From contig CM067374.1 in NCBI GenBank assembly GCA_034401795.1, positions 132,133,262-132,197,261 on the forward strand: a stretch of DNA of 64,000 nt, given 5' to 3'. How positions within the stretch are numbered: the first letter of the stretch is position 1; each line of letters begins with the position of its first letter. The notes beneath the pieces were generated by a model. The model saw nothing but the letters and a program-made list of their open reading frames with translations. It did no database searches and had not been told where the DNA came from. This DNA is from Chaetoderma sp. LZ-2023a. Lineage: Eukaryota; Mollusca; Caudofoveata; Chaetodermatida; Chaetodermatidae. This document shows, in pieces, positions 1-64,000 of the stretch. The position numbers and the translations under genes are program-made.

Positions 1-1190
1 TTCGAGCAATATGAGCATGAACAGTGACCTCAGTGTAACATTGATGCTGGGGGAATATAGTGATGCGGAGATAATGTTGCTGTGTAGTATAGCCTAGCGT
101 ACTGCGTCCTAGAGTTTTTCTATATAAACGAAAAATAATAACTAGAGTGGCTACTTGCCATAAACATAACTAACTAATACAGTGCTAACGATATATCAGG
201 TCATAGGACCTTATGGTGCTTGTTAGTTATAAGGACACGGAAATGAAGATAATATATACAGTATGAAACAGAAAGTATAAAAATGCGGTCTTAAGACCTG
301 GAAGGCACCTATTAGTCATCAGTGCCTATTACGGAAATAATGAATAATACAATAGTATAGTTACATGAGTACCTATTGGTCATTGGTACAGTAAGAGTTC
401 ATAAATCACGGGCGTTGATACGCTACAGTTAAGTAGCACGAGATGGCATTATTCCGAATGCAGGGAAATTTCCGCAAGCAGACTGTTGATGCGGCTCACT
501 CTCAAGATGGTGAAGAAGAACGGTTAGAAAGATGTCCATTAGATAGTCAGAATAGCTGATACATAAATTTACACAGTTTGTTATAAGGTTTCTGTCCGGC
601 AACGGTAGTTTGAACATTGCCCATTAGCAAGGAGGGCTATAGTTGTAATTAAATATGCTTGTACATTAAACTGGGTACACAGTGCAGGATACATCGCATA
701 GCTCTTGTGATGCACCAAGCAGAGTCCGACCAGACTGTGGTCTAAAAGTTAATTAACACACGCGACATGCTGCGCGGAAGTTTGATACCACGTTTCAGCG
801 AAGATCCGGCGAGTTATCCACCAAGAATAACCTCAGCTCTACATCCTGTAGAATCAAATCAGGCCCGCAAGGCCCATCTGCAGAAAACTTCTCTGTGAAA
901 GTTTGGAAGCGGGAGTTTTTATATTAATTTATTTTGCCGGGTCCGAATGCCACTGCTGTGGTGTAGGTACCACAGTCAGTTAACAGTTCTCCCACGTCTA
1001 ACACTGTGCTGGTCCAGCAGTCCTGCTGACTGTGTCGGCTTCCATGCCGAAGTGCTCTCGATTCTCGATTGCTGGCTCCTTTTATACTACCCATGACGTC
1101 AGAGGCAGGATGCTCCATCCAATCAGCGGAAGAGCAGTGGCCAATCAGCGTGCACCTAGAAGTGGTGACTTGACTATTACGTGAACAGCG
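1..1190 (+). repeat. Left arm of long inverted repeat
   Basis: Pairs with 2870-4145 in opposite orientation. It contains the GTGGTCTAAAAGTTAA block near 738, a 40-bp stretch identical to the right arm at 483-522, and paired CCAATCAGC boxes near 1119 and 1141. Similarity to the other arm fades just after 1180. Confidence 0.7.
1078..1160 (-). promoter_or_regulatory. Promoter-like block in left arm, facing outward
   Basis: Mirror of the block at 2900-2975. The reverse complement of TATAAAAGG lies at 1078-1086, a TGACGTCA site near 1094, and two CCAATCAGC boxes near 1119 and 1141. Read leftward, they line up as CCAAT, CRE, TATA. Confidence 0.45.
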
Positions 1191-2869
1191 CATTCCCCAT
1201 TCATTTAATGCATACACGACGTCAAAGCAATGTTTTGAAAATAATTTGAGCGAGCCATTTAATGATAACTCGGCCATTTCTTGTTCGACTGTAGAAAGGT
1301 AAAAAGTTCTGGAATCCTCGTTTCATCCCGGTCCTGATTGGTACCAAAAACGACGAGAGTAATGTGACTTGAAGAAATCACCAGCACGAACTCGGTACAC
1401 TATAAGCATATACTCTCTCCCAATACTGACACGTGTTGTCAGGGAAGCTCTGACGCTCGTGCAAGTGCGCTAAGTGTTGCTATGGACGTAGCCATTTTAG
1501 CGAAACCTCTCTCATAGGGCTTTATACATGCATACTATCCCACCCAGTGGTGGGGGTGTATTTGGAATGTACCCGGAGTGGTCGTCCCGTACCCAGCCTA
1601 GCTGGGACTGTTCGTACTCATCGGGTCGATCTGTGCTACACCTTTAAACCTTATTATCGTACTATTTTTCTTATTATAAATTTTCTTCTCATTTTAATAT
1701 ATAATGAGACGGACATGTGGATGGCGAGAGCTATCCCTGCAGACATGCCATAATGGGCCACACTGTGTGCATGCCCTCATATATCGGCATGCATACGTAA
1801 TTATTGTGGTCATTCATTGTGATATCTTTTACTTAATATATATTTTATATAACATAATTCAGGTATGTTGGAGCCTGGGTGTTCTCTATGGAAATATAAG
1901 TATCCGTCGCAAGGAGAACGCCCATGCGAGCTATTGTTTTAGAGAGCAGATACTAAAATAAAATAAAGTGAGCATGCACCGTGACATAACAAAAACCTGA
2001 AAATGGCTGGGAAAATCTAAATCAAAAGTATGCCTCCCTCCTAAAAATCTTTAGCACCGCTATGTGCTCTTCTCTATTAAACTATGTGTCTCTCACGTCA
2101 CTACTCCTCTTGGCTACGTGCCTGCTCGAGAAGCTTATAATTCTCACCTAGCATCCTCCCGTGCTCTCGATCTGCATAATGGGTACCCATTTGATAAACT
2201 CCTGTTAGCTTATAATATCTCGCGAGAACACGCCGCCTCCCATCGCAAAAGAGCCGCTGGCTTGCCAACTTAAGAAGCTGGCCATATTGTCGTTCGTAAT
2301 AATTCAATTTGGATCATTTAATGTTGATTGGCGTTACAAAATTGATGTGCATTTCTCCCATACTTGTTTGGTACATAAATTTGGTCTTAAAATATATTTG
2401 TAAGGAAGCTATTTAATCACGCCAAGTTTTAAGCTCATTTTGACTACAAAAGTGTGGAATAAACTTTATTATACCTTGAACATACGTGGCCTACTATTAG
2501 TATTAATCTAATAGGTAGTCGAGATTACAAATCCGAGGCCTGTATTGACTTCTAGAGGGGCCGGCAATGTATCAGGGCAGAGATCGGTCTGAAGTAGACA
2601 CACCCTGTGACGTGATTGTTATTATTATACACGCTATTAGAGCATAGGCTACAATTAAACCAAATACGGTACCTTCCGTTTTCCGTCTAGAAAAATCTTG
2701 ATACATTCCTTTGTTTGCAATCAGCAACTAGCGTATTCTGTCCATGTGCCTAACCCATAATCACATAGTCAATATAGTTCATGATTAATCGTATGATCGC
2801 GATTATTTTTCTTAAATGATCGCGATTATGAAAAGCGAATAATCGTGCCACCCTAGGAGGACGTTTATC

Positions 2870-4145
2870 ACGTGATAATGTCCTTGTAGTTCCAGCTTGC
2901 ATGCTGATTGGCTACAGGTCATGCGTTGATTGGCTGAGCGTTCCAGCTATGACATCATGAGGAGTATAAAAGGAGCGAAGAACTGAGAATCGAGACCCAC
3001 ACTTCATCGGGAGAGAAGGTGAAAGGTTGTTTGGCCGGAGAGTTGCAGGACGCTGATACCTTACCTGCTGTATCTGTTTTCATCATAACCGCAGCGGGGC
3101 CAGCCGGCTTAGGGATCTTGACATCTCTGGCCCGCAACTTTCCCATTCACATCTTATCTTTTGAATGCTCTCGGGAGGCCAATTCCCGGGGGCATATAAA
3201 CTAATTGGAAAGAAGAAGCCTTCACTTCCAACTACATCAGAGGAGCCTTCCTGCGGATGGGCCTTGTGGCCCAGATGTAACGAACTCATAGTATGTGGAA
3301 CGAGTGGTGATTCTTGGTGGACAACTCGTCAGATCTGCTGAACCACACAAAAAAGTGGTAATCAAATCCGTGCAATGTATTGTCTACAGCATTTAACTTT
3401 TAGACCACAATTTAGTGGGACTTTGCCTGGTACACCGCATGAGCTATGCGGTGCATCATGTACTGTGTATACAGAAGATGCACATGCATCATTATTTAAC
3501 ATTCAGCCGTAGCCCTTCATTACTACAGGGCAGCTTTCAACTTCCACTACAGTACGGAACTTTTTGTCATACTGTTTAAATCAATATGGCTATCTAGAGG
3601 ACATCTGTAACCACAATCGTTCTTCTTCACCATCTTGAGAGTGAGCCGCATCAACAGTTCACCTTCGGATATCAGCCCAGCAGCTACAGAATCGAGCCAC
3701 TTCATGTTCCTCATCCGGTAAGTATCATCTACTGTGATGTATGAACTTGTTCCGTACCGATGACTAATAGGCACTCATCTAACTGTATTTTCATATTATT
3801 GTATTTTTACATCTGTAGGTACTGATGACTAATAGGTACCGACTGGTCGTCTGAGACCGCATTTTATAGTTTATCTTTTTACTGTATATATTATCCTTGT
3901 TTTGTGCTGATGACTAACAAGCACCGCAAGGTCGGGTGACCTTAATTATTGTCAATTCTCTGATAGTTAATTATGTATATGGTAGTAGCCATCCTAGTTA
4001 CTTGTTTTGTTTATTTTATGCAAAATATTAGGACCGCAGTATGCTAGGCTACACTATATGGCAACAATAACACTGCACCACCTTTTAACCCCAGCATCAC
4101 TTTTTCACTGCGGTCACTGTTTAGGTTCTCATTGAGCGAACCTGA
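2870..4145 (-). repeat. Right arm of long inverted repeat
   Basis: Inverted counterpart of 1-1190. It carries three stem-loop modules (near 3760, 3820 and 3908) whose loop contains a form of TGATGACTAA. The same modules appear in the left arm near 220, 305 and 370. Confidence 0.7.
2900..2975 (+). promoter_or_regulatory. Promoter-like block in right arm, facing outward
   Basis: Two inverted CCAAT boxes (GATTGGC near 2906, GATTGGCT near 2927), a CRE-like TGACATCA (2950) and TATAAAAGG (2965-2973) follow in order with plausible spacing for a polymerase II promoter read rightward. The same order is kept in the left arm. Transcription itself is inferred. Confidence 0.45.
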
Positions 4146-4509
4146 CATGAGATCGACCAAACCTGGCTATTCTAGCTCGATAGGATAGATTTATAAGTAG
4201 TTAGGAACAGTCGCTCGCTAGGAGCTATTTGTGTACGCCTCTTTTTTGGATGTAGCAGATATGTAACACCACACACCGGCTAGGTGGTATAAATTGGCCA
4301 AATACCTTAAGGCCTCCTTATTAATATATGAGCAATTGTTTCTTCCTACGTTTCTCCAGCCATATGGCTTACAATTGTCTGGACCTGCCTTCGACACTAT
4401 TGGAGTTTCTGAGCAGTGAAGACTAATGTGTCGATTCCGCACACACTCCCCCAGTAACTTCGGATACCAGTTAGCATAGATATCCATAGCTAGAATAGCC
4501 ATGTTTTGG
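4146..4509. other. Unannotated spacer
   Basis: No gene or repeat was recognised between the long inverted-repeat element and the LINE fragment. A 94-codon frame on the minus strand looks like chance. Confidence 0.5.
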
Positions 4510-6140
4510 GCAGCCTGAACCCTGAGAGTTACTGACTACAAACCACTACTTACTGTACACAACTCTGAAGGACACTTTATCGGGACTGACCAGGGAAAGG
4601 CTGAGGCGATCCGAGAATGGTTCAAGGAACAGTTTACTGACAACGATGATGAGCCCTTGCACCCATTCTCAGGAGACCCTAGGCCATTACTAACACCAAT
4701 TAAAACAGCAGAAGTTGAGAAGGTACTTAAAGCCCTGAAAAACGGACGTGCATCTGGACCTGATGGCATGAGCAATGAACTATTCAAATATGCAAGTGAC
4801 ATTATCTCAAAGCCGATCACGCACCTAATCAATTCAGCTTTTATGCACCACCTTCCCATCCACGCTGTACGTCAAGGCACCCTTATCGCACTACCCAAGC
4901 CCAAGAAGCCATGTGGGGCCCCAGCCAATCTGCGGCCCATTGTGCTCCTCAACAGCACATGAAAAGTCCCATCCAATGTTACCCTATGCCGCATCTGAGA
5001 CAAGATCCATTACTTTACCGGATCATGTCAAAGTGGCTTCAAACATGGCTGTGCAGACATTGTATGGGCTCAACGCATATTAGGATCGGTAGTCATGTCC
5101 AAACAGTTGAACTGCCACAAAATGGGCATTGACATGTCACGAGCCTTCGACACAATTAAACGCTCAAAGATCATAGATGTACTACACCAGGCCAGTTGCA
5201 ATGAAGATGAGCTACAGCTAGTGAGACTACTGCTTGCAGACACCAAGCTGAGAGTATGAGTCAAGTCAGTGAAGTCTCTAGAGTTTGAGACATCAATCGG
5301 CTCCCCGCATGGAGATGGTGCTACCTTGCTGCCACATTGAATTCTGTGTGGGAAAGTTCCACAAGACCAAACCCCTCAGTGTCAATACTGGGCATGTCAC
5401 TAGAGATGGAATATACTGACGATGTGGACTTCATAGATGAGGAAAAGAAACCCCCTGACGAACTTCTCCCAATAGCTGCAGGCAAACTAAAAATTGAAAA
5501 TCTCTTTATGAATGAATCCAAAACAGAGTTCACCAACATATACCTATCGACAAAGCATGAAACTATAAAAACTGACGACCCACTTCGTGGCAGCGACAAA
5601 TGGAGGAAAAGTAAAATCGTGGGCTCACTGCTTTGCAGTACTGCTGACATTTCTGCACGCTGCGTACAGTCCTTCTGGAAGCTATGGATTCGTAGATCAA
5701 AGATGTCCATGATAAAGAGGCTACGTTTATACAATGCAACCTGCGTATCCTTGATGATGTATATCTGCAACAGCTGGGCAGCTCCAAGGGCAGCTCTAGA
5801 CAAACTCGATGCCTGCCACCACAAACACCTACACACCATCACTGGACACTGATGGCCAGACAGCATAATTTCCAACGATGCACTATAAAAGATTTGTCTG
5901 TCTGTAAAAGTCGCCCAGCAAAGATGGTTCATGTTTGGCCATGTGCTAAGGTTGCCAGAAGAGACACCAGCACAGAGAGCCTTGAAATTCGCCCTACTCG
6001 GAGCCAGCAAATACAAAGCCAGTTGAGAATGGCATTGCATAATTCTGCTAAGCATTGCTACGAGGTGACCTCAAGAAAGCAGGACTCAGTACACTCAAGT
6101 CAAGAATGGATCTGAGGCCGCTAAATAACGCGGCAACTAC
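4510..6140 (+). mobile_element. Degenerate LINE, reverse transcriptase to C-terminus
   Basis: Conceptual reading on the plus strand gives typical non-LTR reverse transcriptase landmarks: VLKALKNGRASGPDGMSNEL (near 4720), TLIALPKPKKP then LRPIVLLNST (4880-4960), MSRAFDTIKRSKIIDVL (5133-5180), a GSPHGDG block near 5300, and a C-terminal tail with DACHHKHLHTITGH (5810-5850) and DLKKAGLSTLKSRMDLRPL (6066-6120). The reading is broken by stops and frame changes throughout, so it is a dead 5'-truncated copy. The catalytic YxDD region is not clear. The clade was not assigned. Confidence 0.8.
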
Positions 6141-7233
6141 CAATACAGTATCTTTAATTTACATAAGATGACGGTGTCTGAATTCTCTGGAAATCACCCA
6201 CCCCATCTTCACGTAATTCAGCATGCATCACGATAGCATACAGTTTCAGTAAGTTAGCCTGCACTACACACTTTGCATATATTTGAACGTGAGAGGGATG
6301 CTTTTTGCCAGCTCTCTTCCTCCGCTTCGGCAATGAAGGCATTTCCTGTGACGGAGGCCAGCGCGACGCACTTTGATCTCACAACAATAATATTTTGTTA
6401 GGCGTATAATGGTTTATATTTAAAGATCAGCAAGGTACCTCTGATGATCCCACATTGAACAAGAAACCAACTTGGTTCCATGTACTATATTTTCTCTCTC
6501 GTACTAGCAAACGAGTAGTGTTGTTTGTTTTAGTTATATCATTTTTATTAATTATGTCTAATTGAGTAATAGACCATCATACTGGTACACAAATAGCCGC
6601 GACGAGACGGAGTGGTTCAATGTTGGCGGCAATGGTCGCACGCAACCCACTGGAACGTTATCGTTCCACCGGCGCCAGAAGTCGGTCTTTGCACATTCCG
6701 CAAAGTCATGATATGCGATCTGTCACCCCAAGAACTGATGCTAACTAGGTCATCCGCGCATCATATACATGCGGTGCAGCGGAGCAGAATATTCGGACGG
6801 ACCGCCGAGTACCCACCCCGGAGGCTACACATTTGTCTACAATTAACCAATCATATTCCATACCGTAGATACCACCATTGACAATATATTGCAACTTTGT
6901 GACTGTGATATATCAATCCTATAAAAGTAATTATTTAAAAATAATAGATGCTACTCCTAATAATATATACTGCGATATGCACTTTGTGCTTTTGCTTGTG
7001 TCTGTCAATGTTAAATAACATATTTTGTATCCGCCGATAGCGGTCTGCATCGAACTGTATCTCCTGGTAGGAATGCCTAATTTTGATACGTCGTGTATGA
7101 TGAGCTACAGATCGCAAAATCTGTTAACCTGAATATATAGGATTAGGAATCAACTCTAGAAGAGGGTCGTCTGAAGCGCCTGCGGTCTGATCGACGGGAT
7201 TTACTCAACACAACAACACCAAGAAAAACAAAA
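6141..7233. other. VTA1 upstream region
   Basis: The kilobase between the LINE fragment and the VTA1 start codon. It is somewhat richer in CpG between 6590 and 6850 than its surroundings, which would suit a promoter. The stretch just before the start codon is A/C-rich and lacks an upstream ATG in the last 25 bases. No TATA box was recognised, and the 5' UTR boundary is unknown. Confidence 0.3.
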
Positions 7234-7342
7234 ATGTCACTTCCGTCAATAAATTCGCTTCCAAGCGATTTAAAACAAGTAAAGCATTATCTAAAGATCG
7301 CAATTGAACATGATCAGAAGAATCCTATCGTCGCCTACTATT
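7234..7342 (+). CDS. VTA1: VTA1 exon 1
   Basis: Starts at the ATG in AAAAATGTC, encodes MSLPSINSLPSDLKQVKHYL and continues to AYY plus the first base of a Cys codon. The donor is GTAAGT at 7343. The start matches the family's N-terminus, which is short before the first MIT helix. Confidence 0.93.
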
Positions 7343-10300
7343 GTAAGTTGATGATACTATTTTATATGGTTCTCAAACTCCAATTCTATCGTTTTGCACT
7401 TTGTTACCAGTTTTCGCATGAGGGCAAACAGTTTCATTATGACTCAGTCACACACCATAATGACACAATTTTGACATTAATTTAATGGACATGAGAGCTT
7501 TAGGGCTATATCGTCAATCTCTCCCCCTTCTAATGTTCATGCCAAACGGAAAAAGGCTGTTAGAGGGAGAGATTGACGATAATATGGAATGTTTCAGACT
7601 CAGTTTTGTTGTTGAGTGAGACTAATCCTCCAGTAATTTGGAGCACCCACGGCAGTGGTAAAACAATTGTTTTGTTAAAACTAGTAAAAACTACTAGTGG
7701 GGGGTCATACAACATTAAATGATCAGACAAGTAAAATACTCAAAGCATGATTAAGATGATTATATAGCGTGGAGTATCCAGTTTTGATGCGCCTAAGCAG
7801 AAATTGCTAATAATGTAATAAATACCATAAATATTTAAAAATAAATTGGCTTAATTTGTTAGTGACTTTATCCCTTATCCAGCACCAAGTTAGAAAACCC
7901 CCGAAAACGAAATGTCAAAGCACAGCGCCATTAGCATACATACATAAAAACAAACAAAAATGATGGTATCCTGTTTCAGTGATAGCGCGTACAGGCTCAC
8001 CCAAATTTATATTTCTGGACAATACAGCTACCATATGGAGAAAAAAATGCTGAACGTTCGAAGTTGTCAGAATAGGTGTTTTATCGTCATTTTCTTGCTT
8101 TTTCTCGGGTGATGGTGGTGCCCATTTTCCTCAGACTGGAGCTAGTTGTGAGGGCTTGACTGAAGCATCAAATGGAACTATGCAAAAGATGAATAATATT
8201 ATACCCAGAGTTGCCCTTATGCGTCCTTTTGCGCGTATATACGCATAAAAATGGCAGAGGGACGCGTACAAATTAACCCAGAGGACGCACGAGGGACGCA
8301 GTGAAAAAGTGTAACGGAAACTGGTAACTTTGGTGTGTGCTTAATTATCGATTATATTATCATGTGTGTATATTTATTTGTGCATGTTTTTACTTTAAAA
8401 AATATACCGAATGTATTGTGTGTTCAATAAAAACGAACTTACTGCGTTGTTTAAGACTGATTTGTTGTATGTTTTCTTGCACAACTCAAAGTTGTTAATG
8501 CCCATAAATCAGATTCAACCACCACATTTAATTGTAAACACAATCCCCAAATCATCCTTAGTATTCCATTTGATCTAATTTTTTATAAGTAAAGAGTTTA
8601 CAAGCCCGATGTTAGTCGCCTTGTTCGGCCTACAAATTGCAAAAATACCCGCCATGTTTCTGTCTGTTGTGCTAATCGTCAGTATGACATGTCAGTATTT
8701 GATTGGATAACAGCGGAATCGCCCTCTAGAGGAACTCACACTTGAGAAATCCAATACAACTGATCAAGCGTATACAAATGTGTCTGGGCGTCTTAACCCT
8801 TTCACAGCTCAGAACATTGGACAGATCACAACGTTGTTATCACTAATCTGCTGAATATTTTGAAATTAATTTGCGCATGTCTACTTGCCTAAAGCAGCAA
8901 CGACTTACAGGCAAAATATTTTTTTCTATTTACTTATCAAAATATCTAAATGGATGAAGGAATATATGGAAGATATTGTGATATCTTTTACATTTGAATG
9001 GTCATTTGACGGATTAGCGGCGATGTCTTTGTATTGCTGTTTGAATAACGGTATCAATACGCGCTATAAGCCGTCTTTTATTTAGCAATAGCGGCTGATT
9101 GATTGACTGATGGATTAGTGTTTTATAATGTTTAGCAATACTCGATCGTTAGGTGTTCCCAATTTCTCAACTAAAAAGCTCATCCCAGCAGCAATGTTCA
9201 ACGATATCATCGATCTACAGGTAGGCATGCGTTAAAATATTGATTTTTTTTTTCCAAACAGCGTGTAGCTCAAAGCTCTCCGATACAAGCGTCCTTATTG
9301 GATACACACTAATGCGTTATCTATGCTTCAACCAATCGGCAATCGCGTTACATAGTTACTCCCTATGAATTAGACATATATTTTCACTAATTACGCAGTT
9401 TAATCTGATTTATACAGATTATGTTTGATAAATTATTGTTTAGTCTGATCTTAACCTATGTATTCCACTATATTTGGTCATTCCAGTTAAATTATAAAAA
9501 ATACGCCCCTGCATTATATCGAAGTAGGTCAAGTCGTCCTTGAGCAAACTCGCCCCAGATACTCGTAATTTTTCAATTCGTCCAAAGTCAAGTTAGGGTT
9601 TAATAGAAAAATTAATGCAGTGGTCTTTGCTAATTACTAATGTCGTGGTCTTTGGAAATGTTAATCATACAAGGTTGTTAATGTAGGATGGTTGGTTTAT
9701 CAGACAACAAACAAGTACAGTGCTTTAAGTTATTGTGTATTGACATGCAGTTCAAATGTTATTAGTTAAATATACAAGGGCCACTTCAATAGATCAATTT
9801 TAGCCACCATTGTAGATCACAGAATACATATTTTTGAAAATTGACCACTGGAATGACTGGCACTGTTTTCAACATGTTTAATAAAGTGCTTTACAATTAG
9901 ATCAATGTGTTGTGTTTATTTTAAGAAAAAAACATGGGACCCCATATTTCAGATGAGGACCCCATGGGACCCCCAGATTTTACAGTGGGACCCCCAAATC
10001 TGAGGGTGTGGGGTCCTTGGGACCCCCAAAAATCAGATGTGGGCAACACTGATTATACCATGCGTATACTCCTTGATTTTAATAAATATGTGCTAAGAAC
10101 AGGCACTGCGCTGTTGACTTTTGAACCACTATGTCTAGTATGGATTTTGACATTGGTTACATGGTATAAATAAAACAGATGACGGGGAAGAATTTCCAAT
10201 ATTTGAAGAAAATTTTTTACGTTTTTTATTTAAAATACAATGCTTTAAAGGCATATGATAAAAAGTAATAAGAAAATCGGCAATTTTTTACACGCTTAAG

Positions 10301-13300
10301 TTGATTTAGGGCTGACTTCACATTTTAATGTGAATTTTTAAGGGAAATGCGGTAAGTGTTTCCAATCATTACCGTACTGGTTGATTACAAAATTATGACA
10401 TCATGAGAAATTGTGTTGTTACACAGCACAGCCTCACCGAAACTGGATATACCATGATACACATATACAGATGCACTAAAATCAAACAAGCATACTACAT
10501 GAAGCAGAGTTAGAGAATATGGATAACTATGACAGCAGGTTGGAAATGTACACTAAGTTCTGCCACAGTAGCACAATCTTGTGCTATGACTTTCAATATT
10601 GCAGAGCAAGGTGTTGTCATTAGGAAGGAGACTAGTGTAGTACAGTCAATGATAAGTTGAGTTAGACGGTTTAAATCAGAGGCTATTAGATTCCATGTTG
10701 ATATATCTAATGCGGAAATAATGAGCTGTTTGATTTGGTTCAGACTGTCTGCCCTATATCTAAGCAGAGCAGGATATGAGGTAAGCATATGCATGTAGTC
10801 CTCAGGGGCGCTCTGAGTTGGCAGATTGGGTCAACATTGAAGTTGATAAATCTATGGAGAGTCATTTGGACTAAGTACGTGCCAGTTAAGGGATGAGATT
10901 TAATAAAGCATCTCTTTGCATTTTTGGTGTTGTTTAAGACTGTCTGGATTGATATATGGACTTTGCTGATAGCCAGTCTGGCAAGATTAAGATACCTCAG
11001 GGTGCTCGTTTTACTACACTCATCCAGAAGGCTAGCATTCCAGTAGTCATCAATCGCAGATGTTACCATAGATTTGCATGCTTCCTTCCCGGGCATGTGA
11101 TCGAGAAGTTGAGATCTATGTGGAAGGTAATATGGAGATAGCAGATTGTCAGTATACCTGAACCAACTTCTGGATGAACTGGAACCTATGGCTAACTGAC
11201 GCAGCATGATGTCACAAAGGGAAGTGTTTTGGCATCTTATAATACTGGCAAGAAACGTTAGTTGTCTGCGATGTAGCTCGGCAGTGATAGACCTAATCCC
11301 AGGCAGAAGGAAAACTGTACATTTCGCTGTACTCATGGGAAGAGACTAAATGCATCTGCAGATAAAAAAATTCGAGACATTTAAGGTGTTTTTGCTGGAG
11401 TATAAATATCTCTAGCCCATAGAGAAGGCGTGGTAGTACATACATGTTAAATACTTTTAGGCTTACTCTTGGTGCAAGAGACTTGGTCTCACCACAACAC
11501 CAAACGTCAGGCTTCTAAACTATAAACAAGCTCTACATATCGGATCACGTTGTTATTATCATTACTCTTGGTGCAAGACCATTGGAGCCATGTAGTCCAG
11601 TCCCGGAGAGGCTATAGAATGTTCTTCTAGCCAGGGATATTCTGTTCTCAATATTTATAAATATTTCATGTTTAGAGCTACAGATTAGGTCGATGTGGGT
11701 AGCCTGCGATGAGAGTGACACTTCAGTGTTATCAAGATGCCAGTCAGAGATCACTTCATTGCAATATTTTGGTGAAAGCACTCACAATACAGAGCTTTTC
11801 TCAAGATGCATGAGAAACCATTCCCTAGCTGAGTAAGTAAATGTGCAGTTCAACATACACCGTAGTTCACTTGCCGAGTTGCTGACCAGCGTCACATCAT
11901 CAGCAACGATAGGACATCCGGTGTAGTTAGTGACAATATGAATGAACCGATTTGTCCCTATAATGGCTGCACAAGTAGGTTGTTAATGTAGATCTTATAA
12001 AGCCTAGGAGACAAGATACCACCGTAACAAACTCCTCGTAAGATGGAAAATGGTGGACTCGGGCAGTTTTTCCACTTGACTTTGGAAGTACGCCCAGAGT
12101 ACAGGTAGGGCTGGGCGGTTTGGCCTAAAAGAAAACCGGTGACGGTATCACTAATTAAACCAGTGTTAAAGAAATACCGGTTTAAGGGGTTAGAATGATT
12201 GAAAATAATTTGAAATATGAAAATATGCCGTTTTCATTAGCTACAGTACATGTATTTTGCGATTTGACAACTGACATAAATTGCCACGAAATTAGAACGG
12301 TAACGACGTACGACTGCTCACTTCGACGCTATCTATCTCAAAATAGTAGTTAAAATAAATAAAGTCTGGTTTATGTGATGTCGTGAAAATAACACTCTAA
12401 CTACTAAAATGTTGATTTTCAACACTGTTATTAGGTAACTATTTTCGAAAGAGTAGTAAAATCTAACGTGTGTAAGTAGGAACTCGGATATGAGAGTGAG
12501 TTTAGGCTCCTAGTAGAGTACCGCACATACGGTTAGAGTTCGTATAACCACCTACAGTATGATCTAGTCTAGTAAGTCATGTGTTTGTATTCGAGTACTC
12601 AGTATTTAGTAATACTCCTCAATAAACTGTCGCCTCAAGAATTCTCACAAAAAATGTGTTTGACTATTTTTCGAGGTTCATGTCATATAATAAAGAGATT
12701 ATAATAATTTGACAACATGAACCCAATGATTCGTGAATCTAACTTAAATCTACTTAAATCAACACTCCATACTTGAAGATATACGAAGAAGAAATCGACT
12801 GGACCGTAAAACAAAACGATGTGATTCTAACGCCTAGCGAGCAGAAAAGTCATGTGATAAAAAATACTACGAATTTCATTCATAAAATTGATAGTAATGA
12901 GTATCCCGGCGGAAGAATTTGTTAACAACCAATCACATTACGCCTGCTCGTCACGATGACTAGACTGTTACACAGACTCCACTTCAGCGACCATACATAT
13001 CGAGACCCAGTCCATCTCCGTAGCGGACTGTAAAAGGAAAACTGGATCGTCTTGATTTTGGTGTCATCTTAACCTCTGTATCACTAGCTTAATACAGACA
13101 TTAAAGTGGATTTGATTTACGACGAATTCAGAGGGACTATTTTTCTGTTAATTACTTGCCATACAGACTACTCTATGCCTTATATCATCTCGTTTTACGT
13201 GAATTAATATTGTCTGGTATGAGGAGAATAGCGCTTGTGTCCTTTTAAGTTTCAATTCTCTCTACCACCATGTTCTGGTAGAAATCACTGCGCCAATGGC

Positions 13301-16300
13301 TACTCAATACATACAAGATACTTTTCTTGATCTCGAATTGAAGGAGATCTCGCGAGATACGAATGAGGCTAAGAGGTGTATTTTACTTGTAACTACTCCG
13401 GCAACGTAAGAAGCGACCTAATCGTTTTCATTTCTTGGGCATTCAAGCAATTTGTCTCGTATGTCTTAGCCCGTGATGGATCATTTTATGTTTGTCGAAC
13501 TCTAAGGGAAATAATGATTTGTTTGGATTGGGAGTTCATTGTATAGCGTCGTTGTTTTCGCAGCGCGTTTCTTGATTTTTTTTTTTGTATCATGTCACAT
13601 TTGGAATCCTAATTAAACATAGTACAAACTCGAATTGAAACAAGGATTATTTGTTGCAAAGAAGAAATTTAGATTTTCAAATTATTCAATCTTACATTGA
13701 ACCTGTAGAACTTACGTCATGTAAAATTCATTGCTGGCAAATCAAATCCTCGGCCAATTTGTTGGGATTTCACCAACACCCTTGCTTTCCCACGGCTAAT
13801 AGTTATAGATGACTGTATTTTATGGTCTCTAGTAGCAAATGGTTACACTAGATGATAATATTAAACTGCAAGTCAAGAACAAACTAGTCTAGGCCAGTCA
13901 CCAGATTTTGCACAATGGCGATCTTACGGACGGTTTTTCATTTTTTTAATTTTCATAATGGTTTCTAAACCATCGCCATAAAAAGCCGGGAGACGGTGTG
14001 AAACCGGTATACCACCAAGCCCTAAGTACAGGAGATCGATAATTTGTAGGATATGTAGGTTAATACCCTGATCGTATAGGTGACATTTCAGGGACACATG
14101 GTCCACAACGTCGTAAGCTTTTTGTGTATCAAGGAAAGCCATATATATAGGAACATTTCTTTTCAGTGAGTTGTGAGTAGTCTCTGAGAGGGTAAGGCTG
14201 GCCATTAGTGGGAATATGTCGTTAGTGAACCCGTACTGGAGTAGTGACTGACTCTGGGCCAGCTGATTTCTTATGAGATTTAGAATGGTGTACTCAAACA
14301 CTTTATTGGTGATGGAGACAACTGTGATGCCACGGTAGTTACTCGGGGACTCATTGAGTCCCTTAAGGACTGGAATAATCACTTTAACTATCGGTCAGTC
14401 ACTCAGTGGCTGTGCACAATTAGATGACACAGTGTTTCACATTTGTTAAAAAAATAATTGTAGATTTTTATGTAAACATGCACATGGCTAAGTAGGTCCA
14501 CCAATCCTGAAAGGCGCAACATAAGTAACGATTGATGCATAAGACATGTATGTTTTTTCCGAGAAATATCTATATTGTTTATGCCGCTTCTGCTGATCAT
14601 TCCATTCCCGTTCTCTCATTGGCTAGCATGGCAAAAATTATCCAGTCACTATATGAAGAAAAAATGTTCTTCCTAGGAATGAACATTGTTTATTTAATCA
14701 TGTCGTGGCTGAGTCGCTGACGCTTTAGGAACTTTGATGAATGGCTATCCACATTCTACAATAGACTGTTGAAACTGTTTTCGATGAGCTTGTGAATTTA
14801 ACAGGCTAATAATAACAAGCGGGTCACACGATCAATCAATTTAGAAAAGTATTGTGACATATATTGGTTGAAATATTCACGGAAGAGTTTGCTTGAAGAT
14901 ACACTTTCAGATTCTCTCGAAATGGCATCGACCAACGCGAGGGAATGATATCCAAATTGGATCCCCACAGTATACTGGAGAAAAAGAAGAGGGAACAGAA
15001 TGATCTTAATTCATTATATGAAAGTCGGATCAGATGTAATGTGCAGTACTCGGTCACCATCATGCAATAATAAAAATAATAATAATATATAGTAAGTTCC
15101 AAGTCCAAACCGCGGGTCGTGAGTCACGGGCGAGTACTCGCTCTAAGTACCAGAATTGAATCTCTAATGTCACATGACTTTTATGTTTACACTGCATGAA
15201 ATGTAGTCATATATTAATTTTGATGTAATAAACGATGGGCATTAATTGCACAAAATATACCTCTAATTTGAGTTATCTCTGTGGAATATCATACCTTTGG
15301 AAATGTTGAAGATAACTTTACAAAATTTTCAGGACCTGCCAGGTTCTAAATCATTTACCCATGGTCATACATGGTTGTATATATTAATATTGTTATATTC
15401 ACAGATTTCCTATGTGATTACAGGTTTTTCAAGTACATTTCTGAGGTTATTGTGAAAATAGGCCTGTTGCCACTGCTATTGTCTTTTGTGACATTTTAAC
15501 ACTCGTTGCGAGAAAATGGATGCGCCCGAGGAGTCACGTTTTCGAGCGTTTTGGGCATATTCATTTTATTATTTCTCGGCAATGGAACAGTGTATTTTAT
15601 ATTTTTTTGCGGCAACTATTTCGGATTATAGTATATTTTTAGTTGACTTATTCCCAATTTTCACTGGAATTTCCCTTTAATAATTTAAGAAATAATCTGT
15701 TGAATATTTTAAAACTAAGTTTACTTAGGCAGCAACAGCTTCCAGTCAAATAAGTTTCAAAATATTCAACATGTTACCGGTATGGTTGTTTTGAAATTAA
15801 CATACTATTTCAGTGGTGAAAGAATTAATGTCTTAGACTAAGGAGTAATACTATATAGTTCTAACAATTAAATTTAAATTCTTTTCCAAAAAGTATTCGT
15901 TTTCTAGCTTGACCAGTTAAAGTATATTAATAAAGTCTATTTATAAACAACCAAAATCGATTTCTGAAATCATGATCGATCTGTTGGTTGAACATGCAAA
16001 CCAATCGATCATCGATCAAATCGATTAATCGGAACAACACGACCTTCAAGTGGGACATCAAGTTACATGTGTTGCACAGTTTACATATCAACTTAATATC
16101 ATCCTGAATAAGACCAAGGGTACTGTCAGATTCAAAACCAAAATAACTCCATATACATGTAGGTGATGTAGAATTGCGTTTCTGGATTACCTCCTAATTA
16201 CCGCTAATCAGAACTAAGAATAATGCTTAGAAATGTTTACCAAGACTTTGTATTTAGAAGGTGGAAGATTGCGTAACTGGAAACTACATGTACATGTATT

Positions 16301-19300
16301 ATAGGGCTATTTATAGCATATTTTAATTGGAGCATAATATTTATACATTTGTCCATTGTGAGCCTAGTTTGGCGGGATTAGCAGTTGATCTGTCCTTGGC
16401 GGGGACGTGTGAAATTCAACCAGTTAATGCCGCAGCTACCACAAGCGTGTCAGATACATGTTTGTGTGTGGCTTCATTTGAGTAAACCTGTGTTCCGTAA
16501 GGATGCTCTCTGCCAAATATACTTGAAATCAGGCCAGTGATTCGCGAGAAGAAGACGTAAACTTTCCTACATTGTAAATTGTTTTTATTACAGATGCTTT
16601 AGGCCGGAAACAGATTCAAGCCAAACAAACCATTTATCCGTTAGTTTTGAAAATCGCAAATTTTAAGTCAGAATACACAAAAATCTATAAAACCTATTTC
16701 TGCCTCAAAATCCATCACATAAAAAGGTCTAATGTCGCTGCCAAACAGGCAAACACCTAATAGTACCATGGTGCTGAACAATGTTGTTCCGCCGACCCGC
16801 TACAAGGTTGGCAAATGTTTGTAGTTGCTCACCGCGAATCTCAATTCCTACGGCCAACTCCAGAATGACATATCCTCCTCGTCTGAGGAGGTGGTGGCAG
16901 TGAGCGGCAACAGAGGCCAGCCCGCTACAAATGGTTGTGGCCATGGTAAAACCTGATGTGCCCTTACTGATCATGACCAACCATGGTCTGGCCATGATGG
17001 ACATGTTTTGACTGGTTCAATTCACAACATTTCACTACCAACCATGATAGTCCGTGGTCAGTCATGTGATCAGTTGTAAAATCCCATATTGACCATATTA
17101 AACCAGGTTCACCGTTCGTTACATAATAGTTAACTGTCTCACTGCCACAAGACACCAAACAATAATTTCAATTAGCAAAAACTCTTGACCTGCTGAATAT
17201 TTTGAAAATGACTTGACTGAAAGTTGATGGTGGCTTTGCCACCAACAATTTTCAGTCAAATTGTTTTTTGAAATATTTAGCCGGTCCAGAGATATAACCC
17301 CTGGAATATGTTGTCTGCAAAACTCGGCAGTCAGGCTGTTAAATGCGTTATTCATTGACGGACATACATGCAGCAAATTAATGGATCTTCTTTTTTCAGG
17401 TCGGTTGTATGCAATGCAGCAAAGCATACATCTTGTGTCTGAAAAGAACCAGGAAGGCCGTACTTATTTGATTGGTCTTATGGATTATCTAGAACAGGTA
17501 TGTCACTATGTCTGTATGTGAATTAATACAAGTAGGTCAGTGATTCAATTTGTCAAATGCTCAAGGATCTAACGCCATATTCCAAACTGTCAAATGTTTG
17601 CTGACATCGCAATCAAAATGATGTAGTTTCTTTCGTCACACAAATCAAAAAGTATGTCACGAGTGTATGCAAATTGTACATGTAGGTTTTAAAGTTGTCA
17701 TATATTGATAAAACATACATGTACAGTACATACATGTAACCTTACTAAATTTATGACTATTTGTTACATTATGGACACTTGAACTAACTAGGAGTGTAGC
17801 CACCATGTTAGGTAGATACTGTATTTGGTGGCGCCAGCGCCTTTATTTCAGATTCTATTGTCTTCGCCGGTGCACGCAATGGTTGATATAAAACCATTCT
17901 CATAATGCTAATGCTAGTGATTCTTCTGACGGCTTCCACAGTGAGCACATAGTAAGTGCATACACGTAACATAGTTATTTCCTACATATCCTATGGTACA
18001 GCATAGGTGAAAACAAATACAGTATATTAAGTTTTATAACAAGTTTACTGAAAACTGTTGCTGCCACTTTCCAGCAAATTGTAGTCATTATAACACCCCC
18101 ATTGTGTGTGTCTAATTACTGTTGTAGGGTTAGATCACAAAGGTGGATCGGGTCGGTGCAGTCTTGAAGCATTAAAATGCAATGTTTACGCTTACCCCAT
18201 AAGGAGAAATGGGTACTGTGATTGTGTCTGTCTGCGCATGTGTGTGTATGTGTCAGTCAGTCACTCTGTCTGGCCGCACTTGTATCTAAAAAAACTGATC
18301 CAATTTGGCTCAAATTTTAACACAATGGGTGAACTTTCCATGTAAGAGAATTTCTAGACTTCGGCATGATCCCGATAAAAGAATCTCGATCGGATTAATT
18401 TCTGGATCTATGGATATTTCGTAAACTTATTGGTGTGATTTTGGTCAAATTTTAACATGAGAAAGGGTGTGACCATACACTATCATGAATTTATGATTCT
18501 ACAATTTTGGAAAATTCTAAAAAATCTGGAAAATAAAAAAAAAAACTGAAAATCCGAACAATGTGACAAAAACCTGAGGGCGAGGGTCTGCGATCTCTGA
18601 TTTCTTTTGTCTATTTTTGTTATAGTTCAAAAAGCAAAATGCGAGCAACGAGGAAGTGATGAATGAAATAGTTGGTCAGGCGCACATGGAGGATTACGCG
18701 CTGAAGTTGTTTAACTATGCAGATAATGAAGACAGGAATTCTAGGTTTACAAAGTAAGTCCTGCAGAGACTGAGAAGCCAAGCTATCCCTTTAATCTTCA
18801 AATTTGTTCCAAAAACAAATTAAATTTTCTCATAAAATGTCCATTTGCCGACTATTTTTGAAACAGTAAATATAAACATGATTCTTTACATTAAATAAGA
18901 TGGCCACTGGAAAGATTGACCAATCAAAATTCTGTATACAAACTCTGAAGCCTATACATGTACCCGTATTATTTTGACAATATCCTGTAGATTTGTCAGT
19001 CAAAATTCTGAATGGATGCTCTAGAATCTACCACCATAGAATAGGTCTAACCAAGTTTGGTTGAAATATGTCAAGTAGCTTTGGAGGAGTAGTAACATTT
19101 TGACAATTTCCGGTACATTTTTCAACAAAATTTCATCCAAAAAATTGATCAATCAAAATTCTGAATATAATTTCTAGAGCTTACCGCCATAAAATCCATC
19201 TAGTCAGATTTTGATGAAATATGTCGAGAAGCAAAATCGTATTAGAAATTTGACCATTTGCGGTAGATTTGTCATAAAAATTTGGTGGGACAAGCATAGG

Positions 19301-22300
19301 ATCCTTCCAGCCAAATTTGGCTGAAATGGGTCTAACCATTAAGGAGAAAACACAATTTGATGATCGGCCACCATGGCGGCATAAGCTCACTTTCCCGAGC
19401 AACAGCTAATAATGGGTCTGGAAGTTTGAAATATAAGTCTGGAAAAAGTATGGAATTTTATTTTGCCCAAGGTGTATGAACCCTGAACTGTACCGCTGGA
19501 ATGACTGGCTCTGTTAACGAGCCAGTCATTCCAGTGGTAAATTTCCACTGGTAAATTTTCAAAAAGTCTTCTCTTGGTCTGCAAATGGACATTTCTCAAG
19601 ACCAGTGCAGAAGCCGTATTTGCCTGATATGAGCGTTAAAAGGTTAATCCTTTAACCCTTTGCATCCTCAAGTCCAAGAGTTTGAATTTCAATACAGTCA
19701 TAGCCCTTACAGAAATTTAAGTGTGTGATAAGCAAACGATGTTAGCTCACAGTGTTAGTTTGCGCAAGCTATCCATAAGCACACAGCATTAGCTTGCGCA
19801 CGCACACGATAAGCTCGTATCTGAAAGATCGCGAGGTTGCACAAGCTTGCACATTTGCCTGCAACCTCGCGCATGCTTAAGCGCATGCTCCTGCAACCTC
19901 GTGCATGCTTAACCACGCGCATGCTTGACCACGTGCTCCCGCAACCTTGTGCATGCTTGACCGCAAACTCCTGCAACCTTGCGCATGCTTAATCGCGAGC
20001 TTCTGCAACCTCACGCATGCTTAACCATGTGCTCCCGCAACCTCGCGCATGCTTATGCGCGTGCTCCTGCAACCTCGCTCGTGCTTAGCCTTAGTTAAAG
20101 ATGGTAATGTATTTTACAGGCTCCAGGTGAGCTAATAATGGATGTCAAATATATAATTTCAGCAATGCATTGATGCTGTACGATGTACCCTATTTGGTAC
20201 GTTTGTTATTACTGGCCATATTGGCCAAAACTAGCCTCTGCTATGGTCTTATGGAATGTCCATTGACAGGCCAAGGAATACAATTTTAGAAAATTTACCA
20301 CTGGAATGTTACTGGCTCGGTAACCCAGCCAGTTAATCATTTAGTGATAAATTTTTAAAACTTGTGTTCTCTTGGCCTGTACATTCAATCAGCATTTCCT
20401 TGACCAAATATGACCAATAAGTGGTTAACCAGAGATTGTTAACATATTACATGTACAGTACAGCTCAGAGTTAACTTAACATACGAACGGGTCAGAAATA
20501 CGTGCATGATGCGTTGAAGACCCGTTTCCACGCATCGGTTCTAAAAACACAATGCATTCACAACGCATCTAGTTAATTTTTTGATGCATTTAAAATAATA
20601 AATATATGCATTGAGAACGAGCATTAAATGCATAAATAAGCAAGTTTGATCTTGTTTGATGTCCCCCAGAGATAGTGCCAAACGTGTTGTTAAAAGCAAA
20701 ACGGGGCAGACGCCAAATTTTAAATGCGCTTAAAGGATTCATATGTGCATTGCATAATACCCGGCATACATACCAACTCCACGGCTCCAACTACTCGGGA
20801 TCCTATCAAACTTAGCGGTACATTACATTTCCTAGAAGGGGCAAAGATAAATATGAGAAAGTTTTCCTAAAAAAGACAGCGGGACATAATATTAAAAATC
20901 AAAATTATAAATATTACGAAACACAAAATCATGATTCCCGGTTGAGAATTAATGTAATGATGCGCCCCTGAACATTTTGCGCCCCTGAACATTTTGCATC
21001 TAGTGCAAGAATTGTAAGCATCGGTTCGTTTCGCACTTAACTTCCAGCGCAGCGAAACATGCCGACTGGCGAGATTTGACATAGGTTAATGATAGTGAAA
21101 ATTGTCCGTAAGCAACTTCATTATCACTTCTATGCATCACCTGTGTTCGCGATGAACAGACAGTGAATAAACACAAAATTATGGATTAAAGATGTAAAAA
21201 TATATCTTATGTGTACCAATGCTCGACTAATGTAGACGCTTTTTATTAAAGCATGCAGATGGTGTGATTTTTATTGATAATATGACGCACAAATTAGCAG
21301 ATTCGTGTCCGCTACCGCAATATCCCCATCGGTGCTCTACTAGTTCAGAGCTAGTTATGAAATACTATGCGCCCCTAAAGCTGTAACATGTACCGATATC
21401 TCATTGGCTTTTCGCGGAAATAAAACGCCCATAGTCATTTAATGATTTTCTTTTTGTGACATTCGGTAGCTTTCGGATTCACTATCTTGCAATGTAATGT
21501 AGCTGAGTATAACACATTGTTGTTGCCTCACTCGGGAACCAGGCCGAGGAATTGAGCAATGGGCGCACCCCCCTCTTTGTAGCAATAACATAGCTAGATG
21601 ATAAATAGTGCCTTAATAAACCAGTGAAAGTTAACATTTTAAATAGTCAGGGAGGTAATTTCACTATATTTCATGAACCAGACATTGTTTTATTAATTTA
21701 AAAGTCAAAGTGTGCGTTAAGATATTGCTTTATTGCTTTTAAAAGCGGCACCGCGAATACGTGTACATTTTGCATTCCGCCATCGTTGCTCGTGAGTCGT
21801 TCAGAGACTGGTTAAAATAAATCATGTCATCAATTCGTTATGAATGACAAGAGACACGTGATCAAAATTTTACTACGGTAGTAATTTTCATTCATTCATA
21901 ATGACGTCAGATGTCCAGCAAGCCAATCAAATTACGGCTACGCTTTTCCGAGAATCTGCGACTGCGCATAATTATCGATCGGCGAGAGTCGCGCGAGGTA
22001 TTTCTCATTAGTGGTGAATTTAGGCAGTGAATAAGTAACCGGGTTCATTGTGTTCTGTAAGAATGGAATGTTTACGTTACCAGACAGCTGTATCGGAACT
22101 GATAATGCGACATACATGTGCTGCCAATTATTCAACATTGAATGAGGCCTCCCCCTATAATCATGACAGGAATTTCGCGAAAATTTATGGTACCCTGGCA
22201 ACATATAATTGCATAATGTGTGTATGCCCGAGTAATCGGTTGGCCTTCTTGGTCGACTCGCATAATGTCGTTATACCAGGGCGGCATAATTATGAACGCA

Positions 22301-25300
22301 TTTCACGTTATCAGATTTCAAACGACTTGTCTAGCCAATTCCATAAATGCGTTGTGTAATAAGTTCTGACGCATTGTCAAACTGTTTCCAATCCATTTGT
22401 TTTACTTTCACACTGCATTGTTTTACCGCTCACAACGGGAAAGTGATGCATCCATTATTTTTAAATAAACCCGCTATGTACGCGTCATGCACGCGTTGCA
22501 GACGCATTTTATGTTAAGTTAACTCTAAGCTGTACTGTATGTATTAATAGAAGGCCACAGTGGTCACGGCGTTACTATACATGTAGAGAATATAGTTTAA
22601 GAAGTTGTACCAAAACTGGTATCTGTCAATAAATTGCAGCAAATCAATAAGATACATACCTCCCAATACAGCTATTTCCATTTTAATGTTGCTAGTTCTA
22701 AGCATTCTATTTAACAGTTACATGTATGTCAGACTTTTCAAAATAGTAAATTCTGTATCCATAACTCATAACACATTGCATATAGTCCAGTAAAACTACA
22801 AATTAACCTAGAACAAATTGCAACAGAATTTATTTCTTTTCTGCGGCATTCATGGGACTGCCAGGTGTGACATATCAAAAGTCCTCCAAAATCCCTCGAT
22901 TGGAAAGGGGATAAATTCACATATTTAGCTAACGCCATTATCCGAATAATGAAACTTCCCTTACCTGCTTCATTCCGCAAATAAACGAAGTAGAAATGTT
23001 GTCTAAGCTCTGAATTTCATGGTCACGGAAGACAGTAAGCAATTGGCAATATTGCCTTGAACCACTTGTACAAATTCTCCAAACCACAGATTAAATATGG
23101 TTGTATGCACAGGGTTGGGGTAATTTAAAAAAATTATATTTAAAGTAAGTTTAATTTTGTTTTTCGCTTTTAAGATTTTATCTAAAATAAATTGCATTTT
23201 AATTTTCACTTTTATCTCACAATTGGAATAAATTTCTATACAATTCAATCAGAATATGGACATGGATTTAGATACATGCGTTATTTGTAACCGGAGCCTA
23301 GAAAATGGCTCACAAACTGTTAAGCTTCGAGTTAAAGGCTGTGACGGTATTAACAATGCTAGCAGAGCCCGTGAAAGCGATGTCATAGCTGAAGTAGGAC
23401 AGAGGGTTCATGTAAAATGTCGACGGGAGTTCATTGATCCCAAGCGGATTGCCCGTGACGCAGAGAAAATTGAACAATCTCCGCCACCCATGCGAACACT
23501 CCGTTCAGAAAGTCCAACATTCAATTTTAGTGAACATTGTTTGCTATGCGGATACCCTGCAAAAATTCAAGATGGAAAGAAACGTTGGTTGTTGTCTATG
23601 CCCGCATGTGCAGATGTGTGTAATGCAATGCAAGAGCTCTCTGGGGTAAACTGTGATTCAAGTGAACAACACAAAGATTCCACACAATCTCGAATAAAGC
23701 GTGATATGGATGATAGTTACAAAATTCTCAAAATCCTTAGTGAACTGAATCCATTTGGACCAGACCCTTCTCTTAGAGGACTTGTTAGTGGATTGTCTGC
23801 ACATGAATCAGTCAATGTTGACGATGCTAAAGATATTGGAGAATCAATTATTAATTCGATGTGTGGCCAATGTGTATCAAGCATTTCGTTCCAGAGAAAG
23901 AGACAAGCTATTACCTTAGCATCCAAAACATCTCTCAAGATTGATGATGAATGTGTACAAATTGATCCACAACTCCTATTTCAAAGACTCAGTTTAATTG
24001 CTACAAATGGATCAAAAGGGAATCCATCATCTTATTTTGAGTATGAGTTGTGCACTCATCCGCCCGCACTCTTTGATAATTCATCTCTTCCATGGGAAGC
24101 AAATAAGCCGGCACTTGCTGATGCATTGTGGAAATTAATTCAAAATGAAGATGCAGTCCTTCCAGATTCTGTCCACTATGTGCTTGATGGAGGAGCTCTA
24201 TTACACCGTGTTCCATGGCAGCGTGGAGAGACATTTGCAAATGTTTGTCAAAGATATGTAAAATATTGCATAAGCAAATATGGAAAGGCTACAGTAGTTT
24301 TTGATGGTTATGACCAAGGCCCAGACATAAAAGATGTAACACATAAGAGGCGAACTCGTGGATCAGGCGCAACTGTTGTACTGACTCCGCAAACAGTTGT
24401 AACTCTGAGTAAGCCTGATTTTCTTAGTAACAAGCAGAACAAACATCGGTTCATATCAATCTTAAGTTCATCTCTCGAACAGGCTGGATGCTTAACGATA
24501 AAGGCAAGCGGTGATGCTGATGTCTTAATTACGCAAACGGCTATCTTGGCTTCAAAGTCAACAAATACTGCTCTTGTTGGAGACGATACCGACCTACTGG
24601 TGTTGCTTCTATACCATACTGATATGAATGGCTGTCAGCTATTTTTCAGACCAGAGCCAAAGCAAAATGCAAAGAAACCCCGACTGTGGAATATCAAAAT
24701 GGCAAAGGAAAAACTCGGGTTCTGTTTGTGCTCACAGCTGTTATTTATCCATGCTATCCTTGGCTGTGACTCAACATCTAGGGTTTATGGAATTGGAAAA
24801 TCTGCATCCCTTAGCAAAATCCGGTGCTGCAAAGAACTCTCTCAAATTGCTGAAGTGTTTACAATGAGTAATGCGAATAAAGATGACGTGATAAAAGCAG
24901 GTGAGAAGGCAATGCTTATTCTATACAATGGCACTTCAATGGATAGTCTAGTTGCTTTGCGGTACAAGCGATTCAGGGAGAAGGTTGCAAAAAGTTCCAA
25001 GTATGTTGAAGCACGAGATTTACCACCAACACCCGCATCCGCAAAGTTTCACAGTCTTCGCGTGTACTACCAAATTCAAGTTTGGAGAGGAGATGCTGGA
25101 GATATGGATCCAACAGAATGGGGCTGGAAAGTTCTCAACCACCAAATGCTGCCTGTTAAGACTGACATGCTGGCAGCACCTGACGATTTACTGTATTCAT
25201 TTAGATGCAGCTGCAAAACTGGCTGTGAATCAAAGAGATGCACCTGTAGAAAACATGGGCTCAGCTGCACATCCGCCTGCGAAGACTGTAAGGGTCTCAG

Positions 25301-28300
25301 TTGCTCGAATTCAATAACGCTCATTGAGGAAGATGACTTGGATAATTGATGCAAGATGAAATTAGTAGAAACCAGGTACCTATGCCATACTATTTCATCT
25401 TAGCTTAGCTTAGAAACACACAATACCGTGACATAATAAAATATAATATGTATTGTATCAATATCAATGATGGTATTAGGTAAATTCATGCAAGTGGCAT
25501 AACACAATACATTTAATTTGTGGAGAATATGTCAATCGTATTCATTTATTACTAAAAAAGTCCAAAAATACCCAGTCACACATATATTACATACCGGTTT
25601 TAAAGAAATAAACAAAAATGGATTTTTCAGGTGAAATGGCCCAAATCTGGTAATAATTATGCAAATTTTACCCTTTCCCCTATTGGAATTTTGGAGGACT
25701 TTTGATATGTTGTACATGATGGCCCCCTATACACTGGGCGAGGTAAAAAAATTATGTTGCAATTTGTTCCGGGTTAAAATATTTTTGGCCTAGATTGACT
25801 GGACTAATATACTAATAGTCAATGCACTGGATTTCTTCCGACAAAGAATTAAATTTCCCGCCAATTTTAGCAGGTCATGAGGTCAACTCGACTCAGTTAT
25901 ATTACCTAAAACCAGTGTTATTGCCTTTCTTTATATATGCATGCACAAACTAAACGAGAAAATGATGTTAGTTTGTGCGAGGTTGCGCAAGCTCGCGTGA
26001 CGTAGCATGAAAATAATGTTTGCTTGGGCGAGCTCGCAAAAAATAACGGTTAACTCCCGCAAGGTTGTGCCAGCTCGCTGCGAACTTGCGCAAGGTTGCA
26101 GCGAGCTTGTGTAAGGTATAATTAATGGAAATGATGAAAGGAATAGAAAAATAATTCTGGTTGTCATTTGTCAAATTATACGAAAAATCATTTATGAGGT
26201 AAAAAAAGTTCGTTGAATATTTTGACAGTAATTTGAGTGTTGAGGTGTTGCTAGTCCATGCTGTCACGGCGAGCCTGCGCAAGGTTGCAGCGAGCTTGGC
26301 ACGCTCACGCAATCTAAAATTCTTACCACACGCTTGGCGCACGCTCGCCGTATGCTTAAATTTCTGAAAGGGACAGGTGTGATAAGTGGCTGAATAGCTT
26401 GAAAGTATTTCCGAAAATGTTGGTCCCGATCCCAGGATGATTCATATTAAAGAAATATTAGTTACATGTACATGTACTTCTCCGGGATGTAGAAATTGTT
26501 TGAGTGTAGCTTTTGTGAGCATCTCGGTCACTTCTTCAGCACTAACTGGCAGTCGCTGGCAATGTCACTCTGGTCAGTTCTTGTGGAGTTACGTGACAGC
26601 ATGGACTAGCAACACCTCAACACTCAAATTACTGTCAAAATATTCAACGAACTTTTTTTACCTCATAAATGATTTTTCGTATAATTTGACAAATGACAAC
26701 CAGAATTATTTTTCTATTCCTTTTCATCATTTCCATTAATTATATATGTTGACAATTGTTTTAACCCTTTAATGGCCCAAACCGGCCTCTGCTATGGTCC
26801 TGTGGAATGTCCATTTACACGCCAAGAGAATACAATTTTTGAAAATTTACCACTGGAATGACTGGCCCAATCACCGAGCCAATCATTCCAATGATAAATT
26901 TTCAAAAATTATATTCTCTTGGCCTGTAAATGGACATTTAATAAGAAAATATTTAAATATTTTAAACCAAATTTGAGCATTAAAAAGTTAACCTGTATCA
27001 TACTCATGGCAATGTGTTCTTTGTTACGTGGAGTGTACAAAGTAAAACATGCAGAAGAAAGCCTGCTGTATATTTTGACAATGATGTACATGTATGCTGT
27101 TGAAACCTGTATGCATCTTATGGCAGCATTCTTTTATAAACAGGGTTCGACTTATCATGGAAATCCTGGAAAAGTCATGGAATTTGACAATTTTATATTC
27201 CGGGCCTGGAAAGTCATGGAAAATCATTGTTTTTTTATGATAGGTTATGGAAAATGGTAACCATGTAAAATAAATAGAAATCTGTTGACATAAATCAACT
27301 CCAAAAAAAAGTTGGAATAAAAATGACGGCAAAAGCTTATCAAAACAAGACTGTGGCTTGTTTGTTGCAAGAGGCAATATTCAGACCTTTTGCAGAAACT
27401 TGGATCTTGTTTTAGCAGCTACATGTACATGTATGTCATAAATACAAATCTCCTAATAATTCTTAGAGGTCATAGAAATTGTTAATTTTGGTCAAGGAAA
27501 AGTCATGGAATTTCAAGCACAGAAAGATGTGAATTTGGATTTTTTCCGGTTAAACCTATTATTATCTATATTATACATGTAATTCCATTTCAGGGCTGTT
27601 GTTAAGTCATATTACACCGCTAGTCTCCTCTTTGATGTTCTTACTGTCTTTGGTGAACTCTCTGATGATGTAAGTATGTATGCAGGCTTGCAGAATTCAT
27701 CCATATTTAAATATATCTCAATTCGAGTACCGTTAAATCCTGTGTATATTGCGCTATCGTGCATAGTACGCACCCCTAAATTTAACCAAAATCGGCCTGA
27801 AAAAAACGTAGTTTTCGTGTATAGTGCGCAGTAAGATTGAGAGACGTGTGAACGAAAACTGGTAAAAAAAAAAATCAATGACTTACTGCGTGTCGAATAC
27901 GCTTTCCTTATAAAATCTTGTTTGTGGCGCGTGTTACTCTGTTGTTTAATCATGGGAATATCATTCGCCTACACTTTTAGCAAATATTTTGTATTAAACT
28001 TTATTGAATGATATAAAAATACAAATATAATTTCCATCAGAACAGGTTAGAATCCGAATTTGATTTGAGCAGAGCTCATTAACATAAATGGTCGTTAGAA
28101 CATAAAAGATCGGATATTTATTTTGTTTCAATTCATAAAATATGAGTTTTGTGCGCTGATACTTGAGAATAAAATCGATTTTAATAAATAAAAAAAATCA
28201 AATCCATTTTGGCTCACTCTAACAGTGCCGGTAATTAGTTTGATAACTATATCAAAGGCGAGCCCATGAGATTTTATTCAATCATATACACAGTAGATGA

Positions 28301-31300
28301 GTGGTTTCAGGACTAGGTTCACAGGCAGTGTAGTCAGGTGGTGGGGCGGGGTGGCTGGATTAACGCGGTCAGAAGTACAATAAACAAAGGTGATAGAGTT
28401 GACCGCCTGCCGTTTACAAAATCGACAGTGATCAATTGTGGGTATTGTTTGAGTGGGGGTGGGGTTTATATAATATATTATAGTATATCATCATCATAAT
28501 ATATTATAATATAGTGCTATAATCTAGTTTATTCCACGCATTGTTTATTAAATAAATTGAATTATCTTCAATTTGAAATGATTTTCTATTCTCATCCTTT
28601 CGTTTCTACAGTTACTTCGTCATACGTTGATGGCTGTGACCTTTAACCTTAACCTGTCAATCATAATCATCCTGCCCGCCGATTGGTCAAAACATTGTGC
28701 CGTTTAGTACATATAAAACATTCCTTTCTATATCTATGTAAATGATAGATCACCTTGAAAATCATCGGCTCTATCATTCTTTTTTTAACACATTTATGTC
28801 CGTATCTGTGTAGCAATCTATGGATTTTAAACATCTCTATGTTCGACTTGGGAAGACAGGAGTAACCTCCCTTTATAGAAATAAATTAGAACAAATTACA
28901 GGAAATAATGGCGTTGTAAAAAAGTTAAATGATGGTTTATTTGATCATTTTACAACACTATATGGTATTTAATAAAGGTATAACACAATATTTAGACAGT
29001 AGTAAGACATTTTAACAATCTAGTTGAGATAGTACCATTATAGACATGTTAGAATGCGATCGTTATTCCCGACTGATTCCCGATCCATAAAATCATATTT
29101 CTGCCCTGAATTTTGCGATTCTGATGAAAAATTCTGAGGACAAAAATGTGACAAATATTTATCCTTGTATATAGTGCGCAGTAGCTTTTTATAACATGTA
29201 ATTTGAGCAAAAAAGTGCGCAATATACACGGAAGTTAACAGTAACAATTAAAATTTGTACCCGCATCGCTATATTTCATAGGCAGCCTTTTTTACATAGT
29301 AGCGGCCTTCTCTGCTGGCAGCCCTTATTGCCATACACCGCCCCGGATACCATTACAGGCCCTTGGCCCCCTTGTTGATAAACCTTCTAAATTTATTTTA
29401 TGTTTGAAGTCAATCATCAGAATTCATTGCTGTCATGAAGTTGAGATTCATGGTTGCATTGCAGCCACATTTCTGGTATTACATTTGGCTCCTCCCCTGG
29501 GGTGGGGTACGCTAAAGAGGTCAAAGTAGTGAACGTGGTCGATTGCTATGACACGACATTGACCGAACAATCTAGTTATCACTTACTTTCAATCGTCAGA
29601 TAGATCTAAGTTATTAGAGATTGTAACCCACAGCCTATAATTTTTCTTTTGATCACTTCCAGGGTTGTTAAACCGTAATCTATTATCACACTACCTCCTT
29701 TATTAAAATTTGAGCAAAATCTGACCAGTTTGTCTCCGATGTTGCTTTTTTACTGTCGTCTAATAGTACACAACTGACAAAGCGTCATGAGATTAGTTCA
29801 ACCAATCAGATTTGCCATTGATGGCTTTTCCAACAATATCTCTGCCAATCAAAGATACCGAGGTTAAATATATATACGTGATGACATCATCAGAAGGGAA
29901 TGGTGTTCCAGTTCACGACGATTGTCCATTCGGCATTAGATATATCGAGATTTTCACTATAAAAATGCAGAAATTAGACGAATCCCGCGAAGAAACACTA
30001 AATTAAATACATCTGATAAATCCAGCCACAAATTGATGTAAATAAGTTAAAATCTGCTGTACGAATCGCTCAGAGTTTGCAAAGCACGCGAGATACATGT
30101 ACGGCGGAAACCTGTACTGATACCGGGTCTGCCTAGACTAGGAACCGAGTACCCGTTTGCTTCTAGCCATAGGACTCGTCGAAAGAACTAGAGAACTGCG
30201 ATTGGAATTTATGGCGCGTTTAATTTATCGTAAAATTTTCAAACGCTACTAAACGCGTAGGGCAAAACGTTAAACCCGTCATTCAAAATGTCAAACCCGT
30301 AGTGTCAAAATTTCAACTCGTCAAGATAAAATTCAAGGTGCATCTTGAGATTTTACCAAACGCGCTACATGTATGTCTAAGTAAATCACTACGAGAAAAT
30401 GACGCCATATAGACGCATTTTAAACGAGCTTTAGGATGCGTTTAAGTAAAGCTAACTATGATCTGTACTGTACCTCAGTACGATAATCTATGAATTCAAT
30501 CTAATTTCAGATCTTTAGCAATCGGAAATATGCTAAATGGAAAGCGACGTACATTCACAAATGTATGCAGAATGGAGAGACGCCCATACCCGGACCAATA
30601 CCACAACCCGGTGATGAAGGTCAGTTTAACGTGTATCCCGTTATAATACTAGGATAATAATCAAGCTGACCAAAGACAGCTTCTGCAGGGATCTTATGAA
30701 ATGGCCATTTGTCGGTCATCAAGAGGTTATTTTAACAAATTTACAACTAGAAGGACTGGCTCAGACTAAAATAGCCTTCCCTTGGTGGGAAAATAGACAT
30801 TGATTTTGTCACCAATTTTCACCATGTATCCCTTTAACCCACACGTCAGCCAAAACGGCTTCTGCTGTGATCTTGAGAAATGTCCATTTGCAGACCAAGA
30901 GAAGACTATTTTTTGAAAATTTACCATTGGAATGATTGGCTCGATTACCGAGCCAGTCATTCTAGTGGTAAACTTTCAAAAAATAGTCTTCTCTTAGTCT
31001 GCAAAAGGACATTTTAAGTGTTAAAGGGTTAAACAATTTAAACCTACATGTAGCAGTGATTGAAAGGATGTTCAAACCACTTTATAATAGAGTCCACTGA
31101 AAGAAATAAATGATGCTTAATACATTGTGTCATACATCATGTCTCTTAACCCTTTAAAGGCCAAATTGGTTCATAAAAAATCTAAATCTATGCTTATCGA
31201 ATGTCCATTTACACGGCAAGAGAGGAATATTTTTCGAAATTTACCACTGGAATGACTGGCTCGTTTATTGAGCCAGCCATTCCAGGGGTAGATTTTTAGA

Positions 31301-34300
31301 AATAGTCTTCTTGTCCTGGAAATGGCCATTCATCGCGGTGACTGTCTCAAATGTTGTTTTTGTCTGGCTTGACCATTAAAGGTTTGCTGATTATCGTAAC
31401 TTCAATTTACATTAAAAAGTCTGAATGTCTCTCATTAACAGTGTGATCAAAAGCTAACAATAACACACAGCCTGTCTACATGTATGGCATATATGTTATC
31501 ACCTGAATTAGGTCACGCATGATTAAATTGAAAATCACAATTATTTGTCAATTTAAATGATTTAAAATTAAATAATCGAATAATCATGAATAATTTCTGC
31601 TGTATAAAATATTTCAAACCCTACCTTTTAATTTACTCTTTATTGTGATTGGTCGCGATCATTGACATTGTCAGTGAATGTACCTGTATGTCTATTTGCA
31701 CGTCAAGATTAGACTATTTTTTTTAAATATATGACTGAAATTACTAGCTCGACAGTCGAGCCAGACATTCCAATGATAAAATAATCTTATCTTGGCCTAC
31801 AAATGGACATATTGCTAACCACAATTGCAGCTTTTGTGATTGATATGCTTTTGTTGTTACCAGTACACGTATGTATGTGTAATTTGTACCCAGGCCAATA
31901 AATCAAGTAATCACGATTATTCTTAAATAACTGAGTGTGATCGTTCAAAGCAGTAATCACACAAGCCTAACCTAAATGGCTAGTATAAAATGAGATGAGG
32001 TTTGTTTTAGCCATGCGTCTGCCATTACATCTTTTCTCCCAGTGAAATGCCTGCTGTCATCGCATACGTGTCCTCTCAGTTTCTCTAGTTGCATATGGAA
32101 CTGCCTATGTCACAATTTGTGTTTCAGATGCTGGCTTTGGCGCTGGTGGTGGGATCGGCTTTGAAAATTATAACCAGCCTAATACATCGTACCAGCCACC
32201 ACCTCAAGCAGGAAATTATCCACAGGATCCAGGTCCCAGTTTCAATACCGATCCGGGGAACACTTATAATGACCATAAGCCTGCGCCGGCTCCCAGGAGT
32301 AATCTTGGAGAACCCACTGGAACAAAAGCACCACCGACAACACCGCAAGATCCACAGAATGGTGGCACCATACCGGTACAGAATTGGATACCGCCACAGG
32401 GTAAGAAATGGAGGACCAGTTTCTAGCTATACTTCGCCCATTTCTTACTAAGCTCCACACGCTTCTTTACACATATTTGAATCGAGTTGAATTTTTGAAA
32501 CCTGATTTCCAAGCATTTAAACTAATAGCTACCAGTCAAATTTGTTTCAAAATATTCAATAGAATGTTTGATAAAATTGCAGGATCTATTTCTAGCTGTG
32601 CCCCACAGAATGGGCTTGAAATGTTGAAAGAAAATTCTCAGAATCTAAATTTACAGGTAGCTATATAGATACAAATGTAAGCTATTGAATATTTTGAAAC
32701 TAATTTGCCTGGGGATGTTGCTGCTTATGGCAACAAGTACCAGTCAAATTAGTTTCAAAATATTCAACAGAATATGTATTAAATTATTGTAAGTTCATCC
32801 ATGAGATAGAATTTGTACTCTAGTGCTGGCTTTTGGATTTTCGTCATGGAACTATGTGCATAATTTTGATTGATCCCAGCTGACCTTTCCAGTTTTAGCT
32901 CTGCCCCGCCCATCAGTAGTTAAACTCCACCCACACTTCGCTGTGCTGGAATTGATCGATCCCTGAATGCTCTGACTATCAATTTCCTGAAAACTATACA
33001 GTTCAGTTGTTGAATATTTTGTAAGTAATTTGACTGCAAATCGTTTTGTTTTATAAACACCTTAGCAGCAACAACGCTCAGTCAAATTAGTTTCAAAATA
33101 TTCAACAGGATGTTTATTAAATAGTAACGACATACAATTCATACAACAACGCTAGTCTGTCTTCAACTATGCATTCGTGACATACTTATCTATGGTATTC
33201 ATGATGTCAGAATGATGTCATTGATTGTGATGTCATTCTAATATTCTATACGTCACTTAGTTGATTATGACATCATTTGATTGACAGAACACATCATCAG
33301 TTCTATTTTCCTCGCTACCTCAAAGCAGGTATAAATGGAGGAATCCAGTTTTAGCTATGCCAGCCCATCTCTAGCTAAGCTCCACCCATGCTTTGCTCAT
33401 TTTGGGATCAATCGATCCCTGCACATTTTGAGTCAAATTAGTTTCAAAATATTCAACAGAATGTTTATTAAATAGTAGACAGATTTCGTACAACTTGCCA
33501 GGCTATTACGTGTTTATGACTGACAAAATCATATCATTCATGGTGTAATTGAGTATGCCTTCAGCCTACATGTGACATAGTTGATTATGGCAGCAACAGC
33601 GCCCAGGCAAATTAGTTTCAAAATACTCAATAGCATGTTTATTAAATAGTAAAGACATACTATTCGTACAACAATGCGTCATCCGTCATCAGGTAAGTAT
33701 TTATGCCAAATAACTATGTCATTCATGATGTAATTGATTATGATGTCATCCTACACGTAGTTGATTATGATTATAATATGATCGATGGATAAACTGTATT
33801 CCTCCATTGATCTGTGTATTGCAGGAATGTTTTTTCGGACATGTATAGTTTATTATGCCCCCTAATATGTAAGTATATGGGGAGTACATAACATTTGCTT
33901 TGTCCGTCTGTTCAGGATTTCATTTCTGGATGATAGCTCAAGTTCTATTAAAGGCATCGTTACCAATCTGGTGTGGGAGCTTGTCCGTGCTGGTCCGAAG
34001 AACCCTATTGATTTATCCACCAAACGGTCAAACGTTAAGTTTACTGTGACCTAATTAATGATGTAATATTGCGTTTGCGGATGATAACTGGAGTTCGATT
34101 GAAGGGATCATTACCAATCTTTGGTGGGAGGTTGTCCTTGGTGTTTCGAAGAGCCCTATCGATTTTGATGTCAACGGACAAGGTCACGGTGACCAATCTT
34201 TGGTAGGAGGTTGTGTTTGATGGAATGGGGAGTATACATGTACTTTAGCAATCTCTGATTGTCGTTCTTGTTTCTGTATGTTCTTCTGCAGGTGTTGTAC

Positions 34301-34440
34301 AGCTGAAGGCTGATGACTACCAGAAAGGTTTGAAATACTGCAATTACGCGAGCAGTGCGCTCAGATATGAAGATTCTCCTACTGCTATTGACTATCTCCA
34401 GAAGGCCCTCAAGCTACTTACAACAGGACAAGATAGCTAA
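7234..34440 (+). CDS. VTA1: VTA1/LIP5, vacuolar protein sorting-associated protein VTA1 homolog (7 exons)
   Basis: The joined exons are 7234-7342, 17400-17497, 18626-18753, 27594-27669, 30511-30619, 32128-32400 and 34292-34440: 942 nt, 313 aa plus stop. VTA1 binds the AAA ATPase VPS4 and ESCRT-III proteins in the cytosol at endosomes and stimulates ESCRT-III disassembly in multivesicular body sorting. The N-terminal tandem-MIT-like domain is clear (EHDQKNPIVAYYCRLYAMQ, YALKLFNYADNEDR, SYYTASLLFDVLTVFGEL, RKYAKWKATYIHKC). A Pro/Gly/Asn-rich linker follows, then the C-terminal VPS4-binding and dimerisation segment (YCNYASSALRYED, YLQKALKLLTTGQDS). Length is close to the human protein (307 aa). 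Every junction is GT-AG and phases agree. No break was seen. Identification is from remembered family sequence, not a search. Confidence 0.96.
7509..7581. repeat. Short inverted repeat in VTA1 intron 1
   Basis: TATCGTCAATCTCTCCC at 7509 is repeated in inverse at 7565-7581, around a ~39-base loop. It is probably a small foldback element. No target duplication was identified. Confidence 0.6.
7586..10490. other. VTA1 intron 1, left part
   Basis: AT-rich intron sequence with no gene recognised. It holds scattered repeat debris: a TTAACCCTTTCAC terminus near 8792 like those of piggyBac-type elements, a decayed arm of the hairpin family near 8853, a piece reading CCACTGGAATGACTGGC near 9846, and a patch of repeated GGGACCCC near 9936-10035. 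Confidence 0.4.
11463..11577. mobile_element. Short insertion in the LINE flanked by 16-bp direct repeats
   Basis: TTACTCTTGGTGCAAG occurs at 11463-11478 and again at 11562-11577, with 83 bases between that end in an ATT-rich tail (GTTGTTATTATCA). The coding sense of the host LINE (LAPRV) is duplicated at the two copies. This fits a small retroposed piece, such as a SINE end, with its target duplication. The family was not identified. Confidence 0.5.
12098..12105. repeat. hAT target-site duplication, left copy
   Basis: AGTACAGG, identical to 14025-14032. Confidence 0.85.
12106..14024. mobile_element. Non-autonomous hAT element inserted in the LINE
   Basis: The element of 1919 bp begins TAGGGCTGGGCGGT and ends with the inverse of TAGGGCTTGGTGGT. 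It is flanked by perfect 8-bp copies of AGTACAGG, the target duplication length of hAT transposons. The insertion splits the reverse transcriptase frame of the antisense LINE between DLLYLGL and the SKVKWK region, so it is younger than the LINE. No hAT transposase frame was seen inside, so it needs a helper in trans. Confidence 0.88.
14025..14032. repeat. hAT target-site duplication, right copy
   Basis: AGTACAGG, identical to 12098-12105. Confidence 0.85.
14033..14400 (-). mobile_element. LINE fragment, antisense, 5' portion of the split copy
   Basis: The minus strand reads VIIPVLKGLNESPSNYRGIT, then VVSITNKVFEYTILNLI, QYGFTND, and YMAFLDTQKAYDVVDHVSL: the finger and palm blocks of a non-LTR reverse transcriptase, including the first catalytic Asp in AFLD. 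It continues into 12105 after removal of the hAT insertion. The copy is 5'-truncated at about 14400. Confidence 0.85.
14401..17149. other. VTA1 intron 1, right part
   Basis: No exon was recognised. The stretch contains a hairpin-family copy at 15698-15772, ATCGAT-rich sequence at 15955-16030, and a short frame near 16740-16950 that looks like dispersed repeat rather than gene. CCATGGTC-like words recur at 16920-17090. Confidence 0.4.
15698..15772. repeat. Hairpin-family copy (decayed)
   Basis: Opens CTGTTGAATATTTTAAAACT and closes AAGTTTCAAAATATTCAAC around a GGCAGCAACAGC core, so it is the inverted repeat seen in many copies further right. The left half is shortened. Confidence 0.6.
17150..17350. 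repeat. Palindromic MITE just upstream of VTA1 exon 2
   Basis: A hairpin with TGAATATTTTGAAAATGACT on the left and AATTGTTTTTTGAAATATTTA on the right, flanked by AACTCTTGACC and GGTCCAGAGATATAACC. A second copy of the same subfamily lies at 38485-38650. The right edge is about 50 bases from the exon 2 acceptor. Confidence 0.6.
17400..17497 (+). CDS. VTA1: VTA1 exon 2
   Basis: The acceptor is TTTTTTCAG ending at 17399, and the donor is GTATGT at 17498. Completes the split Cys codon and encodes RLYAMQQ through GLMDYLEQ. Ends in phase 0. A palindromic repeat lies about 50 bases upstream. Confidence 0.93.
18626..18753 (+). CDS. VTA1: VTA1 exon 3
   Basis: The acceptor TATAG ends at 18625, and the donor is GTAAGT at 18754. 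Encodes FKKQNASNEEVMNEIVGQAH and then MEDYALKLFNYADNEDRNSR. Ends with two bases of a Lys codon. Confidence 0.93.
18870..19385 (-). repeat. Decayed tandem repeat, ~190-bp unit
   Basis: AATCAAAATTCTGAAT, GACAATTTCCGG and CCATTAAGGAG-type words recur two or three times. This is the same family as 46060-47114 and 48077-48190, in opposite orientation. Confidence 0.5.
19480..19647. mobile_element. piggyBac-like palindromic MITE (left end damaged)
   Basis: GGAATGACTGGCTC and GAGCCAGTCATTCC pair at the centre. The right arm continues TCTTCTCTTGGTCTGCAAATG and ends in a TTAA at 19644. Other copies have TTAA plus CCCTTTAA termini. A separate TTAACCCTTTGCATCC terminus starts at 19652. Confidence 0.6.
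19845..20095. repeat. 32-bp minisatellite
   Basis: GCATGCTT recurs at 19871, 19903, 19919, 19951, 19983, 20016 and 20048, with a variant near 20080. The spacing is 32-33 bases except for one half-step of 16. The unit reads roughly GCATGCTTAACCGCG, then TGCTCCTGCAACCTCGC. It is preceded by a hairpin with GCGAGGTTGCA arms. Confidence 0.85.
20205..20435. mobile_element. piggyBac-like palindromic MITE
   Basis: The left arm is GCCTCTGCTATGGTCTTATGG then GGAATGTCC, the centre is CCACTGGAATGTTACTGGCTC, and the right arm TTCTCTTGGCCTGT inverts the left. It is more diverged than the copy at 26761-26991. Confidence 0.6.
20455..22538. mobile_element. 2.1-kb element with 29-bp TIRs and ATGT target duplication
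   Basis: The termini at 20455-20483 and 22510-22538 are inverted copies that match at 28 of 29 positions and start ACAGTACAGCT. The bases just outside are ATGT on both sides (20451-20454 and 22539-22542), a 4-bp duplication. Subterminal sequence on both sides is rich in ATGCGTT/ACGCATC words. No transposase frame was seen, so it is non-autonomous. A related right terminus lies at 30450-30471. The superfamily was not assigned. Confidence 0.8.
22783..22910 (+). repeat. Left TIR of the nuclease transposon
   Basis: An inverted match to 25671-25807 with internal gaps. Conserved blocks are TAGTCCAGT, GAACAAATTGCAACA, CATATCAAAAGTCCTCC and GGAAAGGGG, in the same order in both arms. Confidence 0.82.
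23256..25349 (+). CDS. FEN1/XPG-like nuclease with C-terminal CXC domain, 697 aa, transposon-borne
   Basis: Intronless and uninterrupted. The N-terminal ~130 residues hold Cys pairs that could bind zinc (CVIC 8-11, HVKC 52-55, CLLC 95-98). The middle follows the FEN1/XPG order: VLDGG (D311), VVFDG (D350) followed by basic THKRR, SGDADVL (D420, D422), VGDDTDL (D443, D444, D446), and LGCDSTSRVYGIGKSA (D505 plus a helix-hairpin-helix-like GIG). The C-terminus (651-683) has nine Cys in CxC-x3-C-x4-CxC-x6-C-x3-C-x2-C spacing, a single tesmin/TSO1-type CXC DNA-binding domain. The ATG has A at -3 and G at +4. A structure-specific nuclease acting on the element's own DNA is inferred. No DDE transposase is visible. 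A domesticated or cargo gene is the alternative. Confidence 0.85.
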   Translation: MDMDLDTCVICNRSLENGSQTVKLRVKGCDGINNASRARESDVIAEVGQRVHVKCRREFIDPKRIARDAEKIEQSPPPMRTLRSESPTFNFSEHCLLCGYPAKIQDGKKRWLLSMPACADVCNAMQELSGVNCDSSEQHKDSTQSRIKRDMDDSYKILKILSELNPFGPDPSLRGLVSGLSAHESVNVDDAKDIGESIINSMCGQCVSSISFQRKRQAITLASKTSLKIDDECVQIDPQLLFQRLSLIATNGSKGNPSSYFEYELCTHPPALFDNSSLPWEANKPALADALWKLIQNEDAVLPDSVHYVLDGGALLHRVPWQRGETFANVCQRYVKYCISKYGKATVVFDGYDQGPDIKDVTHKRRTRGSGATVVLTPQTVVTLSKPDFLSNKQNKHRFISILSSSLEQAGCLTIKASGDADVLITQTAILASKSTNTALVGDDTDLLVLLLYHTDMNGCQLFFRPEPKQNAKKPRLWNIKMAKEKLGFCLCSQLLFIHAILGCDSTSRVYGIGKSASLSKIRCCKELSQIAEVFTMSNANKDDVIKAGEKAMLILYNGTSMDSLVALRYKRFREKVAKSSKYVEARDLPPTPASAKFHSLRVYYQIQVWRGDAGDMDPTEWGWKVLNHQMLPVKTDMLAAPDDLLYSFRCSCKTGCESKRCTCRKHGLSCTSACEDCKGLSCSNSITLIEEDDLDN
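25435..25440 (+). terminator. Polyadenylation signal of the nuclease ORF
   Basis: AATAAA lies 85 bases after the stop and inside the TIR-bounded element. Another AATAAA follows near 25607. So the element appears to carry its own 3' processing signals inside the host intron. Confidence 0.45.
25671..25807 (-). repeat. Right TIR of the nuclease transposon
   Basis: Inverse of 22783-22910. It ends TTGACTGGACTAATA. The same terminal words (TTATGTTGCAAT and GTCTGGACTAATA) recur at 56740-56802. Confidence 0.82.
25930..26345. repeat. GCGAGGTTGC-rich repeats, interrupted
   Basis: GCGAGGTTGCGCAAGCTCGC, CGCAAGGTTG and GCGAGCTTG words recur at 25976-26115 and 26270-26345, on both sides of the inverted-repeat left arm. 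They resemble the flank of the 32-bp minisatellite at 19.8-20.1 kb. Confidence 0.55.
26117..26268 (+). repeat. Left arm of a near-identical 152-bp inverted repeat
   Basis: Starts TATAATTAATGGAAATGATG and ends GTCCATGCTGTCACG. It matches the inverse of 26592-26744 except for one extra A in the right arm. It contains TTGAATATTTTGACAGTAAT, related to the arm of the hairpin MITE family. Confidence 0.92.
26592..26744 (-). repeat. Right arm of a near-identical 152-bp inverted repeat
   Basis: Inverse of 26117-26268 with a single indel by eye. The 323-bp spacer is unrelated repeat sequence. The near-identity suggests a recent origin. Confidence 0.92.
26761..26991. mobile_element. piggyBac-like palindromic MITE, complete
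   Basis: TTAA at 26761 is followed by CCCTTTAATGGCC. The end near 26975 is the inverse (CATTAAAAAG), followed by TTAA at 26988. The arms pair through GGAATGTCCATTTAC and GTAAATGGACATT, with GGAATGACTGGC at the centre. TTAA duplication plus CCCTTT termini are the marks of piggyBac-type elements. It is non-coding. Confidence 0.8.
27141..27250. repeat. GTCATGGAA-type dispersed repeat
   Basis: CCTGGAAAAGTCATGGAATT and CCTGGAAAGTCATGGAAAA recur, and a further piece lies at 27466-27515. This motif is common in animal genomes as the end of a dispersed repeat. The family was not assigned. Confidence 0.5.
27594..27669 (+). CDS. VTA1: VTA1 exon 4
   Basis: The acceptor TTTCAG ends at 27593, and the donor is GTAAGT at 27670. 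Completes Lys and encodes AVVKSYYTASLLFDVLTVFG then ELSDD, the most conserved helix of the N-terminal domain. Confidence 0.94.
27730..29241. mobile_element. pogo/Tigger-like non-autonomous element
   Basis: The left end CCGTTAAATCCTGTGTATAT and the inverse of the right end (CTGTTAACTTCCGTGTATAT) match and are followed inward by TTGCGC. Further in, GTGTATAGTGCGCAGTA near 27817 is mirrored by ATATAGTGCGCAGTA near 29170. TA lies on each side (27728-27729, 29242-29243), as in Tc1/mariner/pogo elements. 1512 bp, no transposase frame. It lies in VTA1 intron 4. Confidence 0.72.
29350..29480 (+). repeat. Dispersed repeat, copy 1
   Basis: Ends TTCATGGTTGCATTGCAGCC then ACATTTCTGG and shares CTTGTTGATAA, TTTATTTTATGTTTGA and the tail with 48240-48370. 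Confidence 0.6.
30200..30471. mobile_element. Right end of an element related to 20455-22538
   Basis: Ends GATCTGTACTGT at 30471, matching the terminus of the 2.1-kb element, and has the same kind of subterminal GACGCATTTTAAACG sequence. A left end was not found, so this may be a truncated copy or a different family with similar ends. Confidence 0.45.
30511..30619 (+). CDS. VTA1: VTA1 exon 5
   Basis: The acceptor ATTTCAG ends at 30510, and the donor is GTCAGT at 30620. Encodes IFSNRKYAKWKATYIHKCMQ and then NGETPIPGPIPQPGDE, which closes the N-terminal domain and opens the linker. Leaves one base of an Asp codon. Confidence 0.93.
30834..31032. mobile_element. piggyBac-like palindromic MITE
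   Basis: TTAA at 30834 and 31029. The arms share GAAATGTCCATTTGCAGACC and GTCTGCAAAAGGACATTTTA, with the centre ACCGAGCCAGTCATTC. VTA1 intron 5. A more decayed relative lies just upstream at 30660-30830. Confidence 0.75.
31146..31385. mobile_element. piggyBac-like palindromic MITE
   Basis: TTAACCCTTTAAAGGCC at 31146. Centre GGAATGACTGGCTCG and GAGCCAGCCATTCC. The right end is ACCATTAAAGGTTT, where the final TTAA has decayed. Confidence 0.7.
31509..31969. mobile_element. hAT-like MITE with internal palindrome, copy 1
   Basis: The right end CACACAAGCCTA is preceded by ATTATTCTTAAATAA. The left end TAGGTCACGCATGATTAAAT is decayed. Flanks ACCTGAAT (31501) and ACCTAAAT (31970) agree at 7 of 8 positions, as an 8-bp duplication would. 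The middle holds a piggyBac-like palindrome (GCTCGACAGTCGAGCC), shared with the copy at 36200-36608. VTA1 intron 5. Confidence 0.7.
32128..32400 (+). CDS. VTA1: VTA1 exon 6 (linker)
   Basis: The acceptor GTTTCAG ends at 32127, and the donor is GTAAGA at 32401. The 273 bases encode a low-complexity linker rich in Gly, Pro, Asn and Gln (DAGFGAGGGIGFENY near its start, NWIPPQ at its end). This part varies in the family, so the call rests on splice phase and position more than on similarity. Confidence 0.85.
32531..32566. repeat. Half of a hairpin-family copy
   Basis: GTCAAATTTGTTTCAAAATA then TTCAATAGAATG is the right arm of the hairpin MITE, alone. VTA1 intron 6. Confidence 0.55.
32682..32770. 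repeat. Hairpin-family copy
   Basis: A hairpin from CTATTGAATATTTTGAAACT to AGTTTCAAAATATTCAACAG, with a GTTGCTGCTTATGGCAACA centre. Confidence 0.75.
32881..33310. mobile_element. Hairpin MITE, nearly full length
   Basis: The head starts CCTTTCCAGTTTTAGCT, followed by CTCCACCCACACTTCG. The hairpin is at 33004-33113. The tail reads CATACAATTCATACAAC and ends in paired GATTATGACATCA-type words. VTA1 intron 6. Confidence 0.7.
33337..33805. mobile_element. Hairpin MITE, composite copy
   Basis: Starts GGAGGAATCCAGTTTTAGC and ends ATAAACTGTATTCCTCC, an inverted pair. Inside are two right half-hairpins (33428 and 33593), so two copies may have recombined or one has inserted in the other. Confidence 0.65.
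33840..34240. repeat. Dispersed repeat, tandem dimer
   Basis: GGATGATAGCTCAAGTTCTA and GGATGATAACTGGAGTTCGA start two units about 148 bases apart, each followed by TTACCAATCT and a GTGGGAG word. It ends just before VTA1 exon 7. Confidence 0.55.
34292..34440 (+). CDS. VTA1: VTA1 exon 7 and stop
   Basis: The acceptor TTCTGCAG ends at 34291. Encodes GVVQLKADDYQKGLKYCNYA and then SSALRYEDSPTAIDYLQKAL, ending KLLTTGQDS and TAA at 34438-34440. This is the conserved VPS4-binding C-terminal segment. Confidence 0.95.
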
Positions 34441-34548
34441 TGTTAGCCTGTGCACATATGTTCAGGAAGATGGGTGGTGGTGTGGGAAGCTGGGTGGGGT
34501 GGGGGAAGCAGAAGTATATCTATCATCTTAGCAATTAGAAGCGCAGTA

Positions 34549-34554
34549 AATAAA
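34549..34554 (+). terminator. VTA1 polyadenylation signal
   Basis: AATAAA lies 109 bases after the VTA1 stop codon and is followed by a T/G-rich stretch (TTTGCTGTGTCTG). This is a plausible cleavage signal. No transcript evidence is available. Confidence 0.5.
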
Positions 34555-34894
34555 TTGCCAAAATATAAGATTTGCTGTGTCTGCAATAGTGGCTTACTTT
34601 TCACATGGCTATGTGGTAAACTTTGATATGATGTATATAATTGCAACTACAATGAGATATATAAATTACAAACTTGTCGGCTTTGGAGTTGCTATGTCAA
34701 AGCCAGTTTATCTCCCATGTTCTGATTGGTTGTTTAAGCTTCTAGTGTATTGATGTACAAGGATATGAGATGTCAGGGCAGAGAAACAAGGGCATTCAAG
34801 TTACATGCATAGATGTCAGACCTATAGTACAACTCATAAATCAGTCAAATTTTTTCCAAAAGGAACCAATTTTGAACACAATGTAAAAAATGTT

Positions 34895-34980
34895 CTATTA
34901 AATATTTTTAACATAATTGGATTGGAAGACATTGGCAGCAATGTCTTCGAATCAAATTATATGTTCAAAATATTCAACAG
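34895..34980. repeat. Hairpin subfamily B copy
   Basis: CTATTAAATATTTTTAACAT pairs with ATGTTCAAAATATTCAACAG around GGAAGACATTGGCAGCAATG then TCTTC. Subfamily B shares the AATATTCAAC ends but differs in the middle. Confidence 0.65.
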
Positions 34981-35029
34981 TATCTTTTTTATTTTGTGTT
35001 TGTAATATGTCAAATTATTTCTAAGCTGT

Positions 35030-35270
35030 GCTGAATAAGACTGATGTGGACAAATCTCACAGCCCTGTGACCTAAGGGTCTATCATCATTGCGGTCAAAA
35101 CTGGAGCATAGCTTTCCCATGATCCTAACGGCAGTACCTAGAGCCCCATGTAAAAATTTCATGCACACGGCCCTGTGAGTCCTAAGTTCAGCCCTGTGAG
35201 ATGTACATTTATTACTGTACAGACTACACTCCACGTCATGAATAATATACCATGTTTTCAAAACAGAAAC
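35030..35270 (-). repeat. Dispersed repeat paired with 57640-57860
   Basis: Read on the minus strand it has GAAATTTTTACATGGGGCTC, GTTAGGATC and GAGATTTG..CAC..CAGTCTTAT in the same order as 57690-57850 on the plus strand. It appears to be the flank of hairpin subfamily B. Confidence 0.5.
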
Positions 35271-35891
35271 ATGTTAAAATATTAGAGGCGATCACTATAA
35301 ATTATGGAACAATGTTTATAAACGCTTCCAGTGGGTCAATACTCTCAATTTAACATCAATTCTTATATATGCGACTACTCGATATCCTAGAAGATGCAAA
35401 TTATAAATTCCACAAATAAACATACGTATGACGGTCGACTTTATCTCCGTCTCGCAGAGAAACCAGAGTATTTGGTCCTTAGTGGTCGCTTGCGACTCAT
35501 CGCGAGTCATCGTTGGTGCAACATTTCTTTGAGATTGTGATATAATTTTTGGCAGTTTCTATTCTCCCGCCGTGTAGCTCTTTGATGTTTTTGATCGTCG
35601 ATTGTTGTAGCACTAGTATTTAGTCTGACGCTGCCGAACTGTCTAAACTTATTTAAGATCTTAAGTTCTTTCCAATTGGAGTATTTTCATAAATATAATG
35701 ATTCCCTAAATTGAGAGGCTTCGGCTCACACCAGTTTCCAGAAAAAACTAAAAATTATAACAAATATGAGGACAGGGTATAAAAATGAGTGTGTAGTAAT
35801 AATCCACCAGGACCATTATACTACAATAGTGAAAGTGTTCAGGTTTATTTATCTTTCAAAGGTAATTAATGCCGCCTTAATAAAATGTTTG

Positions 35892-35980
35892 GTTGAATAT
35901 TTTGAGCATATTTGGGCTGGAAATCTTCGCTGCCTCTGGCAGAAATGTCTTCCAATCCAATTATGTTCAGAATATTCAAC
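35892..35980. repeat. Hairpin subfamily B copy
   Basis: GTTGAATATTTTGAGCATAT pairs with ATTATGTTCAGAATATTCAA around GGAAATCTTCGCTGCC and GGCAGAAATGTCTTCC. Confidence 0.7.
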
Positions 35981-36199
35981 TGTATGTTTTATTTTGTTTT
36001 GGAAACATGTTAACTTATTTCTGAGCTGTACCTTATTAATAGAGGATCTCAAATGAGTTAACATTTTGTATCAATTTTATGACACACATTCAGATCTCAT
36101 TTGGAAAAAACTTTAGCACATTTTCACATAGATTCTTGTCATTTTCTTCCCATTTTGCGTTGTGTTTGTTTATAACTGTAATGTTTCATTAGTCAGAGT

Positions 36200-36608
36200 T
36201 AGACTTGTGCAATTACTTGATTAAATCATGATTATTTCTTAAATCGTTAATTTATTTGATTAAAAATTATATAATCCGATAATCGTGAATAATTTCTAAT
36301 GTATAAAATATTTCAAATCTGAACTTTTTAATGCGATCAGTCACGAAAATTAACATTTTGCTCAGTGAGTGTATGCCCATTACTAGGCCAATGTAAATGT
36401 ATCACTGGAATGCCTGGCTCGAGAATCTAAAAAATTGTCTTCTCTTGGCTTGCAAATGGACTTTTCAAAACAGCATTGTAACTTTTGTCATTTATATGCT
36501 TTTATTGTTATATCTGGGTAATTTGTGCACAGGCTGATTAATCAAGTAAACACGATTATTCTTAAATAATCGATCGTGATCAGACAAAACAATAACTCCA
36601 CAAGCCTA
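36200..36608. mobile_element. hAT-like MITE with internal palindrome, copy 2
   Basis: Starts TAGACTTGTGCAATTACTTG and ends CACAAGCCTA. The flanks are GTCAGAGT (36192) and CTCAGAGT (36609), 7 of 8 identical. The middle contains TCACTGGAATGCCTGGCTCG then TTGTCTTCTCTTGGC, a shortened piggyBac-like palindrome. Confidence 0.78.
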
Positions 36609-36896
36609 CTCAGAGTGTTAACCAATACACAACAGAATATAGTTACAAGTGCAACATCTTTTTCTCCTAGGTCTTAAATTATATTTAATCGATCTTTTAA
36701 AATTGGTGAGCTTGTTTTTTGTTAAAATTTATCAAAAACTGTTTCAGTTAATAAAATAACGATACAGGGAGTATTGTAACTGCATCCCTGCTATGCAACA
36801 AGGTATATTGCTCGTGATGTGTGCCACATGTGCGCTACTTTGTTTCGCGAGTCGGACATAAAGTGATATGTAATGATTTAGTGACTGTTATGCAAT

Positions 36897-37115
36897 GAAA
36901 TGGACCTTTACAAGTTTATCCAATCCATCGATCATATAACATCATATGACGTCATAACCAACTAAGTGATGTGTATGCTGACGTCATAATCATTACGTCA
37001 TAAATGGTTCTATTTGGATATCACTAACGCTTAATTGGCCGACATGTTGTACGAATTGTATGTCTTTACTATTTAATAAATTTATTTATTTTGAAACTAA
37101 TTTGACGGGATGCTG
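36897..37115. mobile_element. Hairpin MITE fragment (tail and half hairpin)
   Basis: Begins AATGGACCTTTACAAGTTTA. TGACGTCA lies at 36947 and 36979. Then come GTACGAATTGTATGTCTTTA and half the hairpin (TTATTTTGAAACTAATTTGA). Confidence 0.65.
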
Positions 37116-37285
37116 CAGTTTGTGAAAATTTACCACTGGAATGGCTGGCTGGCTCACTTACTCAGCCGGTCATTCCAGTGGTAAATTGTAAACAATAGGT
37201 TTCTCTAGGCCTGCAAATGGACATTCCTCAGGACCACTGTAGAGGCCGGTATTGGCCGGCTTCATCATGAAACTGTTATCAAGGG
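37116..37285. mobile_element. piggyBac-like palindromic MITE fragment
   Basis: GAAAATTTACCACTGGAATG, a central GGCTGGCTCACTTACTCAGCC, then CATTCCAGTGGTAAATT and GGCCTGCAAATGGACATTCC. It abuts the broken hairpin MITE. Confidence 0.65.
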
Positions 37286-38160
37286 TGGTAGAGCATAAGT
37301 TCCTACCCTGCTTGTTGAGGTCACGCTCCGATATGGGTTAATTAAAAAATTATAGAGTCATTTCTGATCTGCAAACTGTTAAACAGTAAATAGATTGTTA
37401 AATAACAAAAACAATGTTGCTGTTGAACGACAATTGATGACACCATAAACACAAAACTATGATGTAATAAACATAAAATTATGATGCAATAACTGGAAAA
37501 TAATACAATTCCGGGGCCCATGACATGCGTATTACATCACACTTAGCAAGCCTATGGCAGAAAAAGGATAATTTGACCAAGATGTCTGTGACTGAGTCTT
37601 TGTAATTATAAGGTCAACAACTAATATTTAATACCTTTACAACGACTGAGTGTTGCAAATTGTTATATAACTATGTTTATTATTATAATAGATATGTATT
37701 GTATTGAGTTGTGGACTTCTTATTACAGTAAAGTTATACGACCTTCTGGTTGTTTTGAGATCTGTGTCAGGCAGCAATGACTCCCAGTTAAACTGCTGTC
37801 AAAAAAATTTGAACAGTAAAAATGTATTCTTGGAAATAATTTACTAATATGACTACACGCTTGCCCTGTAGGTGGGGCTTAGAATACACCTTCTGTATCC
37901 TCTGCGCGTCGTACGAGGTGACTAAAGGAGGTAAGGGTGAGGTAACCCTGATAGAAACCTCGAGTGCTGAAGACGTACTCTAATAAACCATGGATCCACG
38001 CACTTAGCGCTTATGATCATGTCGATAGTCACTTACAGGACTGGCGGTATGATCAGCGAACGAAAAGAAGAAGACTACATGCACATCTATTTATAAAGAG
38101 ACAGTCATAATGCAGTACTACTCAGAAATAACATTGAATATTTCCAAAACAAAATAAAAT
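37286..38160. other. Unannotated intergenic sequence
   Basis: AT-rich, with no gene or clear repeat recognised. A stretch near 37880-38080 is richer in GC but has no long frame. Confidence 0.4.
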
Positions 38161-38164
38161 GTAT

Positions 38165-38244
38165 CTGAATATTTTGGACTTAATTTGATTGGAAGCCATT
38201 GCTGCCTAATGGCCTCCATTCAAACTAAGTCCAAAATATTCAAT
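38165..38244. repeat. Hairpin subfamily B copy
   Basis: CTGAATATTTTGGACTTAAT pairs with AAGTCCAAAATATTCAATAG around GGAAGCCATTGCTGCC. Confidence 0.7.
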
Positions 38245-38484
38245 AGAATATTTCTGGCATTGTTTTCAAAATTAAACTAACTAACATGTTTCTATTTTTT
38301 GTTGTGGAAACATGTTAACTTATGAGCTTTACTGTATCAGTGAACGGTTTTCTAGAATACATTTTGTTATTGTAGGCCTATTTTTAAGCGCAACCGTCCA
38401 TATAACCCAGAATTACTTCTCTTGAGCCACACTATTGACAGAAGATGAAATAATACACCCATTATAAAGCAGATGATGTTTAGA

Positions 38485-38650
38485 ATGGCAAGCCGGCAGA
38501 CAGTAATTTCAATGAGCAAGAACTCTTGACTTGGTGAATATTTTGAAAACAATTTCAGTCAAATTGTTTTCAAAGTGTTTAGCCGGTCAAGAGATATAAC
38601 CGTTGTAAAAGGTTGTCTGCAAAAAGTGAGCAGGCAGACGGTTATTAGTT
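38485..38650. repeat. Palindromic MITE, same subfamily as 17150-17350
   Basis: GGCAGACAGTAATTTCAATG, GAATATTTTGAAAACAATTT, TTAGCCGGTCAAGAGATATA, GGTTGTCTGCAAAAAG in order, as next to VTA1 exon 2. Confidence 0.65.
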
Positions 38651-38796
38651 GATTACATATGTAAAATAATTAATATATTTATTATTGAGAAGAAGAATAC
38701 AGATTTTGTTTATTGCAATGGAGTTCATAAATAAGTTAACATGTTTCCAAAACAGAATCATGTTAGTATAATTTTGAACATGATGTATGAAATGTT

Positions 38797-38890
38797 CTGT
38801 TGAATATTTTTGACTTAATTCGATTGGAAGCCATTGCTGCCATAATTAGACAGCAATAGTTTCCAATCAAATTAAATCCAAAATATTCAC
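38797..38890. repeat. Hairpin subfamily B copy
   Basis: CTGTTGAATATTTTTGACTT pairs with AATCCAAAATATTCACCATT around GGAAGCCATTGCTGCC and GACAGCAATAGTTTCC. Confidence 0.7.
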
Positions 38891-38959
38891 CATTGAACAG
38901 TATGTTATATTATGTTTTGAGAAGACATTGTTATTTCTGTGCTGTACTGTATTCCTAAT

Positions 38960-39200
38960 CATTCAACCATTAAGATTTGTCACGAAAATTAAAATTTCTT
39001 TTGTGAATCTCAATTTGGATGCCAAGATATGACTATTTTAAATACTTTATCATTGGAATAACTATCTCCTCTATCGATTCCAGTATTCCCGTTGTTAGTT
39101 TAAAAAATAGTCGTATCTTGCCCTCCAAATTGATATACCATATATATGACCACTGAGAAGCATTTTTTGGGCCGTTTTCACTATTAAAAGGTTAAAATAT
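38960..39200. mobile_element. Decayed piggyBac-like palindromic MITE
   Basis: CATTAAGATTTGTCACGAAA at the left and ACTATTAAAAGGTTAA at the right; the centre is ATCATTGGAATAACTATCTC then CGATTCCAGTATTCC. Diverged. Confidence 0.45.
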
Positions 39201-39459
39201 TTTTAATTGTGAGATAATATATATATATATATAATTAGGCTGTATATTAGTTTTTAGCATTTCCTGTAAATTATATGGTATTAGAAAATATTGTGAATTT
39301 AATTGTATATATTTTTAAATTTAAATAACAAAATTCATATTATTTAATCGATGGATTGACATAGTTAGTACATCTGTACACCTTTGTGGCATATATAATA
39401 TAATTTGGCAAATTTTAGGCCTTTAAAAGACTTTGTTTGTCCTCTCCTGACCCTGGTGT

Positions 39460-39491
39460 TTAGGGTAGGGTAGGGTAGGTAGGTAGGGATA
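39460..39491. repeat. Short TAGGG run
   Basis: GGGTAGGGTAGGGTAGGTAG, a short G-rich tandem tract, not a telomere array. Confidence 0.7.
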
Positions 39492-39834
39492 TTCTTTTCT
39501 GTTTACCTGCTGACTTAAAGTGTTGCAAAATTGAATATAAAAGAACAAAACGTGAATGTTTTTTATTTGTACAGGAAACAGACACTATACATTTCTAAAG
39601 GTTATTTGAGCACATTTTAACAAAATGTGTCAATTTTATTTTTTCCCCAAAAGGGCTTGCATTAGAAAATAATAATCATTTTTCACAGGAAACAACATGA
39701 ATATTTTTTGGAATTGGCATATTTTGTTAGCGCAGGTCGTGAGAAGACAACCAAATTATTATTTATCGATGGCCTTAGTTCTCTACAATCCGATAGTGCT
39801 CAATTAAACTTTACAATTTCATAGGCCTGATGGC

Positions 39835-41240
39835 CATGTTGGATTTCGGCTGATTTTAGGAAACGTCTTTAAAAATCTTCCCCGAAACCGCTTGGGGAAT
39901 CGATTCAAAACTCATGAAACATCATCTAGGGAATGAGGTAAGCCAAGTTTGTTGAAGAAGACTTGATTGACCAAATGGTTCGGTGGCCATCTTGGATGAC
40001 ATAGTTTTCCCGAAAACAACCTCCAGAACCACTGAAGGGATTGGGCCGAAATTTGGGAGATATGATTAGGGACTAAAGGCCATTAAGGTTTGTACAAGGG
40101 AAGTTGATCCATTAAAAAACATGGCGCTGTGGTCCAACCAAAATGTAGCGTGTTTGGCAGCCATATTGGATTTCTTTTATTGATGGATTTTGAGGCCGAA
40201 ATTGGTTCTATATATGTTTTTGGGTATTCTGGGCTCAAATTTGCCGCTTTCGAAACTGTCAGATAAACGGTTTGGTGGCCATCTTGGATTATTTTCCTGC
40301 CAAAGGCGCCTATACTAAAGCAATGGGAAATTTAAAATGTCTTCTGGAGAACTACTAAGCCGATTTCAATTATATTTGTCAGGAAGCATCCTTAGGGCAT
40401 AGGGATCCAAGTTTGTACAAATGAAGCCGATCAGCTAATTTGCCCAGCACCCATCTTAGATTTCGACCGATTTTAGGAAATATTCAAGACGACTTGATTA
40501 ACCAAATGGTTCGGCGGTCATCTTGGATGACCTGTTTTCCCGAAAATGACTTCTCCAGAACCGCTGAAGGGATCGGGCCGAAATTTGGGAGATATGATTA
40601 GGGACTAGGGCCATTAAAGTTTATTCAAGGGAAGTTGCTCCATCGAAAAACATGGCTGCCATGGGCCAATCAAAATGTAGCGTGTTTGGTGGCCATATTG
40701 GATTTTATTATTTGATGGATTTTGAGGCCAAAATTGGTTCTATATATGTATTTGGGTATTCTGAGCTCAAATTTGTAATTTTCGAAACTATCGGATAAAC
40801 AGTTTGGCGGCCATCTTGGATAATTCTCTCGTCAAAGGCACCCATGCTAAAGCAATGGCAAATTTAAAATGTCTTCTCGAGAACTGCTAGGTCGATTTCA
40901 ATTATATTTGGAAGGAAGCATCCTTAGGGCATAGGGATCCAAGTTTGTTCAAATGAACCGATCGGCCAATTTGCCTGGCAGCCGTTTTGGATTTCGGCCG
41001 ATTTTAGGAAACGTCTTTAAAAATCTCCGAAACGGCTTGGGCAATCTTCATCTAGGCCAAGAGGTAAGCCAAGTTTGTTCAAGAGGACTTGATTGACCAA
41101 ATGGTTCAGCGACCATCTTGGATGACCTAGTTTTCCTGAAAACAACTCCAGAACCGCTGAAGGGATCAGGCCATTAAAGTTTGTTCAAGGGAAGTTGATC
41201 CATCAAAAAAACATGGGCCAATCAAAATGTACCGTGTTAA
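39835..41240. repeat. Three diverged tandem copies of a ~530-595-bp unit
   Basis: The phrase ACTTGATTGACCAAATGGTT occurs at 39961, 40491 (variant) and 41087, each followed by CATCTTGGATGAC, CCAGAACC..TGAAGGGAT and GGCCATTAA. The third copy is shortened. Other words such as GGCCATATTGGATT also recur. No coding frame. Confidence 0.75.
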
Positions 41241-41464
41241 ACATATTAGTGGTTATACAGAGTTCGCTAGTTGCCATTATACAGTTAATGTTCTCAAAAG
41301 TACAGCTGGTGGTTCTTTAAGACAGGTGGTCGAAAGATTCCTCTCTTAAAGAGCCACCATTGTCTTACTCCAAAATTCATATCCTATTTAAAGTCACGTG
41401 TATTAACCTTTAGCACTCTGATGTCAATAGTCTGTCTTTCACTGTGCCAATTGCAAAGAAACCG

Positions 41465-41553
41465 GTGCACATTTTTCAACAATTTTTGTGGACGATGTTG
41501 CTGTCTACGACAGCAATATCTTCCACCAAATTTGTTGAAAAATTAACACCAGT
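41465..41553. repeat. Hairpin, subfamily B-like
   Basis: ATTTTTCAACAATTTTTGTG pairs with ACCAAATTTGTTGAAAAATT around GATGTTGCTGTC and GACAGCAATATC. Confidence 0.65.
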
Positions 41554-41875
41554 TCATCTTTTAATTTTATTTTGAAATTTTAAATTTTGACTCGAGTGGT
41601 AAGGGTTAAATGATCACCTGTCAATATTTAATTGTTGTATATATTGCTTTGTATGGATAATATTGTTTTCTTTGTTTCAAGAGCTATTGTTGTATCCTTG
41701 GCTTATATGCTGCTGATGCTATTATGGGAACTGTTACTGTTTATAGTATGTCCAAGATGTATGTACATAGCATTGTAATACATTTATACAGTTATAAAGT
41801 CTGTTAAAATGACGGAAAGTATACTGTCGTTCAGGTAGTTGCATTTTGTCTGAAACATGTGTATATGTGCATGCG

Positions 41876-41878
<3 letters not shown>

Positions 41879-41909
<31 letters not shown>
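41879..41909. repeat. (GT)n microsatellite
   Basis: About 15 uninterrupted GT units. Confidence 0.95.
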
Positions 41910-41912
<3 letters not shown>

Positions 41913-42139
41913 GGGTGCATGGTTGCGTGTGTCCATCAAAATGCTTGCATAATAATGCTCATTATTTCTGTATTCATTGGCATGAAGTGATGAAAACCTT
42001 TCTTATTTCATCTAATATCAACTTTCTCAATGTGAGCACACTCGGAGATGATGGGCAACCATGCCTTCAAAGTGGGTAGCAGTGAGCTTGGACTGATCCA
42101 ACAAAGGTGATTATAGTGAGTGACTTGTACCCCCCATAG

Positions 42140-42290
42140 CTGCAAACCCTCCACCTCTGAGACTCACACATTTATCTTCGATCTCCCGCTCTCAGACTCA
42201 CACATTCGGCTTCGATCTCCCGCTCTCCGAGACTCATGCATTTGGCTTCGAACTCACGCTCTCTGAGACTCACACATTTTGTGTGCCGGC
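42140..42290. repeat. Short tandem repeat, ~40-bp unit
   Basis: GAGACTCACACATT, CTTCGATCTCCCGCTCTC and variants recur about four times. Confidence 0.8.
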
Positions 42291-42299
42291 TCTGGAAGA

Positions 42300-43700
42300 C
42301 GTGTGGGGGTTATAATGATCAGCATGTCTGTCCGTCCATCTGTATATCCGCCTGTCCCCGTCTTGTCAGCGCAACTCCTCCTAGAGGTCTCAATAGGTTA
42401 ACGTTAAATTTCGTCCACATTAGTATCATGTGCAGATGTGCATGTGCTTTTTTCAGGGCCCAAAAATTGTTCATTACAGAGTTATCCCCCTTTAATTATC
42501 TTAAACTGCATTGCCAATCATTTCTTGTCAACGCAACTCCTCCTACATTTTAGCTCCAATTCTTTTGAAACTTGGTAAGTGTTATCATTACCACGTGAAG
42601 ATGTGCATGTGCTATCCGTATAATGTACATCTATCCGCCTGTCAAAAATGTATGTATGTCTGTCTGTCGGTCCGTCCATCTCTGACAATCATTTCTTGTC
42701 AACGCAACTCCTCCTAGAGGTCTCGATGGGTTAACTTTAAATTTCATCCACATTATCAGTATCATGTGCAGATGTGCATGTGCTTTTTTCTCGGCCAAAA
42801 ATTGTTCATTACAGAGTTATCCCCCTTTAAATACATGTATCTTAAAGCTGATGAATAAACTGCGTTGCCAATAATTTTTTGTCAACGCAACTCTTCCTAC
42901 AGTTTAGCTGCGATTCTTTTGAAACTTGGCAAGTATTATCATTATCACATGAAGATGTGCGTATGCTATCCGTATACCTGTACATCCATTCGCCTGTCAA
43001 AAATGTATATATGTCCGTCTGTCGGTCCGTCCATCTCTGACAATAATTTCTTGTCACGGCAGTTCCTAGGGGTCTCAATGGATTAACCTAAAATTTTGTC
43101 CACATTATCAGTATCATGTGCAGATGTGCATGTGCTTTTTTGCGGCCAAAAAATTGTTCATTGCAGAGTTATCACCCTTTAAATATCCTAAAGCCAATAC
43201 ATAAACTGCATTGCCAGTCATTTCTTGTCAATGCAACTCCTACAGTTTAGCTGCGTTTCTTTTGAAACTTGGTAAGTGTTATCATGAAGATATGCATGTG
43301 CTATCCATATACTTGTACGTCCATCCATCCGTCTGTCCCAAATATATGTTCGTCTGTCGGTCCATCCTTGTCAACGCAACTCCTACAGTTTAGTCACAAT
43401 TCTTTTGAAACGTGGTAAATCTAGTTATTACCATCTGAAGATGTACATGTGCTTTTTTCGCGGCCAGAGTTATCCCCTTTAAATACCTTTAAGCTGATAC
43501 ATGAACTGCAGTACCAATCATTTCTTGTCAACACAACTACAATTTGGCTTTTGAAACATGGTAAGGGTTCTCATTCCCACTTGAAGATATGCCTGTACAT
43601 CCATGCGTCTGTATAGAATATATGTATGTCAGTCTGTCGGTCCGTCCATCTCTGACAATCATTTCAAGATATCAACACAACTACAGTTTAGCTACGATTC
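42300..43700. repeat. Tandem array with ~335-bp unit
   Basis: CTTGTCAACGCAACTCCTCC then TAGAGGTCTC begins units at about 42361, 42695 and 43049 with steps of 334 and 354. Each unit holds GATGTGCATGTGCTTTTTTC, GAGTTATCCCCCTTTAA and TTTTGAAACTTGGTAAG. Later units (43200-43700) are shorter and decayed. Open frames here are by-products of the repeat. Confidence 0.82.
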
Positions 43701-44530
43701 CAAGATGTCTCTGTTTGATTGACATTAAGGGAGTCTACTCCATCCAGAAACCTGGACTAGAGTAGAGAGTTGTCGTTCTTGCATTAGAAGGCATTAAATG
43801 CAAGATTAGAAAACTATTTCTGGCGCTAAATGCAAGTAGATGTATTTAGCAAGTAGTGATTGAACGATAAGTATGTATATGTGGTTAATAAAATGACAGA
43901 CCAATCCTAGGGCGTGGTCTGTGGTCGTTATCTCCCCTGAAATACTTAAAATTCATCAAAATTGTCTTGTTCATGCCAGATCTTGAAGAATTGTGAACCT
44001 ATGCTCTCAATTCCTTTGTCACTGAATATATTTTTGATTGATTAGTTTTGCTAAAATATTGTCCTTTACAATTAACATTACATGTATGTCTACTCTTGAT
44101 GTATGTTTATCTGAAATGTTTGGATGGGGTGGCGGTGATGGATATGCCGTCCTCTGATGGCACTTGTTTGGAATTTCTGGGGAAATATTCCGAGTCTAGT
44201 CTGATCCTCAAGCAGACATTTGATTAGATTGACTGGTTTAGCCTGGCTCACCAGTCTATCCAAATATATGGCACAGTGTCGGTTCAGAGCCAGAGTAAAC
44301 TCGGACTTGTAAAAACATGAAAATCTGGTTTTAAATATGTCAAAATATGTAAATGATTCAAAATTTCAAAGATTTGAATTTGAATGTCATGTATTTTCAT
44401 AATTACTTTAAAAATGTGGCCCATCGCAAATTCGTCACATAAACATAGTTGCTTTTATTACTGCAATTGCAATATACTCTCAGAGTACATCAAAGTCAAT
44501 GCCTATAGCAATGAGTATGTAAATGTCCTC
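43701..44530. other. Unannotated intergenic sequence
   Basis: No gene or clear repeat recognised. Confidence 0.4.
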
Positions 44531-44537
44531 CATAAAG

Positions 44538-44618
44538 CCGGCCGCCCATCTACCGATTTTACGGGCCTGTTAAACTTCCTGCCAGAAAGATCGGTAGATG
44601 AGCGGGAACGGCCTTTCC
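44538..44618. mobile_element. Small foldback element
   Basis: GGCCGCCCATCTACCGATTT pairs with AAGATCGGTAGATGAGCGG and CGGCC on the other side of a ~24-base loop, with AAAG/CTTT at the outer edges. Probably a tiny MITE. Confidence 0.65.
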
Positions 44619-44945
44619 AATTTTGGCCAATTTGGACAGAAAAATCGTTTGCAGAAAATCATTGACTATGTCAAGGATGTGTCCGCTTTTTCCGACTAAA
44701 TTGCTATGGATTACTACCCAGCTGGCTGGAATCGTTAGATGGGATGACGAAACTGACCAAGTCAGCCAATTTTAGTATGGTCTTGGTCACAGAACAAACT
44801 TCTATTTCTTAATGTTTCAAATTTATGCTTTTTCAAAGTATTGTTAATCACTGTCCAGGCTATACAGGAGTCACTAAAGTGATGTCAATGAAATAGACTT
44901 TCAGCAAATACTGCAAAAATACCTTTGACAAAAACGTCCCTTTTA

Positions 44946-44972
44946 GTAGTAGTCGTAGTAGTAGTAGCAGTC

Positions 44973-45034
<62 letters not shown>

Positions 45035-45106
45035 CGTAGTAGTAGTAGTAGCAGTAGTCGTAGTAGTAGTTGTAATAGCAGTAGTAGTAGTAGTAGTTGT
45101 AATAGC

Positions 45107-45162
<56 letters not shown>

Positions 45163-45170
45163 CAGCAGCA
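44946..45170. repeat. (GTA)n trinucleotide microsatellite
   Basis: About 225 bp of GTA/TAG units with GTC, GCA and TTG interruptions, ending in GCAGCAGCAGCAG. The poly-Val and poly-Thr frames across it are artefacts. Confidence 0.95.
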
Positions 45171-45529
45171 GCAGAAATGAACAAAACTGCCAGAAAAATC
45201 TGATGATCTGCTCAGGAATTTGGGTTGATGTAACCGGTCGGCAAAATAGAATCGATCAGCAAAATGAAATCGCTATATGGGCGCCCGGCTTAACACGCAG
45301 CATTCATCTAGAAATCAACCAGAAACAAAGTAATCTATTTTCTAGCTTATCAAGTTTCTGCATCATAGTGCCTGACATCAGATCATGAGTTTGTTCCATG
45401 ATGACGTTTGATGTAGGCTGAAGTATGTCATGTCTTTCTGGGTATGACTTATTTCTCTTAAAACGGTTGGCCATTTTTAGCTTGACTGCACGTGGTCCGA
45501 CGGCGGCGGTGGTGGTGGCCGCGTCGTCC

Positions 45530-46030
45530 AATTTGTGTTTAGCTCAATGGTTCTGTTTATATTTCAGGTTTGGTTGATGATACTGGACCCAAACTTGGGC
45601 ACATGTTTCCTTCTAATGATACAACATCTCACGATGACCTTGGTGTCAAAAGGCCAACGGTCAAGGTCACTGACCTTCGTAAAAACTTTTCTTTCAACAT
45701 TAACATTTTCCGTTTAGCTCAACTTTTCTGTTTATAGCTCATGTTTGGTTAATCACACTGGAGCCAAGCTTGGACACGTGCCTCCTTATAATGAACCTGG
45801 CATTACACAATTCCATTTCGGTCAAGATCTCTGTGACCTTGGTAAAAACCTTATTTTTTTCAAGATCAATATTTTCCGTTCAGCTCGACTTTTCTGTATA
45901 TATCTCAGGTTTGGTTAATCGTACTGAACCCAAACTTGGACACATGCCTCCTTATAATGACACGTCATCATACAATGATGGTTTGGTAAAAGAAAAAGTG
46001 AAAGGTCAAGGTCACTGATATACATGGCGA
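45530..46030. repeat. Three tandem copies of a ~170-bp unit
   Basis: TTTAGCTCAA..TTCTGTTTAT then CAGGTTTGGTT occurs at about 45539, 45714 and 45880. Units contain GACCCAAACTTGG and CCTTCTAATGA or CCTTATAATGA. Confidence 0.75.
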
Positions 46031-46059
46031 CCGTCTTGTCATCCGTCATCCATCAGTCA

Positions 46060-47114
46060 ACATTTGTTTTAAAACGCTATCCCTCATTAACCGCTTGGTG
46101 GATTTCAACCTAATTTGGCTTGTAAATTTTTTGGGTTAAAATCTTACATTTTGTGAAAAATTGTCAAAACACTACTCATTAACCGCTAGGCGGATTTCAA
46201 CCTAATTTGGCTGGAAGGACGCTAATACTTTCAGTTTCAGAACATGTATACAGAATTTTGATTGGGCAATTTATTTGTGTGAAAATCTGATTTTATGAAA
46301 AATTTACCGGAAATTGTTAAAACGCTACTCCTTATTAACCGCATGGCACATTTCAACTTACTTTGGCTGGAATGACCTTATGGGTCTATGCTTCCGAATT
46401 TATATACAGAATTTTGATTGGTCATGTTTTTGGTGAAAACCTTAGATTTTGTGAAAAATTTGCCGAAAATTGTCAAAACACTACTCATCATTAACACTTG
46501 AAAGATATATATTGAATGATTTATTTCACAATAAGCCATAGGCCCTTGAGTGTACATTTATACGTTATATATATTGACAATTAAATTAGTACGCTATACA
46601 AGTATCTAAATACCTAATCTTATATCTAATACAGCGAATTTCTCTTTAGCGTCATATTCACAAGCCCTTCAACAGCATAATAACATTTGTAAAGGCGGGC
46701 CTATACAGCTTAAACATGGCTTGGGCATATTATTTATACAGTTTTCACCAATATATAACATATTACCTACGGGATGAATGATACCATACACTACAATTCG
46801 TAGATCTAAGCATGCTAACGTTTTCTAGGTAAGATTTAAACCATAGTTGGATAGACAGACCCTACCCCGGTAGGCTCCAGAACATCTATTCGGAATTTTA
46901 ATGGGGAAACGTTTTTGGTGAAAATCATAAATTTTATGAAAAATTTACGGAAATTGTCAAAATGCATTTTCTCCATAACCGCTTGTTGGATTTTATCCAA
47001 ATTTGGCTGGGAGGATTCTATAGTGGTAGGTTCTATTCAGAATTTTGGTAGGTAAAATTTGTAGTGGCTATTTGGATTTTTTGAAAACTGTAGAGCCATT
47101 TAAAATGCTACCCC
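46060..47114. repeat. Tandem repeat, ~170-190-bp unit, left of the TTAA element
   Basis: AAAACGCTAC..CATTAACCGC, ATTTCAACCTAATTTGGCTG, CAGAATTTTGATTGG and GAAAATCTTACATTTTGTG recur four or five times. An unrelated stretch interrupts it at about 46500-46860. It resumes at 48077. Confidence 0.7.
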
Positions 47115-48076
47115 TTAAAGGGGAACACAAGGGTCACCATCGTTTGCATAAAACACACAGTTCTATTGTAGAGCCCATATTTAAGCTACTGTGTAAAGTT
47201 TTCCTGCAACAATTATATATAAATCCGAGTAAAATGCTGTTAAAAACGCTTTGTTACTATAATTTTCTGCAGTTAATTAAACCTATGACGTCATAGGTTG
47301 AATCCCATCCGACAAGAACCATGATAACTGCACTCAGAAGACAGGAGTGCACGCATTTGGATGGTGATATCTCTATCGGTGATACTGCTATTGACATCAT
47401 TTATATATGTACAGATTGAAGAGGTTAAGCCATTTATCACACTATCGCAAATTTATGGAATATATTTGTTATTTTCATACATTAGATTCCGTACCTTAAG
47501 ATGACCATTTTCTATGAAGATACCTGCCAATTACATGAATATTGCAATATCTCAGGAAGTTCTGAGGGTAGTATGAAAACATCAGCACCTAAATATGTAT
47601 TGAGCTGTATGCAAGACCTATTTAAACTCTCATATTATAGATGAACCTTTAATAACATTATCTGCAAAAGTGTACTGATATACCTCAACTATCGCGTCAT
47701 TCATTTATCCCAAGATCAAAAATTGGTGTCAAAATCGTCACAGTCAGATAAATTAGACAAAGGACTTATTACATATTCTTCAATATGTCCGCAAATATAG
47801 TTTCTATATTCCTAACACTGCTGAAGAGAAACCTATTATAAAACGCAATTCACAAATTTATTGCAATAGCGTGGATGACCGCGAGAAAAACTTTCAACCT
47901 ATGACGCCATACGCCTCAACCGGGAATAGAAATTTAACTAATGTATCACATATTTAAATAACAAGATATATATTTTTGATTGAGCACAGAGCTTACAATT
48001 ATATTTTTTGAAAACAGTACGGTAGGAAGATTCATTTTATGCAAAGTAGTATAGAGGGTCTGGTGTTTCCCTTTAA
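47115..48076. mobile_element. TTAA-flanked non-autonomous element inserted in the tandem repeat
   Basis: Left TTAAAGGGGAACACAAGGG and the inverse of the right end, TTAAAGGGAAACACCAGAC, match. Further in, TTTGCATAAAAC is mirrored by TTTTATGCAAAG, and CCTATGACGTCATAGG near 47281 by CCTATGACGCCAT near 47898. TTAA on both sides and AGGG ends suit Kolobok or piggyBac-type elements. The flanks join as one repeat unit once the element is removed. No transposase frame. Confidence 0.72.
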
Positions 48077-48190
48077 TTAGTGGGGCAATTTCAACGAAAC
48101 TTGGGTGGAATGATCCTATGGTGGTAGGCTTCAAGATATCAAGTGAGAATTTTGATTTGTCAATTTCTTTCGTGGCCATCTTGGATTATC
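48077..48190. repeat. Tandem repeat, right of the TTAA element
   Basis: Continues the unit interrupted at 47115: GCAATTTCAACGAAACTTGG, GATCCTATGGTGGTAGGCTT, then GCCATCTTGGATT. Confidence 0.65.
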
Positions 48191-48239
48191 CATCATGTCT
48201 ACGGGTATTTAAATGCACATGGTTCAAATCCTAATAGCG

Positions 48240-48370
48240 TTACAGGCCCGTGGGCCTCTTGTTGATAAGGCCTTCTATATTTATTTTATGTTTGAGGTCA
48301 AGCTTCATAGCTCATTGCATAGTCGTAAAGTCGAGTTTCATGGTTGCATTGCAGCCACATTTCTGGTCAA
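48240..48370 (+). repeat. Dispersed repeat, copy 2
   Basis: Starts ACAGGCCCGTGGGCCTCTTG and ends GGTTGCATTGCAGCCACATT. Same family as 29350-29480. Confidence 0.6.
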
Positions 48371-48399
48371 AATCACAGCAGCCGGTCAAATTCCTAACA

Positions 48400-48500
48400 G
48401 CACTAACTGAACTAGCGCTGAGGTTCGTGAGCATATTCACGAACCGTACCGGTTCATTACGCGTGTCCAAGCCATGAACTGGTTCATGAACCATATTAAC
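48400..48500. repeat. Palindrome-rich patch
   Basis: GGTTCGTGAGCATATTCACGAACC and GAACTGGTTCATGAACC-type words. May be a decayed element end. Unassigned. Confidence 0.3.
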
Positions 48501-49254
48501 ATGCTAATGGATGCAATAAAAGCTACTAACAGAAAATAACATTTAAAGGCAGGTTGCCTTCCTGACTAAATAGAACTTCTCTTCGGAATTTTAATGGCCC
48601 TCTGATTTACTTAAAATTTTCTGGAACCATTTAAAACGCGACTCCGAAATCAATAACCTGCTTACAATTGAACAGTGGAATAATTCTACATATGAAATGT
48701 GAATTTTGATTGGTCAATTTGTCTGGTGGCCATCTTGGATTTTCCTTACATTATCCAGTATGTCTATTTAAATGCAAATGGTTCGAGGTGGGCATCACAT
48801 GATCCTCTTGTTATTATTATTAGCCAATTCGAGAAAGACATCCTTTTAAGTAATTTATAGAGCACGCAGTCTCGGTATTAGGCAGCTGAGCGTCCAGGTT
48901 AGCATTGGAAAATATTTTGATTCTTATTCAAATAACGATACAGGGCAATATCGAAAAGATTGTGCACCACTCTTATGCTTCTATATAGTTGACGATTCGT
49001 TCACATTACATAATTATATCCACTGCATTGCACGAAAACAGATCCATGTGGCCACTTTCGTGAGCACTCCTGCCTGTGAATTATTCATTTCTACAAACAT
49101 GAAAACCATTGGACTAAAGATAACGTGACCTAGCAACTACGCACATACATCTATGAGCTTCGACTTCTGCTATGCATTTACCAAGTTCAGGTCTCCTAAT
49201 TTCGGATAGTAGCCATTGTGTGGCTTATGATGATCAGCTTTTATCTTGCTGATA

Positions 49255-50015
49255 ATGAACATTTTCCAGTTTATCCATCCATCATATGACATCATAATTA
49301 ACTACCTGGCGTGTAGGATGACATCATAATCAATTACAGCATGAATGACTCGATTTAGTCTGCCTTAAACGCTAAATAGTCCGACACGTTGTACGAATTG
49401 TATGTCTTTGCTATTTAATAAACACGCTGTTGAATATTTTGAAACAAATTTTCCTGGGCGCTGTGTCTGCCATAGGCTCTATAGTTTTCTAAAAATTAAT
49501 AGTCAGGCAGTTGAGCCTCAACTTCAACTTCAATGATATACTCGACTGTTATCCGCAAGCGGACATCATTATGTCGAGGACAAGTAGTGCGCATGCTAGG
49601 TACAATGGTGCTGTGCAAAATAAAAACTGTACAGGGTCTGTCTAGATGGCGATTTTCTGGACGGCAGATTTAAATGCGTCCAGGCTTGGCGCTGTTACTG
49701 CCGCTTGTGGTAGCCGGTTCCACGAAGGTGTTGTTCTTGGGAAGAATGACTGTTTATAAGCATTTATTGATGTTTGATATGTGTTGAACTTTTCCTTGTC
49801 ATGCCGCATAGATGCTCGGTTAGCTGGGGTTGGGTGGTATGATTGTGGTATTGCTACTAGTCCATTCACTCTTCTTGTACATTAATATTACGTCGCTTCT
49901 CGCTCTGCGTTGTTGTAGCGAATCCCGATTCAGGATCTATCCGAACATGGGCGAAGTGTGGGTTCAGCTTAGCTACAGCTGGGCGGAGCATAGCTAAAAC
50001 TGGAAAGGTCCATTG
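49255..50015. mobile_element. Hairpin MITE split by a LINE fragment
   Basis: Starts with the tail (TTTTCCAGTTTATCCATCC), reaches half the hairpin at 49430-49465, is interrupted, and finishes with the head in inverse (TAGCTAAAACTGGAAAGGTCC near 49990-50012). The interruption is the LINE fragment at about 49500-49915. Confidence 0.68.
49500..49915 (-). mobile_element. LINE 3' end fragment
   Basis: The minus strand reads SINAYKQSFFPRTTPSWNRL then PQAAVTAPSLDAFKSAVQKI, the familiar C-terminus of many non-LTR reverse transcriptase proteins, then a stop and a short 3' UTR. It is strongly 5'-truncated and lies within a hairpin MITE. Confidence 0.75.
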
Positions 50016-50019
50016 TATG

Positions 50020-51390
50020 ATCTTGAAAAGAAATATTGTCGTGAACAGGCTATCATTGTGATCACAGACCATGTGGCGCTTATTATCATTGCCACACCCC
50101 TCTTCGAGATGGGGACATGGCCATTCTTCATTCATCAACTTCGTGTTGTGATCAGCTCGGACAGTACTTGGGTGAGCCATATGCAAGCTTCCCTTGACTT
50201 CTCGCTTTTCGTACACTGTGATGCTTATGGGGTGGGTGGGTGTGCGGGTGGTGGTTGTGCAGGCCTTTCTTGCTGTTAAATGCTGGTGATTCACCAGAAT
50301 AAGTCAGCCGATTCAACAAAGCAAAGATCCAAAATCAGCGACAGTGTCACAGAGAGAAATACCCCTTCCCCATCTGAGAAGGGGGCCGTACCAGAATGGG
50401 CTGTTTGCAGCTTCAACATAGTCTCGCCTGACCCATTGGTATCGTGATTGACAGATTCCAGAAATCATTAAGTTGGCTGATTTCAAAATTAATTCAGGTT
50501 CCGGGGTTCCAGAAGAAATCTGTGCTCAATAGAACCAGTCGTCTCGTGTTTTCCACTAACACTTTTTGATTTGTGGTTTGTCAACCAAACAGAAAAGGAG
50601 ACTCCCTCTCCTGTTATATGGTATGCATACGCGTGTGCTGCTTTTACACACTGGGTCCAGAAAATGGGTGCAAGTGTAGATATAGGTCCTAATAGACCAT
50701 GGTTCTGGATGCACTGATATCTAGAACGGATCAGAACTCCCAAGTTATCTATTTTAAGCTGCCCTCTACGCTCAGAAGCTATATTATTGCGAATTCTCCA
50801 GACCATTATGTATACCTCACGTTTCTTTTAGGTTAAAGCGGGATGAAATTCTTCAGTGTTTCTTCCTGTATTCATTGCAGTGTTTCTACCGGCAAAAACT
50901 TCATTCAAAATTCTGATTTAGTCAAAATTAGTGCATTTATGCAGTAAATCTCTCTTTGGTTCATTAGATCCTAATGGGCTTTAAAATCTATAGTGACATC
51001 ATTATGAGGTGACAGTGGTATGGTAGACGTGAAAGTTCAAATGGGGTGACTCACAACTGGATGGTACTAACATTATGTAGAATGTGCCCATCACTCTCAT
51101 ACGACTACGAATCTTCTCACGGAGACCTAAGCCCGGTGCCACTTGGAGCATGTGAACGTGGTCGTTTATACTGGCTTATCACCTCACACTGGTGAATCAC
51201 CTTTGAACGTGATTGTTCAGGACACTGAAGCACACTACAAGGCTCGGTTTGAATATTATAATATAGAGGTTAATAGACCCTTGCATGTAATCGTCAGGCT
51301 GATGGAGAAGCTTCGAATCATGCCACATGAACGCTATTGGGTCTTCTATTATTCATCTCAGTAACCCTCAAATCCATCCAAAATCCTGTC
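50020..51390. other. Unannotated intergenic sequence with small unrecognised frames
   Basis: Frames at 50489-50806 (-, 105 codons) and 51143-51364 (+, 73 codons) have ordinary composition but no family was recognised. They may be debris of mobile elements. Confidence 0.3.
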
Positions 51391-51393
51391 AGA

Positions 51394-51650
51394 ATGGACC
51401 TCTTCCAGTTTATCCATCCATCATATGACGTCATAATCAACTACGTAACTTGTAGACTGACGTGATAACAAATGGCCTCATTATGACGTCATAAATGGTG
51501 TAGACAAGTACGCCACGCACACATCATTGAAGACGGACTAAGCGTTGTTGTATGAATTGTATGTCTACTATTTAATAAACATGCTGTTGAATATTTGAAA
51601 CTAATTTAACTGGGCGATCTACCTACAAGTAATGATTAAACTTGATTATC
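51394..51650. mobile_element. Hairpin MITE, truncated, inverse orientation
   Basis: AATGGACCTCTTCCAGTTTA start, TGACGTCA at 51426 and 51484, then half the hairpin at 51585-51630. Confidence 0.7.
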
Positions 51651-51653
51651 GGA

Positions 51654-52045
51654 TAATGGCCCTTTCCGATTTAGCTATGCCGTTCCCATCTCTAGCTAAG
51701 CTCCACCCACACCATGCTCGTGTTAAGATCGATCGATCCATGAACTCCGTCACTATTAATTGCCAGAAAATTATACAGTTAAGCTGTTAAGTATTTTTAA
51801 AAGTAATTTGACTTGGAGCTGTTGCTGCCTATGGCAGCATGACAGCAACAACGCGCAATCAAATTAGTTTCAAAATATTGGACAACATGTTTATTAAATA
51901 ATAACGACACGCAATTCATACAACCTGACGGACTATTAAGAGTACTAAGACGGACTAAATCGAGTCATTCATGACGTAATGATTATGACTTCACCATACA
52001 CGTCATTTAGTTGATTATGACATCATATGCTGGATTGAAAAATTG
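51654..52045. mobile_element. Hairpin MITE, forward, nearly complete
   Basis: Head AATGGCCCTTTCCGATTTAG and CTAAGCTCCACCCACACC, hairpin at 51786-51890 with GTTGCTGCCTATGGCAGC at the centre, tail with GATTATGACATCATATG. It lies just after an inverse copy, so the two could pair in RNA. Confidence 0.72.
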
Positions 52046-52241
52046 GAAAATGTCACAGTGGAATGTACGGGGGAAGTCTCAATAAACACCATCATTGACT
52101 AAGCACGACGAGGAGAGTGAAGACAGGTATTGATCTAACACGTGGAATTTGAATGTCAGAGACTCCCCCTTTACTGCGGATCCTTTTAACGCCTTCATGT
52201 GTAAACATCAACCAAGCCATGCAAAGCCTTAAGCGTTAGAT

Positions 52242-52559
52242 ATGAAACTAGAGCATAATAATCTATCACGAGCCAGACGCGTTAGGAGTGTCAGTAATCA
52301 TTTTAAATTTGGAGCTTATCTCCAGGAGACGGACCATCTCATTCACAGCAACCCATTGCTCAACATTTTAAATGGTATGCCTGCTGAAAGAGGGGTGACT
52401 GTAGAAAAGTCATCAGAGATTGGAGAAGTCATCCTTTCGCCTATTGTTGGAATGTCTTCTGATACCGAGAAAACTAAAGGAGTGTTTGCAATATGCAATA
52501 AACCGCTCCTTATCAAACTCTCCAAATACTTGTTAGCATCAAAAAAATTAAACAGCTAG
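52242..52559 (+). CDS. Hypothetical 105-aa ORF
   Basis: Starts MKLEHNNLSRARRVRSVSNH and ends SKYLLASKKLNS. Composition is protein-like (basic start, mixed hydrophobic middle), unlike the repeat-derived frames nearby, but no family, splice site or neighbour supports it. It could be a fragment of a mobile element or chance. Confidence 0.2.
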   Translation: MKLEHNNLSRARRVRSVSNHFKFGAYLQETDHLIHSNPLLNILNGMPAERGVTVEKSSEIGEVILSPIVGMSSDTEKTKGVFAICNKPLLIKLSKYLLASKKLNS

Positions 52560-52865
52560 ACTAATTCATCCATCTTCTCACCCAATCATACACCCGAGTT
52601 ATCTATCAACCCAAGTATCCATCGTCATCATTGTTAAAGCGATGCTAATCTCATCTCAAATGCGATAGATTGTACGATAGATTATAGTTTATGGATTCCA
52701 TATCATTCACATCCTGTTACATTCCCTTACATGTATCACAATCATTTGCTTTGTAACATGGTGTAAACATTGAACAGTGAGCACCGTGATATTGTTTACT
52801 CAAGCGATAGTGTATGGTGTCATGTAAGTGCCAATGCATTACATTATTTATTATGCAAATCATCT

Positions 52866-52950
52866 TGGTGAATATTTTGGGGATAATTTGATTGGAAGTT
52901 GTCATTGCCTATGGCAGTAACGGCTTCCGGTCAAACTGGTCTCAGAATAG
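52866..52950. repeat. Hairpin subfamily B copy
   Basis: GGTGAATATTTTGGGGATAA, GGAAGTTGTCATTGCCTATG and GGCAGTAACGGCTTCC. The right arm is decayed. Confidence 0.6.
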
Positions 52951-53363
52951 TCATCAGCTTACTTGTATGATTGTTTTCATATCATATTGCCAAATTATAT
53001 GTGACACCGCTATGACTGAGCGTATTGACCAAGGCAGATACGCTAGTTTTTCCTTCTGATTGGTTGAAAAGTAAGGCATGACAGCCACCATAGGCTTTGG
53101 AAATGTACCAACGTTTAAACTACTCAAGCCTGAATAGCTTTCTTTAGCGGCATGATAATAAGCTTAATATTATAGTATAGTTTACGAATGACGTGTTAGA
53201 TCAGCTGAACAACTATTGTATGAAGTTAGTTCTCCTTTAATACTGCCTGAAACACTGCAGGGGCAAGTGGCCCAAAATAGTTAATAAATTGATTATTGTT
53301 GTTTTCATTATTATGTAAGCGATCCCACTGTCGTAGCCCTCGTCGGCAGCGCGGCGGAGATGG

Positions 53364-53366
<3 letters not shown>

Positions 53367-53401
<35 letters not shown>

Positions 53402-53411
53402 TAATAATAAT
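53367..53411. repeat. (AAT)n microsatellite
   Basis: About 15 ATA/AAT units with one AAA interruption. Confidence 0.95.
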
Positions 53412-53910
53412 ATTGTATTTCTACCGCCATTGTCAATGCACAAATAATCTTCATATGCCGTTGTCACGGCCTGAGTGTAATAAAGAAAATACGAAAAATA
53501 CGAAGAGAATACTTTCAGAAGGAAAGACTAGTCAGTTCCACTGACATCGGCGGCAATCAGGGTGAAATAGTGCGGGTTGACGCATAGCTACGCTTTCAGA
53601 GGTCATCGCGTATTGGCAATAGCTGGGATGAAATATCATCGTTTTTTTCAATCACGAAACGTGTACTAACCTGGCGCTTTGTTTGAATTGGTATCGCTTC
53701 CTTTTGGACGTCGCTTTAGCAAATGCCATGTTGAAATTTATGGTCGATTAGCATTTAAAATCACGTGAAGATATCCAGTATATCATATCAGCACTTCTAC
53801 ATCGCAATCCCTTGTCAAGAGTTTAAGCGTATAAGAGAACCATTTAACAGTGTATGAAACACGTAACAGATAAATATGGTAAAAAATGGAGCTGCTGAAA
53901 GTGCGACTAT

Positions 53911-54006
53911 ACCCACCCCACCCCACTAACCCTACCCTACCCTACCCACCCCTCCCTCCCCACCCACCCCCACCCACCCACCCACCCCTACCACCACCAC
54001 CCCACC
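53911..54006. repeat. C-rich simple tract
   Basis: CCCACC, CCCTA and CCACC units over ~95 bp. The minus strand has many GGG runs and could form G-quadruplexes. Confidence 0.85.
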
Positions 54007-54209
54007 AGCGGAAAACCGGGAAAGGTACACTCATGGCAAGAGGGGTCTTTTTTCTAAAGCAGTGTCTTGGTCTTGTCGTATGTAAAATAGTCTCTTTATG
54101 CATGAAATTCTCGGGCGTGGCACAAATTCTCATGATGGTTAAGGCTGATGCTATTTTCTGGGAGCAGGTAGAAAAGGTTAACTTAGCGGAAAGATACAAT
54201 AAGGACATA

Positions 54210-54595
54210 ATGGACTATCTCTATCTAAGCTCCAACCACATTTCGTCCGTGTTGAGATCGATCGATCCCTGAACTCCCTGACTCTCACTTTCCAGACAAC
54301 TATATAGGTATGCTGTTAAATATTTTGAAACTAATTTGACTGCGCGCTGTTAATTGCTGCCTATGGCAACAACAGCGGCAGCAACAGCGTCCAGTCAAAT
54401 TAGTTTCAAAATATTTAACAGCATGTCTATTAAATAGTAAAAACATACAATTCGTACAACGTGTCGGACTATTAAGCGCTAAAGACGGACTATTTCGGAT
54501 CATTCATGGCGTCTTGATTATGACGTCATCATACACGTCACGTAGTTGATTATGACGTCATATGATGGATGGATAAACATGGAAATGTCCATTAA
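54210..54595. mobile_element. Hairpin MITE, forward
   Basis: Head ending GATCGATCGATCCCTGAACT, hairpin 54311-54424, tail with TGACGTCA at 54521 and 54553, end GGATAAACATGGAAATGTCC. Confidence 0.75.
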
Positions 54596-54969
54596 ATCTG
54601 GATAAAAGGCATTGCAATGGCTGTATGAAGTTGTATGAATACGTGAATGGGACCTGTTTAACAAGGGCTCGAACTATACGCCAAATATGAAGCTACCCAG
54701 GACGGAAAACAATCAACTTCAATATAAGCTTGTTAGTGATCAGGTGTCTTGGAGCACTTCGTCGGTAGAAGCACAGTTACTACTGCCAACATCAGATGCT
54801 GCACGTTATAACAGTCGTCATCATTATTTCCAACCAACGAAGCGCTAGGCGATGATGATATAGGCTGGTACCCGACTCCTCATTCCCTCGCTAACGATTC
54901 TTTGGCCATTGTGATTATGAGCAAGTGGAGTCGGATACCAGCTTAATGATGATATGAATTCAGATAATG

Positions 54970-55370
54970 AATGATTCTGGTTTATCCATCAATCATATGT
55001 CGTCATAATCAACCACGTGACTTGTAGGCTGGCTTCATAATCAATTATGTTATGAATGACGGAGGTAAGTTCGTTAGGAAGGCTTAATTGATAACTGACT
55101 AAGGGCTGTTGTACGAATGGTATGTCTTTACTATTTAATAAACATGCTGTTGAATATTTTGTAACTAATTTAACCGGTCGCTGTTGCTGCCAGAGGCAGC
55201 AACAGCACCCAGTCAAATTAGTTTCAAAATGTTCATCAGCTGACCTGTCTAGCGTTTTGGAAACTTAGATTCAGAGAGTGCATGGGCCGATTTATCGCAA
55301 CACGGGCGAGGCGTGGGTGGAGCTTATCCAAGGATGGGCAGGAAATAGTTAAAACTGGATTCCTGCATTA
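54970..55370. mobile_element. Hairpin MITE, inverse
   Basis: Begins TCTGGTTTATCCATCAATCA, hairpin 55146-55247 (GTTGCTGCCAGAGGCAGCAA centre), ends TAGTTAAAACTGGATTCCTG. Confidence 0.75.
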
Positions 55371-55521
55371 AGAATGGCATGCTGTGGACGGTGGCTTGCG
55401 TAGGTTCGAGACTGATGATAAGGATGGCATTATGTAGATGGTAGCTTGGTAGACGGCCGAGATTCATGTACCATCTGAACTTCTTGATATTCTTAGTTGC
55501 AGTTGCAATAATGTCTAATAA

Positions 55522-56185
55522 AGCTGCGTTTACCTGGCATGCGGAAAGCGGGTTGCGGAAACGGAATGCGGAATATACTTCAGATCACTCTTTACTATTT
55601 GCCTTCATCTATTTACCTATACGCGGTAAGCGGTATGCGGAACGCGGAACAACGGGATGTGGAAAAACCGATCGCTCAGCGTAGCGATCTTTCCGGACGG
55701 AAAAAATTCCGTTGCGGAATAGAGCGCAGTAACCTAACAACGAAAGGGTAAACCAAGTAGTTAAAGCTGATAAGTCTTATAAGAACTAATTTGTAAATAA
55801 AATGAGGAAATCAGTAATATTATATTTACATGTTGTTAGATTAGGCCAAGGTATTATTTTGAATCTAGTCGTCAGTATCCGCCGTTTTGGATCTACATCT
55901 CTCGCCTCCGTACATAAACATTTTGTAATGGTCTCAGTGGAAAGCTAGATATCAAAGCGTAAAAATATGTGTTGTCGCTTTTGAAAGAAGTTTGATAGCA
56001 ATATCGCTAATATCATCAAACATGCGGAAAGTAATCAACCTAACGGGCGCAAGGTCTCTCGTAAAATAACGCAATGGTATCGCGTGCCGGTAAATGGTAC
56101 ACGCGATATTTTACCCACATTCCGCATAAGCGCTTTCCACTCCGCGTTCCGCATTCCGCACCCGCGTGCCACGGTAAACACAGCT
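55522..56185. mobile_element. PIF/Harbinger-type MITE
   Basis: Left AGCTGCGTTTACC and right GGTAAACACAGCT are inverted, flanked by TAA on both sides (55519-55521, 56186-56188), the 3-bp duplication typical of this superfamily. Subterminal sequence repeats GCGGAA/TTCCGC many times (for example 55541-55575 and 56127-56165). No transposase frame in 664 bp. Confidence 0.75.
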
Positions 56186-56269
56186 TAAGAAAGTGTGTGC
56201 TTGTAGAAAGTGGAGCTTGAATCGTAGTTCTGTTTTCCGACAATGTCGCGGCACTTGATGTAGTAATGG

Positions 56270-56500
56270 TGCATTCCAGTTTATTCATCACGCATATGTC
56301 GTCATAAGCAACTGCGTGACGTGTAGGCTGGCATCATACCCAATTATGTCATGAATGGCTTAGCTAAGTTCGTCACGAACGCTTAATCATGACATACTAC
56401 GTGTTGTTGTACGAATTGCATGTCTTTACTATTTAATAAACATTCTGTTGAGTATTTCGAAACTAATTTGAATGGGCGCCGTTGCTGCCATTTACAATGG
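56270..56500. mobile_element. Hairpin MITE, inverse, truncated
   Basis: TGCATTCCAGTTTATTCATC start, GTACGAATTGCATGTCTTTA, then half the hairpin ending at GGGCGCCGTTGCTGCC. A head-like piece (AATAGCTAAAAATGGAAAGG) near 56940 may be its other end. Confidence 0.6.
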
Positions 56501-56639
56501 CATTCATATTAGATTTATGCGAATGACCTTGTCATTCAATCGAATAAACATGTCTTGTAACTAATTCTGACCCCTCAAAACACCATTCTGGGAGTTTAAT
56601 CAACTCCTATATGTCAGCGGACAGCAGATATAGGGCACA

Positions 56640-56802
56640 TTTCTTATGCAAATTATAGGCACAGTTTCACGACATTTAGTTTAGGGATCATTTAGTATGA
56701 TATGGGAGCCTCATAGAGATGCATTAGGCCCATGCCAAAACTTATGTTGCAATTAGTTTAAGGGTCGGTGAAAAAATCGGCTCGATTGTCTGGACTAATA
56801 AT
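56640..56802. mobile_element. Solo right end of the FEN/CXC transposon family
   Basis: TTATGCAAATTATA, TTATGTTGCAATTAGTTTAA, then CGATTGTCTGGACTAATA follow in the same order and spacing as 25650-25810. No left end or ORF piece was found nearby, so it is a truncated or non-autonomous relative. It lies inside or beside a broken hairpin MITE. Confidence 0.65.
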
Positions 56803-57150
56803 AAACAGAGAGATCCATTTCTAGCTATGCCACGCCCATTTATAGCTAATCACCGCCCACTTTATCAGCGTGTTAGACTCAATTTATATACTTTGCATCC
56901 CGAATCCCAAATTTCAAGGTAACTACGTATGAAAACTGTTGAATAGCTAAAAATGGAAAGGTCATTAGTATATTACTGACGAACTTTTCAATATTCATGA
57001 CCACGTTATGCATCATAATCAATGTGATGTCACCTCATTAGTGACGTACTTGATTATGACGTCAGATGCTTGAGTGACAGGTAGGATGCCGCCATTCAGA
57101 CGAGAAGTCGGAATATGTGGGCATGTACAAATAATAAAAAGAATCGCTTC

Positions 57151-57547
57151 GGAGGAATTTAGTTTTAGCTATGCCGCGCCCATCTCGAGCTAAGTTCTAC
57201 CACGCTTTACTCATGCTGGGATCAATCGATCCATGCACTCGCTGAACCTCAATTTCCAGAAAACTATGCAGGTAAGCTGTTGAATATTTTGAAACTAATT
57301 TGACTGGGTGCTGTTGCTGCCTATGGCAGCAACAGCGCCCAGGCAAATTAGTTTCAAACAATTCAACAGCATGCTTATTAAATAGCAAATACATACAATT
57401 CGTACAAGAACGTTTAATCCGTCATCAATTAAGCATTCGTGACGAAGTTAGCTACGTCATTTATGACGTAATTGATTATTAGGTCATTCTCTACGTCACA
57501 GAGTTGATTATGCCACGATATGGTCGATGGATAAACTGGAATCCTCC
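57151..57547. mobile_element. Hairpin MITE, full length
   Basis: Starts GGAGGAATTTAGTTTTAGC and ends ATAAACTGGAATCCTCC, an inverted pair. Hairpin at 57276-57370 (GCTGTTGAATATTTTGAAAC to TTCAACAGC, centre CTGCCTATGGCAG). The flanks at 57050-57115 and 57548-57595 are direct copies of each other (GATTATGACGTCAGAT, CCATTCAGACGAGAAGTC). Confidence 0.82.
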
Positions 57548-57639
57548 ATTGATTATGACGTCAGATCGGATACGGCCATTCAGACGAGAAGTCTGACTAT
57601 TGTGTGCAGGTGTAGAAATAATGAACGGAATCGCGTGTG

Positions 57640-57900
57640 TCGTACATTAGCGCTGAGGGGCTACGCGCTCAAAACATTCAGGGCACTCTGCGCAAAGCTT
57701 TTGAAATTCTTAACCACGGCGCTGGGAACAGTCGTTAGAATTGAGAGAAATTTTGGGCCCCGTTTCAACCGTAATGCCGGTTGCCGGGGTAGGTGTGTGC
57801 GTGGGGTTTAAGTCATAGGGATGCGAGATTTGACCACACCAGTCTTATACAGTACCTTTCATTTCAATTATGTTCAAAATATTCAACAGAATATTTTTAC
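57640..57900 (+). repeat. Dispersed repeat related to 35030-35270
   Basis: Carries the same ordered words as the 35-kb copy and runs into AATTATGTTCAAAATATTCA then ACAG, a right arm of hairpin subfamily B. Confidence 0.5.
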
Positions 57901-58978
57901 ATCGTTTTCAAAATTGGTTTGTCTTTGAGCCATCTTAACTTATTTATGAGCTGTACTTATAGGTGTGCCATCTATGAGTGTTACTTGAAGGTGTGCAGGA
58001 GTTAAAAAAATTAAGAGAAAAATCATCTTTGGGATGCGGGATGGGTATTTGGGCGCCCTGAGCAAATGCCCTTTTTGCATTGCCTTAAAAGTGCCCATTC
58101 ACACCAAAATACTCTAAGATAAAATTAGTTAAATTGTATACATTTAAAAGCTTAAATTGTGTACATCAATGTGAAGAAACGAAATGAATCTTAGCAAATG
58201 ATGAGTTCATTCCATAATAAGGCTATAAAGGCTCGCTAAACCGTTAATCTCCTCAAACTTTTCGTTCCATGTTATGAGGAGGTTAAAAGTTCAGATTGAC
58301 CTAAATACACAGGAGTGGCGCCATTTTGAATGTGCGGGGTTGGCGTGTTTGGAGGTGACTGGGTCTCATTTCTCGTTTCTCTTTCGTTTTGTTTCGTGTA
58401 AGAAACGAGAAGAGAAGACCTGGTGAAAGCATGGTGGGAGTTGAGAGGAGGGGTTGGGGTGGGAGGGGGTAAATGACGACGGTATGGAATAATCTTGAAT
58501 ATGTTCTGTTAATCCAATTATTCGTATTGTTTAATCTATTATATTAATGGCTAACTGCTATCCGACAATGAAATTGTTTGAAGGAGCTGTTCTTTTCTTT
58601 CCTATTCTTTTCTAATCTGTTCACATCATTTTTCTCCCCCACTTATCTCTCTCTCTCTCCGCCCTCTTAATTTATCGTCTCTCTCTCACCTCTTTTTAGC
58701 ATTCTCAATCATTGGCTGCTTATAATAATTATGTAGGGAGAGGGCAAATCTAAGTTGTAAGAACTTGTGCCAGATCCCATTGCGCAATTGTTACAATAAA
58801 ATATGTTTAAATCAAAAAAAAAATTCATTCCATATAAATGAATATATTTTTTAACTTGTGAAATTGAAATAGGGGCACGTGTCTCTAATTGAATTTCACA
58901 TCTTAAAACAATTATATTGATTTGTACACGATGAAATCAGCTTTCGTTTCATTACGTCTGGCCACACAATCTAAGGCC
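57901..58978. other. Unannotated intergenic sequence
   Basis: No gene recognised. Contains a G-rich patch at 58430-58470 and a CT-rich patch at 58637-58700. Confidence 0.4.
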
Positions 58979-59057
58979 ATGTTCTCGTGAGAGACGTAAT
59001 CAAGAATAACGCCATACTAACGTATCGCGTTATTCCTGATTAAGTCTCTAGTGAGAA
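58979..59057. mobile_element. Small foldback element
   Basis: TTCTCGTGAGAGACGTAATC then AAGAATAACGC pairs, with about five mismatches, with GCGTTATTCCTGATTAAGTC then TCTAGTGAGAA. Confidence 0.6.
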
Positions 59058-59479
59058 TACGTCCTAAGCCTGTAAAAGACAATCTTATTTCCCAGGATTC
59101 CGGTGTGACAACTTTAAGTTGTGCCATGAAAACATTGGTCGATATAATGAGCTCCGTAAGAGGCAGTTAAATGTGTTCTCCAAAAACAAGCGGTCGTTAA
59201 ATAAGAACTCATTACTTATCATCCTAAGGAATTCGCAATGTTTCGGCCACAAAAAGTAGATTTTCGTTTAAATATTCCTGTTTGCTTGTCCTTGATCCTA
59301 AACTCTTAAACCTCATAACGCAGCCCATAGTATTGCATTACAGATATCGCTGTTTATTCGTCGAAATTTGAAATCAATAGCTCAGTTTAAATCATGCGAT
59401 GGTGTATGTTTGGTATACGTGTTTTCTCAAATCTGTCGTTTATATACCATTATAAGCCATCGATTTTGTAAACTGAACC

Positions 59480-59545
59480 AGTCAACTACACCCAGACCAT
59501 TCCCACCCCACCACCAACCCCACCACCCCATGTCATTAAAACCAA
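59480..59545. repeat. C-rich tract
   Basis: CCCACCCCACCACCAACCCC-type sequence. Confidence 0.7.
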
Positions 59546-59797
59546 CCCATCCAACAGCAAAGCGTCACGCGTGCTGAGTGAATAGCTAACATTTTACTAT
59601 CTCTAATGTAGAAAATTGTCTTTTGTAATTGACATCACAGAAATCTCGATTTTATCAGAGCAAAGAGAATTATAGAAGGCCGAAAGTTGTCTAGTGAAAT
59701 GGACATCCATTATTTTCTTAGTTCTAATAAAATGTAGATTTTTAGTGATGGCAGAAAAGTATTAAATAATTACTACGCTATTACACAGCGCGCCTGA

Positions 59798-59985
59798 CGA
59801 GTGTGTGTGAGCGAGCGTACGTGCGTACGCGCGTGCGTGCGTACGCGCCTGCGTGCGCGGTGCACGAATGTGCCTGTGGTGTCGGGCGGGTGGGTGGGTG
59901 TGGTGTGGTGTTGGGGCTGGGGGTGGTTGTGCGTGTGTGTGTTTGTGTGTGTGTGGGGTGGGGTGGGGGGGGGGGGGTGGATGGT
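59798..59985. repeat. GT/G-rich low-complexity tract
   Basis: GCGTACGTGCG units, then GTGGGTGG, GTGTGTGT and a run of about 12 G. The overlapping open frames are artefacts of composition. Confidence 0.9.
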
Positions 59986-61019
59986 GGTTTCAAAAGTTCA
60001 AACGATCTTACTTACCATTGGTCCATAAAGTTAATACTATTACACCATTTCTCCTCTTAAACGTCACCATAAGTGTTTAACTATTGGCCACCACAATATT
60101 TTGTAGGTCTGTGCTTCAGAAATATTGTCTTTTAAAAGAAATCTCACCCTATCTTATACTAAATTACTAATCATTCATGTAATAGAATTTTCCACCCATA
60201 ATCCATTTCTGCTATTTTAGCTTTTTATCATGATGAGAACGAAAGAACGAACGAAACTCTAGTGGCTAAATGTTGATACATTTTAAAAGCATATGATGGC
60301 TGCCATGATTTACTTTTTAACGAATCAGGAAAAACCCGCGTGTCTGCTTCGGTATAAACGTTAAGTCATAAGGCGCTGCTGCCATCGGGATGAGTATAAC
60401 GTGATAAAGAATGTAATGCATTGACACTTACATGACATCGCACTATCGAGGAGAATATTGGTGGCGATCACTGTTCAACATTTACGCGATATTACAAAGC
60501 AGATAATTGTGATATAGATACGGGAATGTGACAGGATATGAATGACATGGAATCAATAAACCGTACTTAATCCGTGCAATACAACACTTGAGATGAGATT
60601 AGCGTCATTTAATCCCTTTCAAACGTTTTACGACGTAGTAGTCAGGCGGCATAGGCCATGTTATGAGACCACTTTAGAAAATTTGCCAACTCTAGTTTTT
60701 AAATTTATTTTTTGGGGTTTATTCATTAAGAAATCAGATAAAACGTGTTGCCACTATTGCAGATCGCTTTTTCATCATATATTGATGTGATTATATTACG
60801 CACTATAATGTCGGCAAAATTGATCAAAATTATACACAAAAATTATCAACACCATAATATATTTATTCTTCTTCTATTTATTAATCTTAACAAAATGTAT
60901 TCAATGTAATCCTGTAGTGTGTATCTCATGATTTCGAAGGTAATATTGTTATAAATATATATTTAACCCTTTTAATCCTAATATTCAAATGGCTAGACTT
61001 CAAGGTAAACATACAGGCA
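59986..61019. other. Unannotated intergenic sequence
   Basis: AT-rich, no gene or clear repeat recognised. Confidence 0.4.
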
Positions 61020-61029
61020 AATTGCTTCA

Positions 61030-61110
61030 AGAATAGTTAAACATAATTTGACGCAAAGCTGTTAGTGCCTAAGACAGCCACAACTTCCAGTCAAATTAGT
61101 TTTTAATTAA
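61030..61110. repeat. Decayed hairpin-family copy
   Basis: AATAGTTAAACATAATTTGA and CAGTCAAATTAGTTTTTAAT around GCTGTTAGTGCC..GGCAGC-like sequence. Confidence 0.45.
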
Positions 61111-61729
61111 ATTATAATATATATGGCTATTTGTTAGATCCTAAAGATTGCGTCTGGTTTGTCAGGTGGAAAGAATCAAATTATATAAACAATTATAAAT
61201 ATGTGAATAATTTCTAAAACATATTCCTCTAGAATACGCACATTTGATTCAAATCATCTTAATATTAATAATACAACATTCATAAATATAGTAATTAGTA
61301 AATATAGTAATTATAGTAATTATATAGCATAGATCATATTCATGCGCATTTACCTTTAACACAGCTTAAAATATATATATTGTTTTTAAAATATATTCAT
61401 CAACTAATATATGGACCATGCGGCATTTTTAGAATGGAACTGTCCAAATACTTACTTCATGATTTCTAACTAAAGTGATGATGGATTATTAGTGTATTAT
61501 CTGCGAAGGGACAGGGGGTGGGGTGACCCCTTTTCACTGGCAAGTGCGATGCCATTGGACTCTATCAAAGTATTTTCCACAGGCTGGGATAATCATGGTA
61601 AACATGTGACTCCCTATGCCTCCAGTCTCACTTAAGTCATCCTCGAAAGACATATGATGAGGAATTATGTTTTTCAGCAACATCTAAGAAAGGATGGCAG
61701 GCAGGTGAAGTGGGCTTGTCCTCAAAATG

Positions 61730-63900
61730 AAGAACAACATTCGATCAGAACCTGTGTGTATTTTGTCAAAGTAATGGAAAAACAGCTGTGCATAGTGTTA
61801 CATCTAGTGACAAGGGAAAGACCTTCCTAACCATAAAGACATGCACTATGAGTGAAGAAATTTTCTTGCAATCATTTATATTGACAACGATACATAATTA
61901 TAAACCGCACATAAAACATCTTACTTGAGGAAATACGAGATATAGACTTTGCGAAGCGTGGGTCCAACCCAGAGATAGTCTCAATTATAACCAAAGAAAG
62001 AATAATTTCTCAGTGCTGAGGTAAAAAATGAGATGGCGATTACAGATTATTCACACATAGATCTCGAACATGAGGGACTGGCAGCTTTATGGAACATTCA
62101 GCGACTTATGTACGTCAATGAAGGTATAGGAGTTGATGGAATGAGTGATCAGTGGTCAACAAACAAACCTAAATGTATCACGACCGCTACAGATTGGCAC
62201 ATCTTCACAAAATCTTGCATAGCATACCATTTCCTCTTTTAGATCAAGGCACGAATTCACGTATCAGACACGGAGAGATAGTAAATGTCAGAAGATCAAG
62301 CGAACACCATTAACTATTGAGTCTAAGATATAACCACTTAATAAGTTACAAATTGCAGCGACATATGACGGGCTTGAGCGGACAACAACAAGAATGACAA
62401 TAACCATCACATAAGACGTTAAATACAATTCGCAATGAAGACACGTGCCACCATTCATAAAGCGCAGAATTAAGCCACTATATGCAATTGATAACATTTA
62501 CTTGGACAGTGACTCGGATTCATTTCATGGTGCTGACTGCTCAGGACAAAACCCTGAAGACATCAGGCGTGAATTATTATGACTCTGATAAACCAGCTGA
62601 TCCTACTGTATCTCACATACCATACAACCTTGACACCATGAAAGGGATATTTACTAATTATAAACAGTGAAATATCATATGGTTACTTGTTACTAGTTGG
62701 GTATTAGCATGAGTAGCAGGGATATGTGATGGTGTTGTAACCGACATTGCTTCAGTACGAGAAATACATCATGTTCAGGAGGAATCAGACGCAGTAGACT
62801 CTAAACCAAAGGCAACATTAGTAGAGTATACGTGTGGCAGGCCAGCTTCGGTGGAGGCCTGTGTCGGAGAAGAAAGAATCTCCAACAGCACCCATCCCTG
62901 AGACAAATGACCTACAAGATACCTCCCAAGATGGTTCCGTTAATACAAGTAATATGATACAAGTGCCACCTCCGGTATTCAATTAATTGATAATTGACAA
63001 AACACCAATATTGAACGTTGGCATTGTAGCTCATATAAGCGAACTCCCAAGGTGTGGCCAGTACTCTAAAGCAGGTACAAAAGTTAAAACTGGATTACTG
63101 ATGGGGAAGGGTACCGACCAATCAGAACCTTAGATGTTGATTTTTTTCGACTGTATAGTAAGGCTAAAAGATGACAAAGATAATTGGTGCATTCGGCTAG
63201 GGGCCTTGCATAGCACTATGACATCACTTGTGCGCCGTGGTAAGGACATCGAACGAAGTGGGCAGTGGCATTGGCATGGCATGAAAAGTTTCTGGTGTGT
63301 ATCGATCAGCAACTGTACGACAGATGTTGGATTGTCATCACATATGCAGATGCATTGAAGTTCACGCAATGACGCCTGTTGCAGTCATCACATTGTTCTT
63401 ACAAGTCTGTTTCGCTGCGATTTTAAACTTAATGTACCTCCACATTTCAAATTTCGTCCAGATGGGTCGATGGTAATCCTCTCTGACAAGGCATAGGTGG
63501 TGTCATCGGTTCTGAATATTCCTGTGCCAGATGACATAGCCAAATCTGAATCGGAGAGTGGTGTTCTTTTAGTGTTATTCCTTGACGCAATGTGTGTAGT
63601 TAACATGGTAAATAAAAAACCCAGACATGTCTACAAGCAAATGCTATGCACCATGCACAGAGATTTATTGATATTGTATTTGGAATTGGAACATCTTATG
63701 ATGAGATCTGGGTTGTTTTGCGTAGTATATCACACGCTCTCTCAAAGAAACAACTCGAGACTAGCGAAGTGCGAGGACAACACCAATCCATTACCATGCC
63801 AATGATAACACTGAAATCAAGAGCAGTATGTCATTTCTTTCACATATCAGTACTAAGGCAGAACTTACTTAATATCTATCAGCAAAACTAATTAGCTATT
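61730..63900 (+). pseudogene. Decayed relative of the FEN/XPG-like nuclease family, runs to the right edge
   Basis: Pieces on the plus strand in changing frames keep the order of a known but unnamed family of long invertebrate proteins: NLCVFCQSNGKTAVHSVTSS near 61745 (N-terminal Cys pair), DNWCIRLGALHSTMTSLVRR near 63180, a DAMCVVNMVNKK block near 63585, RFIDIVFGIGTSYDEIWVV near 63660, and IHYHANDNTEIKSSMSFLSH near 63785. The DAM and WVV blocks line up with the VLDGG and VVFDG steps of the intact ORF at 23256. Stops and frame changes are frequent, so it is inactive. The part after the second acidic step would lie at or beyond the window edge. Introns could account for some of the gaps. Confidence 0.6.
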
Positions 63901-64000
63901 ATTGATTAGCTGAGATCATCAGTATGTCAGAAATGACAGAAAATTAGAACAGACGGATATCAACTTGTTCTTCTAAATGCATTTGCTGTAATGTACAAAA

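Follow-up and report, generated by a model that had tools for sequence, protein, structure and literature searches.

A nuclease-encoding transposon in the Chaetoderma sp. LZ-2023a genome is very probably an internal-deletion derivative of an AcademX-type element

Introduction

The nuclease of AcademX DNA transposons is XPG-like, and the features by which elements are assigned here to Academ and AcademX, drawn in part from general knowledge of these groups, are a DDE domain, an XPG-type nuclease in the same element and the length of the target duplication. According to excerpts of the published descriptions, AcademX encodes a nuclease and has target duplications of 3 or 4 bp, compared with 9 or 10 bp in AcademH (PMC10045372), whereas curated Academ elements of bivalves have a mean length of 5,565 bp and Academ is, among molluscs, nearly confined to bivalves (PMC10294476). 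Internal deletions also occur in P elements: as excerpted, small non-autonomous P elements often can give rise to repressors, one of them the KP protein of 207 aa (PMC7776569), and internally deleted copies likely stalled one experimental invasion (PMC12393704). Literature searches for Academ with XPG, and for Academ with helicase, nuclease and 3-bp target duplications, found nothing pertinent.

In this study, we examined a transposon in a stretch of 64,000 nucleotides (here called the window) from Chaetoderma sp. LZ-2023a that had been annotated as a candidate autonomous element with a FEN/XPG-like nuclease as its only protein.

Results

The element spans positions 22783 to 25806 (3,024 bp) and consists of terminal inverted repeats (TIRs) enclosing one intact open reading frame (ORF). 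The left TIR (145 bp, positions 22783 to 22927, forward strand) starts with TAGTCCAGT, the right TIR (153 bp, positions 25654 to 25806, reverse strand) ends with ACTGGACTA, and blastn within the window aligned them with 69.5% identity over 154 columns (E = 4e-12). The score of 131.5 was reached by none of 2,000 random segment pairs of equal spacing within the window (best control, 114; starts up to 400 bp from that of the element were excluded). These results bear out the inverted repeats of about 130 bp with ordered blocks that had been described, but not the right end at 25807, as the A at this position belongs to the flank and the last base of the element is 25806.

The TIR match comes as blocks, comprising the ends TAGTCCAGT, a block CAAATTGCAACA and ACATATCAAAAGTCCTCCAAAAT, common to both repeats letter for letter. 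Since the encoded protein and a database relative show only four differences, the blocks are read as predicted conserved binding sites rather than as a product of decay. The flanks carry ATA on both sides (positions 22780 to 22782 and 25807 to 25809), a candidate 3-bp target duplication. The flank letters also agree with a TA duplication of 2 bp and element ends GTCCAG, and only one copy is at hand, so the duplication length is given as a candidate.

The element likely lies inside an intron of VTA1, with the first part of this gene at ~7.2 kb (PDB VTA1, E = 1.5e-7; Pfam Vta1, E = 3e-5, below its cut-off) and an ORF at 32 kb, without a Pfam match, which we take to be a later VTA1 exon. A foldback element (positions 26117 to 26744; arms of ~153 bp, 99.3% complementary, with ~320 bp between them) adjoins downstream. 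The window also contains a reverse-transcriptase fragment on the reverse strand (positions 13927 to 14394; RVT_1, E = 2.6e-4, below cut-off), ORFs at 4519 to 5852 that appear LINE-like by eye and have no Pfam match, and a long simple repeat (positions 44860 to 45388) that reads as poly-Ser or poly-Leu depending on the strand.

The ORF (positions 23256 to 25349, forward strand) has an ATG start and no internal stops, as initially annotated, and encodes a protein of 697 amino acids, P0001. Its first zinc-finger-like module (C2HC; C8, C11, H52 and C55; positions 23277 to 23420) was recognized from its conserved residues and the structure model: the four residues are at least 95% conserved in 28 relatives (alignment A3), and mean pLDDT values per block are 84 to 96 across residues 11 to 70. 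Half of a second C2HC-like module follows (C95 and C98; positions 23538 to 23549). A CXC-type Cys-rich motif occupies residues 651 to 685 (positions 25206 to 25310). The CXC domain proposed earlier thus holds as a pattern of nine family-conserved Cys and is weak by Pfam, in which the sole match of the 697-aa protein was TCR at this motif (E = 9.9). Some relatives are named 'Tesmin/TSO1-like CXC domain-containing protein' by their source. NCBIfam had no match to P0001, a single-sequence PDB search yielded three rows, none better than E = 0.2, and nothing pertinent was found in the literature on CXC with an XPG-like nuclease or PIN, or on DUF6589.

Residues 283 to 631 (positions 24102 to 25148) form an EXO1/FEN1/XPG-type nuclease domain, as assigned from profiles, alignment and structure matches. 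A profile from 54 family proteins matched human EXO1 with an E value of 3.8e-4 (one from the 60-row alignment A1 was weaker, E = 0.013), and the structure model of P0001 matches EXO1, FEN1 and XPG structures, confirming the FEN/XPG-like nuclease of the initial annotation. Both the fold and the seven acidic metal ligands of this superfamily are present, with D311, D350, D420, D422, D444, D446 and D505 all retained.

A first protein search admitted proteins of up to 1.75 times the query length, and query coverage was at most 86% among the matches listed (the best 120 of 492). The relative P0126 exceeds that length and was therefore not seen. With the N-terminal 125 residues as query, a single protein, P0122, was found out of 79 candidates; it carries a DDE block, and its residues 1 to 122 match the N terminus of the window protein with 46% identity, while residues 886 to 1165 match residues 111 to 386 with 59%. 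P0122 as query yielded many proteins of ~1,400 to 1,570 aa among the best 120 of 585 matches, including P0126.

P0126 and P0001 agree at 693 of the 697 residues of P0001, and P0126 contains an additional block of 787 residues, of DDE type, that separates the nuclease from the N-terminal fingers. By tblastn, with breakpoints as in the protein alignment, residues 1 to 110 of P0126 correspond to positions 23256 to 23585 and residues 898 to 1484 to positions 23586 to 25346. The deletion junction thus lies at 23585/23586 (forward strand), where the step from residue 110 to residue 111 skips 787 codons of P0126 (2,361 bp). The earlier remark that no DDE pattern is visible is true of the window copy, in which that part is deleted. 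In P0126, the second C2HC-like module runs on to conserved H159 and C162, both missing from P0001; C95, C98, H159 and C162 presumably form one finger, severed by the deletion. Model confidence and alignment depth are both low around the junction. P0126 sits on a record of 5,412 bp, which may hold little more than one element, as the parent would measure 3,024 + 2,361 = 5,385 bp.

In the structure model of a long relative, the block adopts a DDE-transposase-like fold, and a second-look aligner gave P-element transposase as the best structural match. Foldseek found nothing significant with the model of the DDE block, and Pfam DUF6589 matched one of nine long relatives, with 26.4 bits under a cut-off of 27 (P0126 scored 16.6).

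Two other origins of the length difference were considered. Origin of P0126 by insertion of the block into a compact ancestor was rejected, since the block is also found in P0122, in further long relatives and in the full-length proteins known from Porites, Patella and Littorina. Loss by splicing is unsupported, as the junction codons disallow GT...AG ends, reasoned from the protein letters of P0126 with the missing DNA unseen.

Motif patterns were compared across the 241 family proteins gathered, incomplete ones included. Finger, DDE, nuclease and CXC occur together in 50, whereas a finger and a nuclease without either D motif occur in one, the window protein. This distribution, together with a junction that cuts through the second C2HC-like module, argues for a deletion rather than a compact design. 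Full-length members with the DDE block are named from Porites, Patella, Littorina and Mytilus (P0230). By motif pattern, hagfish and fish relatives have none of the three DDE motifs, sponge P0036 and sea-spider P0071 and P0078 have the second D and the E, and the other two of the four sea-spider proteins have the E only.

Counting against a deletion, database proteins with the nuclease half alone (~585 to 680 aa; e.g., P0014, P0034 and P0052; hagfish, cnidarians) start near the junction site; in none does the motif pattern join an N-terminal finger to the nuclease. Judging by their protein sequences, they look like late gene starts, or they may be real nuclease-only copies. P0181 (1,443 aa) and P0201 (1,382 aa) are labelled 5'-3' exonuclease by their source and probably represent the transposase fusion under a nuclease label. 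In searches whose coverage possibly leaves out the window's own genome, IMG/VR contained neither family relatives nor matches to a 23-bp TIR block, none of 68 pattern matches in prokaryote genomes was confirmed as a relative, and phage records gave no match.

A decayed family relative was found at positions 52111 to 56797 (forward strand) from protein fragments that follow the family order and from a right end that terminates in CTGGACTA. The best tblastn E value was 2e-19 (linked pieces), and hmmsearch gave E values of 3e-7 and 1e-5 for two pieces and 0.03 and 0.1 for two more. The end of a DDE region is followed by the nuclease, a weak CXC-like piece (E = 0.1) and the right end; its left end and the bulk of the DDE region were not found within the window. 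The right end matches that of the element with 68.9% identity over 61 columns (E = 0.001), and this second relative suggests that these ends belong to this protein family.

Discussion

We conclude that the element is very probably an internal-deletion derivative of an AcademX-type cut-and-paste DNA transposon, the parent of which encoded a protein of ~1,480 aa with fingers, a DDE/RNase H core, a nuclease and CXC. The missing block is delimited exactly against P0126 at the protein level, and the nuclease acids are intact and both TIRs present. In the parent, the DDE core would cut and join the element ends, the fingers and CXC would contact DNA, at the conserved TIR blocks or elsewhere, and the nuclease would trim 5' flaps or ends while the element is excised or integrated or during repair. 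The most likely source of the deletion is excision-gap repair that ended early; internal deletions of P elements are thought to come from such interrupted repair. A literature search on internal deletion with gap repair found nothing pertinent. Having both ends and a product without the transposase core, the window copy would be movable only in trans, by the full-length protein.

One alternative, which we consider improbable, is that the deletion product is a KP-like regulator, retained because it binds the TIRs and acts as a repressor or poison of the full-length transposase. By analogy, and with similarly low probability, a product that would still bind DNA and retain 5' nuclease activity, yet has no transposase core, could repress its parent or misprocess its excision intermediates. 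The intact ORF with four changes only, the retention of the first finger, the nuclease acids and CXC, and the precedents excerpted from work on P-element repressors (PMC7776569) and on the stalled invasion (PMC12393704) fit such a regulator, but a recent deletion would be intact without selection, the second finger is severed, no further protein of such shape occurs among the 241, and the only protein from the N-terminal search has the DDE block.

It is still less probable that the genome holds a full-length element from which the assembly dropped 2,361 bp: the junction is clean and in frame, N is absent from the window, and a repeat scan found near the junction only a 12-nt pair of 92% identity (positions 23590 to 23601 and 22997 to 23008), of a kind that often arises by chance. 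Least probable of all is the compact autonomous transposon, or separate superfamily with the XPG-like nuclease as its main enzyme, proposed by the initial annotation, for although TIRs surround a single intact ORF with the full set of nuclease acids and some annotated proteins have the nuclease half alone, the DDE-type block that the window copy lacks is present in the near-identical P0126 and in long relatives of Porites, Patella, Littorina and Mytilus, and the pairing of finger and nuclease without D motifs has no second case among the 241 proteins.

The internal-deletion derivative contains the XPG-type nuclease expected of Academ/AcademX; the DDE domain is present in the long relatives by fold and motif and absent from the window copy, which is therefore filed as a derivative and not as an autonomous member. 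Its parent likely belongs to AcademX, judged on described features, because it combines a DDE-type core and a nuclease with a candidate 3-bp duplication (ATA, one copy, with TA and shorter ends also fitting) and a length near the 5,565-bp mean. The Academ link suggested at the outset gains from the excerpted account of a nuclease and 3- or 4-bp duplications in AcademX (PMC10045372). Against this filing, two full-length family members are gastropod, whereas the excerpted survey has Academ nearly restricted to bivalves (PMC10294476).

A candidate nuclease-only transposon superfamily is thereby removed, and the element is judged a commonplace derivative of a type already described. What is gained is the picture of a family with fingers, a P-element-like DDE core, an EXO1-type nuclease and CXC, full-length in corals and molluscs. 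In the window copy, the nuclease half is naturally parted from the transposase half, which offers a handle on the role of the nuclease in such transposons; the literature excerpts retrieved contained no experiment on what this nuclease does.

Compared with known systems, the parent resembles AcademX in its DDE-type core with a nuclease, its candidate 3-bp duplication and its expected length of ~5.4 kb, while the window copy differs in the absence of the DDE block. The nuclease domain shares the fold and metal-binding acids of EXO1/FEN1/XPG 5' nucleases, at ~14% identity, and differs from them in being part of a transposon-encoded protein that also carries zinc-finger-like modules and CXC. As in KP-type P elements, the internal deletion removed the transposase core and spared both ends, the frame and an N-terminal DNA-binding-type module; however, KP is a repressor of 207 aa, whereas the window protein has 697 aa and a putative repressor role. 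P-element transposase is the closest structural counterpart of the missing block, and to our knowledge the P element has no nuclease domain of this kind. Kolobok lineages, as excerpted, likewise join a DDE transposase to an accessory nuclease or helicase within the same element, but with other nuclease folds, namely His-Me, lambda-exonuclease-like and DEDDh (PMC9587614).
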